From Herminiimonas contaminans (GTDB taxonomy: Bacteria > Pseudomonadota > Gammaproteobacteria > Burkholderiales > Burkholderiaceae_D): 64,000 nucleotides of DNA. Position 1 is the first letter of the stretch, and each line of letters starts with the position of its first letter. Shown here one piece after another: positions 1 through 64,000 of the stretch. The DNA lies in contig NZ_JADOEL010000013.1 of the NCBI RefSeq assembly GCF_015645465.1, positions 1 to 64,000 of the forward strand, read 5' to 3'. Both the position numbers and the translations under genes were made by a program. The notes beneath the pieces were generated by a model. It was not told the DNA's origin. It made no database searches and saw only the letters and a program-made list of their open reading frames with translations.

Positions 1-125
1 ATTACATCGAGATGTTCTACAACGTCAAACGACGTCATAATCATGCTGACCGGCTTTCGCCCGTCAACTATGAAAAGCAGTACTTCGAGAGGCTTGCGAG
101 TGTCTAAGAAACTCGGGGCGATTCA
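1..125 (+). mobile_element. Right end of an IS3-family insertion sequence (rest outside window)
   Basis: The window opens inside the 3' end of an IS3-family transposase gene. Just after its stop codon is a sequence whose reverse complement, TGAATCGCCCCGAGTTTC, read from base 125, looks like the TGA-starting, GCCCC-containing terminal inverted repeat of IS3-group elements. The element would therefore end at about base 125. The left end is not in the window, so completeness and target duplication cannot be judged. Confidence 0.7.
3..107 (+). CDS. IS3-family transposase OrfB, C-terminal 34 residues only
   Basis: Frame 3 reads through YIEMFYNVKRRH and DRLSPVNYE to a TAA stop. This is the characteristic C-terminal tail of the DDE integrase domain of IS3-family OrfB transposases (the YIE.FYN..R.H and LSP..YE signatures). 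The gene starts upstream of the window. The protein catalyses transposition; the remainder, including most of the DDE catalytic triad, cannot be seen here. Confidence 0.8.
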   Translation, partial: YIEMFYNVKRRHNHADRLSPVNYEKQYFERLASV

Positions 126-330
126 GGTTACGTTCATTTAGCTTGTTCGTACTAGTAAATTGGTGGTGGCTGATACATTTACACGATCAATAGTCTAGCC
201 AGTTTTACTGGCCCCAAGATCTGTGCCAATGACTATCCTGATGGCACGGCCCTTGATACTTATCCAATCCGAGAAATATGAATTTACTATTATGAGCCCA
301 GGTGAAAGAGCAATAAGGAAGAAGGAACAA

Positions 331-1392
331 ATGCCCAACGAATACCCCATTCGTGCCGACACGCACATCTCCGAGTCGAAATCGCTTGCGCTGCTACGGC
401 AATCCCTGCCGAGCCACTGGGTAATACGCGAGGTAGGTGAACGCGACTATGGCCTGGACGTGTATGTTGAAATTGTCGGAGCGGATAAGCGTCTACGCGG
501 CGATCTCGTCGCTATTCAGCTAAAAAGCCAAACCGAAGTAAAATTCTCCAAACCGTCTCCCAGAAAATATACGACGCTCCATACGGTCAAACGCACCACG
601 CTGAATTATTGGTTGGGTATGCCAATACCAGTGTTCCTATGTTTAGTATGTCTATCCACCGAGCGCTGTTATTGGGTGAATATCAAGCGGCGAAACCGCG
701 AGGGCGCCTATTCCAAAACAACGCGTCCCCGAACAAGGCAGAAACCGACCGAGGCGCCTAATCCCATCATTCGAATCGAAGCGGTCGATATCTTCAAGGC
801 AAGCCACTTAAGTCGCTTCCAGAGATCTTATGAGGTTGAGCGCCGTTGGCCGGAGATCGAGGTTGCTATCGAGAAGGGCCTGACGACATACACTTCGCTC
901 GGTCCGTTGGTACTCATGTGTAAGCGTCGCGATCCGATGAAACATTGTTCGACCACGCTGCAATACCTCATTAACAGCTATTGGGAGACGTTCCAGACTC
1001 TCCACATGTACCTGAAGGGCCAGTCACAAGCCGATCTTTCCCATTGGTATAAGGAGAACTCTCGCTATGCCAAAGCGAATAGACTTCCGGAGTCATATAC
1101 CCTTTACTTCCATACCGTGTCTGCCATGTTCAATGAGATGTTGAGTGATTATCGAGACTACCTTATCACGGTGTACGATATGGTAACTGCGACTCACAAG
1201 GAATATTTTGATCAGCGCTTTCCCTTATTGCGCTCACATTTAGAACATCGGCCTTTAACTTTCCTTGCGGACGACTGGTATCCCCGTTATTTCTTTGACG
1301 AGCACGAGAGCGAAACAAGATGCCCTGAAAAACTATTCTTCGAAGACTTCGCAGAATATGACAATATGCTGGACGATCTACTCCGCAGTTAA
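331..1392 (+). CDS. DUF4365 domain protein with nuclease-like signature
   Basis: This 353-residue protein carries an N-terminal DUF4365 domain (about residues 8-150). Visible residues include D39, D43 in DYGLDVYVE, and Q63-x-K65 in AIQLKSQ. That spacing is compatible with a PD-(D/E)xK nuclease core, the fold suggested for this family, but activity is inferred. The C-terminal 200 residues match nothing I recognise. An in-frame start at 223 exists, but the ATG at 331 follows a strong AAGGAAGAAGGAA ribosome site and begins the conserved region. It lies alone between an IS3 end and integrative-element debris, which suggests horizontal transfer. DUF4365 proteins often occur in defence islands, but no partner gene is seen here. 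Confidence 0.75.
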   Translation: MPNEYPIRADTHISESKSLALLRQSLPSHWVIREVGERDYGLDVYVEIVGADKRLRGDLVAIQLKSQTEVKFSKPSPRKYTTLHTVKRTTLNYWLGMPIPVFLCLVCLSTERCYWVNIKRRNREGAYSKTTRPRTRQKPTEAPNPIIRIEAVDIFKASHLSRFQRSYEVERRWPEIEVAIEKGLTTYTSLGPLVLMCKRRDPMKHCSTTLQYLINSYWETFQTLHMYLKGQSQADLSHWYKENSRYAKANRLPESYTLYFHTVSAMFNEMLSDYRDYLITVYDMVTATHKEYFDQRFPLLRSHLEHRPLTFLADDWYPRYFFDEHESETRCPEKLFFEDFAEYDNMLDDLLRS

Positions 1393-1503
1393 GCCTCGCT
1401 TTTGTGAAGACAATAAAATGTTAAGTTGGCCAGTTCTTTTTCGATTCGATCGGCAAACACGGTAACATCCCACCTGGCATACGCTACCGCTTTGCACATC
1501 TGC

Positions 1504-1740
1504 TTATTCAAGACCGGTTCGCCGGGCGCTTAAGTCGTGTTCAACGATGTGCGAGAAATTCTTCCAGTTGGCTTGGATTGGGTCTTTGCGCTCGAAATTG
1601 AGATCGAGATTAATGATCGTGCCGTTGATCGGTAATGCCCCAGTACCCTATTCGTAGTCATTCAGCTTGCGGCGCACCTGCACGCCTGAAATTTGTTGCG
1701 CCACGCCATGACGCCGAATCTGGAAGGCATGCTTCCTAAC
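1504..1740 (-). pseudogene. Decayed gene remnant of unknown family
   Basis: Read on the minus strand from about 1740, one frame gives a protein-like stretch with FQIRRHGVAQQ and VQVRRKLNDYE, then an in-frame TAG, then GTGALPINGTIINLDLNFE and IVEHDLSARRTGLE, ending in TAA at 1504. Smooth coding character on both sides of the stop suggests a gene 3' end inactivated by a nonsense mutation. I do not recognise the family. No start is visible and the upstream side runs into unrelated GC-rich sequence. Confidence 0.35.
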
Positions 1741-2249
1741 AAGTAACCTCGACGCTATCGGCCCACTGCGTTGTGCGTCTCCTGAACGGACCGCGCTGCT
1801 CCAGGTTCGCTATTCGCTTATCCCTGACGGCACTGGCTAGCGCCAGCCTTCCCCATCCCTGATGCCTACGGCCCGGATTCTCGATCCGGGCCTGCGCGCT
1901 TCGCTTGCGTGCGGTCGGCACACAGGGAGGGCCGTTGCCTGTCCAGCCGTCTCCCCTGACTCCATCACCTTGCTCGCGACTGTAGCCCGCGGCCGTGTGC
2001 CGTCAAGGCGCGCAGGGCCGTGTCCTCGGCTACGCCTACGGGCCGCACCAACCCTGCGCTTGTCTCCTTGACGGCCCCCGTCCACGGGCTCCCTTCCGTC
2101 GCGGGCGATGAACTCAGGAAAGACGGTGGCAACGAGGCCAACCGGGTTCTTCGTGCCGACCGCACCGAACAGCCGAAAGGCTGGGCTCCGAATCTTGGAA
2201 CCCGGTGTGCGGTGTGAACAGCCAACCCTTCTTTGCCAGGAGAAAGACC
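1741..2249. other. GC-rich non-coding leader of an integrative element
   Basis: About 500 bp of very GC-rich sequence without a convincing gene: small open frames overlap on both strands with no ribosome sites or family signatures. It immediately precedes the DUF932 gene start. My impression is that similar leaders precede DUF932 genes in integrative and conjugative elements and broad-host plasmids, so it probably came in as one block with the truncated gene downstream. Confidence 0.4.
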
Positions 2250-2535
2250 ATGCAACTCGCATCCCGTTTCGCTTCCCATTCCCCGACGCTGCGCAGCGAT
2301 TACCCGCTGTCCGACGACCCAATCCGCCGCGTGGCCCCGTCTATCTTCGCGGACGCCCCGCACGAAAGCCGCTCCGAACGGTACGCCTACATCCCTACCG
2401 CCGCCGTGCTGGTAGAACTGCGCAAGGAAGGGTTTGAACCCTTCATGGCAGCGCAAACCCGTGTGCGCCACGACGACCGCCGCGACTACACCAAACACAT
2501 GCTGCGCCTGCGCCACGCCAGCCAGATCACAATCG
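2250..2535 (+). pseudogene. DUF932 domain protein, N-terminal fragment
   Basis: The ATG at 2250 follows an AGGAGA ribosome site and opens MQLASRFASHSPTLRSD, continuing through RRVAPSIFADAPHE, YAYIPTAAVL and RVRHDDRRDYTKHMLRLRHA. This is the conserved N-terminus of DUF932 proteins of conjugative elements and phages, normally around 270 or more residues. Homology stops after about 94 residues, near 2532, where the sequence switches to a RidA-family gene in another frame. The open frame runs on without meaning to 2705. This is a breakpoint remnant; full-length function (thought to be DNA-transaction related) is unknown. Confidence 0.7.
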
Positions 2536-2541
2536 CATCAA

Positions 2542-2940
2542 TTGGTGACGCCGAGTGCACAATTGCGCACTTTGACGGTACCAGGACAGGAAATCCCGGG
2601 CATATCCGGCGCGGTGGTGGTGCAAGATGGTTTGCTCTTGCTCAGTGGGCACGTGCCTGTTGCAGCAGATGGAAGTGTGTCTGCCACCCTGGAAGGGCAG
2701 CTTGAGCAGACCTTCCAGAATCTGGATGCGACCTTGCGCCATGCGGGTAGTAGTCCACAACAGATCGCACGTATGACTTTTTATGTAAGTGACTATAGGC
2801 CTGAACAGTTGGAGGCCATACGAACCGCTCGTGATCGCTGGTTAAAGGGGCATGCGCCAGCGAGTGCGTTGATTGGGGTGCAGGCTTTGTATCGGCCGGA
2901 TGTGAAGGTGGAGATAGATGCGATTGCGGTGCAGCGTTGA
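2542..2940 (+). CDS. RidA/YjgF-YER057c-UK114 family protein, 5'-truncated
   Basis: About 132 residues with the RidA core: LLLLSGHVPVAADG, then QTFQNLDATLRHAGSSPQQIARMTFYVSD and a C-terminal PDVKVEIDAIAVQR. Family members form trimers; RidA itself hydrolyses reactive enamine/imine intermediates, and many paralogues have unknown substrates. The canonical RidA arginine near the end is not obvious, so this is probably a non-RidA subgroup. There is no ATG: only TTG (2542) or GTG (2545) codons without a ribosome site, and the left side is foreign DUF932 DNA. I infer that the native start was lost at the junction; expression is doubtful. Confidence 0.65.
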   Translation: MVTPSAQLRTLTVPGQEIPGISGAVVVQDGLLLLSGHVPVAADGSVSATLEGQLEQTFQNLDATLRHAGSSPQQIARMTFYVSDYRPEQLEAIRTARDRWLKGHAPASALIGVQALYRPDVKVEIDAIAVQR

Positions 2941-3039
2941 TGCCCCACAAACGACGGTAGCGACGGTAAGATAAAAGCTTGTGATCTTGCGGGTTTCTTT
3001 TTGTCAGGATTGGGTACGGATAGCCTGGTTAGATGATTT

Positions 3040-3055
3040 ACACTCTTGAGAGTGT
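3040..3055. promoter_or_regulatory. Palindromic operator-like site upstream of a lipoprotein gene
   Basis: ACACTC-TTGA-GAGTGT is a perfect 6-bp inverted repeat with a 4-base centre, 68 bp before the lipoprotein start. It could be a dimeric regulator site or a small hairpin in the leader. No regulator for it is encoded nearby. Confidence 0.35.
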
Positions 3056-3122
3056 TGTAGTCTGAAGCATGATTTGTGAGCTATCAGAAAATTTTAATAA
3101 TAAACCTTCAAAAAGGGTAATC

Positions 3123-3677
3123 ATGAAACTGGCTTTATCTTCCGTGTTTGTGGCTATGTTGGTACTGGCTGGCTGCGCTAATCCGCTTAACCGGGTAACG
3201 TCTGATAACTATGCAAGAGATTGCAGTACGGCGGAGAGCAGGGGGCAATTGAAGGTTGCAGAGGAGGCCTGCTACCGCGCTTTGGTCAATGTTGATATTG
3301 GTAATCTCGGACAAGAGCTGAAGTCGCAAAGACTTTACAATCTGGCGCGCATCAAGCGGCAATTGGCAAAATTCGCAGAGGCGGAGCAATTGCTGAAGGA
3401 ATCGCTGCTGATAGAAGAGAAACAGACCCCCGTTTCGGATCAACGTATAGGAAGACGTCTCGTTGAATTATCCGTCAATCTCGCTGGTCAGAATAAGTGG
3501 GATGAAGGAACGCAGTATTTACAACGCGTATTGCCGTTGGCAGGGCAATTTTCTGGTTTTGAGCGTGCATATATCGTCGAAGTGCTGAGTCAGTATGCGC
3601 AGCATTTCCGTACAAAGAAGAACTCTGCGCTGGCAGAACAATATGAGGCCCAGGCGGAGAAGCTGCGTAAGAGTTAA
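3123..3677 (+). CDS. Putative TPR-like outer-membrane lipoprotein
   Basis: A 184-residue protein starting at the ATG after AAAAAGGG; an in-frame ATG at 3069 would spoil the signal peptide. The N-terminus MKLALSSVFVAMLVLAGC is a lipoprotein signal with lipobox LAGC. The mature part is helical with repeated A/L/E patterns (SQRLYNLARIKRQLAKFAEAEQLLKESLLIEE and a similar later repeat), suggesting two or three tetratricopeptide-like units that bind other proteins. The function is unknown. It is transcribed alone and followed by a strong terminator. Confidence 0.65.
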   Translation: MKLALSSVFVAMLVLAGCANPLNRVTSDNYARDCSTAESRGQLKVAEEACYRALVNVDIGNLGQELKSQRLYNLARIKRQLAKFAEAEQLLKESLLIEEKQTPVSDQRIGRRLVELSVNLAGQNKWDEGTQYLQRVLPLAGQFSGFERAYIVEVLSQYAQHFRTKKNSALAEQYEAQAEKLRKS

Positions 3678-3704
3678 GTCTCTCTCAGGACGGTTTGAAC
3701 TTGA

Positions 3705-3733
3705 AAACGGTTGTCACGGCAGCCGTTTTTTTT
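3705..3733 (+). terminator. Rho-independent terminator after the lipoprotein gene
   Basis: Stem AAACGG...CCGTTT with an inner TG/CA extension, followed by an uninterrupted run of T residues (3725-3733). Confidence 0.8.
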
Positions 3734-3792
3734 CGTCGCATCTTTGCATCATGCGCATCAGGTATAAATTGCTTCAAGGTCTGGCGTTGAAT

Positions 3793-3809
3793 ATAATGAG
3801 AATCATTAT
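3793..3809. promoter_or_regulatory. Fur box upstream of fecI-like gene 1
   Basis: ATAATGAGAATCATTAT is a perfect inverted repeat around GAA and matches the Fur consensus (GATAATGATAATCATTATC) at nearly every core position. It lies 46 bp before the sigma factor start, so iron-replete Fur would repress the whole fecI-fecR unit. Confidence 0.85.
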
Positions 3810-3854
3810 TATTTGAATGCCGCCGATTTAAGAGTGCGGCAAGCGGGAAATCCG

Positions 3855-4370
3855 ATGCCGGCCCTTGAATCCAACCTGCAACAGCAGGTTCATCTCCTCT
3901 ATAGCGACCACCACGGTTGGCTGTTCGGCTGGCTGCGCAAAAAAATGGGCTGCACGCATCAGGCGGCTGATCTGGCACAGGATGCATTCCTGCAAATCCT
4001 CGGGCGTCCGGAAGCATTGACCGAAGTACGTGAACCACGAGCCTATCTGACAACGATTGCGCGTCGGCTGGTGTTTGAAAGCTGGCGTCGGCGTGATCTG
4101 GAGCAGGCCTATCTGGCCGAGCTGGCAGCATTACCCGAAGACCTTGCGCCTTCGCCGGAAGACCAGGCGCTGGTGTTGGAGACTTTGCTGACGATCGATC
4201 GTTTGCTGGATGGCTTGTCTGTCAAGGCACGTACTGCCTTCCTTATGAGCCAGCTGGACGGGATGACTTATCAGGAGATTGCGACCGAGCTGAACGTTTC
4301 TGCCAGCCGCGTCCGGCAATACATGGCACAGGCGCTGACCTGCTGTTATGCAGCGGCATTGCCTGCATGA
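3855..4370 (+). CDS. FecI-like ECF sigma factor
   Basis: A 171-residue extracytoplasmic-function sigma factor of the iron-starvation (FecI) type. Region 2 (about residues 8-80) includes YSDHHGWLFGWLRKKMG, DLAQDAFLQIL and REPRAYLTTIARR; region 4 (about 115-165) includes LDGMTYQEIATELNVSASRVRQYM, a helix-turn-helix. A TTG at 3813 would lengthen it but sits on the Fur box; the ATG at 3855 after AGCGGGAA is preferred. It overlaps the anti-sigma gene by ATGA. It is expected to direct RNA polymerase to the receptor gene at 5488 when FecR relays the siderophore signal. Confidence 0.9.
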   Translation: MPALESNLQQQVHLLYSDHHGWLFGWLRKKMGCTHQAADLAQDAFLQILGRPEALTEVREPRAYLTTIARRLVFESWRRRDLEQAYLAELAALPEDLAPSPEDQALVLETLLTIDRLLDGLSVKARTAFLMSQLDGMTYQEIATELNVSASRVRQYMAQALTCCYAAALPA

Positions 4371-5359
4371 GTGCCATGGTCGCTACTACTGCTCCTGCTG
4401 CGAACGACCCTATAGTCGAAGCTGCCATAGACTGGATTATTTGCCTGCGTTCGGGTGATGCGAGTCAGGCCGAGCATGATGCTTTCAAACGTTGGCGCTT
4501 GCTCGATACACGGCATGATGCCGCTATCCGCCATCTTGAGCAGGTGCTGGGCACTTTCGATACCTTGCCGGTTGCTCCCCAGGTGCGCAGTACTGCACGG
4601 CGTGCTTTGCTGAACTCACCGGATCGCCGGAAATTATTGCGCAATACATTAGCCATGTTGCTGCTCGGATCGGGAACGGGTTTGCTCGTGCAGCGTGTTA
4701 CACCGCTGGATACCATGACCGCCGACTTGCGTACCGCGACGGGACAGCGCAAACACATACACCTCGCGGATGGCAGTCAGATTTGGCTGAATGCACGCAG
4801 TGCAGCGGATATCGATTTTGACGAAGCGACGCGTCGCATCCATCTGCGTAGCGGCGAGATCATCGTCGACGTTGCGCCAGACGCGCAGCGTCCATTCGTG
4901 GTTCAGAGTGCGCAAGGAGGCATGCGCGCACTGGGTACGCGTTTCCTGGTGCGGCAGGAAGAGGGCAGCACGGTCCTCGCCGTATTGCATTCTTCGGTGC
5001 GTATAGACGTGGCGAGTGGTGCCAGCAGTACCTTGGTTGCTGGCCAGAGTGCACGCTTCGATCAGAAGCAGATAGAAGCGATTGATATTGCATCTGGCGA
5101 TAGCGCTGCCTGGGTCGATGGTTTCATAGAAGTACATGACAGACCGCTCAGTGAAGTGATTGCGGCCTTGCGTCCTTATCGTTCCGGATTCTTGCGTGTG
5201 ACGCCACAGGCCGGAGCCTTGCGAGTGACGGGCGCGTTCCCGCTCGATGATAGTGGCAGGGCGCTGGCAGCGTTGGCGGAAACCTTGCCGATTACCATCC
5301 GCAGTCGTACCGATTACTGGGTCAGCATAGAGTTGCGGGAGCCTGCCAAGTCGTCTTGA
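4367..5359 (+). CDS. FecR-like sigma regulator (anti-sigma factor)
   Basis: A 330-residue inner-membrane regulator. A cytoplasmic N-terminal segment (DUF4880-like, residues 15-60: VEAAIDWIICLRSG, DAFKRWRLLD) binds the sigma factor. One membrane helix lies at about 91-108 (LRNTLAMLLLGSGTGLLV). The periplasmic FecR domain follows (about 120-215, ATGQRKHIHLADGSQIWLN), then a C-terminal STN-like part (250-325) that contacts the receptor's signalling domain. The ATGA overlap with the sigma gene indicates translational coupling. The next gene is a receptor with an STN domain, the standard partner. Confidence 0.9.
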   Translation: MSAMVATTAPAANDPIVEAAIDWIICLRSGDASQAEHDAFKRWRLLDTRHDAAIRHLEQVLGTFDTLPVAPQVRSTARRALLNSPDRRKLLRNTLAMLLLGSGTGLLVQRVTPLDTMTADLRTATGQRKHIHLADGSQIWLNARSAADIDFDEATRRIHLRSGEIIVDVAPDAQRPFVVQSAQGGMRALGTRFLVRQEEGSTVLAVLHSSVRIDVASGASSTLVAGQSARFDQKQIEAIDIASGDSAAWVDGFIEVHDRPLSEVIAALRPYRSGFLRVTPQAGALRVTGAFPLDDSGRALAALAETLPITIRSRTDYWVSIELREPAKSS

Positions 5360-5444
5360 CCATCCTGTCTTCCACCCGCAAAAAATATTTTCAAAATAAT
5401 GGCGTTCAGCCCTGTCACTTTTTGATCTTCGTTGCACAAACCAG

Positions 5445-5467
5445 ATGAAACCCTCGTTTATCTCGTT
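5445..5467 (+). promoter_or_regulatory. Candidate FecI-type ECF promoter for receptor 1
   Basis: ATGAAACCC about 21 bp before the receptor start region, with TCGTT at 5463-5467. The spacing ATGA-N14-TCGTT equals that of a site upstream of the receptor at 10468-12948 (12988-13010). The similarity suggests a shared ECF promoter; assignment of -35 and -10 is inferred. Confidence 0.4.
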
Positions 5468-5487
5468 TGTATTAGCGGAGAATTACC

Positions 5488-7869
5488 TTGAATCCATTTT
5501 CTAAGCTCCCTTCATTGCGTCCGTCAGTCCTGGCGGTCTGCCTTGCCTTGAGCTCCCCTTTGCTCATGCATAGCGCATGGGCACAAAGCAGCAAATCCGC
5601 AACGCAGGTATTTGATATACCTGCGGGACCGCTGGACGTAACTTTGACCCGGATCGCACGGCAAAGCGGGCAGATTATTTCCATCCAGCCCGAGCAATTG
5701 CAAGGCCGCACAGCGGCGGCTATCAAGGGTGAAATGAATGCAGAGCAAGCATATCGCCAGGCCTTGCAAGGCAGCGGCCTTGAGTTGTTTGTGACGGGGA
5801 GTGGTGCGTTAAACCTGCGCCCGGCACCGGCGGCAGGAACCACTACTTTGCCCGAAGTGAAGGTGACGGCAAATGGAGGGCAGGAAACCAGCACCGGCCC
5901 CTTGCTCGGTTATGTAGCCAAACGTACGACGACCGGCAGTAAGACAGACACTGCCATCATAGAGATTCCGCAATCCATTTCCGTTATTACCGCTGACGAG
6001 ATATCGGATAAAGGCATTACCACGTTGACGGATGCGCTCGCGCAAACACCGGGTGTGACAGTGAACCCGTATGGCTTTGATTCCCGCGCGCTGGATTGGG
6101 TGGTCTTGCGAGGTTTTGATGGCTGGTACACAAGTAATTATCGCGACGGTTTGATACAGAACGTAGGGATCAACTTCCTCGGCGTGCAGACCGAAGTCTA
6201 CGGGCTGGAACGACTGGAAGTCTTGCGCGGACCTTCATCGGTGCTGTTTGGCAAAGGCGATGTCGGTGGTGTCGTGAATCGTGTCAGCAAACTGCCGAGT
6301 GTAGATGCACCGTGCGAGGTCGTTGTGCAGACTGGCAGCTTTGGCCGCAAGCAAGTCGCTGCCGACTTTGGTGGCGCACTGGATGACGAGGGAAAGTTTC
6401 TGTATCGGGTGGTCGGCGTGGGACTCGATACCGGGACCCAGGAAAAATATCCTAACGGTGAACGTATGGATCAGCAGCGTCAGTATCTGGCGCCATCATT
6501 ACGCTGGCAGATCTCGCCGAGGACTTCGCTGGTGATGCAAGCCGAGTACTTGCGTGATGACTCATCTGATGACGTGCAGTTTGTGACGGCGAATGGCGTA
6601 CGAACGAATGTGAAGGAGGGTGATCCCAACTACAGTCGCATCAAGAGCGGGACCGATGCGGTCGGTTACCAGTTTGAACATAAACTGGACGACGGATGGA
6701 TGGTGCAACAAAAAATGCGTTATGCGCGTCGTACTATGGACAAGCATCATGTTTCCTGGGTACTGGATCCTGATGGCGTTACATTAAGGCGCACAGCGCG
6801 TCGTGATGTGGAATCAGTCAATGAGCTGACGATAGACACCTCATTGCAAGGTACGGTGCAGACCGGTTCGGTATCGCATAAGCTCTTGTTCGGACTGGAC
6901 TGGGATAACAGTCGCGCTGATTCGCAACGATACAGCGGTTCGGCACCCAGTCTGGACATTCGTAATCCTGTATATGGTGTCTACATTCCTGAGCCGACCA
7001 ACCAGAATACCGATGTGCAAATCAAAACTACGCAGTTAGGTTTGTATGTGCAGGATCAAATCAAGTTTGATAAACACTGGGGACTGACATTTGGTTTGCG
7101 TCGCGACCACGTCAAGACCGACACTTCGGATTATCTGAACGCAGAAAAAGCAGCACAATCCGACAAGGCAACGACGGGTCGCATAGGCCTCAATTACCTA
7201 GTAGGTAACGGCTGGGCACCGTACATCAGCTACGCAACATCGTTTGTGCCCAACGTCGGTATAGACACGGCTGGCAATAACTACAAATCCAGCAATGGCC
7301 GCCAGGTGGAAATGGGTATCAAGTACATGCCGGAAGGCTCGCCGATTTCATTTGCGGCAGCCTTGTTCAATCTCGAAAAGACGAATGTCCTGAGCTACGA
7401 TCCTGCCGCCGATGAAACACGTCAGATCGGCAAAATCCGTTCGCGTGGACTGGAACTGGAGGCGAAGGCAGCCTTGTCGCGACAATTGCGTTTGACCGCA
7501 TCATTTACAGCGCTGGACCTGAGCGTACGTGAAAGCGCCAATCCGGATGAAATCGGCAAGACACCGGTATTAACGCCTGAAGTGACCGGCTCGTTGTGGC
7601 TGGACTATGTGGTGGCAGATAGCAGCTTGCGTGGACTCAGCTTTGGTTCCGGCTTGCGCTACATCGGCAAGCGCTGGAATGAAGAAACGAACGTAACGTC
7701 CGAGCCATCCTATACACTGGTCGATGCGGCCGTGCGGTATGACACCGGGCCATGGCGTTTTGCTCTCAACGCCAGCAATTTGTTTGACAAGCAGTACTTC
7801 AACGGCGGCCGTAGTTACTACCGGGGAATGGAGCGCAGCATATTGCTGACTGCGCGTTACCGATTCTAA
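5488..7869 (+). CDS. TonB-dependent siderophore receptor with STN signalling domain
   Basis: A 793-residue outer-membrane transducer. The TTG start is supported by GCGGAG seven bases upstream and by the signal peptide it opens (residues 1-32, ending HSAWA). Residues about 42-110 form the STN domain (VFDIPAGPLDVTLTRIARQSG), a plug follows at about 155-270 (QTPGVTVNPYG, LEVLRGPSSVLFGKGDVGGVV), then the 22-strand barrel ending in aromatic F (LTARYRF). It imports a ferric siderophore using TonB-ExbBD energy and signals through its STN domain to the adjacent FecR-FecI pair. The ligand cannot be told from sequence. Confidence 0.93.
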   Translation: MNPFSKLPSLRPSVLAVCLALSSPLLMHSAWAQSSKSATQVFDIPAGPLDVTLTRIARQSGQIISIQPEQLQGRTAAAIKGEMNAEQAYRQALQGSGLELFVTGSGALNLRPAPAAGTTTLPEVKVTANGGQETSTGPLLGYVAKRTTTGSKTDTAIIEIPQSISVITADEISDKGITTLTDALAQTPGVTVNPYGFDSRALDWVVLRGFDGWYTSNYRDGLIQNVGINFLGVQTEVYGLERLEVLRGPSSVLFGKGDVGGVVNRVSKLPSVDAPCEVVVQTGSFGRKQVAADFGGALDDEGKFLYRVVGVGLDTGTQEKYPNGERMDQQRQYLAPSLRWQISPRTSLVMQAEYLRDDSSDDVQFVTANGVRTNVKEGDPNYSRIKSGTDAVGYQFEHKLDDGWMVQQKMRYARRTMDKHHVSWVLDPDGVTLRRTARRDVESVNELTIDTSLQGTVQTGSVSHKLLFGLDWDNSRADSQRYSGSAPSLDIRNPVYGVYIPEPTNQNTDVQIKTTQLGLYVQDQIKFDKHWGLTFGLRRDHVKTDTSDYLNAEKAAQSDKATTGRIGLNYLVGNGWAPYISYATSFVPNVGIDTAGNNYKSSNGRQVEMGIKYMPEGSPISFAAALFNLEKTNVLSYDPAADETRQIGKIRSRGLELEAKAALSRQLRLTASFTALDLSVRESANPDEIGKTPVLTPEVTGSLWLDYVVADSSLRGLSFGSGLRYIGKRWNEETNVTSEPSYTLVDAAVRYDTGPWRFALNASNLFDKQYFNGGRSYYRGMERSILLTARYRF

Positions 7870-7965
7870 GGTGTCTTGTTTACACATCGTTGAATGTCGA
7901 TGCGACGCATCGCATGTTCGTGCATACCTTGCGCTTCGTTGAAATTCTAAGTCTCTTAGACGTAT

Positions 7966-8003
7966 AAAAAAGCCCCAATGACGAAAGTCATCGGGGCTTT
8001 TTT
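7966..8003. terminator. Bidirectional terminator between convergent receptor genes
   Basis: A-run, stem AGCCCCAATGAC-GAAA-GTCATCGGGGCT with one mismatch, then a T-run; it can end transcription from both sides. The same stem recurs at 10421-10449. Confidence 0.88.
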
Positions 8004-8025
8004 ATACTCATGCAGTTGAATTGAT

Positions 8026-10185
8026 TCAGAACAAACGATTCACACTCAACAAGAAGTTCCGCGGTGCACCTGGCATGCTGGTAGAGCGCCAGTAACGTTT
8101 GTCCGTCAGGTTGGTGACGGCAAGGGTAACTGTCCAGGGTAGCGCACGGTAGCCGACCGATGCATCCCAGCGTGTATAGCCGGAACGTCGCACTTTATTG
8201 TCATCGTTGGCATAGGTCGGACCACGATAAGTGACGCCGGTTTCACCATACCAGTTGGCAGTGGGTACGTAGCGCAGGAAGGCGTTGCCGTTCTTGCGTG
8301 CTATACCGCTTTTTTGATTGCCAACCAGAGTAGGATCTGCAAGATTCTTGGTGATTTCGGCTTCTTGCAAACCTATGCCGCTACGGATGTACCAGGTCTG
8401 CGCCAGCTTGCCCGTCAGGCTGGCTTCTATGCCGCGCGAACGCTCCTGGCGACCGGTCGCCCATGTGTAAGGATCATTGATGGCATCGGGTTGATAACGG
8501 ATGTTGTATTTTTCCATGCTGTAAACGGCAAGTTGGCTGGAGAGGTTGCCGTTTAACCAGTCACTCTTGATACCGGTTTCTATCTGACGCGAGTATTGCG
8601 GTTCGCTATCGTAAATGGCGCTGCTGCCAGTTGCGACAGATATCATTCCACGGCCACCATACGGCGCAAAGTTTTTGCTATACGACAGGTAAATGCTATG
8701 TGCTTCTACAGGTTGCCAGATCAAACCTACGCGCGGACTTACGGTGTTGCCGCTGTATTCGCGTTGTTCGTTCTTGATCAGGTTGAGTGAATTAAACGTA
8801 AAGCGATCGAAGCGCAGGCCAGCCAGAACTTTCCATTGCGGTGTGATTTCGATCAGGTCCTGCAGATAGAGCGCAGATGCATCTGCTTTGTGGCGGTTCG
8901 CTGTTGTATAAGGGCCGGTTGCAGTCTTGTCATGTGTCCAGACAGGATTGTAGGGATCAACTCCGTAAGGGTAGCGGGATGGATTGGAGCCGCTGGCAGG
9001 AGCCGTTGTAAAACTTGGATTGCGGTTCTCTTTGGTGAATTCCAGACCGAGCAACACATCATGTTTGATACCGCCGGTCCGGAATTTGCCTGCGAGATCA
9101 AAGGAGTTGGTCAGTGAGGTGTTGTCTGCTTCTTGCCAGACGCGGGTAAAGGTTAGCTGGCGCGTTCCTGCATTATAGGTGCCTGCATACAAGTTATCGA
9201 AATTCTGGCTGGCCTCATGCAATGCTGAAGTCCATTTAAGCGACCAGTCGTTACCGAAGTCATAGCTCAGTACCGAGCGCAGCATTTGCATTTCATCTTC
9301 GATATAGTCTTGTGGATGGGCATAGGCGGTGCGGAAGTCTACGCCTGGTGGCAGTCTGTCGAACGACGGTCCCCGGTCTGGTCGACGCCATACTTTGTCG
9401 TAGGTGTACTGTGCCAGCCAGGTGAAGCCGCGCTTGTTGTCGTACAGGATGCTGGGAGAAATCATTTTGTTCTGATTGGCGATACCGCGGCGGAAGCTGT
9501 TGGCTTCTTCGTAATCGACGGTAAGGCGAGCGGCCAGATTTGGTGTGATGATGCGATTGAGGTCGATGGTGGTGCCGCGATTTTTCCATGATCCACCGCG
9601 CAGGCCGACGCTGCTTGGACTGTCGAAGTTGGCCTGTTTGCTGACGAGATTGACGACACCGCCCCCTTGTCCACGTCCATACAAAACAGAAGCAGGGCCT
9701 TTCAATATTTCTATGCGTTCTACGTTGGCAGTGCTACGTCGGATCTGTCCGCTGGCACGCGTGCCATCCCGATAGATATCGCCAGAGCTTGCTTCGAAGC
9801 CACGTATCGTAATGCCATCGCCACGCGTGTCGTAAGACGTATCGATGCCCGGTGTGCCATCCAGCAAAACACTTAAATCGTTTTGACCATACACCTTGGA
9901 TTTGCTCATTTCCAGGGTGTCTATTGTCTGCGGAATATCTTTAATCTTCATCGCAGTTTTGGTCGCGGTACTCACTGTCTTGATGCGTGCATCGTCGTGA
10001 TCAAGCACGTCCGGCGAGACATTTACGCTAGGAAGGATTTGGTGTGGCACCTTGTTTTTTTCCTCCGCTTCCTTATCAGAGGAAGGTGGTGTTGAGCTTT
10101 GTGCTGTCGCTGCAATGTGTACGCAAGCCAAGGTAACTGCCAGTACGATGCGCCTGGTTTTTAGATGTAAATGAATAGGATGCAT
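8026..10185 (-). CDS. TonB-dependent siderophore receptor without signalling domain
   Basis: A 719-residue outer-membrane receptor of the TonB-siderophore class. A signal peptide (residues 1-28, ACVHIAATAQ) is followed directly by the plug (about 70-190: KIKDIPQTIDTLEMS, LDGTPGIDTSYDTRGDGITIRGFE, VERIEILKGPASVLYGRGQGGGVVNLVSK) and the barrel, ending in F. There is no STN domain, so it should not signal to FecR. It is preceded by an unusually perfect Fur box and so is likely repressed directly by Fur. The family suggests ferric catecholate or hydroxamate uptake; the substrate is unknown. Confidence 0.92.
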   Translation of the reverse strand: MHPIHLHLKTRRIVLAVTLACVHIAATAQSSTPPSSDKEAEEKNKVPHQILPSVNVSPDVLDHDDARIKTVSTATKTAMKIKDIPQTIDTLEMSKSKVYGQNDLSVLLDGTPGIDTSYDTRGDGITIRGFEASSGDIYRDGTRASGQIRRSTANVERIEILKGPASVLYGRGQGGGVVNLVSKQANFDSPSSVGLRGGSWKNRGTTIDLNRIITPNLAARLTVDYEEANSFRRGIANQNKMISPSILYDNKRGFTWLAQYTYDKVWRRPDRGPSFDRLPPGVDFRTAYAHPQDYIEDEMQMLRSVLSYDFGNDWSLKWTSALHEASQNFDNLYAGTYNAGTRQLTFTRVWQEADNTSLTNSFDLAGKFRTGGIKHDVLLGLEFTKENRNPSFTTAPASGSNPSRYPYGVDPYNPVWTHDKTATGPYTTANRHKADASALYLQDLIEITPQWKVLAGLRFDRFTFNSLNLIKNEQREYSGNTVSPRVGLIWQPVEAHSIYLSYSKNFAPYGGRGMISVATGSSAIYDSEPQYSRQIETGIKSDWLNGNLSSQLAVYSMEKYNIRYQPDAINDPYTWATGRQERSRGIEASLTGKLAQTWYIRSGIGLQEAEITKNLADPTLVGNQKSGIARKNGNAFLRYVPTANWYGETGVTYRGPTYANDDNKVRRSGYTRWDASVGYRALPWTVTLAVTNLTDKRYWRSTSMPGAPRNFLLSVNRLF

Positions 10186-10269
10186 AAGGTTTTCTCGGAT
10201 CGTTCTTTAGCGGGGCGGGGCCTGTATCCTGGGAGGAGTGGCAGTTCGCTTTTTGCTGATTAAATCGAG

Positions 10270-10298
10270 TTATTAATAATGAGAATCATTATTAATAA
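10270..10298. promoter_or_regulatory. Extended palindromic Fur box upstream of receptor 2
   Basis: A 29-bp perfect palindrome: 13-bp arms (TTATTAATAATGA and its complement) around GAA; two further flanking pairs also match. The core AATGAGAATCATT fits Fur. It lies 85 bp upstream of the start codon at 10185 and probably covers the promoter. Confidence 0.88.
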
Positions 10299-10414
10299 CT
10301 GAGTTGGAAATATATCTTGGATGGGTAGCCGGCGTGCTTGAGATATTTCCGTAAAGAGCGGCGAGGTATGTATGGTGATCTGGCGTAGTGGTGCTGAGCT
10401 TGACGCAAGCCCAT

Positions 10415-10453
10415 AAAAAAAGCCCCAATGACCAGATGTCATTGGGGCTTTTT
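10415..10453. terminator. Bidirectional terminator
   Basis: Perfect 12-bp stem AGCCCCAATGAC-CAGAT-GTCATTGGGGCT flanked by an A-run and a T-run. It ends the receptor gene at 10468-12948 and is almost identical to the hairpin at 7971-7998. Confidence 0.88.
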
Positions 10454-10467
10454 ATGTCGTTGCTTGT

Positions 10468-12948
10468 TTACCAGCGATGCGTATAGCTAATCGCAAATGT
10501 CGCACCAGTTGCGGGCAGTCGGCTGTTGTTATTGCCACTGCGCATCAATTGGCTATAGAGCGGCAAGTAGTATTTGTTGAACAGGTTTTCTATGCCCAAT
10601 GTGACGGCATCGTTTTTGTTCAGCTTGTAGCGTGAAACCAGATCCACGGTGTAGTAGCCGTCTACATCAGCACGTGCGAATTGCGTTTTGCCATCGGCCA
10701 GGCGATAGTCTTTCGACGCGAACCATGTGAATTGTGCGCGATTGCTCCAGCGTTCGTTGGGCTGATATTGCACATAGGCTGTCACTTTGACCGGTGGGAT
10801 GCGATAGCCGGTCATTTGCTGATCCTGCTTTGCTCCTTGCGGCAATTCACGTCCCTGCATCCAGGTAAATGTGCCACCGCTCACCCATTTTTCGTTGTCG
10901 CTGTAGTAATCGACGGTAGCTTCCACGCCATTGATTTTTTCACTGGTGCGCGCGAGTACGAGTCCATTGTTGAATGATTGCACTGCGCCCAGATCCGAGC
11001 TGGAGCGGAATAGTGCGAAGGTGGCTACGGTGTTGCTGAAACGACCGCGCCAACCCAGTTCATAACTATCGGTTTTTACCGGTTCCAGTTGCGATGAGTT
11101 GATGTTGAAGCTGGCATTTGCATTGCGCAGGATCACACCGATATCAGGCAAATCAAAACCTTGACTGACGGACGCGTAGAACTCCTGACCTTTGACAGGT
11201 TTGAACGTCACTCCTGCATTGTGTACGACTGCGTCATAGCTGACCTTGCCACCTTTGATGGTTGCCGGTGTTGCCAGTTTGGACTGGGACAGGGGCTGGA
11301 AGTCATTGAAGGAAGCGCTGGCCTTTTCGTAGCGCAAGCCGCCTTCGGCCGACCATTGTTCATTGAATTTGTATTGCAGTTGCGCGAAGGCACCGATGCT
11401 GCGTGTGGTTAGCCACGGCATGTAGGTGCGTTGGCCGGTCTTGCGGAAGACCAGGCCGCCGCTGGCATCGTAAGCGGCTGGATCAAACACATCCAGCGGC
11501 ATGTTGCTGCGCTCCTGGATGAAGTCGGCACCCCACAACAGCTTGGCTTTTTGGTCGCTGCCCAAAGGCGTGTCCATGGTCAGGCGACCGCCAAAGACTT
11601 TGTTATTTTGCATGACCTGGTCGATATTGTTGCCACGGTTAACATTGGCGCGCGCGTCGAACGGTGTGAAGCGCGTGAAGTTGTCGCGGCCATACAGCAA
11701 GGCCGTGAGCGAGCTGCCCAGGATGTCCTTGTGCTCGTAGTTGGCGCTCAGCAGTGTGTTTTCCACTTCGTTCTGATTTGCCAGATTCAATCCTTGTATG
11801 GCACGCGCGGTCGCCGTTCCTATCGGTGTGCTGGCGATCTTCGGATCAGTGGCGTAGTCGGTTTTCTGTTTTGCGCGCAGGTAGCTGGCCGAAAGTTGCA
11901 GGCGTTGATTCGCATCGATACGGAAACCCAGTTTGCCGCCGAGGCTGTAGGTATTCGAGTCAAACAGGTCGCCCTGGCTGGCATCCGGTGCAATGCGGTC
12001 ACCATGTGCGTCGTAGGAGCCGCCTATACGACGGTAGGACGCATCGACTTCATAGTCGACCACATCACCTTTACCGGAGAAGTAATGCTGTACTTGAGCG
12101 CCCAAACCGTCTTTGCTGAGTCTGGACAGTGAACCGTTCATCGATATCGTAGTTTCTGCAACAGGCTCGCCACCCGGTGGACGTGTGGTGACCGAGATGA
12201 TGCCGCCGCTGGCGCCACTGCCGTAGATGGAGCTGCTGCCGCGCAATACTTCGATGCGGTTGATACGTGCGGGATCAATATTGACCAGGTTGCGTGATGA
12301 GTCGCGATTGGTATTGAGCGGGATGCCGTCTACCAGTATCAGGGCGTTACGACCACGCAGCGTTTGACCGTAGTCGGTCAGCGAGCGACTGGAATCCGAC
12401 AAGCCCGGCACCGCCTTGGTGAGCATGCTGCCTATGCTGTTGGGGGAAATCGCGCGCAGGTCGTTCAATTCCTGGCCTTCGATGACGGTGATCTGGCGCG
12501 CCGGTTGCGCCAGGCTGCCGCCGCTCATGCGCTCGTCGGTGACGACGACGGTGGGCATCACGGTAGCGTTTTCAGATGTGTTGGCATCGCTGATTTCGCT
12601 TGCGCTTTTACGGCGGATGCTAAGCGCACCGCCAGGGGTCGTTTCGGTCGTCAGGTCACTACCCGCCAGTGCTTGTCGTACTGCTTCGCCGGAAGAGATG
12701 CGGCCATTGATGGCTGGCGCCTGGCGTCCGCTGATTAGAGCAGGGTCGGCAATGATGGTGCGGCCGCTGAGCTGGCCTATACGGGTAAGGGTGGTACTGA
12801 GTGGTCCTGCCGGGATGTTGAGCTGTACCGCGCTAGTCGCGGCAGTTGTCTCGGCGGCTTGAGCCCAGGCACCGGATTGGGTGCAGGCGATAGCAACGGC
12901 AAAGGCGATGCGGCTCAGCTTTAAGCGAGGAAGGTGTAGATGCTGCAT
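10468..12948 (-). CDS. TonB-dependent receptor with STN domain, IutA/RhtA-like
   Basis: An 826-residue outer-membrane transducer. Signal peptide to about residue 30 (SGAWAQ), STN domain about 42-110 (QLNIPAGPLSTTLTRIGQLSG), plug about 150-270 with SLTDYGQTLRGRNALILVDG, NRIEVLRGSSSIYGSGASGG, and a barrel ending in W. The plug wording resembles hydroxamate/citrate siderophore receptors such as IutA and RhtA, but with an added STN domain. The upstream FecI-FecR pair (13038-14524, same strand) is its likely regulator. Substrate assignment is tentative. Confidence 0.9.
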   Translation of the reverse strand: MQHLHLPRLKLSRIAFAVAIACTQSGAWAQAAETTAATSAVQLNIPAGPLSTTLTRIGQLSGRTIIADPALISGRQAPAINGRISSGEAVRQALAGSDLTTETTPGGALSIRRKSASEISDANTSENATVMPTVVVTDERMSGGSLAQPARQITVIEGQELNDLRAISPNSIGSMLTKAVPGLSDSSRSLTDYGQTLRGRNALILVDGIPLNTNRDSSRNLVNIDPARINRIEVLRGSSSIYGSGASGGIISVTTRPPGGEPVAETTISMNGSLSRLSKDGLGAQVQHYFSGKGDVVDYEVDASYRRIGGSYDAHGDRIAPDASQGDLFDSNTYSLGGKLGFRIDANQRLQLSASYLRAKQKTDYATDPKIASTPIGTATARAIQGLNLANQNEVENTLLSANYEHKDILGSSLTALLYGRDNFTRFTPFDARANVNRGNNIDQVMQNNKVFGGRLTMDTPLGSDQKAKLLWGADFIQERSNMPLDVFDPAAYDASGGLVFRKTGQRTYMPWLTTRSIGAFAQLQYKFNEQWSAEGGLRYEKASASFNDFQPLSQSKLATPATIKGGKVSYDAVVHNAGVTFKPVKGQEFYASVSQGFDLPDIGVILRNANASFNINSSQLEPVKTDSYELGWRGRFSNTVATFALFRSSSDLGAVQSFNNGLVLARTSEKINGVEATVDYYSDNEKWVSGGTFTWMQGRELPQGAKQDQQMTGYRIPPVKVTAYVQYQPNERWSNRAQFTWFASKDYRLADGKTQFARADVDGYYTVDLVSRYKLNKNDAVTLGIENLFNKYYLPLYSQLMRSGNNNSRLPATGATFAISYTHRW

Positions 12949-12987
12949 GTGTAAGTCCCTTAAGGTTGGTTTTCACTAACCATGTGG

Positions 12988-13010
12988 AACGAAGCAGAAA
13001 AACCCCTCAT
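12988..13010 (-). promoter_or_regulatory. Candidate FecI-type ECF promoter for receptor 3
   Basis: Minus strand ATGAGGGG then TCGTT with the same total spacing (ATGA-N14-TCGTT) as the site before receptor 1. It ends 40 bp upstream of the receptor start. Shared positions are few outside the ends, so confidence is limited. Confidence 0.38.
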
Positions 13011-13037
13011 GTTTTTTAAAATAAATTTTTGCTCGGG

Positions 13038-14024
13038 TCAGGCAGGCATGAGATCGATGGTGATCAGCCAGTTGCCGTACTGCTGCATTTGTAACGGCAA
13101 GGCATGTACCAGCGTGCGCAAAGTGTGGGCTGGATTGTCGAGCGGGAAGACGCCAAAGGTACGTAAGGCGGCGGCTTGCGGTGAGATGCGGATGTAGCCG
13201 CTGTAATACGGTTTGAGCGCCGTAATGATTTCTGCAAGGCTGGCATTTTCCACGGCCAGCATGCCGTCGGACCAGGCGGCCAGGGCGCTGGCATTGCCGT
13301 CGATGCGATTGACGGTCGCTGCATCGAAGACCGCACCTTCACCCTCGCGCAGGCGCAGTTGCTGGCCGTCGCGCGTGCGCAGGTCTACGCTGTGTTCCAG
13401 TACGACTACCTGCGACAGGGTATCGCGTTGCTGGACCAGGAAGCGGGTACCGAGTGCACGCATCATGCCGTGTGCAGTCTCGACGATGAAAGGGCGGTTG
13501 CTGTCAGGTGCGACGCTGGCGATCAATTCACCGGCGCGCAAACGCAGCTGGCGGGTATGCTGATTGAAATCGACGTCGACGGCTGAACGAGCGTTCAGTT
13601 GCACGCTACTGCCGTCTGCCAGTGCAAATGTCTGCCTTTGTCCGGTACCGGTTTGCAGGTCGGCCATGAGTTGGCCTATGGCGAACTGACGCTCCGCTAG
13701 TAAAGCGCTACCACCACTTACGCCTGCGAATACGAGTGCGCCGCGCAGCAGTTTGCGGCGGCGTGTACTGAGCAGGGTGCGTTGTGCAGCCTGCATTTGC
13801 CCCGGCGCACGCAAACCGGCATCGCGCACCACGGCAAATGAATCATTCAGCAAACCAGCGACGCGTTTCCATGCCTGCTCATGTGCCGGATCAGCAGCTT
13901 TCCATAATTCAAAGGCACGTTGCTCGGCCTCGGTGATGGTGTTGGATTCAAACCGTATCAGCCAGTCGACAGCTGCATGGACGATGCGGTCGTTGGATGG
14001 ATAGGTGCTGCTGGCCGTATTCAT
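13038..14024 (-). CDS. FecR-like sigma regulator (second copy)
   Basis: A 328-residue membrane regulator of the FecR family: N-terminal DUF4880-like region (VHAAVDWLIRFESN, RAFELWKAADPAHEQAW), a membrane helix near residues 93-110 (RGALVFAGVSGGSALLA), FecR domain (TGTGQRQTFALADGSSVQLNARS) and a C-terminal STN-like part (ENASLAEIITALKPYYSGYIRISPQA). ATGs at 14042 and 14030 are in frame, but the ATG at 14024 overlaps the sigma stop as ATGA, as in the first pair, so it is chosen. It should pass the signal of the receptor at 10468-12948. Confidence 0.9.
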   Translation of the reverse strand: MNTASSTYPSNDRIVHAAVDWLIRFESNTITEAEQRAFELWKAADPAHEQAWKRVAGLLNDSFAVVRDAGLRAPGQMQAAQRTLLSTRRRKLLRGALVFAGVSGGSALLAERQFAIGQLMADLQTGTGQRQTFALADGSSVQLNARSAVDVDFNQHTRQLRLRAGELIASVAPDSNRPFIVETAHGMMRALGTRFLVQQRDTLSQVVVLEHSVDLRTRDGQQLRLREGEGAVFDAATVNRIDGNASALAAWSDGMLAVENASLAEIITALKPYYSGYIRISPQAAALRTFGVFPLDNPAHTLRTLVHALPLQMQQYGNWLITIDLMPA

Positions 14025-14524
14025 GGTGCCCATTGCAAGCATTCCAATATGGCGCGTTTCATATGGCGTTCGACCGTCGCGAGGGAGATGCCCATGCGTT
14101 CGGCGATTTCCGGATAAGTCAGTCTATCCAGGCGGCTATACAGAAATGCGGTTTTAACCGGCAGCGGGAGGGCGTCCAGCGCACGATCGATTTGTTCTAT
14201 GGCTTCTATCAGTAGAGTGCGTTCTTCGGGCGACAGGGCGACCGCTTCAGGTTGCAGCATCAGCGATTGCAGATAGGTCTTTTCCAGATCCTGTCGCCGC
14301 CACAGATGAAACAGCACGCGTTTGGCGATGGTCGTGAGAAAAGCACGGGGCTCTGCTATGGCTTCAGGGTGTTTGCTTTCCACTACCTGGGCGAAGGTCT
14401 CCGCCGTCGCATCTTCCGCATCGGCACGGCTGGACAAGCGACGCTGCAGCCGGGCGAATAACCAGGGCTGATGTTCGATGTAGAGCTTCTCGACGATGGA
14501 AGTGGGCGGAAGTAGATGGGTCAC
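14021..14524 (-). CDS. FecI-like ECF sigma factor (second copy)
   Basis: A 167-residue ECF sigma factor: region 2 with YIEHQPWLFARLQRRL, DAEDATAETFAQVVES, EPRAFLTTIAKRVLFHLWRR; region 4 with LDRLTYPEIAERMGISLATVERHMKRAI. It is distinct in sequence from the sigma at 3855-4370, so the two pairs are not a recent duplication. A Fur-like box lies about 50 bp upstream. It heads a fecI-fecR-receptor unit on the minus strand. Confidence 0.9.
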   Translation of the reverse strand: MTHLLPPTSIVEKLYIEHQPWLFARLQRRLSSRADAEDATAETFAQVVESKHPEAIAEPRAFLTTIAKRVLFHLWRRQDLEKTYLQSLMLQPEAVALSPEERTLLIEAIEQIDRALDALPLPVKTAFLYSRLDRLTYPEIAERMGISLATVERHMKRAILECLQWAP

Positions 14525-14571
14525 AACGGGATCCGGGTGCGGAATGGCAGATCTGTCTGAATAAAGTCTGT

Positions 14572-14591
14572 AAATGAGAATGATTATTATT
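14572..14591. promoter_or_regulatory. Fur box upstream of fecI-like gene 2
   Basis: AAATGAGAATGATTATTATT matches the Fur hexamer pattern (three NATA/TAAT-like units) less symmetrically than the other two boxes. Its place before a sigma factor of the iron-starvation type supports the call. Confidence 0.7.
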
Positions 14592-14698
14592 GCACGGGAT
14601 GGCGCTTGGGCTCAATATCTGGATGGTCTGATCAGGACATCTGACTGAAAGTGTTGCTAATCGTCCGCATGCGTATTTTGTGAACCTTTGGGATTTAT

Positions 14699-14712
14699 TT
14701 GATATGGCGCAA
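14699..14712 (+). promoter_or_regulatory. FNR/ANR-type site upstream of azurin
   Basis: TTGATATGGCGCAA. The first half-site is the perfect FNR TTGAT; the second reads CGCAA instead of ATCAA. The same variant occurs at 15881 and 17806. Its centre is about 163 bp upstream of the azurin start; a -10-like CACAAT lies at the spacing expected for class II activation. The rest of the 344-bp gap (14525-14868) shows only the Fur box. Confidence 0.65.
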
Positions 14713-14868
14713 ACCACCCGTTGCCTATATTCGGCACAATCCATATCAGATTGCATATGTCCGACATAAGGAATCGCATATGTGTATATCGGCCTGCAAT
14801 GTGAGAATCGGAAGCCTGAGGAAGGTCACAGCTCCGATGCGATGAACCAATAATTGAAGGAGAAGAGA

Positions 14869-15321
14869 ATGAAAGTATGGAAACCAGCACTCGTATTGAT
14901 GATGGCAGGCTTGAGCAGCCATGTAATGGCGGCAGATTGTTCCGTCGAGATCAGCAGCAATGATGCTATGCAGTTCGATAAGACCAGCATTTCGGTGCCG
15001 CAAAGCTGCAAACAATTTACCGTCAAGCTCAAACACAGCGGCAAGATGGCTAAAAACATCATGGGCCATAACTGGGTGTTGACCAAGACAGCCGATATGC
15101 AAGGTGTGGCCAGCGACGGTATCGCGGCAGGACTGGACAAGAGTTACCTGAAGGCGGGTGATGCACGTGTGATCGCGCATACCAAGGTGATCGGTGGCGG
15201 CGAGAGCGATACGATCAGCTTCGCTCCATCCAAGCTGAAAGCAGGTGAGGCTTACTCCTTCTTCTGCTCCTTCCCTGGTCATTCGGGCATCATGAAAGGC
15301 ACAGTACAGGTAACGAAGTAA
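14869..15321 (+). CDS. azu: Azurin, periplasmic type I copper protein
   Basis: A 150-residue precursor; the signal peptide ends at HVMA, mature azurin begins ADCSVEI. Copper ligands are visible: His in NIMGHNW, Cys and His in FFCSFPGH and Met in SGIMKG. The disulfide Cys pair of azurins (DCSVEI and QSCKQF) is present. The ATG follows AAGGAGAAGAG. Azurin carries electrons in the periplasm, classically to nitrite reductase or oxidases. It is monocistronic here; the FNR-type box implies low-oxygen induction. No denitrification genes are in the window. Confidence 0.96.
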
Positions 15322-15399
15322 GTTAGTCTTTACAGGTCGCTGACGAATACAAATTTGTCAGCGACATATCATCCCGCTTTATTTCAAAAGCAAATCCAC

Positions 15400-15804
15400 T
15401 CAGTTAAACGTCAGGTCGGCCGGTATGCTGTTCGGGCTGCGCGACATTTGGTAGCTATACCAGAGACTCTGCGCGATTCTTTGTGCCGAAGCATACGCGC
15501 GCTCACCCATGGCCTGATTCGGCTGTTCTTTTGTAGTTTCCAGAAATAAGGCCAGCCAGCGCTGGAACAATGCTTCGTCCAGATGCGGCAAGGCGATGTG
15601 TTTTTGCATAGGTGTACCGCTGTAGCGCCCGGTACCGCGAAGTATGGATGACCAGAAATCCACCAGTTTGCTCAAATGATGATCCCAGTCATCGACCAGG
15701 CCATTGAAGATGGGGCCGAGTACTTCATCGCGCCGGACTTTGGCGTAAAAAGCGTGTACCAGTGTTGCGACCTCGTCGTCAGTGCATAGATCTTCTGCAG
15801 GCAC
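15400..15804 (-). CDS. Group III truncated haemoglobin
   Basis: A 134-residue globin of the 2-on-2 group III type: DDEVATLVHAFYAKVRRDEVLGPIFN, DDWDHHLSKLVDFWSSILRGTGRYSGTPMQKHIAL and LPHLDEALFQRWLALFLET. The likely proximal haem ligand lies in the KHIALPHLDEALF segment. The open frame begins with TTG at 15894, but that codon is inside the FNR-type box. A GTG at 15804 follows GGAG at good distance and matches the usual family start, so I use it. Proposed roles in the family are oxygen or NO handling; its low-oxygen control and closeness to azurin and cytochrome bd fit. Confidence 0.88.
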   Translation of the reverse strand: MPAEDLCTDDEVATLVHAFYAKVRRDEVLGPIFNGLVDDWDHHLSKLVDFWSSILRGTGRYSGTPMQKHIALPHLDEALFQRWLALFLETTKEQPNQAMGERAYASAQRIAQSLWYSYQMSRSPNSIPADLTFN

Positions 15805-15880
15805 TTTATTCTCCAGATGGGTGATGGTTAGATATGATAGACCGCGTACTCTATTAACGCTCAGTCGGACGCGGTTGGAA

Positions 15881-15894
15881 TTGATCTGGCGCAA
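15881..15894 (-). promoter_or_regulatory. FNR/ANR-type site upstream of the globin gene
   Basis: Plus strand TTGATCTGGCGCAA, differing from the azurin and cydD boxes in one base. Centred about 84 bp before the globin GTG. On the minus strand a TTAATA/TAATAG -10-like element lies roughly 30 bp downstream, as for class II FNR promoters. Confidence 0.68.
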
Positions 15895-15898
15895 ACTT

Positions 15899-16795
15899 TT
15901 ATGTCTGACCGGCAGCTTTGAATATGTCCTGCATCCATTCGGTAAACACGCGTATACGGGCTGATAACTGGCGGTTTTGCGGATAAAGCACCGAGAGTGG
16001 CATGCCGGGAGGTGGCGTCTCAGGCAGGATCAGTTGCAGGCGACCATCCTGTATTTCCTGTTCGATGTGATAACGCGGCATTTGCACAATACCTATGCCG
16101 GCCAGCGCGCAACCGGTGTAGACCTTGGTGCCGGTCACCGAGATGGCGGTCGGCAGTACGATGGATTGCATGCGGCCGTCCACCATGAATTCCAGCGGAA
16201 AGGGTTTGCCGCTGGCGCTGGAGATGTAGTTGACTGCCTTGTGTTGTGCCAGATCTTCGATGCTGCGCGGCTGGCCGTAGCGGGCCAAGTAAGCCGGGCT
16301 GGCACAGGTCACTTGTTCCAGCATGGCGATGCGACGTGCGATCAGCGATGAATCCTGTGGTGTGCCGCCGCGCAGTACGCAATCTATGCCTTCGCGCACC
16401 AAGTCGACCAAGCGGTCGCTTTCATCCATATGCAGCTCTATACCCGGGTAGCGGGCGAAGAAGGCGGGCAGGGTAGGCACCAGAAAGTGGGCTGCCACCG
16501 TGCCCTGCACGCCGACGCGCAACAAACCTTTAGGCGCCGTATTACGGAACGCGCCATCCGCTTCTTCGATATCGGTTAACAGGCGTACGCAGCGGGTGTA
16601 ATAGGCGTCGCCATCCAGCGTCGGCGTTACCAGCCGTGTCGTGCGATTCAGCAGGCGTGAGCCCAGGCGTTCTTCCAGGCGTGTCATTGCATTAGTGACG
16701 GTGGCGCGTGGCAGCTGCAAGTCTTCGGCAGCCTTGGTAAAGCTGCGGCGCTCCATGATGCGCACGAAAATCTGCATTTCCTGGAATCTATCCAT
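15899..16795 (-). CDS. LysR-family transcriptional regulator
   Basis: A 298-residue LysR regulator: winged helix-turn-helix in residues 1-60 (MQIFVRIMERRSFTKAAEDLQLPRATVTNAMTRLEERLGSRLLNRT) and a periplasmic-binding-like effector domain (about 90-295). It belongs to the CrgA/AaeR-like subgroup by style. It is transcribed away from an SDR gene across a 115-bp gap, the classic LysR arrangement, so the SDR is the likely target. The effector is unknown. Confidence 0.9.
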   Translation of the reverse strand: MDRFQEMQIFVRIMERRSFTKAAEDLQLPRATVTNAMTRLEERLGSRLLNRTTRLVTPTLDGDAYYTRCVRLLTDIEEADGAFRNTAPKGLLRVGVQGTVAAHFLVPTLPAFFARYPGIELHMDESDRLVDLVREGIDCVLRGGTPQDSSLIARRIAMLEQVTCASPAYLARYGQPRSIEDLAQHKAVNYISSASGKPFPLEFMVDGRMQSIVLPTAISVTGTKVYTGCALAGIGIVQMPRYHIEQEIQDGRLQLILPETPPPGMPLSVLYPQNRQLSARIRVFTEWMQDIFKAAGQT

Positions 16796-16812
16796 GATTT
16801 ACGGCCTTATTG

Positions 16813-16827
16813 TTGATAAATATCGAA
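16813..16827. promoter_or_regulatory. Candidate LysR operator between divergent genes
   Basis: TTGATAAATATCGAA contains the T-N11-A LysR box with the inverted repeat GATA-AA-TATC. It sits in the gap between the LysR gene and the SDR gene, close to the LysR start, as expected for autoregulation. Confidence 0.5.
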
Positions 16828-16910
16828 TAATGATGTCGATTCTAGCCGGATTATCTTTTGTTTGCTTTGTTGCACACTCTCGTCACTCCCACTCATTAAG
16901 GAAGAAGACC

Positions 16911-17651
16911 ATGAGCAAGCAAGCAAAAAAAGTAGCCATCATCACCGGCGCATCACGTGGCATAGGTGCAGCGATAGCAGAGCGCCTGGCGAATGACGGG
17001 TTTGCGGTTGTCATTAACTACGCAAGCAGCGCAGGCGAGGCCGATGCCCTGGTCGCCAAATTGCAGGCAGCGCAACATGAGGCGATCGCAGTGAAAGCAG
17101 ACGTCGCGAACTCGGCCGATGTGCGCCGCCTGTTTGATGAAACAGAACAGAAGCTGGGCAAGGTCGATGTGCTGATCAATAACGCCGGGATTTTGCAGAT
17201 GGCTGCATTGGCCGATACCAGCGACGAATTGTTTGAGCGTACGTTCAGTATTAATGTGCGCGGCACCTTCAATACCTTGCGCGAAGCAGCGACGCGTCTG
17301 AACGATGGTGGCCGTGTGGTGAATTTTTCCAGCACGACGGTGGCGATGAGTTTGCCTAACTATTCGGTGTATACCGGCAGCAAGGCAGCGGTCGAAGTGT
17401 TGACTCCTATCTTCGCGAAGGAAATGCGCGGTCGTAATATCACCGTCAATGCAGTGGCACCGGGACCGGTTGCGACTGATCTGTTCTTCAATGGCAAAAC
17501 CGAAGCGCAGATACAGCAGCTCGCCAACATGCCACCGCTGCAAAGACTGGGACAGCCGGATGATATCGCGGCGGCTGTGTCCTTTCTGGTAGGGCCTGAT
17601 GGTGGCTGGATTAACGGTCAGGTCTTGCGTGCGAATGGTGGCCTGGCATGA
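16911..17651 (+). CDS. SDR-family oxidoreductase
   Basis: A 246-residue short-chain dehydrogenase/reductase. NAD(P) site TGASRGIG near residues 12-19, NNAG at about 90, catalytic Ser in NFSST and Tyr-x3-Lys in YSVYTGSK, and the C-terminal GGWINGQVLRANGG typical of classical SDRs. The ATG at 16911 follows AAGGAAGAAG; longer in-frame starts would run into the LysR control region. The substrate is unknown; it probably reduces a ketone or quinone under control of the divergent LysR protein. Confidence 0.9.
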   Translation: MSKQAKKVAIITGASRGIGAAIAERLANDGFAVVINYASSAGEADALVAKLQAAQHEAIAVKADVANSADVRRLFDETEQKLGKVDVLINNAGILQMAALADTSDELFERTFSINVRGTFNTLREAATRLNDGGRVVNFSSTTVAMSLPNYSVYTGSKAAVEVLTPIFAKEMRGRNITVNAVAPGPVATDLFFNGKTEAQIQQLANMPPLQRLGQPDDIAAAVSFLVGPDGGWINGQVLRANGGLA

Positions 17652-17725
17652 AGTTGTAATCGCCGGATCAGTGCTGCGGAGTTATTCACGATCTGCGTGC
17701 GACGCTAAACAAAACGTGAAGATGA

Positions 17726-17762
17726 AAAACATCGCTTCCTGTCGGAGGCGATGTTTTTTTTA
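17726..17762 (+). terminator. Rho-independent terminator after the SDR gene
   Basis: Stem AAACATCGC...GCGATGTTT with loop TTCCTGTCGGAG, followed by eight or more T. Confidence 0.85.
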
Positions 17763-17805
17763 TGTCTCTCATTCCTGAAATGAATATGTGGTAAAGCACA
17801 TAAAT

Positions 17806-17819
17806 TTGATGTGGCGCAA
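17806..17819 (+). promoter_or_regulatory. FNR/ANR-type site upstream of cydDCABX
   Basis: TTGATGTGGCGCAA. A CATAAT -10 element begins at 17841, close to the spacing of a class II FNR promoter with the site centred near -41.5. This predicts transcription from about 17854 and a leader of some 170 bases to cydD. The remainder of the 382-bp gap holds only the upstream terminator. Confidence 0.7.
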
Positions 17820-18033
17820 ATGTTGAAATTTTTGGCGCGCCATAATGCTTGCCATGTTGTGACGCCGTCAACGGCTGTGCATGACGCAGAACTGATATGG
17901 CTAAACCATCCCCATCTGATCCTGTTTATGCAGGAAGGCCGGGCGTATGCTGTGTTCCACCCCATCGAATACGATGTAACGAAAGAAGTAGTGTCACACA
18001 AGAGTGTGGCAATGCGTAATAATGCAAAGCACT

Positions 18034-19710
18034 ATGCATACCAAACCAGCCGCTTTCCAGCGATTGCGATCCGGTACAGGATTCGAGGTCGGAAGTTTGC
18101 TGCAAGTCTTTGCATCCTTGCTGTGGTTGCCACAAGCCGGTCTGTTGGCCTATGCACTGCAGCGATTGATGGATGGTGCTGGTATTGCCGCTGTCTATCT
18201 TCCCGCCGCCCTGATTTTTATCCTTGGTTTAATCCGTTCTGTTTGTGATGCCGTAGGTGTGCGTCGCATATTCAAAACCGCACGTGCTGAACTGTCCCTC
18301 ATGCGCGAGCAAGTCGCTGCATCACTCGCGGCACGCTCACCACTGGATGCCGCCAGGCCTGCATCCGGCCTGGCTGCCAGTGTGATGGCAGAGCAGGCGG
18401 AAGCTGTCATCCCTTATCTCACCCGTTATCGTCCGGCCCGCTTGCGCACTATGATCGTGCCGCTCGCCATCCTCATCGTCGTGACTCCTTTGTCCTGGAT
18501 CGCGGCACTGGTTCTGCTGGTCGCGGCACCGCTGATTCCTGTTTTCATGGCACTGGTCGGCTGGCGCGCCAAAGCGGCGAGCGAAGCGCAGATGGTGGAG
18601 ATGGGTGGCATGAATGCCTTCTTGCTGGATCGCCTGCGCGGCCTGGCGACCTTGCGCACATTGGGTGCGATCGAAGCGACCGCCTTGCGTTTGCATGCGT
18701 CAGCACAGGCGTTGCGCATGCGGACGATGGCCGTGCTGCGCATTGCCTTCCTGTCGTCAGCGGTGCTCGAATTGTTTGCCGCACTCGGTGTTGCCATGGT
18801 GGCGGTGTACATCGGATTCCATTTGCTCGGACAGCTCGAATATGGTGCCTGGGGTACACGCCTGACCCTGGGGCAAGGGGTGTTCATCCTCTTGTTGTCA
18901 CCCGCTTTCTTTGAACCTTTGCGTGAGTTGTCTGCGGTCTGGCATGACCGTGCAGCAGGTGAAGCTGCGCTGGATGCTCTCGACAATTTAACTGCAGACG
19001 GTTTGCTATTGCCGGATGCAGCAACAGCTTCAAATACTGCAGCAGCGACAGCGCGAGCTGCGCCGACAGTCCTTATTCAGCAACTGTCCTTTGCACATCA
19101 GGGCAGCAGTACATCTGTGTTTGATCGCTTGGATTTGCAGATTGCTGCCGGGGAGCGCGTTGCCATCATGGCCGCCAGTGGTGGCGGTAAATCCAGTTTG
19201 CTGGCGCTGATCGCTGGTCTGTTACCGCTAGCACACGGAAGCATCACTATTGATGATGTGCCTTTGTCGGCAAGCAGTGTGCGTGGCCTGCGCAAGCGCA
19301 TGGCATGGATAGGGCAGAAGCCACACATCTTTGCTGGTTCGGTGCATGCCAACGTGGCATTGCGTCGGGATGGTGTAAGCGCAACTGATGTTGCTGCTGC
19401 GTTGAAGTTTGCGGAGCTTGAAGGTGTTGCACAGGCACGTCCCGGTATCGCACTGGGCGAGGGTGGTGGCGGTTTGTCCGGTGGCGAAGCAGTGCGCCTG
19501 GCACTGGCGCGTGCAGCAGCGGATGCACATGCGGATTTATTGCTGGTCGATGAACCAACTGCGCATCTGGATCAGGCAACGGCACAACAGGTGACGGAAG
19601 CTTTGCTGCAACTCGCGCAGGGTAAAACCATGATCGTGGCGACGCATGATCCGGTACTGGCAGCGCGCATGGATCGCGTGATCCTGCTGCAGGCTGAGGA
19701 GCAAGCATGA
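18034..19710 (+). CDS. cydD: Heterodimeric ABC exporter CydDC, subunit CydD
   Basis: About 558 residues: six-helix ABC transmembrane domain (to about 310), then the nucleotide-binding domain with Walker A MAASGGGKSS, signature LSGGEAVRLALARA and Walker B LLLVDEPT. CydDC exports glutathione and cysteine to the periplasm and is needed for assembly of cytochrome bd. The start is uncertain: GTG 18004, ATG 18022 and ATG 18034 are in frame without a clear ribosome site. It overlaps cydC by four bases and heads the operon. Confidence 0.93.
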   Translation: MHTKPAAFQRLRSGTGFEVGSLLQVFASLLWLPQAGLLAYALQRLMDGAGIAAVYLPAALIFILGLIRSVCDAVGVRRIFKTARAELSLMREQVAASLAARSPLDAARPASGLAASVMAEQAEAVIPYLTRYRPARLRTMIVPLAILIVVTPLSWIAALVLLVAAPLIPVFMALVGWRAKAASEAQMVEMGGMNAFLLDRLRGLATLRTLGAIEATALRLHASAQALRMRTMAVLRIAFLSSAVLELFAALGVAMVAVYIGFHLLGQLEYGAWGTRLTLGQGVFILLLSPAFFEPLRELSAVWHDRAAGEAALDALDNLTADGLLLPDAATASNTAAATARAAPTVLIQQLSFAHQGSSTSVFDRLDLQIAAGERVAIMAASGGGKSSLLALIAGLLPLAHGSITIDDVPLSASSVRGLRKRMAWIGQKPHIFAGSVHANVALRRDGVSATDVAAALKFAELEGVAQARPGIALGEGGGGLSGGEAVRLALARAAADAHADLLLVDEPTAHLDQATAQQVTEALLQLAQGKTMIVATHDPVLAARMDRVILLQAEEQA

Positions 19711-21413
19711 CGATCTGGCGTGATCTCGCTCCGGTGCTGCGTTTGTTTGCTGACGCCTGTCGCAATAAATTGCTATTGGGTGCGCTGCTGGCAGCGACCA
19801 CCGTATTGTCCGGCATGGCTTTGCTGGGTTTGTCGGGCTGGTTTATTACAGCGACTGCGATCGCTGGTTTGAATACGACACTGGCATTTACCTTTGATGT
19901 TTTCATGCCATCGGCTGGTATACGTCTGTTGGCACTCGGGCGCACTGCAGCACGCTATGGCGAGCGACTGGTGACGCATGATGCGACGCTGGAAGTGCTG
20001 GCGAGTTTGCGCGTGCGTCTGTTTCGCGCCTGGGCCAGGCCGCAGGCAGCGCGTCGTTTGCTGGCGCGACCAGCGCAGTTGTTGTTTCGCCTGACAGGCG
20101 ATATCGATGCACTGGATTCCTTGTACCTGCGCGTACTGGTGCCGCTCGCGTCCGCATTGTGTGCGGCGCTCGCGCTCGGCGTGGCGCTGGGCTTGTTGCA
20201 ATGGTGGCTGGGCCTGGCACTTGCAGCGTGGCTGATTGTCACTGGTTTGTCGATTGCACTGCGGGTGGCGCAGAGGGCGAAGCCGGATGCACGTCGTCGC
20301 AGCTACGCACTGGAAGCCTTGCGCGCACGCAGCATCGATCTGGTTGCAGGGCAGACCGAATTAATCATGGCCGGGCAACTGGATGCGCAGAAGCAGGCAT
20401 TGGCCATCGCCGATCAGCACCTGGCACGCGCGGATGATGCCTTGAACCGACTTGAGGCGCAGGCTGGTATGGCTTACAGCATAGTCGGCACCATCACGCT
20501 GACCGCCACCTTGCTGCTGACGGCAGCGCTGGTCAGTAAGGGTGTGCTGAATGTGCCGCTGGCGGCGCTGGCCTTGTTACTGGTGCTGACCGCGACCGAG
20601 CCTTTTTCGGCGCTACGACGTGGTGCACTGGAGCTGGGGCGTACCGTATTGGCAGCGCGCCGCCTGGGTGCACGCATACAGGCTGCCGACGAAAAAACTG
20701 CTGTTGCGCCGCAGCCGCCTGCTGGCCTGGTACTGCAGTTGACGAATGTCAGCGCCCATCCTGCTGGTGCAGACGCCGATGCCCAAGAGGCCAATATCCT
20801 GAAGAATATTTCGCTGGCATTGTCAGCTCATGAGCGGGTGGCGCTGATCGGTGCCAGCGGTGCCGGTAAATCCACTTTGCTGGCCCTGATCGCTGGCGAA
20901 CTGTCGGCACGCTCCGGCAACGTTTGCGTCGCCCCACATAGCTTGTTGACGCAGCGCACCGAATTATTCCAGGACAGCTTGCGCGACAACTTGCGCGTGG
21001 CAGCTCCGGATGCAGACGATGCGCGGCTGTGGAAGGTGCTGCACAGCGCCGGGCTGGCCGACGATGTTGTAAATATGCCAAACGGGCTGGATACGCGCCT
21101 GGGCGAGGGTGGCCTCGGCTTGTCTGGTGGCCAGTTGCGTCGCCTGGCGCTGGCGCGCCTGTTACTGAGAGATGTATCGCTGTGGCTGCTGGACGAGCCT
21201 ACCGAAGGGCTGGATCAGGCCACGGCGCACGATGTTTTACTAGGTCTGGATACGCAAGCCGCAGGGCGCGCTTTCCTTTTGGCAACCCATGTCCGGCGTG
21301 AAGCTGAGCTCGCGGACCGCTTGGTTTGTTTGCAACATGGGCGTATTGTTGCCGAAGTGAAGCGTAGCGATGCAGATTTTGTAGGTGTGTTGAACAGTTT
21401 GCGGCCGGATTAA
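19707..21413 (+). CDS. cydC: Heterodimeric ABC exporter CydDC, subunit CydC
   Basis: 568 residues: exporter transmembrane domain (about 1-310) and ATPase domain with Walker A GASGAGKSTLL, signature LSGGQLRRLALAR and LWLLDEPT. It pairs with CydD to export thiols that set periplasmic redox state for haem bd assembly. ATGA overlap with cydD and only a 57-bp gap to cydA indicate one transcript. Confidence 0.94.
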   Translation: MTIWRDLAPVLRLFADACRNKLLLGALLAATTVLSGMALLGLSGWFITATAIAGLNTTLAFTFDVFMPSAGIRLLALGRTAARYGERLVTHDATLEVLASLRVRLFRAWARPQAARRLLARPAQLLFRLTGDIDALDSLYLRVLVPLASALCAALALGVALGLLQWWLGLALAAWLIVTGLSIALRVAQRAKPDARRRSYALEALRARSIDLVAGQTELIMAGQLDAQKQALAIADQHLARADDALNRLEAQAGMAYSIVGTITLTATLLLTAALVSKGVLNVPLAALALLLVLTATEPFSALRRGALELGRTVLAARRLGARIQAADEKTAVAPQPPAGLVLQLTNVSAHPAGADADAQEANILKNISLALSAHERVALIGASGAGKSTLLALIAGELSARSGNVCVAPHSLLTQRTELFQDSLRDNLRVAAPDADDARLWKVLHSAGLADDVVNMPNGLDTRLGEGGLGLSGGQLRRLALARLLLRDVSLWLLDEPTEGLDQATAHDVLLGLDTQAAGRAFLLATHVRREAELADRLVCLQHGRIVAEVKRSDADFVGVLNSLRPD

Positions 21414-21470
21414 ACACGGTGAGTAAACAGTTGAATACGACGAAGAATTCAAGTCATTAAAGGGAGCTAC

Positions 21471-23075
21471 ATGGAACTCGATATTGTTTCTTTATCACGG
21501 CTACAGTTCGCCGCCACGGCGCTGTATCACTTTCTCTTCGTGCCCCTTACCCTGGGGCTGTCCATCCTGCTGGCTATCATGGAGACGGTCTATGTCATGA
21601 CCGGCCGCGTCATCTGGCGCGACATGACCAAATTCTGGGGCACGCTGTTCGGGATTAACTTTGCGATGGGTGTTGCCACCGGTATCGTGATGGAGTTCCA
21701 GTTCGGCATGAACTGGAGCTACTACAGCCACTACGTCGGCGATATCTTCGGTGCACCGCTGGCGATTGAAGGTTTGATGGCCTTCTTCATGGAAGCTACC
21801 TTTGTTGGTCTGTTCTTCTTCGGCTGGGACAAGCTATCCAAGGTCGGACATCTGATCACGACCTGGGCGGTTGCCATCGGTTCCAACTTCTCTGCATTAT
21901 GGATTCTGATTGCGAATGGCTGGATGCAAAATCCGGTCGGTGCCGTCTTCAATCCCGACACCATGCGTATGGAAGTCAGCGACTTCTTCGCAGTGCTGAC
22001 CAATCCGGTGGCACAGGCCAAGTTTGTGCACACCGTATCGGCTGGCTATGTCGCAGCGTCGATTTTTGTGCTCGGTATCTCGGCCTGGTATGTGTTGAAG
22101 GGACGTCACCTCGATATCGCCAAACGTTCGATGACGGTTGCTGCTTCATTCGGCCTGGCTGCATCGCTGTCGGTCGTGGTGCTGGGCGACGAGAGCGGTT
22201 ATCTGTCGACTGAACATCAAAAGATGAAACTGGCTGCGATCGAGGGCATGTGGGAGACACAGGATGCACCGGCGTCTTTCACCCTGATTGGATTCCCGGA
22301 TCAGGAAGCGCGTGAAAATCATTACGCGATTCATATTCCATTCATCATGGGCCTGATCGGTACCCGTTCGCTGGATACCACTATCCCCGGCATCATTGAA
22401 TTGGTCGAGCGCGCCGAAGGTCGTATTTCGAACGGCCTGAAAGCCTACGACGCCTTGCAACAGATACGCGCACAGGGCGGGACAAAAAACATCTCGCATG
22501 AGCTGCGTGCGCAGTTCGAAGACAACGGCGGCGATCTTGGTTATGCCTTGCTGCTGCGGCGCTATGTCGACGATCCGCTGAAGGCGACGCCGGAGCAGAT
22601 CGAGAAGGCGGCCTGGGATACGGTGCCGCATGTGTGGCCGCTGTTCTGGAGCTTCCGCATCATGGTGGCGATCGGCATGTTTATGATCGCGCTGACCGCA
22701 ACTTTCTTCGTGTTGTCGGCACGTCGTCAGCTGGATCGTCATCGCTGGTTGCTGAAGGTCGCTGTATGGGCGATACCGCTACCGTGGATTGCGATTGAAG
22801 CAGGCTGGCTGGTTGCAGAGTTTGGCAGGCAGCCGTGGGTGATTGAAGGCGTATTGCCGACCGCAGTAGCGGTATCCAATCTGGGTATCAAAACGCTGCT
22901 GATCACGCTCGCCGGTTTCGTCGCGATATACACGGTGTTGCTGATCATCGAGTTGAAACTGCTGTTCAAGATCATCCGCAAGGGGCCCGTAGATGAGCAT
23001 GTGCCTGATGAAGGCGTCAATATTGTTCGCGCCAATCCGCCATCCGCACCAACTTCTGTCGTGGAGCCATCATGA
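21471..23075 (+). CDS. cydA: Cytochrome bd ubiquinol oxidase subunit I
   Basis: 534 residues, close to the long Q-loop type of E. coli. The N-terminus ELDIVSLSRLQFAATALYHFLFVPLTLG includes the haem b595/d-region His at residue 20. The conserved Glu in FMEATFVGLFFFGW and the GRQPWVIEG motif late in the protein are present. It oxidises ubiquinol at the periplasmic side and reduces oxygen with high affinity, at the inner membrane. The ATG follows AAAGGGAG. It overlaps cydB by four bases. Confidence 0.97.
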   Translation: MELDIVSLSRLQFAATALYHFLFVPLTLGLSILLAIMETVYVMTGRVIWRDMTKFWGTLFGINFAMGVATGIVMEFQFGMNWSYYSHYVGDIFGAPLAIEGLMAFFMEATFVGLFFFGWDKLSKVGHLITTWAVAIGSNFSALWILIANGWMQNPVGAVFNPDTMRMEVSDFFAVLTNPVAQAKFVHTVSAGYVAASIFVLGISAWYVLKGRHLDIAKRSMTVAASFGLAASLSVVVLGDESGYLSTEHQKMKLAAIEGMWETQDAPASFTLIGFPDQEARENHYAIHIPFIMGLIGTRSLDTTIPGIIELVERAEGRISNGLKAYDALQQIRAQGGTKNISHELRAQFEDNGGDLGYALLLRRYVDDPLKATPEQIEKAAWDTVPHVWPLFWSFRIMVAIGMFMIALTATFFVLSARRQLDRHRWLLKVAVWAIPLPWIAIEAGWLVAEFGRQPWVIEGVLPTAVAVSNLGIKTLLITLAGFVAIYTVLLIIELKLLFKIIRKGPVDEHVPDEGVNIVRANPPSAPTSVVEPS

Positions 23076-24226
23076 TTTTGCATACACTTATCGACTATGA
23101 CATTTTGCGTCTGATCTGGTGGGTCCTGATCGGGGTACTGCTGGTCGGCTTTGCCGTGACTGACGGCTTTGATCTGGGCAGCGGTATTTTGCTGCCTTTC
23201 GTTGGACAAACCGATCTGGAGCGACGCGTCGTCATCAATAGCGTGGGACCAGTGTGGGAAGGCAATCAAGTCTGGCTGATCCTGGGTGGCGGTGCGATTT
23301 TCGCTGCCTGGCCGCAGCTATATGCGGTCGCTTTCTCCGGCTTTTATCTGGCGATGTTTGCCATCCTGACCGGGCTGATCCTGCGTCCGGTTGCGTTCAA
23401 GTTCCGCAGCAAGCGCGAAGATCCGTCATGGCGTGCCCGCTGGGACTGGGTCTTGTTCTTCAGTGGCTTTGTGCCGACGCTGATCTTTGGTGTAGCACTC
23501 GGCAATGTGCTGCAGGGCGTGCCGTTCCGGCTTGAACCCAGCATGCATATTTTTTATGACGGCAGCTTCTTTGGTTTGCTGAATCCGTTTGCCGTGCTGT
23601 GCGGGCTGGTCTCTATCGCGATGCTGGTCATGCATGGTGCTGCATGGTTGCAACTGAAAACAGACGGCGCAGTAGCAGGGCGTGCTCGTAACTATGGCAG
23701 CGCAGCAGCACTCGCTACCATCCTGTTCTATGCAGTGGCTGGCTTGCTGTTGTGGAAGTACATCAATGGTTATCGCATCACTAGCGAGATCGATCCGTTC
23801 GGACCATCGAATCCATTGCTGAAAACCGTCGAAGGTCATGCCGGTGCCTGGTTCGCCAATTACGCCGCGCATCCGTGGACGATGGCGGCACCAGCCGCTG
23901 GCTTTACCGGTGCGCTGGGTGCTTTCTTTGGCTTGCGTTTCCGTCGTGAAATCTTTGCCTTGTTGTGCAGCAGCCTGAGCATCAGCGGCATCATCCTCAG
24001 CGTAGGCGCTTCGATGTTCCCGTTCATCCTGCCTTCATCGATCGATCCGCGCGCCAGCCTGACGGTATGGGATTCATCATCCAGCCATCTGACGCTGTTC
24101 ATCATGCTGGTGGTAACCGCAGTCTTTATCCCGCTGATCGTCGCTTACACCACCTGGGTGTATCACGTGCTGTGGGGCAAGGTGGATGAAAAAGAGATAC
24201 GCGAGGAAACCGGACACGCTTATTAA
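23072..24226 (+). CDS. cydB: Cytochrome bd ubiquinol oxidase subunit II
   Basis: 384 residues, multi-helix membrane protein with the CydB signatures FAVTDGFDLGSGILLPF, NSVGPVWEGNQVWLILGGGA and a C-terminal FIMLVVTAVFIPLIVAYT. It stabilises the haem-bearing CydA. ATGA overlap with cydA shows coupled translation; cydX follows after a hairpin. Confidence 0.97.
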   Translation: MILHTLIDYDILRLIWWVLIGVLLVGFAVTDGFDLGSGILLPFVGQTDLERRVVINSVGPVWEGNQVWLILGGGAIFAAWPQLYAVAFSGFYLAMFAILTGLILRPVAFKFRSKREDPSWRARWDWVLFFSGFVPTLIFGVALGNVLQGVPFRLEPSMHIFYDGSFFGLLNPFAVLCGLVSIAMLVMHGAAWLQLKTDGAVAGRARNYGSAAALATILFYAVAGLLLWKYINGYRITSEIDPFGPSNPLLKTVEGHAGAWFANYAAHPWTMAAPAAGFTGALGAFFGLRFRREIFALLCSSLSISGIILSVGASMFPFILPSSIDPRASLTVWDSSSSHLTLFIMLVVTAVFIPLIVAYTTWVYHVLWGKVDEKEIREETGHAY

Positions 24227-24246
24227 AGCGCGGGCATTTCATCGTT

Positions 24247-24268
24247 GCTGCCACCTGCGGGTGGCAGC
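24247..24268 (+). promoter_or_regulatory. Hairpin between cydB and cydX
   Basis: GCTGCCACC-TGCG-GGTGGCAGC, a perfect 9-bp GC-rich stem without a T-run. It lies in the cydB-cydX gap of 72 bp. It may stabilise the upstream message or reduce read-through; it is not a typical terminator. Confidence 0.6.
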
Positions 24269-24298
24269 ACAGACGAATTAACGATAAGGAAAAATATT

Positions 24299-24424
24299 AT
24301 GTGGTATTTCTCATGGATGCTGGGCTTGCCGCTGGCGGCCGCTTTCGCAGTATTGAATGCGATGTGGTACGAACTGATGGACGATGAGGCGATTCGTAAA
24401 GAGAAGCTGAACAAGCCGTCCTGA
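24299..24424 (+). CDS. cydX: Cytochrome bd small subunit CydX
   Basis: A 41-residue peptide beginning MWYFSWMLGLPLAAAFAV, one membrane helix followed by a charged tail with DDEAIRKEK. The MWYF(A/S)W start is the hallmark of CydX/YbgT, which binds CydA and stabilises the haem sites. The start follows AAGGA. It is too short for standard ORF cut-offs and easily missed. Confidence 0.93.
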   Translation: MWYFSWMLGLPLAAAFAVLNAMWYELMDDEAIRKEKLNKPS

Positions 24425-24626
24425 TTTGCAGTACACGAATGGACATGAATTACGCGCTTATCACGCGGCAATTGATGTCCATTTCCGCCAGACGGCGTAA
24501 AATCGATACCCTCGCGTATCCGTTCAGATCGGTCTTCGTCCGACACGGATAGGCGCTCATACTCAGGCGTTGCATGATATGCGGCAGCGCTTTAGCTGAT
24601 TTGGCTATTCTTGAAACCAGGGTTAG

Positions 24627-26258
24627 ATGCACACCGTCACGATCATCCTCATTTTGCTTCTTGCCGTGGTGGCGAGCGCCTTCGTAGCCCGCCTGCTGCC
24701 GATTAAAGTCCCATTGCCGCTGGTCCAGATTGCCACCGGCATCGTGTTGTCCTACGGTTTTGGCATCAGCGTGCCGCTGGATCCGGAATTCTTTTTCCTG
24801 TTCTTCATTCCGCCATTGCTCTTCCTCGATGGCTGGCGCATCCCCAAAAGTGCGTTCTTCCGTGACGCGCGTCCTATCGTGACGCTGGCGATCGGCCTGG
24901 TGCTGTTCACGGTCGTTGGCATGGGTTACTTCATCCACTGGATGATACCGGCGATACCGCTGGCTGCCGCGTTTGCCCTGGCCGCCATCCTGTCGCCGAC
25001 CGATCCGGTTGCTGTCTCTGCGATCGCATCGCAGAGTCCTATCCCTTCGCGCCTGATGCATATCCTGGAAGGCGAGTCGCTGCTGAATGATGCGTCCGGC
25101 CTGGTGTGTTTCCGCTTTGCGGTGGCGGCGGTGATTACCGGTAGCTTTTCCTTGCTCGATGCTTCGCTGGAATTCCTGCAGGCGGCTGGCGGTGGTTTGC
25201 TGGTTGGTATTGCTGTGGCCTGGCTGATTGGTATCCTGAATCGCTGGCTGGTGGCGGCCGTGGGCGAAGATCCGGGCACACAAATCCTGATCAGCTTGCT
25301 GGTGCCGTTCGCCGCTTATCTGGGTGCCGAGCATATCGGCAGTTCCGGCATCCTGGCCGCTGCTGCCGCCGGTATCACCATGCACTATGCCGATCTGGTC
25401 GGGCGTCGCCTCGCGGCTACCCGCATGCAGCGGCGTGCGGTGTGGGACACCATACAAATGGCCTTGAACGGCGTGATCTTTGTGATTCTGGGTGCGCAGC
25501 TGCGCGCGACGGTTGAAGGCTTGCCGGGGATCGCGATAGAAATGGGTTTGAGCACTGCATGGTGGCTGGCTTTCTATGTGCTGGCGATTACCGTGGTATT
25601 GGCGGTGCTGCGCTTCCTGTGGGTCTGGGGCTCGCTGAAATTTACCGTGTTCAAAGGCAAGCGCAATGAAGACGAAGAAATCGTCAAACCGCCGTTCAAA
25701 CTGTTGCTGGTGACGGCATTTGCCGGGGTACGCGGGGCGATTACGCTGGCCGGTATTTTGACTTTGCCTTTTCTGTTGCCGAACGGCGCGGAATTCCCGG
25801 CGCGCGATTTGCTGATTTTCCTGGCCAAGGGTGTGATCCTGCTGTCCCTGCTAACGGCCAGTATCGCCTTGCCTTTGCTGACCAGTGACCTTGAATTTTC
25901 ACCAGAACCGCTGGTGGGGGCGGCCGAAGGACAGGCGCGGGCAGCGGCAGCAGAGGCGGCGATACGCCGTATCGAGCAATTGACGCAAACCATGAGCGCG
26001 AATGATGCCTATTCGGAGGCAGCAGCACGCATTACTGAGCTGTATCAGCGCCGTCTCGATTACGGCAATGAGGGCGACGAAGCAGCGCGTTTTCAGGCGC
26101 AAGCAGAAGCGGAGCGTAGTCTGCGGCTGGAAGCGATACGGGCGGAACGGGATGAATTGTTCCAGATGTGGCTGAATGACAAGCTGGACGATTCGGTGCA
26201 TCAGCACCTGTTGCGCGAACTGGACCTGATCGAGGGTGCATTATCACGCGCGGACTAA
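24627..26258 (+). CDS. CPA1-family Na+/H+ antiporter
   Basis: 543 residues, with about 12 membrane helices to residue 420 and a cytoplasmic C-terminal region of about 120 charged, helical residues. Core transport motifs are visible: FFIPPLLFLDGWRIPK, AILSPTDPVAVSAI and EGESLLNDASGLVCF, as in the bacterial CPA1 (NhaP/YjcE-like) exchangers. It exports Na+ or K+ in exchange for protons. It is downstream of the cyd operon but separated by a 200-bp gap, so probably has its own promoter. Confidence 0.9.
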   Translation: MHTVTIILILLLAVVASAFVARLLPIKVPLPLVQIATGIVLSYGFGISVPLDPEFFFLFFIPPLLFLDGWRIPKSAFFRDARPIVTLAIGLVLFTVVGMGYFIHWMIPAIPLAAAFALAAILSPTDPVAVSAIASQSPIPSRLMHILEGESLLNDASGLVCFRFAVAAVITGSFSLLDASLEFLQAAGGGLLVGIAVAWLIGILNRWLVAAVGEDPGTQILISLLVPFAAYLGAEHIGSSGILAAAAAGITMHYADLVGRRLAATRMQRRAVWDTIQMALNGVIFVILGAQLRATVEGLPGIAIEMGLSTAWWLAFYVLAITVVLAVLRFLWVWGSLKFTVFKGKRNEDEEIVKPPFKLLLVTAFAGVRGAITLAGILTLPFLLPNGAEFPARDLLIFLAKGVILLSLLTASIALPLLTSDLEFSPEPLVGAAEGQARAAAAEAAIRRIEQLTQTMSANDAYSEAAARITELYQRRLDYGNEGDEAARFQAQAEAERSLRLEAIRAERDELFQMWLNDKLDDSVHQHLLRELDLIEGALSRAD

Positions 26259-26461
26259 GTCCGGTATTTGTCTGGCATAAGGCGTGAAAAGGTCGGCTGG
26301 TCTATAATAGCGGCCTTCGACCATGCCATTAAAACCACATCTGACAGCCAATTGAGCTGTCCGGATAGTCCGGTTCAGCCATCGTGACGGTGGCAGCAAG
26401 TCCTTCATTTTCGCGAACTATGCTGGCTTCTGCCGCATATTTAATTACATCGGCACACACA
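26259..26461 (+). promoter_or_regulatory. Promoter and leader of the queE-queD-tadA operon
   Basis: TATAAT at 26303-26308 in the context GGTCTATAATAG is a good -10 element; the -35 is weak. It implies a leader of about 145 bases before queE. An inverted repeat CTGTCCGGATAGTCCGG lies near 26359. I looked for a preQ1 aptamer and could not recognise one. Confidence 0.5.
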
Positions 26462-27097
26462 GTGACTTACAGCGTAAAAGAGATTTTTTATACACTACAG
26501 GGCGAGGGCGCGCACGCCGGACGGCCTGCGGTGTTTTGCCGCTTTTCCGGTTGTAATCTGTGGACCGGACGTGAAAGCGACCGCGCGACTGCGGTGTGCC
26601 AGTTCTGCGATACCGACTTTGTCGGCACCGATGGTGAAGGTGGTGGCAAGTTTGCCAACGGCGCCACGCTGGCAAACACGATCAACGCCTTGTGGCCGGA
26701 GTCGTATGCGGCGAGCAAGTATGTCGTCTTTACCGGTGGCGAGCCTTTGTTGCAGCTGGATACCGAGCTGATCGATGCCATGCATGCAGTCGGCTTCGAG
26801 ATTGCCATCGAAACCAATGGCACCTTGCCGGTGCCGACAGGTGTCGACTGGATCTGCGTCAGCCCAAAAATGGGTTCGCAACTGGTGGTGCGCAAAGGCA
26901 GTGAATTGAAGGTCGTGATCCCGCAGGCAGAGCAATCGCTGGCGGCCTATGAAGGACTGGATTTCGAGCACTTCTTTGTGCAACCGATGGATGGCCCGCT
27001 GGCCGAACAAAATACCAAGCTCGCGATTGATGTCTGCAAACGCAATCCGAAATGGAAGCTGAGTTTGCAGACCCATAAACTTTTACAGATACCGTAA
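26462..27097 (+). CDS. queE: 7-carboxy-7-deazaguanine synthase QueE
   Basis: 211 residues from a GTG (26462), where the family alignment starts (TYSVKEIFYTLQGEG). The frame stays open to an ATG at 26384, but the extra residues look non-coding. Radical-SAM cluster cysteines are C31-x14-C46-x2-C49 (CNLW...CQFCDTDF), the variant spacing of the proteobacterial QueE subtype. It converts 6-carboxytetrahydropterin to 7-carboxy-7-deazaguanine for queuosine tRNA modification. queD follows after 6 bp. Confidence 0.94.
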   Translation: MTYSVKEIFYTLQGEGAHAGRPAVFCRFSGCNLWTGRESDRATAVCQFCDTDFVGTDGEGGGKFANGATLANTINALWPESYAASKYVVFTGGEPLLQLDTELIDAMHAVGFEIAIETNGTLPVPTGVDWICVSPKMGSQLVVRKGSELKVVIPQAEQSLAAYEGLDFEHFFVQPMDGPLAEQNTKLAIDVCKRNPKWKLSLQTHKLLQIP

Positions 27098-27103
27098 GCC
27101 CTT

Positions 27104-28830
<1,727 letters not shown>

Positions 28831-28834
<4 letters not shown>

Positions 28835-30072
28835 TTGCTCCTCTTGTTGACAGATGTAGCAGTGAAAGCGGAACTGTATATTTTTTGCGGCATGCGGCCA
28901 TTCAATATCGCATACGCGAGCAGCCCGATGACCAGTCCCCAGAACGCACCGCCTATGCCGAGCAGGTTGATGTTGGCCGCGGCAGCGAGGAAGGTGATCA
29001 GCGCAGCTTCACGCGTTTGGGCATCGGCCATCGCGCTGGCGAGGCTGCTGCCTATGGTGCCGAGCAGCGCGAGTCCCGCCAGTGTGGTGATGAAGCTGGC
29101 TGGAAAGGCCATGAAGACCGCGGCCAGCGTCAGACCGAATACACCGACCAGGATGTAGCACACACCAGCAGCAATGCCCGCGATCCAGCGCCGCGACGGA
29201 TCTTCATGCGCTTCGCGACCGGTACAGATGGCGGCGGTAATCGCGGCAATGTTGAATGCATGGGAGCCAAACGGTGCCATCAGCAATGAACCGAGACCGG
29301 TCATGGTCACAATGGGATTGGCACTGGTGCGGTAGCCATCGTTGCGCAGTACCAGCATGCCCGGCATGTATTGGCCAGTCAGCGTGATCAGAAACAGTGG
29401 CAATGCCACGCTCAATAAGGCATTGAGCGAGAACATCGGCATCGTGAAAACCGGTGCTGCCAGCTTCAGGCTCAGGTCTGACAAATCAACACGATCCTGC
29501 AGCAGCAGGAAGGCCAGTCCCAGCAGCAGGATGGCGACGACTGCATAGCGCGCAGCACAGCGTTTGAACAGCAGATAAGCCACGATCAGCAAGCCAGTCA
29601 GCAGCGGGTCCACGCTCATACCGCCGAACGCGCCTATGCCGAATTGCAGCAGGATGCCAGCCAGCAGCCCGGCCGCTACGCCGGGAGGGATCAGGCGGAT
29701 GACGCGCTCGAACCAGCCAGACAGTCCCAGCAACACGAATGCTGCGGCAGAAATCATGTATGCACCTACCGCTTCAGCATAGGGAGTGGTTGCCAGTGCG
29801 GTGACCAGAAATGCGGCCGCCGGGGTAGACCAGGCAGTGATGATGGGTTCGCGCGACATCCAGCTGAGGATGAGTCCGGTTACGCCCACACCTATCGAAA
29901 TCGACCATACCCAGGACGCTGTCAGTTCCGGACTGAGGTTGGCCGCCTTCGCTGCCTGAAACACCAGGATGAAGGTGCCGCCGTAATTGACGATGACGGA
30001 TATCAGTCCGGCGACGATAGGGTGGCTGAGATCGTTCCAGCTGAAGGATGAGCGGGTAGGGATGGATGACAT
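28831..30072 (-). CDS. BenE-family membrane transporter (benzoate/H+ symporter family)
   Basis: 413 residues with about 12 hydrophobic helices; VNYGGTFILVFQAAKAANLSPELTASWVWSISIG at the start and GMSREPIITAWSTPAAAFLV are typical of the BenE/YdcO family. Named after benzoate uptake, but most members are uncharacterised. No aromatic-degradation gene is nearby. It overlaps yggS by four bases and is divergent from a PLP-binding MocR regulator, so vitamin B6 or a related compound is a plausible substrate (inference). Confidence 0.85.
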
Positions 30073-30122
30073 GTCTGCTTACTGATTTCGGAGAGTGTAT
30101 GAAGGACCGTAGTTATAGCTTT

Positions 30123-30150
30123 AAAATGGCCGTATATTCCCCACCATTTT
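30123..30150. promoter_or_regulatory. Inverted repeat between benE-like and mocR-like genes
   Basis: AAAATGG (30123-30129) and CCATTTT (30144-30150) form a 7-bp inverted repeat with a 14-bp spacer in the 98-bp divergent promoter region. It is a candidate operator of the MocR protein. Confidence 0.4.
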
Positions 30151-30170
30151 TTCGATGAAATACAGACCAA

Positions 30171-31679
30171 TTGTTTAAGCATGCACAACTTGAATCCGTC
30201 AAAACCTGGCTGATAGACCCGGCGCACGCAGGTTTGCCGCTGCATGCGCGGGTACAGCGTGCGATACGACAGCTAATCCTGGACGGCGTCCTTGATGTGG
30301 GCAGACCATTGCCTGCCACACGTGCGCTGGCGCAGTCATTGGGCGTGTCGCGGGATACGGTGGAGTCGGCTTATGGGCAGTTGCATGCAGAAGGCTTTAT
30401 CGAGCGACGCGTCGGTAGTGGCAGCTATGTGTCCGAGCGCATGCAACGCTTGCCGGGGCGGGGCAGGCCACGACGCACGGTAGTCGAGCGCGGCACGACT
30501 GCGCGTCTCAGTCAGCGCGGCAAGGCGATGTTGCAGGGCGGTGGTGTGCGTGATTTTTTTACGCCGCGCCCGTTTGCCCCGGGTGTGCCGGAAACGCGCA
30601 GCTTTCCGCTCCAGACCTGGGAACGTTTGCAGCGGCAGGTCTTGAAGGAATACGGCACGCAAGCATTGCTGCACAGTCCGCCACAGGGTATGGAGCAGTT
30701 GCGGCGCGCTATCGCCGATTACGTCAATCTCGAACGCGGTGCACGCGCCACGCCCGAGCGCGTGCTGGTGCTGACCAGTTCACAGCAGGCGCTGACCTTG
30801 TGTGCGACGGTGCTGCTGGATGCGGGTGAACGCATCTTCATCGAAGACCCGGTCTACCACGGCGCGCGCAAGGCCTTTGATGCGGCCGGGCTGGAGTGTG
30901 TGCCAGTGCCGCTGGATGCGGATGGCTTACGAGTGGAGCGCATGCTGGAGCTGGCGCAGACGACAGAGGAGGCAGCGCGGGCCGTGTTCCTGACGCCTTC
31001 ACATCAGTTTCCTACCGGCGCGACGCTGGCGCTGGACCGACGCCTGGCCGTCATCGAATGGGCGCGGCAACAGCAGGGCTGGATCATCGAAGACGATTAC
31101 GACAGCGAATTCCATTACGCAGGCAAACCGACCGCCTGTGTGCAGGGACTGGATCCGTATGAGCGTACGATCTATATCGGCACCTTTACCAAATCCCTGT
31201 TCCCGGGTTTGCGCATAGGCTATATGGTGCTGCCGTCGCAACTGGTGGCACCTATGACCGTGGCGCGCACTTTGCTGGACGGGCATAGCGCACCGATACC
31301 GCAACTCACACTGGCGCGCTTCATTGAAGGCGGCCATTTTGGTGCCCATATCCGCACCATGCGCGCAGTCTATGCCGAGCGTCGTGATGTGCTGGTGCGT
31401 CTGGTAGGGCTGCATTTGTCTGATTTCGTGGAGGCGCGGGTACCGACAGGCGGCATGCAAATGCCCTGTGTTTTCATCCGTGACATTCCGGAGCGTGCAG
31501 CGGTAGATGCGGCGCGCAAGGCTGGTATCGACGTGCTGGGTTTGACCGAGCTACATGCATCCAAACGGCACAAGGCCGGTTTGCTAATGGGTTTTGCCGC
31601 GCATGCACCACATGAGCTGGAAATCGCTGTCAAGAAACTGGCGCAGGTGCTGCGCGCCTTGTGCCCCAGGGATAAATAG
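30171..31679 (+). CDS. MocR-type (GntR-aminotransferase) transcriptional regulator, PdxR-like
   Basis: 502 residues: N-terminal GntR winged helix (about 15-90: LPLHARVQRAIRQLILDGVL, LPATRALAQSLGVSRDTVESAYGQL), a linker, then a fold-type I aminotransferase-like domain (about 125-495). The PLP-lysine region is FTKSLFPGLRIGYM, with EDDYDSEFHYAG upstream. Such proteins sense PLP or amino compounds; PdxR members control vitamin B6 genes. The start is TTG at 30171 with no strong ribosome site; no ATG is available in frame nearby. Divergent from the benE-like/yggS operon. Confidence 0.9.
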   Translation: MFKHAQLESVKTWLIDPAHAGLPLHARVQRAIRQLILDGVLDVGRPLPATRALAQSLGVSRDTVESAYGQLHAEGFIERRVGSGSYVSERMQRLPGRGRPRRTVVERGTTARLSQRGKAMLQGGGVRDFFTPRPFAPGVPETRSFPLQTWERLQRQVLKEYGTQALLHSPPQGMEQLRRAIADYVNLERGARATPERVLVLTSSQQALTLCATVLLDAGERIFIEDPVYHGARKAFDAAGLECVPVPLDADGLRVERMLELAQTTEEAARAVFLTPSHQFPTGATLALDRRLAVIEWARQQQGWIIEDDYDSEFHYAGKPTACVQGLDPYERTIYIGTFTKSLFPGLRIGYMVLPSQLVAPMTVARTLLDGHSAPIPQLTLARFIEGGHFGAHIRTMRAVYAERRDVLVRLVGLHLSDFVEARVPTGGMQMPCVFIRDIPERAAVDAARKAGIDVLGLTELHASKRHKAGLLMGFAAHAPHELEIAVKKLAQVLRALCPRDK

Positions 31680-31763
31680 GATTTGCCAGGCTTGCCGGGG
31701 GCAAGGGTGGAACCATAGGCCTGCTCTGCAATCCTATCCTTGAACCCTAGCTGAGGAGTGCGC

Positions 31764-32567
31764 ATGATGGAAGCAAATCGTTACACTGAAGCAAGCAATG
31801 AGGGCAATACGCTGAAACCGCCGAGTATGTTGTTGCTGGCGCTGGAGGGGCGGGCCCCGTGGGAACTGGGCGCGGCTTTGCTGGCAGCGCCTATGCTAAA
31901 GGATGTACCGGCCGGGGACGGCCACCCGGTCATGGTATTGCCGGGTTTGATGGCGGGCGATACCTTGACCTTCTTCCTGCGCAGATTCCTCGACAAATGC
32001 GGCTATCAGGCTTATGCCTGGAAGCAGGGCTTGAACCTGGGTCCGCGTGATGGCTTGCTTGAGCGCTGCATAGCCCGTACCCGGGAGTTGAGCGAGAAGC
32101 ACGGACAAAAAGTCAGCCTGATAGGCTGGAGTCTCGGTGGCATCTATGCGCGTGAAATCGCCAAGGCCTTGCCGGATCATGTGCGCTGCGTGATCACACT
32201 AGGTTCGCCATTCACCGGTCATCCAACTGCGACCAATGCCTGGCGCTTGTATCAAATGGTCAGCGGCAAACCAGCGATCGATGAAGTGCAAATCGCCGAA
32301 CTGAAGAAAACACCGCCCGTGCCGACTACCTCGATTTTCAGTCGTACCGATGGTATTGTGTCGTGGCAATGCTGCGTAGAGCAGGAGACCGATTTATCGG
32401 AAAATATCGAAGTGCACGGCAGTCATACCGGCATGGTTGCCAATCCGACCGTCTTGTACGCATTGGCCGACCGGCTGGCGCAGCCCGAAGGTCAATGGCA
32501 ACGTTTTGATCACCGTGGTCATCAAGGTGTTAAAAAAATCATTTATCGTGATCCGCAACGCACTTAG
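31764..32567 (+). CDS. Alpha/beta hydrolase, lipase-like
   Basis: 267 residues. The nucleophile elbow GWSLGG (LIGWSLGGIYARE) and HPVMVLPGLMAGD near the N-terminus fit an alpha/beta hydrolase related to triacylglycerol lipases; a later Asp in SRTDGIVSW and His in HGSHTGM complete a likely triad. No signal peptide, so cytoplasmic. The first ATG after GAGGAG is chosen over the in-frame GTG at 31758. The substrate is unknown. Confidence 0.82.
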   Translation: MMEANRYTEASNEGNTLKPPSMLLLALEGRAPWELGAALLAAPMLKDVPAGDGHPVMVLPGLMAGDTLTFFLRRFLDKCGYQAYAWKQGLNLGPRDGLLERCIARTRELSEKHGQKVSLIGWSLGGIYAREIAKALPDHVRCVITLGSPFTGHPTATNAWRLYQMVSGKPAIDEVQIAELKKTPPVPTTSIFSRTDGIVSWQCCVEQETDLSENIEVHGSHTGMVANPTVLYALADRLAQPEGQWQRFDHRGHQGVKKIIYRDPQRT

Positions 32568-32608
32568 TGCATACCTGATTGCATCAGTTTTTATTTGAAA
32601 GCGCCGCC

Positions 32609-33520
32609 TTGCCGACCATCCATGTAAACAATGTAGACATTGCATACGAAACCCAGGGCGACCCACGCAATCCGACCATCCTGTTGATCATGGGATTGGG
32701 CATGCAGCTCATCTCATGGCCTGCTGCGTTCTGTGATGGCCTGGAACGCCAGGGTTTTTATGTCATCCGCTTCGACAATCGCGATAGCGGCCTGTCCAGC
32801 AAACTGCATCATCTGGGCAAACCAAACACGCTGCTGGCCTTGATCAAGATGGCTTTCCACATACCGTTGAAGGCTGGTTACACGCTCGATGACATGGCGG
32901 CGGATGCGATTGCTTTGCTGCAGGCATTGGAAATTGAACGTGCGCACATCGTCGGTGCTTCTATGGGTGGCATGATTGCGCAAATCATTGCTGCCAAATA
33001 TCCGGAACATACCATCAGCCTGACCTCCATCATGTCCACCAGTGGCAGACGTGGTTTGCCGGGTCCGACCAAGGCGGCACGCAAAGTTTTGTTCAGTCGT
33101 CCGCCTGCGGCCAACGATCCGCAGGGCGTGATCAATCATTTCGTGCATACCATGCAGGTGATCGGCAGCCCGGCTTATCCGGTCGCACATGAAGTCTTGC
33201 AGGAACGTATTGCCGAAAGCGTGCAGCGCAGTCTGGAACCCATCGCAACCAAGCGTCAGCTACTGGCGATAGGGGCTTCCGGTGATCGCGTAGCCTTGCT
33301 GAAAACAGTGCGCGTGCCGAGCCTGGTGATACATGGTTCCGATGATCCTTTATTGCCGGTCGCCTGCGGGCGCGAAACGGCTGAACTGATACCGAACGCA
33401 GTGATGCAGGAAATCGATGGCATGGGCCATGATTTACCGGATGGCCTGAACGATCATCTGTCACAACTGATCGCTGAACATTGCCATGCAGCGGCCAAGC
33501 TGTATGGCCCTACTGAATAA
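32609..33520 (+). CDS. Alpha/beta hydrolase
   Basis: About 303 residues. HIVGASMGGMIAQIIAAKYPE is the nucleophile elbow (G-x-S-x-G), VRFDNRDSGLSS-like N-terminal sequence, Asp in HGSDDPLLP and His in GMGHDLPDG. It resembles haloperoxidase/epoxide-hydrolase-like enzymes of the fold. No ATG: TTG at 32609 (PTIHVNN) fits the family start; TTG at 32579 is possible. Three bp separate it from ldcA, suggesting an operon. Confidence 0.82.
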   Translation: MPTIHVNNVDIAYETQGDPRNPTILLIMGLGMQLISWPAAFCDGLERQGFYVIRFDNRDSGLSSKLHHLGKPNTLLALIKMAFHIPLKAGYTLDDMAADAIALLQALEIERAHIVGASMGGMIAQIIAAKYPEHTISLTSIMSTSGRRGLPGPTKAARKVLFSRPPAANDPQGVINHFVHTMQVIGSPAYPVAHEVLQERIAESVQRSLEPIATKRQLLAIGASGDRVALLKTVRVPSLVIHGSDDPLLPVACGRETAELIPNAVMQEIDGMGHDLPDGLNDHLSQLIAEHCHAAAKLYGPTE

Positions 33521-33523
33521 AAT

Positions 33524-34483
33524 ATGAACGCTGAATTGAATCAGGCTGTACGCATGCTGAATGCGAGTGTGGACGGATCACTGATAGTGATAGGGCTGGT
33601 TGCCCCCAGCGGCTATGCGGTGAATCCGGATGCGGTTACACGCGGCATAGAGAACTTGCAGGCGCAAGGCTGCATAGTGAAAAACTTCAGCGACTCCGAG
33701 CGCAAATTCCAGCGCTTTGCTGCGACCGATGATGAACGCATCGCGCAATTGTATGCAGCAGCAAAAGACCCTGAAGTCGATATTGTGCTGGCGCTGCGTG
33801 GTGGCTATGGTTTGACCCGCTTGCTGCCGGAACTGGATTTCAAATTGCTGGCTGACAGCGGCAAACTATTCGTCGGACATAGCGACTTCACTGCATTGCA
33901 AATGGGTTTGCTGGCGCATCGTGGTGCCAGTAGTTTTTCCGGGCCCATGTTATGCGATGACTTCGTGCGCGAAGAATTGAGTGCCTACACGCTGAACAGT
34001 TTCTGGCGATGCATTTCCCAGTCTGAATACACGCTGACCGCACAAGTTACTGGCAATCCGGAGCTGGAAGTCAGCGGCACCTTGTGGGGCGGTAACCTGG
34101 CGATGCTGGCGCATCTGGTGGGTTCGCCTTATCTGCCGCGAGTGAAGGGCGGCATCCTGTTCGTCGAAGATGTGAATGAACATCCGTATCGCGTCGAACG
34201 TATGATTTTGCAGTTATTGCATGCGGGTGTACTGGACAGTCAACAAGCGCTGCTACTTGGTGATTTCTCTGCCTACCGCCTGACTGATTACGACAATGGC
34301 TACGACTTCGAGCAAATGGTGGCTTACCTGCGTACCCATTTGCCCATACCCGTGCTGACCGGCTTGCCATTCGGACATGGTCGCGACAAGGCAACGCTGG
34401 TCGTGGGGGCACAGGCGACGCTGCACTCGCAGGCGGATGGTTTCAGCCTGAGCATGCAGGGTTATCCCTCGCTGAAAAGATAG
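33524..34483 (+). CDS. ldcA: Muramoyltetrapeptide carboxypeptidase (LD-carboxypeptidase, S66)
   Basis: 319 residues of peptidase family S66. LVAPSGYAVNPD at the N-terminus, ALRGGYGLTRLLPELDF, and VGHSDFTALQ with the nucleophile Ser; GTLWGGNLAMLAHLVGSPY and FVEDVNEHPYRVERM carry the Glu of the Ser-Glu-His triad, and GLPFGHG the His. It removes the terminal D-Ala from cytoplasmic murein tetrapeptides during recycling. The gene's stop is inside the following terminator stem. Confidence 0.93.
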   Translation: MNAELNQAVRMLNASVDGSLIVIGLVAPSGYAVNPDAVTRGIENLQAQGCIVKNFSDSERKFQRFAATDDERIAQLYAAAKDPEVDIVLALRGGYGLTRLLPELDFKLLADSGKLFVGHSDFTALQMGLLAHRGASSFSGPMLCDDFVREELSAYTLNSFWRCISQSEYTLTAQVTGNPELEVSGTLWGGNLAMLAHLVGSPYLPRVKGGILFVEDVNEHPYRVERMILQLLHAGVLDSQQALLLGDFSAYRLTDYDNGYDFEQMVAYLRTHLPIPVLTGLPFGHGRDKATLVVGAQATLHSQADGFSLSMQGYPSLKR

Positions 34484-34516
34484 CAACTTCAGATAGCAAC
34501 TTCGCTATTTTTCAGC
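34471..34516 (+). terminator. Terminator overlapping the end of ldcA
   Basis: Stem GCTGAAAAGATAGC (34471-34484) pairs with GCTATTTTTCAGC (34504-34516). The loop contains a perfect 13-bp tandem duplication, AGATAGCAACTTC at 34478 and 34491. Confidence 0.6.
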
Positions 34517-34666
34517 TTCGAATCTTGCCTGGAAAGCAATAAATTCCATCTGCAAACTGCTTCATGCGAGGCCGCTGCGGCCTTGCTCTCCCGCGTACAC
34601 GGCTGTTTACCCCCTGAGATGGTAGAATAGACGGTTATTCGATTTATATCCGCAAAGGCTTTATCA

Positions 34667-36268
34667 GTGTTATCTACAGCTAATATCACCATGCAGTTCG
34701 GCCCCAAGCCGCTGTTTGAAAATATTTCCGTCAAATTCGGCGATGGCAATCGTTATGGCCTGATTGGTGCCAACGGTTGCGGTAAATCCACTTTCATGAA
34801 AATCCTCGGTGGCGATCTCGATCCGTCGTCGGGTAACGTCATGCTTGATTCGAACGAACGCCTCGGTAAATTGCGTCAGGATCAGTTTGCGTTTGAAGAA
34901 ATGCGCGTACTCGATGTGGTCATGATGGGCCACACCGAAATGTGGGCCGCGATGTCTGAACGCGATGCGATCTACGCCAATCCGGATGCGACCGACGACG
35001 ACTACATGAAGGCGGCCGACCTGGAAGCGAAGTTTGCCGAGTACGACGGCTATACCGCAGAAGCACGCGCTGGCGAATTGCTGCTGGGCGTCGGTGTTTC
35101 CATCGACCAGCACCAGGGCCCTATGAGCGCGGTTGCGCCGGGCTGGAAGCTGCGTGTCTTGCTGGCGCAGGCCTTGTTCTCGAACCCGGACATCTTGCTG
35201 CTCGACGAACCAACCAATAACCTGGACATCAACACCATTCGCTGGCTGGAAGATATCCTGAATCAGCGCAACTCGACCATGATCATCATTTCCCATGATC
35301 GTCACTTCCTGAACCAGGTATGTACGCACATGGCCGATATGGATTACGGCACGCTGAAAGTCTATCCGGGCAACTACGATGACTACATGCTGGCTTCGTC
35401 GCAGGCTCGCGCGCAGCAACTGGCGAACAATGCGAAGGCCAAGGACAAGGTCGCCGAGTTGCAGGACTTCGTACGTCGTTTCGCGGCTAACAAATCCAAA
35501 GCGCGTCAGGCAACCTCGCGTGCCAAGCAGATCGAAAAGATCAAGGTGGAAGACGTCAAGCCATCCAGCCGTGCCAACCCGTTCATCCGTTTTGACGGTG
35601 AAAAGAAACTGCACCGCCTCGCAGTTGAAGTGGAAGGTCTTAGCAAAAAATACGACCGCGTCATCTTCAATGACTTCAACCTCATGGTGGAAGCAGGTGA
35701 GCGCATCGCCATCATCGGTGCCAACGGTGCCGGTAAAACGACTCTGCTGCGCAGCATCGGTGGCGCTGACATCACCGGCCTGGCTCCGGATCACGGCCAG
35801 GGCAAATGGGCAGAAAACGCCAACGTCGGTTACATGCCGCAGGATCCGACCGAAGACTTCGCCAGCGATAAAAACCTCACCGACTGGATGGGCCAATGGA
35901 CCAAGGAAGGTGATGATGACCAGGCTGTGCGTTCCATCCTCGGCCGTTTGCTGTTCGGCGGCGACGATGTGAAGAAATCGGTCAAAGTCCTGTCCGGTGG
36001 TGAAAAAGGTCGCATGACCTACGGCAAGCTGATGCTGGGTCGTCACAACGTGCTGCTGATGGATGAGCCGACCAACCACATGGATATGGAATCCATCGAA
36101 TCGCTGAACATCGCACTGGAAAAATACGCCGGTACCTTGATCTTCGTTTCGCATGACCGTGAATTCGTCTCGTCGCTGGCAACCCGTGTGCTGGAAGTGA
36201 AGGACGGTGAAATCGTCGACTTCCAGGGTACTTATGAAGAGTATTTGACCAGCCAAGGCATCGAATAA
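34667..36268 (+). CDS. ABC-F family ATPase (YbiT-like)
   Basis: 533 residues with two ABC ATPase domains and no membrane segment. Walker A copies [10 protein letters not shown] and [10 protein letters not shown], signatures with [11 protein letters not shown] and [11 protein letters not shown], joined by a basic linker (about 240-310, [18 protein letters not shown]). ABC-F proteins bind the ribosomal E site to relieve stalling or set translation. GTG start after AAAGG; TAGAAT near 34623 is a plausible -10. Transcribed alone, followed by a terminator. Confidence 0.93.
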
Positions 36269-36280
36269 GATTGCGATTGC

Positions 36281-36319
36281 AAAAAGCGCGACGTGGATTC
36301 TTCCCCGTCGCGCTTTTTT
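36281..36319 (+). terminator. Rho-independent terminator after the ABC-F gene
   Basis: AAAAAGCGCGACG (36281) pairs with CGTCGCGCTTTTT (36306), leaving a T-run. Confidence 0.88.
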
Positions 36320-36500
36320 ACATCCGCATTCCCTGTGCCATTGTGAGGTCGATAACAACCCTCAGCCGAAAATGGCGCTACAATTCGTAGCTCACCGCCA
36401 CGTCTGCCAGAGCAGGCGCAAACGGATAATAGATTTTTGTTCATGCGCAAGCATGACCCCTAGCAACAGATAAACATCGCATTCAATTATTCGATCAGCC

Positions 36501-37640
36501 ATGCAAATCCAGCCAATCAAAACCGTTGAATTCGAACGTCCTGCCATGCAAAGCGGCACCAGCTGCACAGCACAAGCCTGGGCGCGGACCCCGGCCGTAC
36601 CATCGCCGGAAGAAAAGATTGCACTCAAGGAACGCATCAAGCGTTTGTTGAAGGAGCGCGAAGCCGTCCTGGTCGCGCATTACTACGTTGATTCGGACTT
36701 GCAGGACCTGGCCGAAGAAACCGGTGGTTGTGTTTCCGACTCGCTGGAAATGGCACGCTTCGGTCGCGATCATCCGGCCAAGACCCTGGTCGTCGCCGGT
36801 GTGAAATTCATGGGCGAAACCGCCAAAATCCTGAGCCCGGAAAAAACCATCCTCATGCCTGATCTGGATGCGACTTGCTCGCTCGATCTCGGTTGCCCGA
36901 CGGATGAATTCTCCGCATTCTGCGATGCGCATCCGGATCGCGTCGTCGTGGTCTACGCAAATACCAGTGCAGCAGTCAAAGCGCGCGCTGACTGGATGGT
37001 CACTTCCTCCATCGGTTTGAAAATCGTCGCGCACCTGCACGCACAAGGCAAAAAAATCCTGTGGGCACCAGACAAGCATCTTGGTGGTTACATCCAGAAG
37101 CAAACTGGTGCCGACATGCTGCTGTGGCAAGGTTCCTGCCTGGTGCACGATGAATTCAAAGCAGTGGAACTGGAGCTGCTGAAAAAAGAACATCCACTCG
37201 CCAAAGTACTGGTGCACCCTGAGTCGCCAGCTTCGGTAGTGGCATTGGCAGATGCGATCGGCTCGACTTCGCAACTGATACACGCAGCGCAAACCATGGA
37301 TGCGCCTGAATTCATCGTGGCGACCGACAACGGCATCCTGCACAAGATGAAAGCAGCGGCGCCCGGCAAAATCTTCATCGATGCGCCGACCGCAGGCAAC
37401 AGCGCAACCTGCAAGAGCTGCGCGCATTGCCCATGGATGGCCATGAATGGTTTGCAAAACCTGGCAGACGTACTGGAATCCGGCCGCAATGAAATCCACG
37501 TTGATCCGGAAATCGGCCGCAAGGCGACCGTCTGTATCGATCGCATGCTCGACTTCGCCGCGGCAGAAAAAGCCAATGTGCGTCCATCCAGCGATCTGGC
37601 AAAAGAACAAAAACTGTTTTCAGGAATAGGCCCGGCATGA
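36501..37640 (+). CDS. nadA: Quinolinate synthase NadA
   Basis: 379 residues. [30 protein letters not shown] is characteristic, with cysteines in [20 protein letters not shown] and [13 protein letters not shown] that bind the [4Fe-4S] cluster. It condenses iminoaspartate (from NadB) with dihydroxyacetone phosphate to quinolinate. Overlaps nadC by four bases. Confidence 0.96.
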
Positions 37641-38509
37641 GTTTGTTGCGTAATCCCTTCGCGCCGTTCGATGCAGACTTGGCTGCAGCATTTGAACGGA
37701 ATATCGAAACAGCACTGGCGGAAGACGTCGGTACTGGTGACGTCACCGGCAAGCTGGTACCAGAACAGGAAATCGTCCATGCACGCGTGATCGTGCGTGA
37801 GTCTGCGGTACTGTGCGGTGCGCCGTGGTTTGAATGCGTGATGAAGCGGCTGGATGCGCGCATCAACATCACCTGGCACTATGCCGAAGGTGATGTGATG
37901 ACGGCTGATAGCGAAGTATGTGCGATAGAAGCACCAGCGCGTGCCTTGCTGACAGCCGAACGCTCGGCACTGAACTTCCTGCAATTGTTGTCAGGTGTTG
38001 CCAGTGCGACGCGTCAATACGCAGGTATCGTGGCTGGTACCAAGGCAGCCATCCTGGATACGCGTAAAACGCTGCCAGGACTGCGTCTGGCGCAGAAGTA
38101 TGCGGTACGGGTAGGTGGTGGTAAAAATCAACGCCTGGCGCTGTATGACGGCATCCTGATCAAGGAAAATCACATTGCGGCAGCGGGTGGTGTTAGTGCC
38201 GCGATGAAAGCGGCTTTGGCGTTGAATGCGGGTGTGACGATACAGATCGAAGTCGAGAATCTGGCTGAATTGCAGGATGCACTGGATGCTGGTGCCAAGT
38301 CTGTCTTGCTGGATAACTTCTCGCTGGATGATATGCGGGCGGCAGTGGCTTTGACGGCTGGGCGTGCTTTGCTGGAGGCTTCGGGTGGGGTTAGCCGGGA
38401 GTCAGTGCGGGCGATTGCTGAGACTGGGGTTGATCGGATTTCGATCGGGGCGTTGACTAAGGATGTACGGGCTACGGATTATTCTTTGCGGATTGTGGGG
38501 AGTAAGTAG
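37637..38509 (+). CDS. nadC: Nicotinate-nucleotide diphosphorylase (carboxylating) NadC
   Basis: 290 residues. [57 protein letters not shown] and [24 protein letters not shown] are family signatures covering the PRPP/quinolinate site. It makes nicotinate mononucleotide from quinolinate. Translationally coupled to nadA; a terminator follows. Confidence 0.96.
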
Positions 38510-38529
38510 TCGTAGTTTGGATGTTTTAT

Positions 38530-38556
38530 AAAAAGCCGCTTTTTAGCGGCTTTTTT
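38530..38556 (+). terminator. Rho-independent terminator after nadC
   Basis: AAAAGCCGCT-TTTT-AGCGGCTTTTTT, perfect 8-bp stem with T-run. Confidence 0.9.
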
Positions 38557-38593
38557 GTTGGTTGGGTTCGCGATTTTGTTGCTGATGCTGTTG

Positions 38594-39118
38594 GCTCTCC
38601 GTGGAGAGCGGGGTTGCCGGGGGTAGCCCGGCAGCTACTCACTTTCTTTGCTTCGCCAAAGAAAGTAAGCAAAGAAAGGCGACCGCAAGAGCCGTTGCAC
38701 ACTAAAGTGTGTCACCCAAGTCCAGCGAGCGCCAGCCGGGGTCGCAAACAAACTCGCTACGCTCAGACAAGTTTGCGCCCTTAATCCGTCTGACACTCAC
38801 TGGCCTTGGCAACGTCAGATGCGGAACGTCAAAAGCAGCAGCCTTGTTGAAGAGAAGTATGTGCGTTGTTCGCAAAGAGGCTGTGGTTGGTAGTCCACTG
38901 TGACGATGCCGTTTGTGCGGGACAGAAAATGGAAAAAGAAGTGGGTGTGTCTGAGCGCAGCGAGTTTCGCCCACTTCCCATTTTTTGTCCCGCACAAACG
39001 GGAACCCCGCAGGGGCAGCGGTGCCGTGGTCGCCTTCTTTTGCTTACTTTTCTTGGCGAGACAAGAAAAGTGAGTGGCTGCCGGGCCACCCCCGGCAACG
39101 CACCTCTCCACGGAGAAC
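38594..39118. repeat. Pair of inverted ~95-bp repeat arms with nested hairpins
   Basis: The 700-bp gap between nadC and nadB holds no gene. The left arm (38594-38690) and right arm (39021-39118, inverted) share CTCCGTGGAGAG, GTTGCCGGGGGT, CCCGGCAG, then CACTTTCTTTG/CACTTTTCTTG, AAAGTAAGCAAA and GGCGACC in the same order. Each arm also contains its own short hairpin around the CTTTCTTTG box. Inside, AAACTCGCTACGCTCAGAC (left, 38750s) recurs inverted as GTCTGAGCGCAGCGAGTTT (38948-38966). It looks like two tail-to-tail copies of one repeat family. My impression is that such CTTTCTTTG repeats are common in Burkholderiales, but I cannot check. Confidence 0.75.
38911..38999. repeat. 22-bp-stem hairpin nested in the repeat pair
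   Basis: GTTTGTGCGGGACAGAAAATGG (first 20 bases: GTTTGTGCGGGACAGAAAAT; 38911-38932) pairs with 38978-38999 (one mismatch), and GTGGG/CCCAC pairs within. The loop holds the inverted GTCTGAGCGCAGCGAGTTT segment. Confidence 0.7.
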
Positions 39119-39161
39119 AAACGCCATCAGCAACAAAAATACGCAAACCATCCCACCAATA

Positions 39162-39198
39162 AAAAATGCCGCTCAGTCAAAAACTGAACGGCATTTTT
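39162..39198. terminator. Terminator at the end of nadB
   Basis: AAAAATGCCGCTCAGT-CAAAA-ACTGAACGGCATTTTT: stem with one mismatch, A-run and T-run on either side, so usable in both directions. Confidence 0.82.
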
Positions 39199-39214
39199 AT
39201 TAATCCAAATAATC

Positions 39215-40819
39215 TTACTTCTTGCGATCCGGCGATAACACGCTCGGCAAAGCCTTCGGCAAAGTATCCGGATAATCCCGGCTGTAGTGCAAGCCACGGC
39301 TCTCACGGCGCGACAGCGCGCTGTTGACGATCAGCGATGCTACTTCCACCAGGTTACGCAGTTCCAGCAGATCTGGTGTGATGCGGAAGTTGGCGTAGTA
39401 TTCGTCGATTTCTTCCTTCAGCAAACGGATGCGATGCTGCGCGCGTTCCAGGCGCTTGGTGGTACGCACGATGCCGACGTAGTTCCACATGAAGCGACGC
39501 AGTTCGTCCCAGTTGTTGGCGATGATGACTTCTTCGTCTGCATCGGTGACGCGGCTTTCATCCCAGGCGGGCAGGGCGCTGGCTTTTTGCGGAGCTTGCT
39601 CGTCTATGTATTTCGCTGTGGCGCGACCCAGTACCAGGCATTCGAGCAAGGAGTTGCTGGCCAGACGGTTTGCGCCGTGCAGGCCGGTGTAGGTGGCTTC
39701 GCCGACGGCGTACAGACCAGGCAAGTCGGTACGACCCGAGAGGTCAGTGATGATGCCGCCGCAGGTGTAATGCGCTGCTGGCACGACTGGTATCGGTTGC
39801 TTGGTCATGTCTATACCCAGCTCCAGACAGCGCGCCATGATGGTCGGGAAGTGTTCCTTCAGAAACTCCGGCGATTTGTCGCTGATGTCGAGGTCGACGT
39901 AGTCCAGACCGCGTTTTTTCATTTCCGCATCGATGGCACGCGCGACGATGTCGCGTGGTGCCAGTTCGGCGCGTTCGTCATGCGCAGGCATGAAGCGCTT
40001 GCCGCCGTCGCGACCGGCGCTGGCTGGCAGCTTGAGTACGCCGCCTTCGCCGCGTACCGCTTCCGTGATGAGGAAGGATTTTGCGTATGGGTGATACAGG
40101 CAGGTCGGGTGGAATTGGATGAATTCCATGTTGGCGATACGGCAGCCGGCACGCCATGCCATCGCGATGCCGTCGCCGGTCGCGGTGTCAGGGTTGGTGG
40201 TGTAGAGGTAGACCTTGCCTGCGCCGCCGGTTGCCAGCACTGTGTGTTCGGCGGCGATGGTGATGACCTTGCCGCTTTTGACGTCCTGTACATACAGGCC
40301 TAGGCAGCGTGGGCCGTTTTTCTTTTGGTCCAGCTTGTCGGAGGTGATGACGTCGATCGCGTAGTGATGCTCTAGCAGCGTGATGTTCGGATGTGCACGT
40401 ACTTTTTGTTCCAGCGTGACTTGTACGGCGTGGCCGGTGGCATCCGCTGCGTGGATGATGCGGCGCTGGCCGTGACCGCCTTCGCGGGTCAGGTGGAAAC
40501 CGAGTTCGGCGGTCGGATCAGGGGTGAATGGCACGCCTTGCGCGATCAGCCATTCGATCGCTTCGCGGCCATGTTCGACGATGAAGCGGGTGGCTGCCTC
40601 ATCGCACAGGCCGCCGCCAGCGACCAGGGTGTCGGCTACGTGTTCGTCTACGCTGTCATTCGAGTCAAGTACGGCGGCGATGCCGCCCTGGGCCCAGCTG
40701 CTGGCGCCGTCTAGCAATGCACGTTTGGAAATGACCGCAACCTTACGGGTTTCGGCGAGGTGGAGGGCGACGGAGAGGCCTGCCAGTCCACTGCCGACAA
40801 TCGCGACATCAAATTTCAT
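39215..40819 (-). CDS. nadB: L-aspartate oxidase NadB
   Basis: 534 residues. FAD-binding [20 protein letters not shown] at the N-terminus, [19 protein letters not shown]-type flavoprotein motifs, [25 protein letters not shown] and [15 protein letters not shown]. It oxidises aspartate to iminoaspartate, the substrate of NadA. Unusually for a de novo NAD set it lies on the opposite strand from nadA-nadC, across the repeat region. Confidence 0.96.
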
Positions 40820-40867
40820 AGATATTCTTAGTAAAAATAAGTTTGCCCATGAATATATTCGATTTGG

Positions 40868-40886
40868 CTAAATGTCGTGCATTTAG
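40868..40886. promoter_or_regulatory. Inverted repeat upstream of nadB
   Basis: CTAAATG-TCGTG-CATTTAG, with outer TTTGG/CCAAA. It lies 49 bp before the nadB start and could be a repressor operator. No similar motif is seen before nadA. The remainder of the 413-bp gap (to 41232) holds AT-rich promoter-like sequence for nadB and dctA but no gene. Confidence 0.45.
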
Positions 40887-41232
40887 TGCGCCAAATGCGG
40901 ATTGTCCCGGGGCGTAATGTGAGGAAGATGTTAAAACTGCGAGCCTGACCTTATGGGCGGCTATGGTGCTTAACGGTTTTTGCTATGTTACCGCAATGTG
41001 ACCGAACTTAAATAGCGTAAATACGCTTGTTTACCAAGGCCTGTCAACGTTGGGGGGGTAAAAACAGCGGGAATTATTTGTCTTGTGCAGGTGAATCTTT
41101 TTACACGCCGACTGCCTAAAAGAGGTCTAGCATGGCATTTTTCTAGGCATTCATAGGCAGACATTGAGGATGTGCCTGTCAGCGACGGACATAGGCTCAA
41201 TCGGTGTGTTCAACTTTCACGAAAAGAACAAA

Positions 41233-42552
41233 ATGAAAAAGCCTCCTCTTTATAAATCCCTGTATGCACAAGTTATCGTCGCCATCATTATCGGTGTCCT
41301 GTTAGGGCACTTCCTGCCCGAGACCGGTACTGCAATGAAGCCTCTGGGTGATGGTTTCATCAAACTGATCAAGATGATCATCGCACCTGTCATTTTCTGT
41401 ACTGTGGTGATTGGTATCGCCGGTATGGAAGATATGAAAAAGGTCGGCAAGACCGGTGGCCTGGCGCTGCTGTACTTCGAGATCATGAGTACGGTCGCCT
41501 TGCTGGTAGGCTTGATTATTGTTAACGTTTTGCAACCTGGCGCTGGCATGAATGTCGATGTCAGCACGCTCGATACCGCCAGCCTCGCTTCCTACACCGC
41601 GCCCGGCAAGCTGGAAACGGTGACCGAGTTTGCGATGCATATCATCCCGATGAGCATGATAGATGCGTTCGCCAAAGGCGATGTGCTGCAAGTCTTGCTG
41701 GTGTCGGTGCTGTTTGGCTTCGCTTTGCAAAAGCTCGGTGGCCGCGGCACGCTGGTGTTTGATTTCATCGAAAAAATCTCGCACGTATTGTTCACCATCG
41801 TCGGTTTCATCATGCGCGCAGCGCCTATCGGTGCCTTCGGTGCGATGGCCTTCACCATCGGCAAGTACGGCATCAGTTCATTGCTGTCACTGGGCAAGCT
41901 GATGGGGGCGTTCTACCTGACCTGCCTGTTCTTTATCTTCGTGGTGCTGGGCATCGTCACACGCCTGCATGGCTTTAGCGTCTGGAAGTTTGTGAAGTAC
42001 ATCAAGGAAGAGTTGCTGATTGTGCTCGGTACTTCTTCATCTGAATCGGTGCTGCCGCGCATGATCGCCAAGATGGAAAACATGGGGGCGAAGAAATCGG
42101 TGGTCGGCCTGGTGATACCTACCGGTTATTCGTTCAATCTTGATGGCACGGCGATTTACCTGACGATGGCTGCGGTGTTTATTGCGCAGGCTACCAATAC
42201 GCCTATGACCCTGATGCAGCAAGTGACCTTGCTGGCGGTACTGCTGCTGACGTCCAAGGGCGCGGCAGGGATTACTGGTAGCGGCTTTATTGTGCTGGCA
42301 GCGACCTTGTCAGCAGTCGGCCACGTGCCGGTTGCGGGGCTGGCGCTGATCCTGGGTATAGATCGCTTCATGTCTGAGGCGCGTGCACTGACCAATACCA
42401 TCGGTAATGGTGTGGCGACCCTGGTGGTGGCGAAATGGGTAGGGGATCTGGATATGGATAAGCTGCATGCCGAGCTGGATAATGAAAGTCCACAGGCAGC
42501 GGATCAACCGGAAAAGATACTCGACCAGACCAATACCAAACTGGGTGCCTGA
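41233..42552 (+). CDS. dctA: C4-dicarboxylate/H+ symporter DctA
   Basis: 439 residues from the ATG at 41233 (an upstream in-frame start at 41164 lacks sense). [53 protein letters not shown] (re-entrant hairpin), [23 protein letters not shown] and [13 protein letters not shown] are signatures of DctA in the glutamate/dicarboxylate symporter family. It imports succinate, fumarate and malate. No two-component DctBD genes or clear sigma-54 promoter is adjacent. Confidence 0.94.
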
Positions 42553-42573
42553 TGCATTAGTTGCCTTGCCCGC

Positions 42574-45204
42574 CTAGACCACCACCAGCGGGTAACGATG
42601 CGCATGACAGATCAGGGCTTCCGCTTCCTGTGCCGTTAATGGTGCAGAGAACAGGAAGCCCTGTCCCAGATTGCAGCCCATCTTCTTCAACTCGCGGATT
42701 TGCTCGAAGTTTTCCACGCCTTCAGCGGTCGTTTGCAGGTTCAGTGTTTGCGCCAGCGCCATCATCAGGCGCATGATTTCCATATCGCTTTGATTGTGGC
42801 CTATGCCGCGCACAAAGGCTTTGTCTATCTTGAGAATGTCGATAGGCAGTTTTTGCAGGTAGGCCAGTGATGAGTAGCCGGTGCCAAAATCATCGAGCGC
42901 CAGACGCACGCCCAGCTTCTTCAGCATGGATAGGTTTTCCATGGTCTGCAATGGATTCGCCATTGCAGAAGTCTCAGTCAACTCCAGTTCCACCATTTGC
43001 GGAATCACGCCGCTGCTGTCGAGTATGTCGCGTACCTGGCTGAAGAAGGAAGCTTGCAGCAGTTGGCGCATCGAGACATTGATGGCCATGGTGATGTTGC
43101 CCATTTCCGGGTACTGCTGTTGCCACGCTGCGAGCTGTTTGCATGCCTGTTCCATCGCCCACATGCCGATAGGCACCACCATGCCCGAGGTTTCGGCTAT
43201 CGGTATGAATTCATTCGGCGAAATCATGCCGTATTCCGGGCTATTCCAGCGCAGCAGCAATTCAAAGCCTTGCACGCTGCCGTCTGCCAATACCACCTTG
43301 GGTTGGTAGGCCACCGATAACTCATTGCGTTCCAGTGCGAAGCGCAGTGCCACTTCCATGCGCGCATGCTTGGTGGTTTTGCTTTGCAGTGCGGCGTCGT
43401 AAATCTCGGTACGGTTGCGTCCTCGCTCCTTCGCCTGGTACATCGCAGCGTCGGCATCGCGTATCAAGTCTGCCGGGCTTTGATGGCTGGCATTGAGTTG
43501 CGCTATCCCTATGCTGGTTTGTATCTTGACGACGACGTTGTCGAAGATCAGGCGTTCGGATACCACCGCCATGATTGCATTGGCCTTGATGGTGGCTTCC
43601 GCCAGTGATGAGTTGGTGAGGATGACAAATTCATTGCCGCCGAAACGTGCGACGAAGTCGTCGGCAGGCAGGGCAGCGACTATGCGCTTGCTGATTTCGA
43701 TCAGGCATTGATCGCCGAAGTCATGTCCGTGCGTGTCGTTCACGCTCTTGAAGAAGTCGAGGTCGCAGAACAGCATGGTCAGGCTGGATTGCCGTTGACG
43801 ACTGTTCTCCATCGCCGTGCTTAATGTATTCACCAGGAAGCGGCGATTCGGCAGGTCGGTCAGCATATCGTGCATGGCCTGGTATTCGATCTGCAATTCT
43901 GTCTGCTTGCGCTTGGTGATGTCGCGCGTGACGCCGAGTACGCCTATGGTCTGGCCGCTCACATCCGGCAGCGGATATTTGCTGGTGTGGAACCAGCGAT
44001 CCATATCCTGGCGCCAGAAACCACGGACTTCGACATCTTGTATAGGCACGCCGGTCTGCATGATTTGCATGTCCTGGCGCTGGATTTCATCTGCAATTTC
44101 CTGCGCGCTCAAGTCGTCGTCGGGATTCGCCATCTTCTCGCACAGGTCATGCGCAGTTTTGCCGCGCAATTCACTTTCGCTATTGAAGCCAAAGCGTTTC
44201 TGGAAGCTTTGATTGCTGATGGTGAAACGACCTTCGTTATCCTTGGCATAAATCATCGAAGGATTCAGGTCGAGTACGGAGCGTAGCAGGGCGGTTTCTT
44301 CCAGCAGCTTTTGTTCTGCTTCCTTGCGCAGCGTAATGTCTTCTATGCTGAAGACCAGGCCATTGATGGCGGCATCATGCAGCATGTTGTAGCCGCGTGT
44401 TTCCAGCCAGATCCAGTGACCATCCTTGTGGCGTGTACGGTGACACGAAAAAACCGTGCTGTGCGGCGTGTCGCGCAGCTCACGCAGCTTGGCCTTGTGT
44501 TGCGCCTCATCTTCGCTATGCAGTACCGGCTTCATCGCATGGCGGATGATTTCATCGATGCTATAGCCTATGACTTCCTGCAAGGCAGGGTTGGCAAATT
44601 TGATCTTGTAGTGGGCGTCGGTGATGATGAAGATGTGGCGTGTCACCCGCGCGATCGCATTGAAGCGACGCTCATTGGTATGCGCCTGGTGCAGCGTGAC
44701 GCGGTTCAGGTTCAGCGTCTTGGCCAGTACAACAGAGAGCCAGCCTATGCAGGCAGTGGCAAAGAAGTCCGGCAGCAGGTCTATGGTTTCTGCACCGAGC
44801 TGATTGCCGAGGAAGTAACCGAGTACTGCGAGTATGGCAATCGCGATGACCGCGCTGCGTGTGCGCAGCACCAGCGGGAAGATACCTGCGACCGCTATCA
44901 GCCATGGCATGGGGTGATAGCTGGCGAGCACCACGATGACGCAGCTTGCCAGCGCCATTTCAAGCAGATAGATGGATTCCCTGAAGGTTTTGGTACGGAA
45001 CCAGAAGTAACGCACAAAAGCAGCGAGCAGCAAGGCGGTCAGTACGCCGACCGCGCCGAGGCCGACAGGGGCCAGGCTGAGTTCGCTGTCGTAGATCAGT
45101 ACGACGACGTTAAACAGAAGTGCCGCATACAGTAGCAGGGAGACGGTGCGGAAAATATCACGACCGACAAAAAAATCTATGCCACTGATATGCGGCGTCT
45201 TCAT
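42574..45204 (-). CDS. PAS-GGDEF-EAL cyclic-di-GMP signalling protein
   Basis: 876 residues: an N-terminal membrane part with about five helices (to residue 165), two PAS domains (about 180-290 and 300-425: TDAHYKIKFANPALQEVIGYS; KDNEGRFTISNQSFQKRFGFN), a GGDEF domain (about 440-600) and an EAL domain (about 615-865). The GGDEF motif is GGNEF and so is probably without cyclase activity. The EAL motif reads ELL (QGFELLLRW), but the DDFGTGYSSLAYLQKLPIDILKID part is intact, so it is more likely a phosphodiesterase. Start overlaps the purT stop as TAATG. Confidence 0.93.
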   Translation of the reverse strand: MKTPHISGIDFFVGRDIFRTVSLLLYAALLFNVVVLIYDSELSLAPVGLGAVGVLTALLLAAFVRYFWFRTKTFRESIYLLEMALASCVIVVLASYHPMPWLIAVAGIFPLVLRTRSAVIAIAILAVLGYFLGNQLGAETIDLLPDFFATACIGWLSVVLAKTLNLNRVTLHQAHTNERRFNAIARVTRHIFIITDAHYKIKFANPALQEVIGYSIDEIIRHAMKPVLHSEDEAQHKAKLRELRDTPHSTVFSCHRTRHKDGHWIWLETRGYNMLHDAAINGLVFSIEDITLRKEAEQKLLEETALLRSVLDLNPSMIYAKDNEGRFTISNQSFQKRFGFNSESELRGKTAHDLCEKMANPDDDLSAQEIADEIQRQDMQIMQTGVPIQDVEVRGFWRQDMDRWFHTSKYPLPDVSGQTIGVLGVTRDITKRKQTELQIEYQAMHDMLTDLPNRRFLVNTLSTAMENSRQRQSSLTMLFCDLDFFKSVNDTHGHDFGDQCLIEISKRIVAALPADDFVARFGGNEFVILTNSSLAEATIKANAIMAVVSERLIFDNVVVKIQTSIGIAQLNASHQSPADLIRDADAAMYQAKERGRNRTEIYDAALQSKTTKHARMEVALRFALERNELSVAYQPKVVLADGSVQGFELLLRWNSPEYGMISPNEFIPIAETSGMVVPIGMWAMEQACKQLAAWQQQYPEMGNITMAINVSMRQLLQASFFSQVRDILDSSGVIPQMVELELTETSAMANPLQTMENLSMLKKLGVRLALDDFGTGYSSLAYLQKLPIDILKIDKAFVRGIGHNQSDMEIMRLMMALAQTLNLQTTAEGVENFEQIRELKKMGCNLGQGFLFSAPLTAQEAEALICHAHRYPLVVV

Positions 45205-46424
45205 TAGCTGGAGGTGACCGGATTAACCTTCGCGGCGGCAGCTTTGGCATTCTTGCGTGCAGTCTCGACATCGGCCGCGCTGGCCAAGGCGACACCCATG
45301 CGACGGCGGGCGAAGGATTCCGGTTTGCCGAACAGACGGATATCGGTACCGGGGATGTGGAGCGCATCTGCCACGCCTTCAAAGGACACCACTTTAGCGT
45401 CGTGGCGGCCATAAATGACGGCAGATGCGGCCGGTGTTTTCAATGCGACATTCACAGGCAGGCCGAGGATGGCTTTGGCATGCAATTCAAATTCGCTTTG
45501 CTCCTGGCTGGCCATGGTGACCATGCCGGTGTCGTGCGGACGCGGGCTGACTTCGGAGAACCAGACCATATCGTCCTTGACGAAGAGTTCAACACCGAAC
45601 AGGCCGAGGCCACCCAGGTTGTCGGTGACGCGTTTGGCGATCTCGTGCGCTTTTTGCAATGCGCCAGGATGCATGCGTTGCGGCTGCCATGATTCGACAT
45701 AGTCGCCATTCACTTGCACATGACCTATCGGTTCGCAGAAGTGCGTATGGACCGCGCCATCTGCACCCAGTGCGCGTACCGTCAGCAATGTGATTTCGTA
45801 TTCAAAGTCGATGAAACCTTCCACGATGACGCGACCTGAATCAACACGGCCGCCAGCAGCTGCGCACTCCCAGGCCGCTTCGATATCGGCGCTGCTGTTG
45901 AGCTTGGACTGGCCTTTGCCGGACGACGACATGACTGGTTTGACCACGCATGGATAGCCGATCTCGGCACATCCGGCCTGCAGCTCTTTCAGGCTGTCGG
46001 CAAAACGATAAGGAGAGGTGGCGCAACCGAGTTCTTCAGCGGCCAGGCGACGTATGCCTTCGCGATCCATCGTCAGCCAGGCGGCACGCGCGGTTGGGAT
46101 GACGCGCACGGTACCGGCGTTTTCCAGTTCGACCAGCTTGGCGGTGGCGATTGCTTCGATCTCCGGCACGATCAAATCCGGTTTTTCCTGATTGATCAAT
46201 TCCGCCAGTGCGACCCCGTCGGTCATGTCTATGACGTAGGAGCGATGCGCGACCTGATGACCCGGGGCGTTGCTGTAGCGGTCGACCGCGATAACTTCCA
46301 CGCCCAGGCGTTGTAATGAAATGATGACTTCTTTGCCCAGCTCGCCGGAGCCAAGCAGCATGACCTTGGTTGCAGTGGCAGACAAGGGGGTGCCGATACG
46401 ATGGATGGTGTTGCTTTTAGTCAT
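45204..46424 (-). CDS. purT: Phosphoribosylglycinamide formyltransferase 2 (PurT)
   Basis: 406 residues from the ATG at 46424; a longer frame to 46520 lacks family sequence. ATP-grasp enzyme: [72 protein letters not shown] and [17 protein letters not shown]. It formylates GAR using formate, giving a folate-independent step of purine synthesis. Its TAA shares a base with the ATG of the c-di-GMP protein gene. Confidence 0.96.
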
Positions 46425-46589
46425 GAAGGGAATGATAGAGATGGTGCATTCTCGAGTGGGCGAGAACGAGATTATTGACGTACAGACAATAGCAAATCTT
46501 GTCAGCTTTGGACAGCGCAAATTATAGGATGGTTGCGCATTTCCAGAGGGAAATTATTTAAAAATAACGGCTGAAAACATAAGGGAAAT

Positions 46590-46622
46590 AAAAAAGCTGC
46601 CAGTGTGAGTGGCAGCTTTTTA
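46590..46622. terminator. Terminator after the MHS transporter gene
   Basis: AAAAAGCTGCCA-GTGTGAG-TGGCAGCTTTTT; the A and T runs allow use in both directions, but the gene at 46653 (minus) is the clear user. Confidence 0.85.
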
Positions 46623-46652
46623 TGCAAGACAGATGTCTATGCGTGGCGATGT

Positions 46653-48314
46653 TTAGTCGTTGGCATAAATATCATTGTCTTTGGTTTCCCGGACAAACAG
46701 CATACCGATCACGAAGGTAATCAGTGCGATGATGATTGGGTACCAGAGGCCGTAGTAAATATCGCCCTTGAATGCGACCAGAGCAAATGCTGTGGTTGGC
46801 AACAAGCCACCGAACCAGCCGTTACCGATATGGTATGGCAGGGACATCGATGTGTAGCGGATACGGGTCGGGAACATTTCAACCAGCATGGCAGCAATCG
46901 GACCGTACACCATCGTGACGTAGAGCACGAGGATGAACAGCAGCAAGAGTGTCATACCGTAGTTGATTTGGTTCGGATCGGCTTTGGTTGGATAACCGTG
47001 AGCCTTGATGGCATCGCCCAGCTCTTTCGAGAAGGCTTTGTCTTTTGCAGTTGCTTCTTCTTTCGACAGGCCTTTGGCATCGTAGGATGTCAACAGCGTA
47101 TCGCCGACCTTAACAGTCGCAACTGTACCTGCTGGTGCTACTTCATTCGAGTAAGCAACCGAAGCGGCCGCCAGTTTGGCTTTCACGATGTCGCAAGACG
47201 AAGTGAATTTTTTGGTGCCGGTTGGGTTGAACTGGAATTGGCAGGTAGCAGGATCAGCAACCACGACCACTGGCGAATTTTTCAGAGCTGCTTCCAATGC
47301 CGGATTGGCATAGTGGGTCAGCGCGCCAAAGATCGGGAAGTAGGTCAGTGCTGCAATCAGACAGCCCGCCATGATGATAGGTTTGCGGCCGATTTTATCG
47401 GACAGGATACCGAAGATCACGAAGAACGGAGTTGCCAGCAACAGCGACGCTGCGATCAGGATGTTGGCGGTCGGGCCGTCAACTTTCAGTGTTTGCGTCA
47501 GGAAGAACAACGCATAGAACTGACCTGTGTACCAGACCACTGCCTGACCTGCGGTCAGACCGATCAGTGCCAGGATAACGATCTTCAGGTTGCCCCATTT
47601 TGCAAACGCTTCGGTCAGCGGTGCCTTCGAAGCTTTACCTTCCGATTTCATTTTCAGGAAGGCAGGCGATTCGGACATCGACAAGCGAATCCAGACCGAG
47701 ATACCCAGCAGGAAAACCGAAACCAGGAACGGAATGCGCCAGCCCCAATCGGCAAATGCTTCTTCGCCCATCGCAGTACGTGTACCCAGAATCACCAGCA
47801 GGGACATGAACAGACCCATGGTCGCGGTGGTTTGAATCCACGAGGTGAATGCGCCACGTTTGCCGTGCGGTGCATGCTCGGCAACGTAAGTTGCCGCGCC
47901 GCCGTACTCACCACCCAGAGCCAGACCTTGCAAGATACGCAGGATGATCAGGATGATAGGAGCAGCGATGCCGATGGAAGCATAATTCGGCAGCAGGCCG
48001 ACGACGAATGTCGACGTACCCATAATCACGATAGTGACCAGGAAGGTATATTTACGACCAATCATGTCGCCGAGTCGGCCGAACACGATAGCGCCGAAAG
48101 GACGAACAATAAAACCGGCAGCGAAGGCGAGCAGGGCGAAAATAAATGCCGTGTTCGGATCGGTACCAGCAAAGAACTGCTTCGCGATAATTGCAGCTAG
48201 TGAGCCGTATAGATAAAAGTCATACCATTCAAATACGGTACCCAGCGAAGAAGCGAAAATAACTTTCCGCTCCTCCGGCGTGATACCGCGATCAGTTGTG
48301 GATACTGTCGCCAT
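46653..48314 (-). CDS. MFS transporter, metabolite:H+ symporter (MHS) type with large insertion
   Basis: 553 residues from the ATG at 48314 after AAGGAG. MHS signatures: SSLGTVFEWYDFYLYGSLAA, GFIVRPFGAIVFGRLGDMIGRKYTF and LQGLALGGEYGGAATYVAEHAP. It probably imports an organic acid or osmolyte with protons. An insertion of about 110 soluble residues lies in the second half (roughly 335-450, from NPALEAALKN to DPNQINYG) with two Cys (ATCQFQF and SSCDIVK). Upstream are four tandem octamers. Confidence 0.9.
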   Translation of the reverse strand: MATVSTTDRGITPEERKVIFASSLGTVFEWYDFYLYGSLAAIIAKQFFAGTDPNTAFIFALLAFAAGFIVRPFGAIVFGRLGDMIGRKYTFLVTIVIMGTSTFVVGLLPNYASIGIAAPIILIILRILQGLALGGEYGGAATYVAEHAPHGKRGAFTSWIQTTATMGLFMSLLVILGTRTAMGEEAFADWGWRIPFLVSVFLLGISVWIRLSMSESPAFLKMKSEGKASKAPLTEAFAKWGNLKIVILALIGLTAGQAVVWYTGQFYALFFLTQTLKVDGPTANILIAASLLLATPFFVIFGILSDKIGRKPIIMAGCLIAALTYFPIFGALTHYANPALEAALKNSPVVVVADPATCQFQFNPTGTKKFTSSCDIVKAKLAAASVAYSNEVAPAGTVATVKVGDTLLTSYDAKGLSKEEATAKDKAFSKELGDAIKAHGYPTKADPNQINYGMTLLLLFILVLYVTMVYGPIAAMLVEMFPTRIRYTSMSLPYHIGNGWFGGLLPTTAFALVAFKGDIYYGLWYPIIIALITFVIGMLFVRETKDNDIYAND

Positions 48315-48396
48315 GTTCGTCTCCTTAATAATTATTAATATTCGACGCACGAGTAGGTTCGTACATCGGGTACGCAAATGCAGTGTGCGACGAGAA

Positions 48397-48437
48397 ACTT
48401 ACGTGGGACTTGCGTGAAACTTACGTAACGCTTACAT
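48397..48437 (-). promoter_or_regulatory. Four octamer repeats at 11-bp pitch before the MHS transporter
   Basis: Plus strand ACTTACGT (48397), ACTTGCGT (48408), ACTTACGT (48419), GCTTACAT (48430), exactly 11 bp apart. In the gene's direction the motif is ACGTAAGT. Tandem direct repeats at 11 bp are the binding mode of OmpR/PhoB-type response regulators. They end 83 bp upstream of the start codon, in a good place for an activator. Confidence 0.6.
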
Positions 48438-48576
48438 GCTTGAATTGCAACAAATTAGTAAGTTCATGGCTGTAAACAGACGTGCGACAGGTGCCGGAAC
48501 AAGGAGAATTTCACTGCCTGGCTTGCGGCAGCCGGGGATGGCTTAAAATGACGCCCTTTAGTAAAGAAAAGCAGCA

Positions 48577-49011
48577 ATGAATAATATTTCCACTTTGTCT
48601 ACCCAGCCCGTCATTCCCTTCCTGCAGGAACTTGGTGTTGAAATTGTCGATTTTGGCGGCGGAGAAGGCCAGATCGCTTTGACCCTGGAAGCACGTCATT
48701 TGAATGGCTGGCACGTCGCGCACGGCGGCGTTGTCATGACCATGCTGGACAATGTGATGTCGCTGGCCGGTCGCTCGCTCGAGCCAGGCATACGTGGCGG
48801 CGTCACGATAGAAATGAAAACCAGCTTTATGCAGCCGGGTGGTGTCGAAGGCGACCGCATGCTGGCCAAAGGCAAAGTGCTGCACGCGTCTGCCAGCATT
48901 TACTTTTGCGAAGGCGAACTATGGAACGCAGACAAGCTGGTGGCCAAAGCAAGCGGCACGTTTAAATTCATCCGTCGCACCGACGTCGCCAAAAAATTGC
49001 AGCAAGCCTGA
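48577..49011 (+). CDS. PaaI-family hotdog thioesterase
   Basis: 144 residues, one hotdog domain. LNGWHVAHGGVVMTMLDNVMSLAGRS is the PaaI helix with HGG, followed by MKTSFMQPGG. It likely hydrolyses an acyl-CoA. It is 31 bp upstream of an SDR gene, same strand, so the two may act on the same acyl substrate. Confidence 0.85.
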   Translation: MNNISTLSTQPVIPFLQELGVEIVDFGGGEGQIALTLEARHLNGWHVAHGGVVMTMLDNVMSLAGRSLEPGIRGGVTIEMKTSFMQPGGVEGDRMLAKGKVLHASASIYFCEGELWNADKLVAKASGTFKFIRRTDVAKKLQQA

Positions 49012-49042
49012 GCGCTCGCACAGACCTTAACCGAAAGCAGGC

Positions 49043-49945
49043 ATGAAACAATTCAAGGATAGGGTAGCGGTCATTACCGGTGCCGCCAGTGGCTTTGGCC
49101 GTGAGTTTGCCTATGCAGGTGCGAAGCTGGGCATGAAGCTGGTGCTGGCCGATGTGCAGCAGGATGCGCTGGCTGCACTGGACGCCGAGTTAAGCGGGCA
49201 GGGCGTGGCGGTGCTGCCAGTGCATTGTGATGTCAGCAAACCGGAGCAGGTGCAGGCACTGGCTGATGCGACCATGGCGCGCTTTGCTGCAGTTCATCTC
49301 TTATTCAATAACGCCGGTGTCGGTTCGGGTGGCCTGATCTGGGAAAACTCGGCCAGTGACTGGGACTGGGTGTTGGGCGTCAACCTGTTTGGCGTGATCC
49401 ATGGTGTACGCATCTTTACGCCGCTGATGCTGGCATGTGCGAAGGACGATCCTGATTACCAAGGACACATCGTCAATACCGCTTCGGTTGCCGGTTTGCA
49501 GAACGCGCCGACCATGGGGATTTATAACGTGTCCAAACATGCGGTCGTGTCAGTGACGGAAACCCTGTATCAGGATTTGCAATTGATAGAAGCGCCTATT
49601 GGTACATCCTTGCTGTGCCCATACTTTGTGCCTACCGGCATCCATCAATCGGAACGCAACCGTCCGGCCGAGATGCAGAACGAGGCAGCACCTACCACCA
49701 GCCAGCGTGCCGCACAGGCGTTCTCGGAAAAAGCAGTCGTGTCAGGGAAAATTTCAGCTGCACAGGTTGCACAGCTGACGTTTGATGCGATACGCGAAGA
49801 TCAGTTTTATATTTATTCGGATCTGGAGCCTTTGGCCAGCGTGCGCAAGCGTATGGAAGACCTGGTGCAGCAGCGCAATCCTTATGATCCGTATGAAGAA
49901 GTACCGCATATCAAGCAATTGCTGCGGGCAAAGCTGAAGCGCTGA
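49043..49945 (+). CDS. SDR-family oxidoreductase
   Basis: 300 residues. TGAASGFG nucleotide site near residue 12, NNAG, Ser in NTASVAGLQ and Tyr-x3-Lys in YNVSKHAV. A C-terminal extension of about 50 residues (VRKRMEDLVQQRNPYDPYEEVPH) suits the subgroup acting on larger lipophilic substrates. Follows the thioesterase gene; the substrate is unknown. Confidence 0.88.
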   Translation: MKQFKDRVAVITGAASGFGREFAYAGAKLGMKLVLADVQQDALAALDAELSGQGVAVLPVHCDVSKPEQVQALADATMARFAAVHLLFNNAGVGSGGLIWENSASDWDWVLGVNLFGVIHGVRIFTPLMLACAKDDPDYQGHIVNTASVAGLQNAPTMGIYNVSKHAVVSVTETLYQDLQLIEAPIGTSLLCPYFVPTGIHQSERNRPAEMQNEAAPTTSQRAAQAFSEKAVVSGKISAAQVAQLTFDAIREDQFYIYSDLEPLASVRKRMEDLVQQRNPYDPYEEVPHIKQLLRAKLKR

Positions 49946-49977
49946 TACCTCTCTGCTGCCTGCTCAGGCAGCAGCCC

Positions 49978-50712
49978 TTAACGCATCGCCAGTGTCGGTC
50001 TTTCTATCAGCACGGGTTGCGTGCCGCCATTCAGTTTGACCAGCGTGGAAACACGCGTGCCATAGTCGGGTGATTCGATGCAAACGGCTGACAACAAACG
50101 TTCGCGTTCTATGCTGACGCCGGTTTTTGGCAGACGGCAATCCGATGCGCAAGTGGTGTCGGTCAACATCTCAAAGTAAGCATCTTCCGGCGCGCCCTGG
50201 CACAGCAGGCTGGCGAATTGTGCCTTGGTGCGTACCACCTTGGGCCAGGCGCAATCGAGCAGCGAGTTGGATAAGCCGTAGATGCCAGGTCCCAAGGCCT
50301 TGCCATTGCGTTCATCGCCATCGCCGCGATTCGAGTACCAGACCAGTTGTTTGCTATCGCCTATCAGCAGGTTAAAGCCGTTGTATTCCTGTTGCTGGGT
50401 TTTGAGTTCGCTGATGTATTCATCCGGGCTCATCGTGCCTGCCAGGAAGTTGGTCACCAGTGCACCACGCGATGGTGCATCGTCGCGCATCTCGGATGGT
50501 GCGCGGATATTCGTCAATGCGGCAAAGCGTCCTTCACGGGTTACGCCTATCCAGGTGCCGCCACCTTGCAAATCACGACCTGCGTAGATCTGCGGATAAT
50601 CTTCCCACCAGTCTGCCGGTTTGGCCGGACGGTCGTAGAACTCATCGCGATTACCGGCGGCGATCAGGGGCATGTCCGGTATCACATGCCATGCAAAGAC
50701 GATTAAGCACAT
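49978..50712 (-). CDS. NRDE/TANGO2-family protein
   Basis: 244 residues. MCLIVFAWHV and LIAAGNRDEFYDRPAKPADWW give the NRDE motif, with GGTWIGVTREGRFAALTNIRAP. Members are the bacterial relatives of human TANGO2, an incompletely understood protein linked to haem or lipid handling. Cys2 suggests an N-terminal nucleophile after Met removal (inference). Last gene of a three-gene unit; overlaps the DUF4936 gene by 10 bp. Confidence 0.9.
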   Translation of the reverse strand: MCLIVFAWHVIPDMPLIAAGNRDEFYDRPAKPADWWEDYPQIYAGRDLQGGGTWIGVTREGRFAALTNIRAPSEMRDDAPSRGALVTNFLAGTMSPDEYISELKTQQQEYNGFNLLIGDSKQLVWYSNRGDGDERNGKALGPGIYGLSNSLLDCAWPKVVRTKAQFASLLCQGAPEDAYFEMLTDTTCASDCRLPKTGVSIERERLLSAVCIESPDYGTRVSTLVKLNGGTQPVLIERPTLAMR

Positions 50713-50990
50713 AAAGATAAATCCAAAAAATGTTCCGTATGGCGTTTGCCATCTATCAAGCCAGCTAACTGGCTGGCGCTTACCGCCTGTTCCAGTTCTG
50801 CTGCAAAACCTTCGGCCACATCCAGATAGACCTCCATCCAGGTATGCATACCATCCTGCGCTTCCGGACGTCGCTTGAGCGCAGTCTGTATGCCATGCAG
50901 CCGGGCGAGATTATCTTGCATAGTCAAAACTTTTGCACGCAAGTCTGTCGCATCGGCCACTGCCACCCGATAGTAGATGTAGAGATCCAT
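50703..50990 (-). CDS. DUF4936 family protein
   Basis: 95 residues. YIYYRVAVADA near the start and GMHTWMEVYLDVAEGF in the middle match DUF4936, a small ferredoxin-like (ABM/stress-response style) family of beta-proteobacteria. The function is unknown. It is between ygfZ and the NRDE gene and overlaps the latter. Confidence 0.82.
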   Translation of the reverse strand: MDLYIYYRVAVADATDLRAKVLTMQDNLARLHGIQTALKRRPEAQDGMHTWMEVYLDVAEGFAAELEQAVSASQLAGLIDGKRHTEHFLDLSLCA

Positions 50991-51031
50991 GGTTATTGTC
51001 CGTGATTTATCCGGAGTCTGCTGGCAACGGC

Positions 51032-52081
51032 TCAGGCCGCCGGGTCGGTCAGTGGATATGGCAGCGGCTGGAAGGACAGCAGCGGGCCGCTGGCACTACC
51101 CAGGTGTACGGCGCTGTCGGTAGCGGCCAGTTTGATCTCTACCAGGCAATCGGTGGTGTCGGCACCGGAACGCTCGGCATTGACCACCATGCCGCAAGGC
51201 TGGTCCGGATCGTCGACGGAAAAGATTTCGGTACCGGCTGCGACCTGCGTTGCAGTGACGCTGGCATGCAGCATGCGGCGTTTGAGTTTGCCGAGGTACT
51301 GGCTGCGGGCGACGATTTCCTGGCCCGGATAGCACCCTTTTTTGAAGTTCACGCCACCCAGCAATTCAAAATTGATCATCTGCGGCACGAATTGCTCTTG
51401 CGTGGCAGCGGTGATGTGCGGCACGCCGCCATCGATCTCGGCCAGCTGCCAGGCATCCGCACCGCTGGCTTGCAGGATTTCAGTCAGGTGCGGCCACGCT
51501 TCGATGGCTTGGTCGACCGTGGTGATCCATTGGTAGCGTGGCACATCGAATGCATTCGAATGACGGATCACGGTACCGGCTTCATTGTCGACCTTGCCAT
51601 AGATGGCTACGGGCAGCGTCGGGAACCATGGCATCAGCGCGCTGGCAGCCGCAGGGCCGGCTACACCCAGCATCACGTATTCTTCGCTGACGTCGGCCAG
51701 CTTGGCTTTGGCGCGCAAGATGAACATTTGCAAACGCTTCTGTATCGTTGCCTGCAATTCGCGTGGCAATTGCAGCATGATGCGATCAGCAGTCTGCCAG
51801 ATCAGGAAGCTGGCCAGCAGCCGGCCTTTGGGCGAGCAATAGCCTGCCAGTCGTGCTTCTTTGCTGCCGAGGTGTTCAACGTCGTTAGTCAGCTGGTTGT
51901 GCAGGAAATTGGCGGCATCTTCACCGCTGGCAGCGATCAGGCCGAGATGGGTAAGCGGGGTGACAAAGTTGGTTTTAGCGGTTTCCCCGGGTATTTCTGC
52001 ACCGAAAGACGAGACGCGCGGAGTCGCGTCGTCACTGATATTTGCGCCTTGGTCAGCCAGAAAAGTAAGCCATGTAGTCAT
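51032..52081 (-). CDS. ygfZ: Folate-binding Fe-S cluster assembly protein YgfZ
   Basis: 349 residues from the ATG at 52081; an ATG four codons earlier is equally possible. The diagnostic K-G-C-Y-x-G-Q-E motif is present (FKKGCYPGQEIVARSQYLG). The fold is related to GcvT. YgfZ uses tetrahydrofolate to assist repair or assembly of certain [4Fe-4S] proteins, such as those made with MoaA-like radical-SAM enzymes. Divergent from mltG by 114 bp, a common arrangement. Confidence 0.93.
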   Translation of the reverse strand: MTTWLTFLADQGANISDDATPRVSSFGAEIPGETAKTNFVTPLTHLGLIAASGEDAANFLHNQLTNDVEHLGSKEARLAGYCSPKGRLLASFLIWQTADRIMLQLPRELQATIQKRLQMFILRAKAKLADVSEEYVMLGVAGPAAASALMPWFPTLPVAIYGKVDNEAGTVIRHSNAFDVPRYQWITTVDQAIEAWPHLTEILQASGADAWQLAEIDGGVPHITAATQEQFVPQMINFELLGGVNFKKGCYPGQEIVARSQYLGKLKRRMLHASVTATQVAAGTEIFSVDDPDQPCGMVVNAERSGADTTDCLVEIKLAATDSAVHLGSASGPLLSFQPLPYPLTDPAA

Positions 52082-52195
52082 AATTTCAATCAATAAATTG
52101 GAGCGTAAGGTGGTTCAGCGATTATCATTAGGGTCTGATTATAGTGGCGTGGGAAAAACGCGTCGGATTGTGTTGGATTTCACTGAGACCTTGTT

Positions 52196-53185
52196 TTGAA
52201 AAAATTATTCAGACGCATCATCCTGCTGGGCATCATCCTCGGCGCATCTTTCATGTTTTGGGCCGAACAGCCGATACTCCCGGCTGAACAAACCTCCGGT
52301 GTCGAGTTCACCATCGCTGCTGGCAGCGGTCTGAAAAGCAGCATGCAGCAAATTGAAGCGGCCGGTGTGCCTGCCAATCCCTTGCTCATGATTGCGCTGG
52401 CGCAGATTACCGGCAACAGCACCAAGTTGAAAGCCGGTACCTATGAATTGAAACCCGGCACCACACCGACCGGCCTGATCAAGCAAATCGTGCGCGGCGA
52501 GTTCGTGCAGGAAGCGCTGACCGTCATCGAAGGCTGGAATTTCCGCCAGATGCGCCAGGCGATAGATAAACATCCTGGTCTCAAGCACGACACCGCCGGT
52601 TTATCGGACCGCGACCTGATGGCGAAAATTTCGACCGATTTCACAACGCCTGAAGGCTTGTTTTATCCGGACACCTATCTCTTTGCCAAAAATTCCAGCG
52701 ACCTGCAAATTTACAAACAGGCGCATAGCCTGATGCTCAAGCGCCTGAATGAGGCATGGCTGGCGCGCAGTCAGAATCTGCCGTATGCATCGGCATACGA
52801 AGCATTGATCATGGCTTCCATCGTCGAAAAGGAAACCGGTAAGAAATCCGAACGCGACATGATCGCTGGTGTCTTCGTTAATCGCCTGCGTCAGGGCATG
52901 CTGCTGCAAACGGACCCGACCGTGATCTATGGCATGGGTGAAGACTTCAAAGGCAATATCCGCAAACGCGATTTGCAGACCGATACCCCGCACAATACGT
53001 ATACTCGCCTGGGCCTGCCGCCTACGCCTATCGCCTTGCCGGGCGCTGAATCGCTGCATGCAGCGATGAATCCGGCGCAAACCGATGCCTTGTATTTTGT
53101 CGCGCGCGGCGATGGCAGCAGCCAGTTTTCGGCGACACTGGATGAGCACAACAACGCGGTCAACAAATACCAGCGTGGCAGATAA
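52196..53185 (+). CDS. mltG: Endolytic murein transglycosylase MltG
   Basis: 329 residues. One N-terminal membrane helix ([16 protein letters not shown]), a LysM-like region, then the YceG catalytic domain with Glu in [41 protein letters not shown] and [11 protein letters not shown]. It cleaves nascent glycan strands. TTG start in TTTTGAAAAAA with weak upstream GAG. It leads mltG-tmk-holB. Confidence 0.95.
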
Positions 53186-53213
53186 TAATCATATTCATAT
53201 AGACGGTTCGCTT

Positions 53214-53828
53214 ATGACGACAGGGAAATTCATCACATTTGAAGGCATAGACGGGGCCGGCAAGTCCACCCACTTGTCCTTCGTCGCCGAGCTGTTGCGC
53301 GCGCATAAAAAGACAGTTGTTGTCACGCGTGAACCGGGTGGCACCAGCCTGGGCGAGCAGCTGCGCGAAATCCTGTTGCATGAAAAAATGCATCTGGAAA
53401 CTGAAGCGCTGCTGATGTTTGCCGCACGCCGTGAACACATCGCGCAAGTGATCGCACCGGCGCTGGAACGCGGTGACTGGGTGATCTCGGATCGTTTTAC
53501 CGATGCCACTTTTGCCTATCAGGGCGGTGGTCGCAAGCTGGAGCGCGCCAAGCTGGAAGCGCTGGAGCAATGGGTGCATCCACATTTGCAACCTGATCTG
53601 ACCCTGCTGTTCGATGTGCCGCTGGAAGTTGCCCGTGCGCGCCTGGATGCGACCCGTACGCTGGATAAATTCGAACAGGAAAAAGCGGACTTCTTCGCCG
53701 CCACGCGCGCTGAATACCTGCGCCGCGCCAGCGAATTCCCGCAACGCTTTCACGTCATCGATTCGACCCAGGCCATTTCGACTATTCAGGAACAGTTGCG
53801 TGCCATCGTAGCGGGGATAGACGCTTGA
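53214..53828 (+). CDS. tmk: Thymidylate kinase
   Basis: 204 residues. [18 protein letters not shown] is the P-loop, [20 protein letters not shown] and [19 protein letters not shown] follow. It phosphorylates dTMP. The ATG at 53214 is chosen because the family starts at GKFITFEG; an open frame extends upstream inside mltG. Overlaps holB by four bases. Confidence 0.95.
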
Positions 53829-54859
53829 GTACGACGCTCTATCCGTGGCAGCAGGCATCGTGGCAGCAATTGCAACAGCTGCGTGAGCGCCTGCCGCATG
53901 CCATCCTGTTTCATGGTGCTGAAGGCATAGGCAAGACGGCTTTTGCCGAAGCCTTTGCGCAATCCCTGCTGTGCGAAACGCCAGGCCCCGATGGCCATGC
54001 CTGTGGCAGCTGTGACGCTTGCGGCTGGTTTGTGCAATACAGTCATCCTGATTATCGTCGTGTACGTCCTGAAATCCTCGATGACGGTGATGCCGCCGAG
54101 GGTGAGGATGGCGAAGCGGCAGACACGAAAAAAGCCAAGACGACCAAAGCACCATCCAAGGAAATCAAGATCGACCAGATTCGTGCGCTGGGCGACTTCA
54201 TGAACATTTCCACCCATCGCTCCGGCATGCGTGTGATCGTGCTGTATCCGGCAGAGGTACTGAATACGGCCGCTGCCAACTCCCTGCTGAAAATGCTGGA
54301 AGAGCCGCCGCCGCAAACCATGTTCCTGCTGGTCAGCAATAGCCTGGATCGTTTGCTGCCGACCATCCTGTCGCGTTGTCGTAAATTCGCGCTGGCGATG
54401 CCGGGGCATGATGCAGCCTTGCAATGGCTGAAATCGCAGCAAGTCAGCGATGCCGATGGCTGGCTGGCCGAGCAGGGCGGTGCACCGCTGGCTGCATTTG
54501 AAGCGTCGCAAGCCGGTACCCGCGAAACCATGGATGACTTCCTGCGGCAACTGGCGCAGCCGGGCGTAGATAACGCGTTGAAGGCGGCCGACCGCTTGCA
54601 AAAGACGCCGGTGCCGGATTTAGTCGCGTGGTTGCAACGCTGGTTGTATGACGTGCTTTCCGTCAAACTTTCCGGCACAATCCGTTACTACCCGCGCTAC
54701 AAAAAAGAGCTGGGTGCATTGGCATCAAGAGTCGAGACCGCAGCCTTGCTGCAGGAGATCAAGGCAGTCAATGACAGGCGGGCAATCGCCGAGCATCCAT
54801 TGGCGCCCAAGCTCTTTATCGAAGACATGTTGCTGGAATATTCGACGATTTTCTCCTGA
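53825..54859 (+). CDS. holB: DNA polymerase III subunit delta'
   Basis: 344 residues from a TTG overlapping the tmk stop (TTGA). P-loop-like [22 protein letters not shown], zinc module [10 protein letters not shown] with an earlier Cys, [23 protein letters not shown] and SRCRKF (sensor 1 region). It is a clamp-loader subunit. [11 protein letters not shown] insertion precedes [11 protein letters not shown] PilZ gene follows, the usual order. Confidence 0.94.
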
Positions 54860-54869
54860 AAGGTTAGAG

Positions 54870-55247
54870 ATGGCAGATAACTCGCTGGCTACAGGCAGCC
54901 CGGTCGTTGGCAGGCCGTCGGTGCTGTCCTTGCCGATCAAGGAAAAATCCGCGCTGTACGCGGCGTATATTCCATTCCTGACCAATGGCGGCATCTTCGT
55001 GCCATCGACCAAGTCCTACAAGATAGGCGATGAAATCTATCTGATCCTGACCCTGCTGGATGACCCGACCAAATATCCTATCGCGGGCAAGATCGCCTGG
55101 ATCACCCCGGCGGGCGCGAATAACAACAAGGCGCAAGGCATAGGCGTACAGTTCTCGGCTGACGAAAGCGGCCAGCGCATCAAGCAGCGCATAGAAGAAT
55201 TGCTGGGCGCTGCACTCGGTTCTTCGCGCGCCACGCATACGCTGTAA
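54870..55247 (+). CDS. PilZ domain protein (type IV pilus related)
   Basis: 125 residues. LYAAYIPFLTNGGIFVPSTKSYKIGDEIYLILTL, KIAWITPAGANNNKAQGIGVQFS: the short PilZ type found after holB, like P. aeruginosa PilZ, with no obvious R-x3-R c-di-GMP site. It is needed for pilus assembly in relatives. ATG after GGTTAGAG; 10 bp after holB. Confidence 0.9.
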   Translation: MADNSLATGSPVVGRPSVLSLPIKEKSALYAAYIPFLTNGGIFVPSTKSYKIGDEIYLILTLLDDPTKYPIAGKIAWITPAGANNNKAQGIGVQFSADESGQRIKQRIEELLGAALGSSRATHTL

Positions 55248-55286
55248 TTCACACACTCTCATTTGCAGGAGCAAGGTTTCCACTCT

Positions 55287-55784
55287 ATGTCGTTGCCGTA
55301 TCGCCTTGCCACCCTCGATGATTTGCCTGCCATCGTCGCCATCTACAACAGCACCATTCCATCGCGTCAGGTGACAGCTGATATCGAACCGGTCACGGTC
55401 GCATCACGCCAGGCCTGGTTTCTTGAGCACACACCGGAGCAACGTCCGATATGGGTAGTGGAAGAGCAGGGGCGTATTCTCGGCTGGCTGTCCTATTCCA
55501 ATTTCCACGCACGTGCTGCTTATGCGGCGACGGTCGAGCTTTCCATCTATCTGCACGAAGATGCGCGCGGTCAGGGGCTGGGCGCTTATCTGCTGCAGGA
55601 AGCGATGGCGCATGCGCCCAAGCTGGGCATACATACGCTGGTCGGGCTGATTTTTGGACATAACCTGCCCAGCCTTAAATTGTTTGAGCGTCATGGCTTT
55701 GAGCGTTGGGCCAATATGCCGCGCGTGGCCACGCTGGATGGCGTCGAACGTGATCTGGTGATAGTCGGCAAACGGGTCGCCTGA
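55287..55784 (+). CDS. GNAT N-acetyltransferase (phosphinothricin acetyltransferase-like)
   Basis: 165 residues. YRLATLDDLPAIVAIYNSTIPSRQVTAD, GWLSYSNFHARAAYAATVELSIYLHEDARGQGLGAYLLQEAM (acetyl-CoA loop RGQGLG) are typical of the Pat/Bar-like GNAT group. It acetylates an amine, perhaps methionine sulfoximine or a phosphinothricin-like compound; the true substrate is unknown. The ATG follows AGGAGCAAGG at a long distance. Confidence 0.85.
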   Translation: MSLPYRLATLDDLPAIVAIYNSTIPSRQVTADIEPVTVASRQAWFLEHTPEQRPIWVVEEQGRILGWLSYSNFHARAAYAATVELSIYLHEDARGQGLGAYLLQEAMAHAPKLGIHTLVGLIFGHNLPSLKLFERHGFERWANMPRVATLDGVERDLVIVGKRVA

Positions 55785-55861
55785 TCCTGCTGCCCGGCAG
55801 CAAGTTTTCGCCGCAGTACGTGTGGATGCAGTAAAGCCGCTGTACGCGTACAATTCGGCCT

Positions 55862-56641
55862 ATGTTTATCGATTCCCACTGCCACATTAATTTCCCCGAA
55901 CTCGCTGCGCGCATGCCTGAAATCCTCGGCAAGATGGCCGAGAATAAAGTCAGCCATGCACTCTGCGTGTCGGTCGACCTGCCTGATTTTCCCAGCGTGC
56001 TGGAACTGGCGGAACGCTATCCGCACATCTACGCTTCGGTAGGAGTACATCCTGATTACGAAGATACGCCTGAGCCGTCGGTCGAAGACCTGATCCGCTT
56101 GTCAGAGCATCCAAAGATTGTCGCCATCGGCGAAACCGGTCTCGATTACTACCGCCTCGAAGGCGACCTCGAATGGCAGCGTGAACGTTTCCGCCGGCAT
56201 ATCCGTGCCTCGCGTGCGACCGGCAAGCCGCTGATCATCCATACCCGCGCCGCCTCGGAAGACACCATACGTATCATGCGCGAAGAGGGTGCAGGTACTG
56301 ATGCTGGTGGTGCGGCTGGCGTCATGCATTGCTTTACCGAATCGCTGGAAGTCGCACGTGCTGCGATGGAGATGGGTTTTTATATTTCCTTTTCGGGCAT
56401 CGTCACTTTCAAAAGCGCGAAAGATTTGCAGGCCGTCGCACGTGAAGTGCCGCTCGAGCAAATGCTGATCGAAACCGACTCGCCCTATCTGGCACCGGTG
56501 CCATTCCGCGGCAAGGTGAATGAGCCTGGTCTGGTACGCCATGTTGGTGAATACCTGGCGACGCTGAAAGGCGTGCCGCTGGAACAGCTGGCGCAACAGA
56601 CCAGCGATAATTTCTTCAATCTCTTCAAGATCGCACGTTAA
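55862..56641 (+). CDS. TatD-family DNase/hydrolase
   Basis: 259 residues. FIDSHCHINFPEL is the metal site, IGETGLDYYRL and KPLIIHTRAASEDT contain further ligands, LIETDSPYLAPVP completes the TIM-barrel amidohydrolase. TatD proteins act as 3'-exonucleases on DNA; other roles exist. It follows mltG-tmk-holB-pilZ, the common order, and precedes the ankyrin gene by 4 bp. Confidence 0.94.
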   Translation: MFIDSHCHINFPELAARMPEILGKMAENKVSHALCVSVDLPDFPSVLELAERYPHIYASVGVHPDYEDTPEPSVEDLIRLSEHPKIVAIGETGLDYYRLEGDLEWQRERFRRHIRASRATGKPLIIHTRAASEDTIRIMREEGAGTDAGGAAGVMHCFTESLEVARAAMEMGFYISFSGIVTFKSAKDLQAVAREVPLEQMLIETDSPYLAPVPFRGKVNEPGLVRHVGEYLATLKGVPLEQLAQQTSDNFFNLFKIAR

Positions 56642-56645
56642 TCCT

Positions 56646-57344
56646 ATGCCGGATATCAGAATGCAGGCCGCTGAATTTTTACCTATGCGCAGGCTGACGC
56701 TGGCGGTATTGCTGAGTGCGGCTGCCTGGTCCTTGTGTCCACCACTGGCGCGTGCTGGTGCGTATGAAGATTACTTCCGTGCGGTGTCACTGGATGATGC
56801 GCAAACGGTAACGGCTCTGCTAAAACGCGGCTTTGATCCGAATACGATAGAAGGCACACGTGGCGATAGCGGTTTGATCCTCGCGATGCGAGAAGGCTCG
56901 ATGAAGGTATTCCCGGTGCTGCTGAATGCGCGTGGCATAGACCTCGAACAACAGGCGCGCAATGGTGATACTGCCTTAATGATCGCTGCCTTTAAGGCGA
57001 ATATGCCCGCAGTGCAGGCCTTGCTGGCGAAGGGTGCCGCCGTGAATAAAAGCGGTTGGTCGGCGCTGCATTATGCGGCTGCTTCCGGCGATAGCGAAAT
57101 TGTGAAAGTGCTGGTCAAGCAGGGTGCTGAACTGGATGCGCGCTCACCGAACAACACGACGCCCATGATGATGGCAGCGCGTGGCGGCTTTATCTATTCG
57201 GTGAAGGTCTTGTCGGATGCCGGTGCGGATGCCAGCCTGAAGAATGATGTCGGCATGAGCGCGATTGATTTCGCACGTGAGAATGGCAGCAACGATATCG
57301 TTGAGGGACTGACTTATCGTTTGAAAAAGGCTGGCAAGCTCTAA
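56646..57344 (+). CDS. Periplasmic ankyrin-repeat protein
   Basis: 232 residues, with an N-terminal signal (RLTLAVLLSAAAWSLCPPLARAG). About five ankyrin repeats follow: DAQTVTALLKRGFDPNT, GDSGLILAMREGSMKVFPVLL, GDTALMIAAFKANMPAVQALL, GWSALHYAAASGDSEIVKVLV, NNTTPMMMAARGGFIYSVKVL. They bind other proteins. The start may instead be ATG 56688. It is 4 bp after tatD, so co-transcribed. Confidence 0.85.
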   Translation: MPDIRMQAAEFLPMRRLTLAVLLSAAAWSLCPPLARAGAYEDYFRAVSLDDAQTVTALLKRGFDPNTIEGTRGDSGLILAMREGSMKVFPVLLNARGIDLEQQARNGDTALMIAAFKANMPAVQALLAKGAAVNKSGWSALHYAAASGDSEIVKVLVKQGAELDARSPNNTTPMMMAARGGFIYSVKVLSDAGADASLKNDVGMSAIDFARENGSNDIVEGLTYRLKKAGKL

Positions 57345-57359
57345 TTCTCAGTGATCACT

Positions 57360-58214
57360 TCAGGACATGAGGGGGCTGGAAAAACGCGCCTTCAGGTCGA
57401 CACAAATCTGTTCCACTTCTTCGTCCGATAAATTCAGGATTTCACGCGCCTGATGGCCGCCTTCCTTCCACTCGACCGAGCTCGCATGGCGGTGCTCCTG
57501 TATCGCTTTATCCACCAGATAAAAAACGGCTATCAGTTGCCTCAGCTTTTCTGAAAAGCTGAGGTCGTTGAGGATGCTGTGCGTATGGTGTTTCTTGATG
57601 GCGAGTACGACGATGGGATCCACACTCCAGTGCTCGGCCAGCATGCCGCCGACGATCGCATGGTTGATGCGATGGCACTGGTTTTCCAGTTCGATGAAAC
57701 CACTGGCTTCCATTTTGTTGGCTGCATTCAGCGTCTCGGCGTAGTTTGGAAACGAAGCCATCATCAGCGGTATGCCGATATCGGAAAACAGGCCAAAGTT
57801 ATACGCCAGTTCCGGCGTGCTGACGCGGGTCAGCTTGGCGACATACATCATGCCCCAGGAACGCTTTTCTGACACATCCCAGAAGCGCGGCATCATCATC
57901 TTGCCGTGCGATAGCGTGCGTCGCATCATCAGGCTGGTCATCAATGCATTGCAGTTGTTCAGGCCGATCAGCGTGAGCGCATCTTCGACGGTTTCTATAT
58001 GACGTCCCAGATTGAACATGGCCGAGTTCGCGATCGCCAGCAGATTGCCGGAGATGGCAACGTCGCGATTGATCAGGCGCGAGATTTTTTTGAGATGCGG
58101 TTCTTCCTTGTTCATCTCGTGCTGCACGGCGATCAGCAGGGCCGGGCGCGGCGGGATGTTAACCGGACGGGCGAGTTCAGTCGTCGAAGCAGATGTTCCA
58201 GATGATTTATCCAC
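57360..58214 (-). CDS. HDOD domain protein
   Basis: 284 residues. A HDOD domain (about 20-225) with LLAIANSAMFNLGRHIETVEDALTLIGLNNCNALM and AHIVGGMLAEHW-like HHTHS sequences. HDOD domains are HD-related, lack the phosphohydrolase pair, and occur in chemotaxis and stress signalling. Convergent with the ankyrin gene; the role is unknown. Confidence 0.88.
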   Translation of the reverse strand: MDKSSGTSASTTELARPVNIPPRPALLIAVQHEMNKEEPHLKKISRLINRDVAISGNLLAIANSAMFNLGRHIETVEDALTLIGLNNCNALMTSLMMRRTLSHGKMMMPRFWDVSEKRSWGMMYVAKLTRVSTPELAYNFGLFSDIGIPLMMASFPNYAETLNAANKMEASGFIELENQCHRINHAIVGGMLAEHWSVDPIVVLAIKKHHTHSILNDLSFSEKLRQLIAVFYLVDKAIQEHRHASSVEWKEGGHQAREILNLSDEEVEQICVDLKARFSSPLMS

Positions 58215-58411
58215 GACTCCCCCTTCCTGACCTGGCTAAGCTGCGCGGCTTTTGGTTCTCGCTTTTGTTTTTTATTAAGGCGAACGCGCAAAGTGATTAC
58301 TTATATGCAAGACAGGATAGACGAAATGTTCCCATTTGCATCATTTCTTGTAAGCAAAATGACACATGTTTACATTCGTTTTGATGAATATAGGGAAATA
58401 CTGCGATAAAC

Positions 58412-58427
58412 ATTTCCATGTGGAAAT
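58412..58427. promoter_or_regulatory. Inverted repeat between moeA and the HDOD gene
   Basis: ATTTCCA-TG-TGGAAAT, perfect 7-bp arms. Downstream of moeA and far upstream of the HDOD start (58214), it could be an operator or a short hairpin. The surrounding 250-bp gap is AT-rich with no gene. Confidence 0.35.
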
Positions 58428-58434
58428 ATTTAGT

Positions 58435-58458
58435 GCCCCGCGCAGAGATACGCGGGGC
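58435..58458 (-). terminator. Hairpin after moeA
   Basis: GCCCCGCG-CAGAGATA-CGCGGGGC, perfect 8-bp GC-rich stem just past the moeA stop. No T-run, so it may be a weak terminator or a 3' stabilising hairpin. Confidence 0.55.
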
Positions 58459-58466
58459 GGAAGAGA

Positions 58467-59846
58467 TTAAATCAAGCCTTCAAACAGGATGACATTGACC
58501 AGGTCACCCGCTTTGACTTCGGCACGATCATGTTCCAGTACCACCATGCAGTTGGCTTCCGACATCGAGCGCAAAACGCCCGAGCCTTGCGAGCCGGTGA
58601 TACGCACTTCCTGTATGCCGTCGCTATTGAGGCTGAGGATGCCGCGCTGATATTCAGTACGGCCCGGACGTTTGCGGATCGCTGCCTTGGATACCACGCG
58701 CAACATAGGCGGTGCTTCCACTGCCGATGCGCCTGCCATGTGCAACAAGGCCTGACGTGCCAGGAAGTAGAAGGTCACCATGACGGCAACCGGATTGCCC
58801 GGCAGGCCGAACAGATAAGCTTCCTTGCCGTGCGACTGGATCTTGCCGAAAGCCATCGGGCGCCCCGGACGCATACCTATTTTCCAGAAGGTGACATCGC
58901 CCAGCTCGGCCATCATTTGTTTGGTGTAATCAGCGGCACCGACCGAGACACCGCCCGAGGTGATGATGGCATCGGCGTTTTCGCATGCGGTACGGAAGGC
59001 AGCTTCGAGTGCAGCCGGATCATCCTTGATCACGCCCATGTCGACGATGTCGCAGCCGAGGCGGGTCAGCATGCCGTGCAAGGTGTAGCGATTGCTGTCG
59101 TAGACACAGCCTTCGTCCAGTGTTTCGCCGATGGAGCGCAATTCATCACCGGTCGAGAAGAAGGCTACGCGCAAGCGACGTTGTACCGGGACTTCGCCGA
59201 TGCCGAGTGAAGCCAGCAAGCCGAGGTCAGCCGGGCGCAGGATGCGGCCTTTTTGCAGGGCAGGTGTGCCGATGGCGAGGTCTTCACCTTTGAGGCGACG
59301 GTTGTCACCAGTACGTACCACACCTGCGGGTATGGTCACGCCTTGTTCACTTTCGTCACGCGTAAATTCCTGCGGGATGACGGTATCGCATTCAAGCGGC
59401 ATCACGGCGCCGGTCATGATGCGTACGCATTCACCGCTGGCGACGCTGCCTTCATAGGCGCGACCGGCATAGGCGGTGCCGACTATCTTGAGCGGCAGGT
59501 CCTGTTCCTTCTGCAGGTCGCTGCCACGGAAGGCATAGCCATCCATCGCCGAGTTGTCATGCGAAGGTACGTTGATAGGGGAGACGATATCTGCTGCCAG
59601 CACGCGGTCGAGCGCGCTGCGTATCGCGACTTTTTCTACCGCATTGATAGGCTGGATGAACTGGCGAATGATGGTTTGTGCATCCGGTACCGGCAAGGCA
59701 TCGGGATCGTAATCCGACAGGCAACTGATGACATTCGACAGTGTCGTACGCGTGGTTTCGGATTCTGCTGGAGTGTCGTTCGGCATGAGTTCGTCTAGAT
59801 CATTAAGTGCGGCATCGCGCAGGATGTGTGAATAGCGCAGATTCAT
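58467..59846 (-). CDS. moeA: Molybdopterin molybdotransferase MoeA
   Basis: 459 residues. NVPSHDNSAMDGYAFRG, GECVRIMTGAVMP, ITSGGVSVGAADYTKQMM and GLPGNPVAVMVTFYFLARQALLHM are family motifs. It inserts molybdate into molybdopterin-AMP. About 40 additional residues precede the usual start. Its ATG overlaps the mobA stop (one base), and it ends the moaA-mobA-moeA series. Confidence 0.95.
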   Translation of the reverse strand: MNLRYSHILRDAALNDLDELMPNDTPAESETTRTTLSNVISCLSDYDPDALPVPDAQTIIRQFIQPINAVEKVAIRSALDRVLAADIVSPINVPSHDNSAMDGYAFRGSDLQKEQDLPLKIVGTAYAGRAYEGSVASGECVRIMTGAVMPLECDTVIPQEFTRDESEQGVTIPAGVVRTGDNRRLKGEDLAIGTPALQKGRILRPADLGLLASLGIGEVPVQRRLRVAFFSTGDELRSIGETLDEGCVYDSNRYTLHGMLTRLGCDIVDMGVIKDDPAALEAAFRTACENADAIITSGGVSVGAADYTKQMMAELGDVTFWKIGMRPGRPMAFGKIQSHGKEAYLFGLPGNPVAVMVTFYFLARQALLHMAGASAVEAPPMLRVVSKAAIRKRPGRTEYQRGILSLNSDGIQEVRITGSQGSGVLRSMSEANCMVVLEHDRAEVKAGDLVNVILFEGLI

Positions 59847-60442
59847 TATGCGGTGGTCTCGTATTTACGCAAGTCGTCGAGCGTATTGATATTGCGGAAG
59901 GCATCTTCATCATCGAAGTGGACTTCGGCCACCGCCAGCGACGAATACCATTTGTCGAATTTGCGACCGCCTTCCTGCAGGTACAGCGTCAGGTGCGGTA
60001 GCAGCGATGCCTTGACCAGGCAGAAGACCGGATGCGCCTGCTTGGTGTCGCCCTCGCCAGTGACGGCTACTGCAATGTCCGCATTGTTTTGTTTCAGGCC
60101 ATCCGCCAGTCGCTCGACCAGATCCTTGGGCAGGAAAGGGGAGTCGCACGGCGAAGTGACCAGATAATCGGTTTCGCAATGGATCAGTCCGGTTTGCAAG
60201 CCAGCCAGTGGCCCGGCAAAACCTTGCATTTCATCCTGCCAGACGGGTACGCCGAACGCTTCGTAGGGCGCGATGTTTTGATTGGCATTGATCATGATGT
60301 AGCCGACCTGTGGTGACAGGCGCATCAGCACATGCAGGGCCATGGGTGCATCACGGAACAGCTGCAAACCTTTGTCGACGGTGCCCATGCGGGTACCGCG
60401 TCCGCCTGCCAGTATGAGTCCGGTAATTTGACTGCTATCCAT
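59846..60442 (-). CDS. mobA: Molybdenum cofactor guanylyltransferase MobA
   Basis: 198 residues. ITGLILAGGRGTRMGTVDKGLQLF is the nucleotide-binding motif, with DSPFLPKDLVERL. It attaches GMP to Mo-molybdopterin to form MGD for enzymes such as formate dehydrogenase. It is 53 bp after moaA. Confidence 0.95.
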   Translation of the reverse strand: MDSSQITGLILAGGRGTRMGTVDKGLQLFRDAPMALHVLMRLSPQVGYIMINANQNIAPYEAFGVPVWQDEMQGFAGPLAGLQTGLIHCETDYLVTSPCDSPFLPKDLVERLADGLKQNNADIAVAVTGEGDTKQAHPVFCLVKASLLPHLTLYLQEGGRKFDKWYSSLAVAEVHFDDEDAFRNINTLDDLRKYETTA

Positions 60443-60495
60443 TTTCTTGTCTTGATCCGATATCAGTTGTGTGGGGTGTGCTGAAGCTGGCTGAC

Positions 60496-61608
60496 TTAGC
60501 CGCCGATGTAAGACATCTCTACCTTGCGCTCGGATTGCAAGCCATCGGTATTGGCAGTACGCAATTCGGAATAGCGATCAGTACGCGCGCGCCAGATGTG
60601 CGCGATCGCGGTGGAGATTTCTTCATCGGTATTGCCGCCGCGCATCAGCGCACGCAGGTCGTGACCGCCGGTGGCGAACAGGCAGGTGTAGAGCTTGCCT
60701 TCAGTTGACAGGCGTGCACGGCTGCAATCGCTGCAGAAGGCTTGCGTGACACTGGAGATGGCACCGATCTCGCCGCCGCCATCAACATAGCGCCAGCGTC
60801 CTGCGGTTTCGCTGACGTAGTTGGGCGCAATTGCTTCGAGCGGCATTTCGGCACTGATGCGACGTATCACTTCCGACGAAGGGATGACTTCATCCATCTT
60901 CCAGCCATTGGAAGCGCCGACGTCCATGTATTCGATGAAGCGCAGGATGTACGGGCTGCCTTTGAAGTGGCGTGCCATCGGTACGATTTCCTGATCGTTC
61001 ATGCCGCCTTTGACGACCATATTGACCTTGATTGGGCCGAGGCCGACGCGATGTGCTGCTTCTATGCCTTCCAGCACATCGGAGACGGCGAAGTCGACAT
61101 CATTCATTTGCTTGAAGACTTTATCGTCCAGCGCATCCAGCGAAACCGTCACACGTTTGAGTCCGGCATCTTTCAATGCCTGTGCCTTGCGTGCCAGCAG
61201 CGAACCGTTGGTGGTCAGCGTCAGGTCGAGTTCACGGCCATCCGGTGTGCGCAGTGCGCTTAGCATGGCGATCAGTTTTTCCACATTCTTGCGCAGCAGC
61301 GGTTCGCCACCGGTCAGGCGAATTTTCTCCACGCCATGGGCGACGAACAGGGAGGTGATGCGGGTGATTTCTTCAAACGAAAGCAAAGAGCTTTGCGGCA
61401 GGAAGGCGTAATCCTTGTCGAAGACTTCCTTGGGCATGCAATAAACGCAACGGAAATTGCAGCGATCCGTGATCGAGATGCGCAAGTCCTGCAATGGACG
61501 CGCACGGGTATCCGCCAGCAAGCCCGTCGGTGCTTCAAGGCGTGCAGGTATGACCGGTATCTTGTTCTGATAGCGGAGGTCTGCGAGCGGAATGATTTTT
61601 TCAGTCAT
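60496..61608 (-). CDS. moaA: GTP 3',8-cyclase MoaA
   Basis: 370 residues. Radical-SAM cluster CxxxCxxC in [25 protein letters not shown] and the second cluster cysteines [19 protein letters not shown]. The C-terminus is the conserved GG (SYIGG) needed for catalysis. It performs the first step of molybdopterin synthesis. It leads the minus-strand operon with mobA and moeA and is divergent from apbC. Confidence 0.96.
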
Positions 61609-61821
61609 GGGGAAAGTCTTCTAAGTACGCCATTGTAAGTCGTACAGCTAGGGCGTGTCGAATCGGTATCGACTGTACTTACTGCTTCATATCGCATTAT
61701 TTGGCGGCGGAATCGGCTTTTCTCAAGGCGGGAAGTGAAAATATGACCATGCCGGGCGGCAAGTCCGCAGCGTAGGACGGGCAATTAGTTTAGACTTGCG
61801 CTATAAAATTCAGGAGAACCA

Positions 61822-62910
61822 ATGAGTATTACGATAGATGCAGTAAAAGCAGCGTTGACCGGTGTTATCGACCCGAATACGGGCAAGGATCTGGTCAGCA
61901 GCCGTTCCGCAAAAAATATCCAGATCAATGGCGATAACGTCATTTTTGACGTGGAATTGGGTTATCCGGCAAAAAGCCAGATCGATGGCATCCGCAAATC
62001 AGCGATTGCTGCGGTGCGCACCATCGAAGGCATAGGCGCGGTCACTGCCAATGTGCACTCGAAAATCGTCGCCCACTCCGCACAACGCGGTGTGAAGCTG
62101 ATGGCCAATGTCAAAAACATCATTGCTGTCGCGTCCGGCAAGGGCGGCGTCGGCAAATCCACCACTTCCGTCAACCTGGCGCTGGCGCTGGCCGCCGAAG
62201 GTGCGCAGGTCGGTATTCTCGATGCAGATATTTATGGCCCATCGCAACCGATGATGATGGGCATCTCCGGCCGCCCTGAAACCATGGACGGCAAAACCAT
62301 GGAGCCGATGGAGAACTACGGTTTGCAGGTGTCGAGTATCGGTTTCATGATCGATCCGGACGAACCTATGGTCTGGCGCGGTCCTATCGTGACGCAAGCC
62401 TTGTCGCAATTGCTGGAACAAACCAACTGGCGCGACCTGGATTACCTCATCGTTGATATGCCGCCAGGTACCGGTGACATCCAGCTGACCATGTCGCAAA
62501 AAGTACCGGTTACCGGCGCCGTCATCGTGACCACACCGCAAGACATCGCCTTGCTGGATGCGCGCAAGGGTTTGAAGATGTTTGAAAAAGTCGGTATTCC
62601 GATTCTGGGTATCGTCGAAAACATGAGCACACATATCTGCTCGAACTGCGGCCACGCTGAAGCGATCTTCGGTGAGGGCGGTGGTGAAAAAATGTGCGGC
62701 GAATACGGTGTTGATTTCCTCGGCGCCTTGCCATTGACGATGTCGATACGTCAGCAGGCCGATTCCGGCAAGCCGACCGTGGTCGCAGATCCGGATGGTC
62801 CTATCGCTGTTATCTACAAACAGATCGCACGAAAAATCGCGATCAAGGTGGCAGAAAAAGCGAAGGATATGTCGTCCAAGTTCCCAACGATCGTCGTCAA
62901 AAACGATTAA
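61822..62910 (+). CDS. apbC: Fe-S cluster carrier protein ApbC/Mrp
   Basis: 362 residues. An N-terminal MIP18/DUF59 domain (about 1-90), then the P-loop ATPase with VASGKGGVGKSTTSVNLALALA, DADIYGPSQPMMMGI and DMPPGTGDIQLTMSQ. CSNCGHAEAIFGEGG carries the CxxC that binds a bridging cluster. It assembles and transfers [4Fe-4S] clusters. A TATAAA -10 is seen about 20 bp before AGGAG and the ATG. Confidence 0.95.
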   Translation: MSITIDAVKAALTGVIDPNTGKDLVSSRSAKNIQINGDNVIFDVELGYPAKSQIDGIRKSAIAAVRTIEGIGAVTANVHSKIVAHSAQRGVKLMANVKNIIAVASGKGGVGKSTTSVNLALALAAEGAQVGILDADIYGPSQPMMMGISGRPETMDGKTMEPMENYGLQVSSIGFMIDPDEPMVWRGPIVTQALSQLLEQTNWRDLDYLIVDMPPGTGDIQLTMSQKVPVTGAVIVTTPQDIALLDARKGLKMFEKVGIPILGIVENMSTHICSNCGHAEAIFGEGGGEKMCGEYGVDFLGALPLTMSIRQQADSGKPTVVADPDGPIAVIYKQIARKIAIKVAEKAKDMSSKFPTIVVKND

Positions 62911-62980
62911 TTTTTCTCTCCGCTTCACTTGATACCTGCATAGTTTGCAGGTATGGTTGCTTCGAAGTTATTTTCTCTGG

Positions 62981-63268
62981 TGTGGATACTTAGAACTCAT
63001 TTCACAAATATCCGCGAGTGCGAACGCGGCTATTTGGGAGGTAGTGCAAGGCGTGTCGCGCCGCCAAGGGTGGTCCCTTGGCAAGCGGCGCAACGCAGCA
63101 ATACGCCCAAATAGCCCGTTCCCTCCGGGTTCTTACCAAAAGCGGCGCTGGCCGCGTTGTGCTCCTTGCGCATAGCCCGCTATGCGACGCGTCGCACGCC
63201 TTGCCAGCACCGCTTTTGCTAAGAACGCATCTCACGGATATTTATGAAATGAGTTCTAGGTGTCCACA
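62981..63268. repeat. 288-bp non-coding element with 38-bp terminal inverted repeats and two internal hairpins
   Basis: The gap 62911-63383 contains no gene. Ends 62981-63018 and 63231-63268 are inverted repeats with 34 of 38 positions matching (core TAGAACTCATTTCA). Inside, the left arm hairpin (63022-63121) starts GAACGCGGCTATTTGGG and ends CCCAAATAGCCCGTTC, with GCCAAGGG-TGGT-CCCTTGGC at its tip. The right arm (63129-63226) pairs GTTCTTACCAAAAGCGG with CCGCTTTTGCTAAGAAC, with CGCATAG-CCCG-CTATGCG at its tip. The whole would fold as a three-way junction. MITE-like or a structured RNA; small open frames in it are chance. Confidence 0.8.
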
Positions 63269-63383
63269 CAAGTTTACTCATCGTTCCAATCCGCGATAGC
63301 AGTTCTGATCCGGTTTGCAATTTCGGCGCACAATATACCGTGTGCCCCTATCCGAACAGGCAAGCTTGCCGTCATGAGGAAAC

Positions 63384-63902
63384 ATGGAGACTGAAGCAAT
63401 CAGCGTTGGTGTCATCATGCAACGCACACCACTTGCCAATCGCTGGCAACCGTTTCAATGGCTACCCATTGAAATTGTCGGCGCTATTGTTTCCCACGAC
63501 CACGGCCCAAGCTGCCTGCGCAATGATCCCGACGATATGCGCTGGTTGTTCAGCGGCATACAGGTCAATCTCTCCAGTAGCGAAGCTGAAGGTTACTTCC
63601 TGAACATCAGTGCGCCTGCGCCTTGCTGGTTCATCATGTGGCGCATCGAAGAATGCGATGGCGTTGAACTGGCGGTTCCGAAGTCGGTAACGCTTTCCTA
63701 TAATGAAGCAGCACGCCTGATGGATGGTGGCGAGCGTGTCGATACGCTGCCCGCGTCGCCGGAAGTGATAGAGCTCCTGACGAGTTTTACCGGCGAGTAT
63801 TACCATCCAGAACCGAAACGCAAACACAAAAAACCTTCGTTTGAGGGTGGTGAGGGCGTAGACAAGATGGCGCGTGCGGAAGGTGACGCAAATGGCCGCT
63901 GA
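63384..63902 (+). CDS. DUF3305 family protein
   Basis: 172 residues. ISVGVIMQRTPLANRWQPFQW and CWFIMWRIEE fit DUF3305, a family found before formate dehydrogenase genes in beta-proteobacteria. A role in FDH maturation is suspected from gene order only. The tail (PKRKHKKPSFEGG) is charged. It overlaps the next gene by 11 bp. Confidence 0.85.
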   Translation: METEAISVGVIMQRTPLANRWQPFQWLPIEIVGAIVSHDHGPSCLRNDPDDMRWLFSGIQVNLSSSEAEGYFLNISAPAPCWFIMWRIEECDGVELAVPKSVTLSYNEAARLMDGGERVDTLPASPEVIELLTSFTGEYYHPEPKRKHKKPSFEGGEGVDKMARAEGDANGR

Positions 63903-64000
63903 AGAATTTTTTGCGCGTTGGGCGAAGAAGAACGCCGAGTCCGCCAAGGCGAGCGAAAGCTTGCCGGATACCGATGCTGGCGCGCTTGTGCCGGAGAGCG
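63892..64000 (+). CDS. DUF3306 family protein, partial at window end
   Basis: MAAEEFFARWAKKNAESAKA, the start of DUF3306, is read from an ATG inside the end of the DUF3305 gene. The window ends after 36 residues. Together the pair suggests that a 4Fe-4S protein and formate dehydrogenase subunits lie beyond the window, served by moaA, mobA and moeA. Confidence 0.8.
   Translation, partial: MAAEEFFARWAKKNAESAKASESLPDTDAGALVPES

Follow-up and report, generated by a model that had tools for sequence, protein, structure and literature searches.

The closest described systems are the regulons of FixK2, Fnr, and Anr. In Bradyrhizobium diazoefficiens, the searched text of PMC9104804 defines the FixK2 box as TTGA/C-N6-T/GCAA, a 14-base imperfect palindrome. 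In Herbaspirillum, the direct targets of Fnr named in the searched part of PMC5934665 are ompW, fixNOP, hemN, uspA, aer_4, and cydAB. H. seropedicae belongs to the same bacterial family as the host studied here, and hybrid half-sites are described in its Fnr1 and Fnr3 regulons (same text). In Pseudomonas, the available portion of PMC6588701 places Anr boxes of the core regulon at azu, cioA (a bd-type oxidase), hemN, oprG, and a chemotaxis gene, with the motif TTGATNNNNATCAA.

We analyzed a window of 64,000 nucleotides of Herminiimonas contaminans, in which three 14-base sites precede azurin, globin, and cydDCAB (Table 1). The identities proposed for the genes were confirmed by Pfam: azurin, globin, two Cyd ABC proteins, CydA, and CydB. 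The sites are near-identical, as the original prediction stated, with position 6 as the sole difference; all three indeed have CGCAA in the second half instead of ATCAA. With 8 of 10 consensus letters, they depart from the strict FNR/ANR consensus, in which the halves are TTGAT and ATCAA and which is also the Anr motif of Pseudomonas (PMC6588701, searched portion). They have the FNR/FixK-type form TTG(A/C)-N6-(T/G)CAA, a 14-base imperfect dyad, like the FixK2 box from which this definition is taken. The CGCAA half is already published, since the FixK2 boxes in the searched text include TTGATCCAGCGCAA and TTGACCTAGCGCAA (PMC9104804), although the regulator here is a 4-Cys FNR and the target genes differ from those of B. 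diazoefficiens. The globin gene lies on the minus strand, so that its box reads TTGCGCCAGATCAA in the gene sense and is flipped relative to the other two. The box centers lie 163 bp (azurin), 83 bp (globin), and 221 bp (cydD) upstream of the starts used.

Table 1. Boxes, predicted promoter elements, and genes at the locus (window coordinates)
Feature	Position	Strand	Details
FNR/FixK-type box, azurin promoter	14699..14712	+	TTGATATGGCGCAA; pattern match and ortholog comparison
-10-like hexamer, azurin	14735..14740	+	CACAAT; box center would be at -41.5; identical in G002 and G011
azurin	14869..15321	+	PF00127; start by codon usage
globin	15400..15804	-	PF01152; GTG start by codon usage
-10-like hexamer, globin	15853..15858	-	GTTAAT; box center would be at -41.5; identical in G002 and G011
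FNR/FixK-type box, globin promoter	15881..15894	-	TTGATCTGGCGCAA on + strand; identical in G002 and G011
Terminator-like hairpin between SDR gene and cydD box	17724..17759	+	
FNR/FixK-type box, cydDCAB promoter	17806..17819	+	TTGATGTGGCGCAA; 10 of 11 examined genomes of the genus have a box
-10-like hexamer, cydD	17841..17846	+	CATAAT; box center would be at -40.5
cydDCAB	18034..24226	+	cydD 18034-19710, cydC 19707-21413, cydA 21471-23075, cydB 23072-24226

The comparison of orthologous promoters, a check suggested with the original prediction, was made with the box center left free and bore the boxes out. The cydD box is of the variant kind in 10 of the 11 genus genomes examined, the azurin box is kept in 3 of 4 orthologs, and the globin box in 4 of 13 genomes. 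In the two nearest species (G002 and G011), the azurin box stands at the equivalent place as TTGATATTGCGCAA. No FNR-like box of the form TTG-N8-CAA lies within 420 bp of the remaining nine globins, two of which, in G001 and G004, show a 9-of-10 near match. An Aer-like receptor gene is preceded by a variant box in 10 of 13 genus genomes and by a canonical one in another, and adds a predicted fourth target in the present genome. The pattern TTGATNTNRCKCAA has 80 matches in the 13 genus genomes, 32 of them non-coding, and 26 of these 32 precede azurin, globin, cydD, or aer. One genome, G009, has FNR, yet no box at cydD, azurin, or globin.

The boxes also stand at a fixed distance from -10-like hexamers. 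Class II FNR promoters have the site centered near -41.5, and the three centers would lie at -40.5 to -41.5 as counted from predicted -10-like hexamers only. Requiring at least 4 of 6 letters and a box centered at -39.5 to -41.5, we found a hexamer in the gene direction for 23 of the 26 non-coding TTGATNTNRCKCAA matches preceding the four genes. In the wrong direction, 6 of these 26 have one, and of the 48 coding sites a single one does for either direction. Such scores are inflated by AT-rich intergenic sequence, and the sites, being orthologous, do not count as independent. No good -10 lies at this spacing from the cydD boxes of G005, G008, and G012. A sigma-70 scan found no two-hexamer promoter at the three boxes, which is expected without a -35 element and gives no independent support.

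The genome encodes one 4-Cys FNR (G000:C12:74773-75528) with the N-terminal cysteines CSTCSMHQLC and the helix GNYLGLTIESISRLL. Hence, it has the regulator that membership in an FNR regulon requires, with N-terminal cysteines and an ExxSR helix; this usual helix pattern was found in all 15 FNR-like proteins examined. Autoregulation of fnr was rejected, since in 15 loci no box with at least 9 of 10 letters lies within 350 bp of the gene.

Ortholog conservation, class II spacing, a canonical FNR, and the published Fnr, Anr, and FixK2 targets support the boxes as FNR-type, and the three sites are probably FNR binding sites at class II promoters. At low oxygen, FNR would carry a 4Fe-4S cluster and dimerize; FixK2 is not known to carry a cluster. 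The perfect half (TTGAT) would be read by one subunit and the degenerate half (TTGCG) by the other; placed at about -41, the dimer would contact RNA polymerase and switch on azurin, globin, and cydDCAB, together with the Aer-like aerotaxis receptor encoded elsewhere in the genome. This would put four low-oxygen functions (bd oxidase, azurin, globin, and aerotaxis) under one predicted switch. The class II geometry predicts activation of cydD, whereas cioA of Pseudomonas is repressed by Anr (PMC6588701, searched portion). Azurin and globin are not mentioned in the searched text on the H. seropedicae regulons (PMC5934665). Among the titles listed for the genus name Herminiimonas, none concerns FNR in the genus.

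Whereas the FNR-type promoter boxes of the original prediction are supported, its proposal of a variant specificity with a fixed TGG core is not. Only 4 of 24 orthologous boxes have TGG, and the identical core of the three boxes is due to chance. A regulator of new specificity should show both a fixed TGG and altered recognition residues; we found neither, the helix being the usual one of FNR. Furthermore, canonical boxes lie upstream of ccoN, hemN, uspA, and ompW in the present genome, and canonical and variant boxes are exchanged between species at aer and globin, which makes a changed specificity unlikely.

These exchanges also bear on the idea that something other than FNR reads the asymmetric motif, be it a different Crp/Fnr-type protein, an NnrR/DNR-type NO sensor, or a member of another family, with azurin, globin, cydD, and aer forming a regulon separate from ccoN, hemN, uspA, and ompW. 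Of 24 boxes at cydD, aer, and azurin, 23 have the C(G/T)CAA half, and none of 12 at ccoN and hemN has it, as one would expect of two regulons, but G012 has a canonical box at both aer and globin and G023 has one upstream of aer. The genome does encode a second Crp-type protein; still, of the two that pass the HTH_Crp_2 cut-off, one has an FNR-type helix and the helix of the other differs. G004 keeps its aer box without a detected FNR ortholog, its best Crp/Fnr match being 22% identical in an assembly of 350 contigs, whereas G007 lacks FNR and cydD and has no box at aer or globin. We regard a separate regulator as unlikely. Less probable still is that Fnr heterodimers read the hybrid sites, each half being bound by a different paralog, a model put forward for the Group III promoters of H. 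seropedicae (searched text of PMC5934665). That species has three Fnr paralogs versus the one found here, and although G006, G009, and G010 encode two or three FNR-like proteins, eight genus genomes (the present one and seven others) have a single FNR at the threshold used, and six of the eight have boxes at both cydD and aer.

The string TTGATNTGGCGCAA has three matches in the genome of 4.04 Mb, all within the window (whole-genome pattern search), so that the genome search proposed with the original prediction returned no further regulon members. We rejected the exact motif as a genome-wide signature: it is not the regulon consensus, and our working motif is broader, approximately TTGATNTNRC(G/T)CAA, alongside TTGATNNNN(A/G)TCAA. 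When the window was shuffled 100 times with dinucleotides preserved, no shuffle reached three exact matches (mean, 0.00), with a pattern picked after the sites were seen. Allowing up to 2 mismatches, the window has no clear excess (6 matches versus a mean of 3.42; 13 of 100 shuffles reach 6), nor has it one of the looser TTGM-N6-KCAA (5 matches versus a mean of 7.78). Relatives with 1 mismatch occur at 15 more places in the genome, 14 of them within ORFs of 100 aa or more, not all of which need be genuine. A chance match or local repeat without regulatory role would suit a string confined to 3.1 kb of the genome, without excess of looser forms and with 1-mismatch relatives mostly in ORFs, but it is the least credible reading of all given the conservation at orthologous promoters, the hexamers at fixed spacing, and the flanks of the three boxes, which are unlike each other where those of a repeat would be alike.

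Outside the present genome, the exact motif occurs in 36 of 60 genomes of relatives. We inspected 50 distinct sites, less than half of the list (including one of the 36 in G017): 39 are inside ORFs of at least 100 aa and 28 inside genes called by the codon usage of the window, which is less reliable outside the genus. Of the 50, the ones at the same promoters belong to G002 and G011, which have them at globin and cydD. Among 80 cydD loci outside the genus, 79 were scanned, since one starts inside the gene; in 12 of them, a TTG-N8-CAA box that matches at least 8 of 10 consensus letters lies within 350 bp. The remaining 67, among them most loci of Variovorax and Janthinobacterium, show none within that distance. 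The cydD promoter of an uncultured Variovorax has the exact TTGATCTGGCGCAA, without a good -10.

Within the predicted FNR regulon, species retain the C(G/T)CAA half at particular promoters, which suggests that affinity is tuned. Affinity is probably lower with this weaker half than with the fuller boxes at ccoN and hemN, which would result in a different oxygen threshold. One could go further and propose that the weaker half marks a second class of FNR site, under selection and locked to its promoters, splitting the regulon of the genus into full boxes with a weak -10 (ccoN and hemN) and weak halves with a strong -10 (cydDCAB and aer), so that a single FNR would yield two oxygen thresholds or partner requirements. 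We offer this only as a tentative and rather doubtful extension. The boxes form a natural series in which one could ask whether an FNR promoter owes its oxygen threshold to a suboptimal half-site that has been conserved.

The hairpin upstream of the cydD box is weak evidence for a terminator, since 5 such hairpins were found versus 3.5 expected by shuffling. Rfam has no match at gathering score in the window. A small gene in the cydD leader was considered and rejected, as the reading frames break between four species. Finally, the globin ORF would overlap the box if read from its earliest TTG start; the GTG at 15804 is the start chosen by codon usage here and also in G002 and G011.

The three near-identical boxes lie where the original prediction had placed them, differ solely at position 6 and all fall outside genes according to gene calling on codon usage. 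By Pfam, the genes behind them encode azurin, a bacterial globin and, for the third box, both cydDC ABC proteins together with CydA and CydB; globin lies on the minus strand, and its box therefore points the opposite way from the azurin and cydD boxes. At least three exact matches were found in 0 of 100 shuffles of the window, for a pattern picked post hoc, and looser forms of the pattern gave no clear excess in the window. The original prediction took this pattern to mark an oxygen-responsive regulon; across the genome (4,038,814 bases) the search recovered the three boxes and no further place, and 14 of the 15 additional places one base off lie within ORFs of at least 100 aa. Hence, the literal pattern does not mark a wide regulon. 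Its clustering ahead of azurin, globin and cydD needs explaining.

Positions of the boxes and neighboring features (window positions, or genome:contig:position with G000 as the own genome)
Feature	Position	Sequence	-10-like hexamer	Remark
Azurin box	14699-14712		CACAAT	
Globin box	15881-15894		GTTAAT	
cydD box	17806-17819		CATAAT	
aer box	G000:C20:34076	TTGATCTAACGCAA	TATAGT	131 bp upstream of aer-like gene
ECF sigma factor (Pfam)	10468-14524 region			just upstream of azurin, opposite strand
Predicted cydDCAB leader	17853-18033			~180 nt
Intergenic site	L006 1501-1514 (G000:C2:35184)	TTGATACGGCGCAA		164 bp upstream of apparent aspartate kinase gene
Site in G009	L223 1541 (G009:C1:2148740)	TTGATTTAGCGCAA		124 bp upstream of ClpB-like gene
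aer box of G004	L149 1501 (G004:C15:14633)		TATAAT	perfect hexamer at class II spacing
Further canonical boxes between genes, own genome	L186 G000:C7:142591; L188 G000:C11:30246	TTGATTTATATCAA; TTGATCCACATCAA		

At the orthologous promoters, upstream sequence was searched for TTG-N8-CAA with the center left free. The cydD gene is present in 12 of the genus's 13 genomes (counting the own one), and 11 were examined, G004 being left out because its gene begins at a contig end. A box precedes cydD in 10 of these 11 (TTGATGTGGCGCAA three times, TTGATATAGCGCAA, TTGATCTAGCGCAA twice, TTGATCTGACGCAA, TTGATGTAGCTCAA twice and TTGATATAGCTCAA); the scan found no TTG-N8-CAA box upstream of cydD in G009. 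Azurin has one in 3/4 genomes (TTGATATTGCGCAA in G002 and G011) and globin in 4/13, the fourth, that of G012, being canonical (TTGATTCATATCAA). The pattern TTGATNTNRCKCAA matched 80 times in the 13 genomes (48 coding and 32 non-coding matches by codon-usage gene calling), and 26 of the non-coding matches precede cydD (10), azurin (3), globin (3) or an aer-like gene (10), the remaining 6 being scattered. This fourth target encodes a PAS-HAMP-MCP protein (Pfam) similar to the aerotaxis receptor Aer. Its promoters were also inspected unbiased by motif: the variant box, with the weaker C(G/T)CAA half, is found in 10 of the 13 genomes, G012 has canonical TTGATTTATATCAA, and G007 and G008 have no box at this promoter. 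Canonical boxes also precede aer in G023, from another genus (TTGATCTAGATCAA), and the second aer-like copy of G006 (TTGATTTTCATCAA).

The supposedly fixed central TGG did not survive this comparison, since of the 24 boxes at cydD, aer and azurin only 4 read TGG at positions 7 to 9; it is a coincidence of the own genome. Position 7 is T in all 24 and position 10 is C in 23, and 20 boxes have CGCAA as their second half, 3 have CTCAA and 1 has ATCAA.

At the four own-genome promoters the hexamers predict a box center at -40.5 to -41.5, which is the class II position. Good hexamers (agreeing with TATAAT in at least 4/6 bases and placing the box at -39.5 to -41.5) occur in the direction of the gene at 23 of 26 sites, against 6 in the wrong direction at the same sites, and at 1 of the 48 coding sites in each direction; G005, G008 and G012 supply the three sites without one at class II spacing, all of them at cydD. 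Orthologous sites are not independent, and therefore the own genome's four promoters and the cases of turnover weigh most. The globin box-to-start distances of G000 and G002/G011 are ~70-75 bp apart and the box-to-hexamer distances are equal; the canonical globin box of G012 precedes the same GTTAAT, 1 base closer (by eye). A plain sigma-70 scan gave no promoter at any of these boxes in the window; this is consistent with promoters that lack a -35 element and depend on an activator, but does not count as support. The predicted cydDCAB leader is about as long in G011, G002 and G001; parts of it are kept among the four genomes, and no reading frame is common to them. In G003, G006 and G010 just 44 bp separate the box from the start used for cydD.

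Canonical boxes precede four own-genome genes that we take, from their translations, to be ccoN, hemN, uspA and ompW. Of the 11 regions searched beside fnr (one just 958 bases, at a contig end), 6 yielded no ccoN and 4 no hemN; ccoN keeps ATCAA in all five genus loci found and hemN keeps (A/G)TCAA in all seven. C10 occurs in 0/12 of these boxes versus 23/24 at cydD, aer and azurin, where the weaker half is thus not in free drift. Hexamers with 5 or 6 matches accompany 7/10 cydD and 9/10 aer boxes, and those of ccoN and hemN have 3 and 4 matches. This suggests that box and -10 strength are set jointly, a pairing that might affect oxygen thresholds. Against a general rule stand uspA, whose (G)TCAA box has a 5-of-6 hexamer, azurin and globin, with 4-of-6 hexamers, and ompW, with no good hexamer at class II spacing.

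The box type has precedents. For FixK2 the box in the literature is TTGA/C-N6-T/GCAA, with TTGATCCAGCGCAA and TTGACCTAGCGCAA among the examples listed (PMC9104804). In Herbaspirillum seropedicae, ompW, fixNOP, hemN, uspA, aer_4 and cydAB are reported as directly Fnr-controlled by ChIP-seq and RNA-seq (PMC5934665); in Pseudomonas, azu and cioA are placed in the Anr core regulon, cioA being repressed (PMC6588701). The sites described here are newly added examples of an already known box type.

Which protein could bind them? Two proteins in the genome pass the HTH_Crp_2 cut-off. The first is a typical FNR (CSTCSMHQLC, helix GNYLGLTIESISRLL), whose top PDB match is the FNR entries 5cvr/5e44; the helix of the second is unlike FNR's, and two more proteins match cNMP_binding but not HTH_Crp_2. 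The FNR helix pattern is kept in all 15 FNR-like proteins examined, and 11 of the genus's 13 genomes encode an FNR with at least 86% identity. Hybrid sites could be bound by heterodimers, as proposed in Herbaspirillum, but this is unlikely here, as the search threshold gave a single FNR in the own genome and in each of seven congeneric ones. No FNR ortholog was found in G004, whose match is just 22% identical, yet its aer box is kept, which is either evidence against FNR or the result of a fragmented assembly. G007 lacks both FNR and cydD, and has no box at its aer or globin. Among the minor observations, the TTGATTTAGCGCAA site of G009 has no good -10 at class II spacing, and the ECF sigma factor gene adjoins genes presumed, from their translations, to be FecR-like and TonB-receptor-like.
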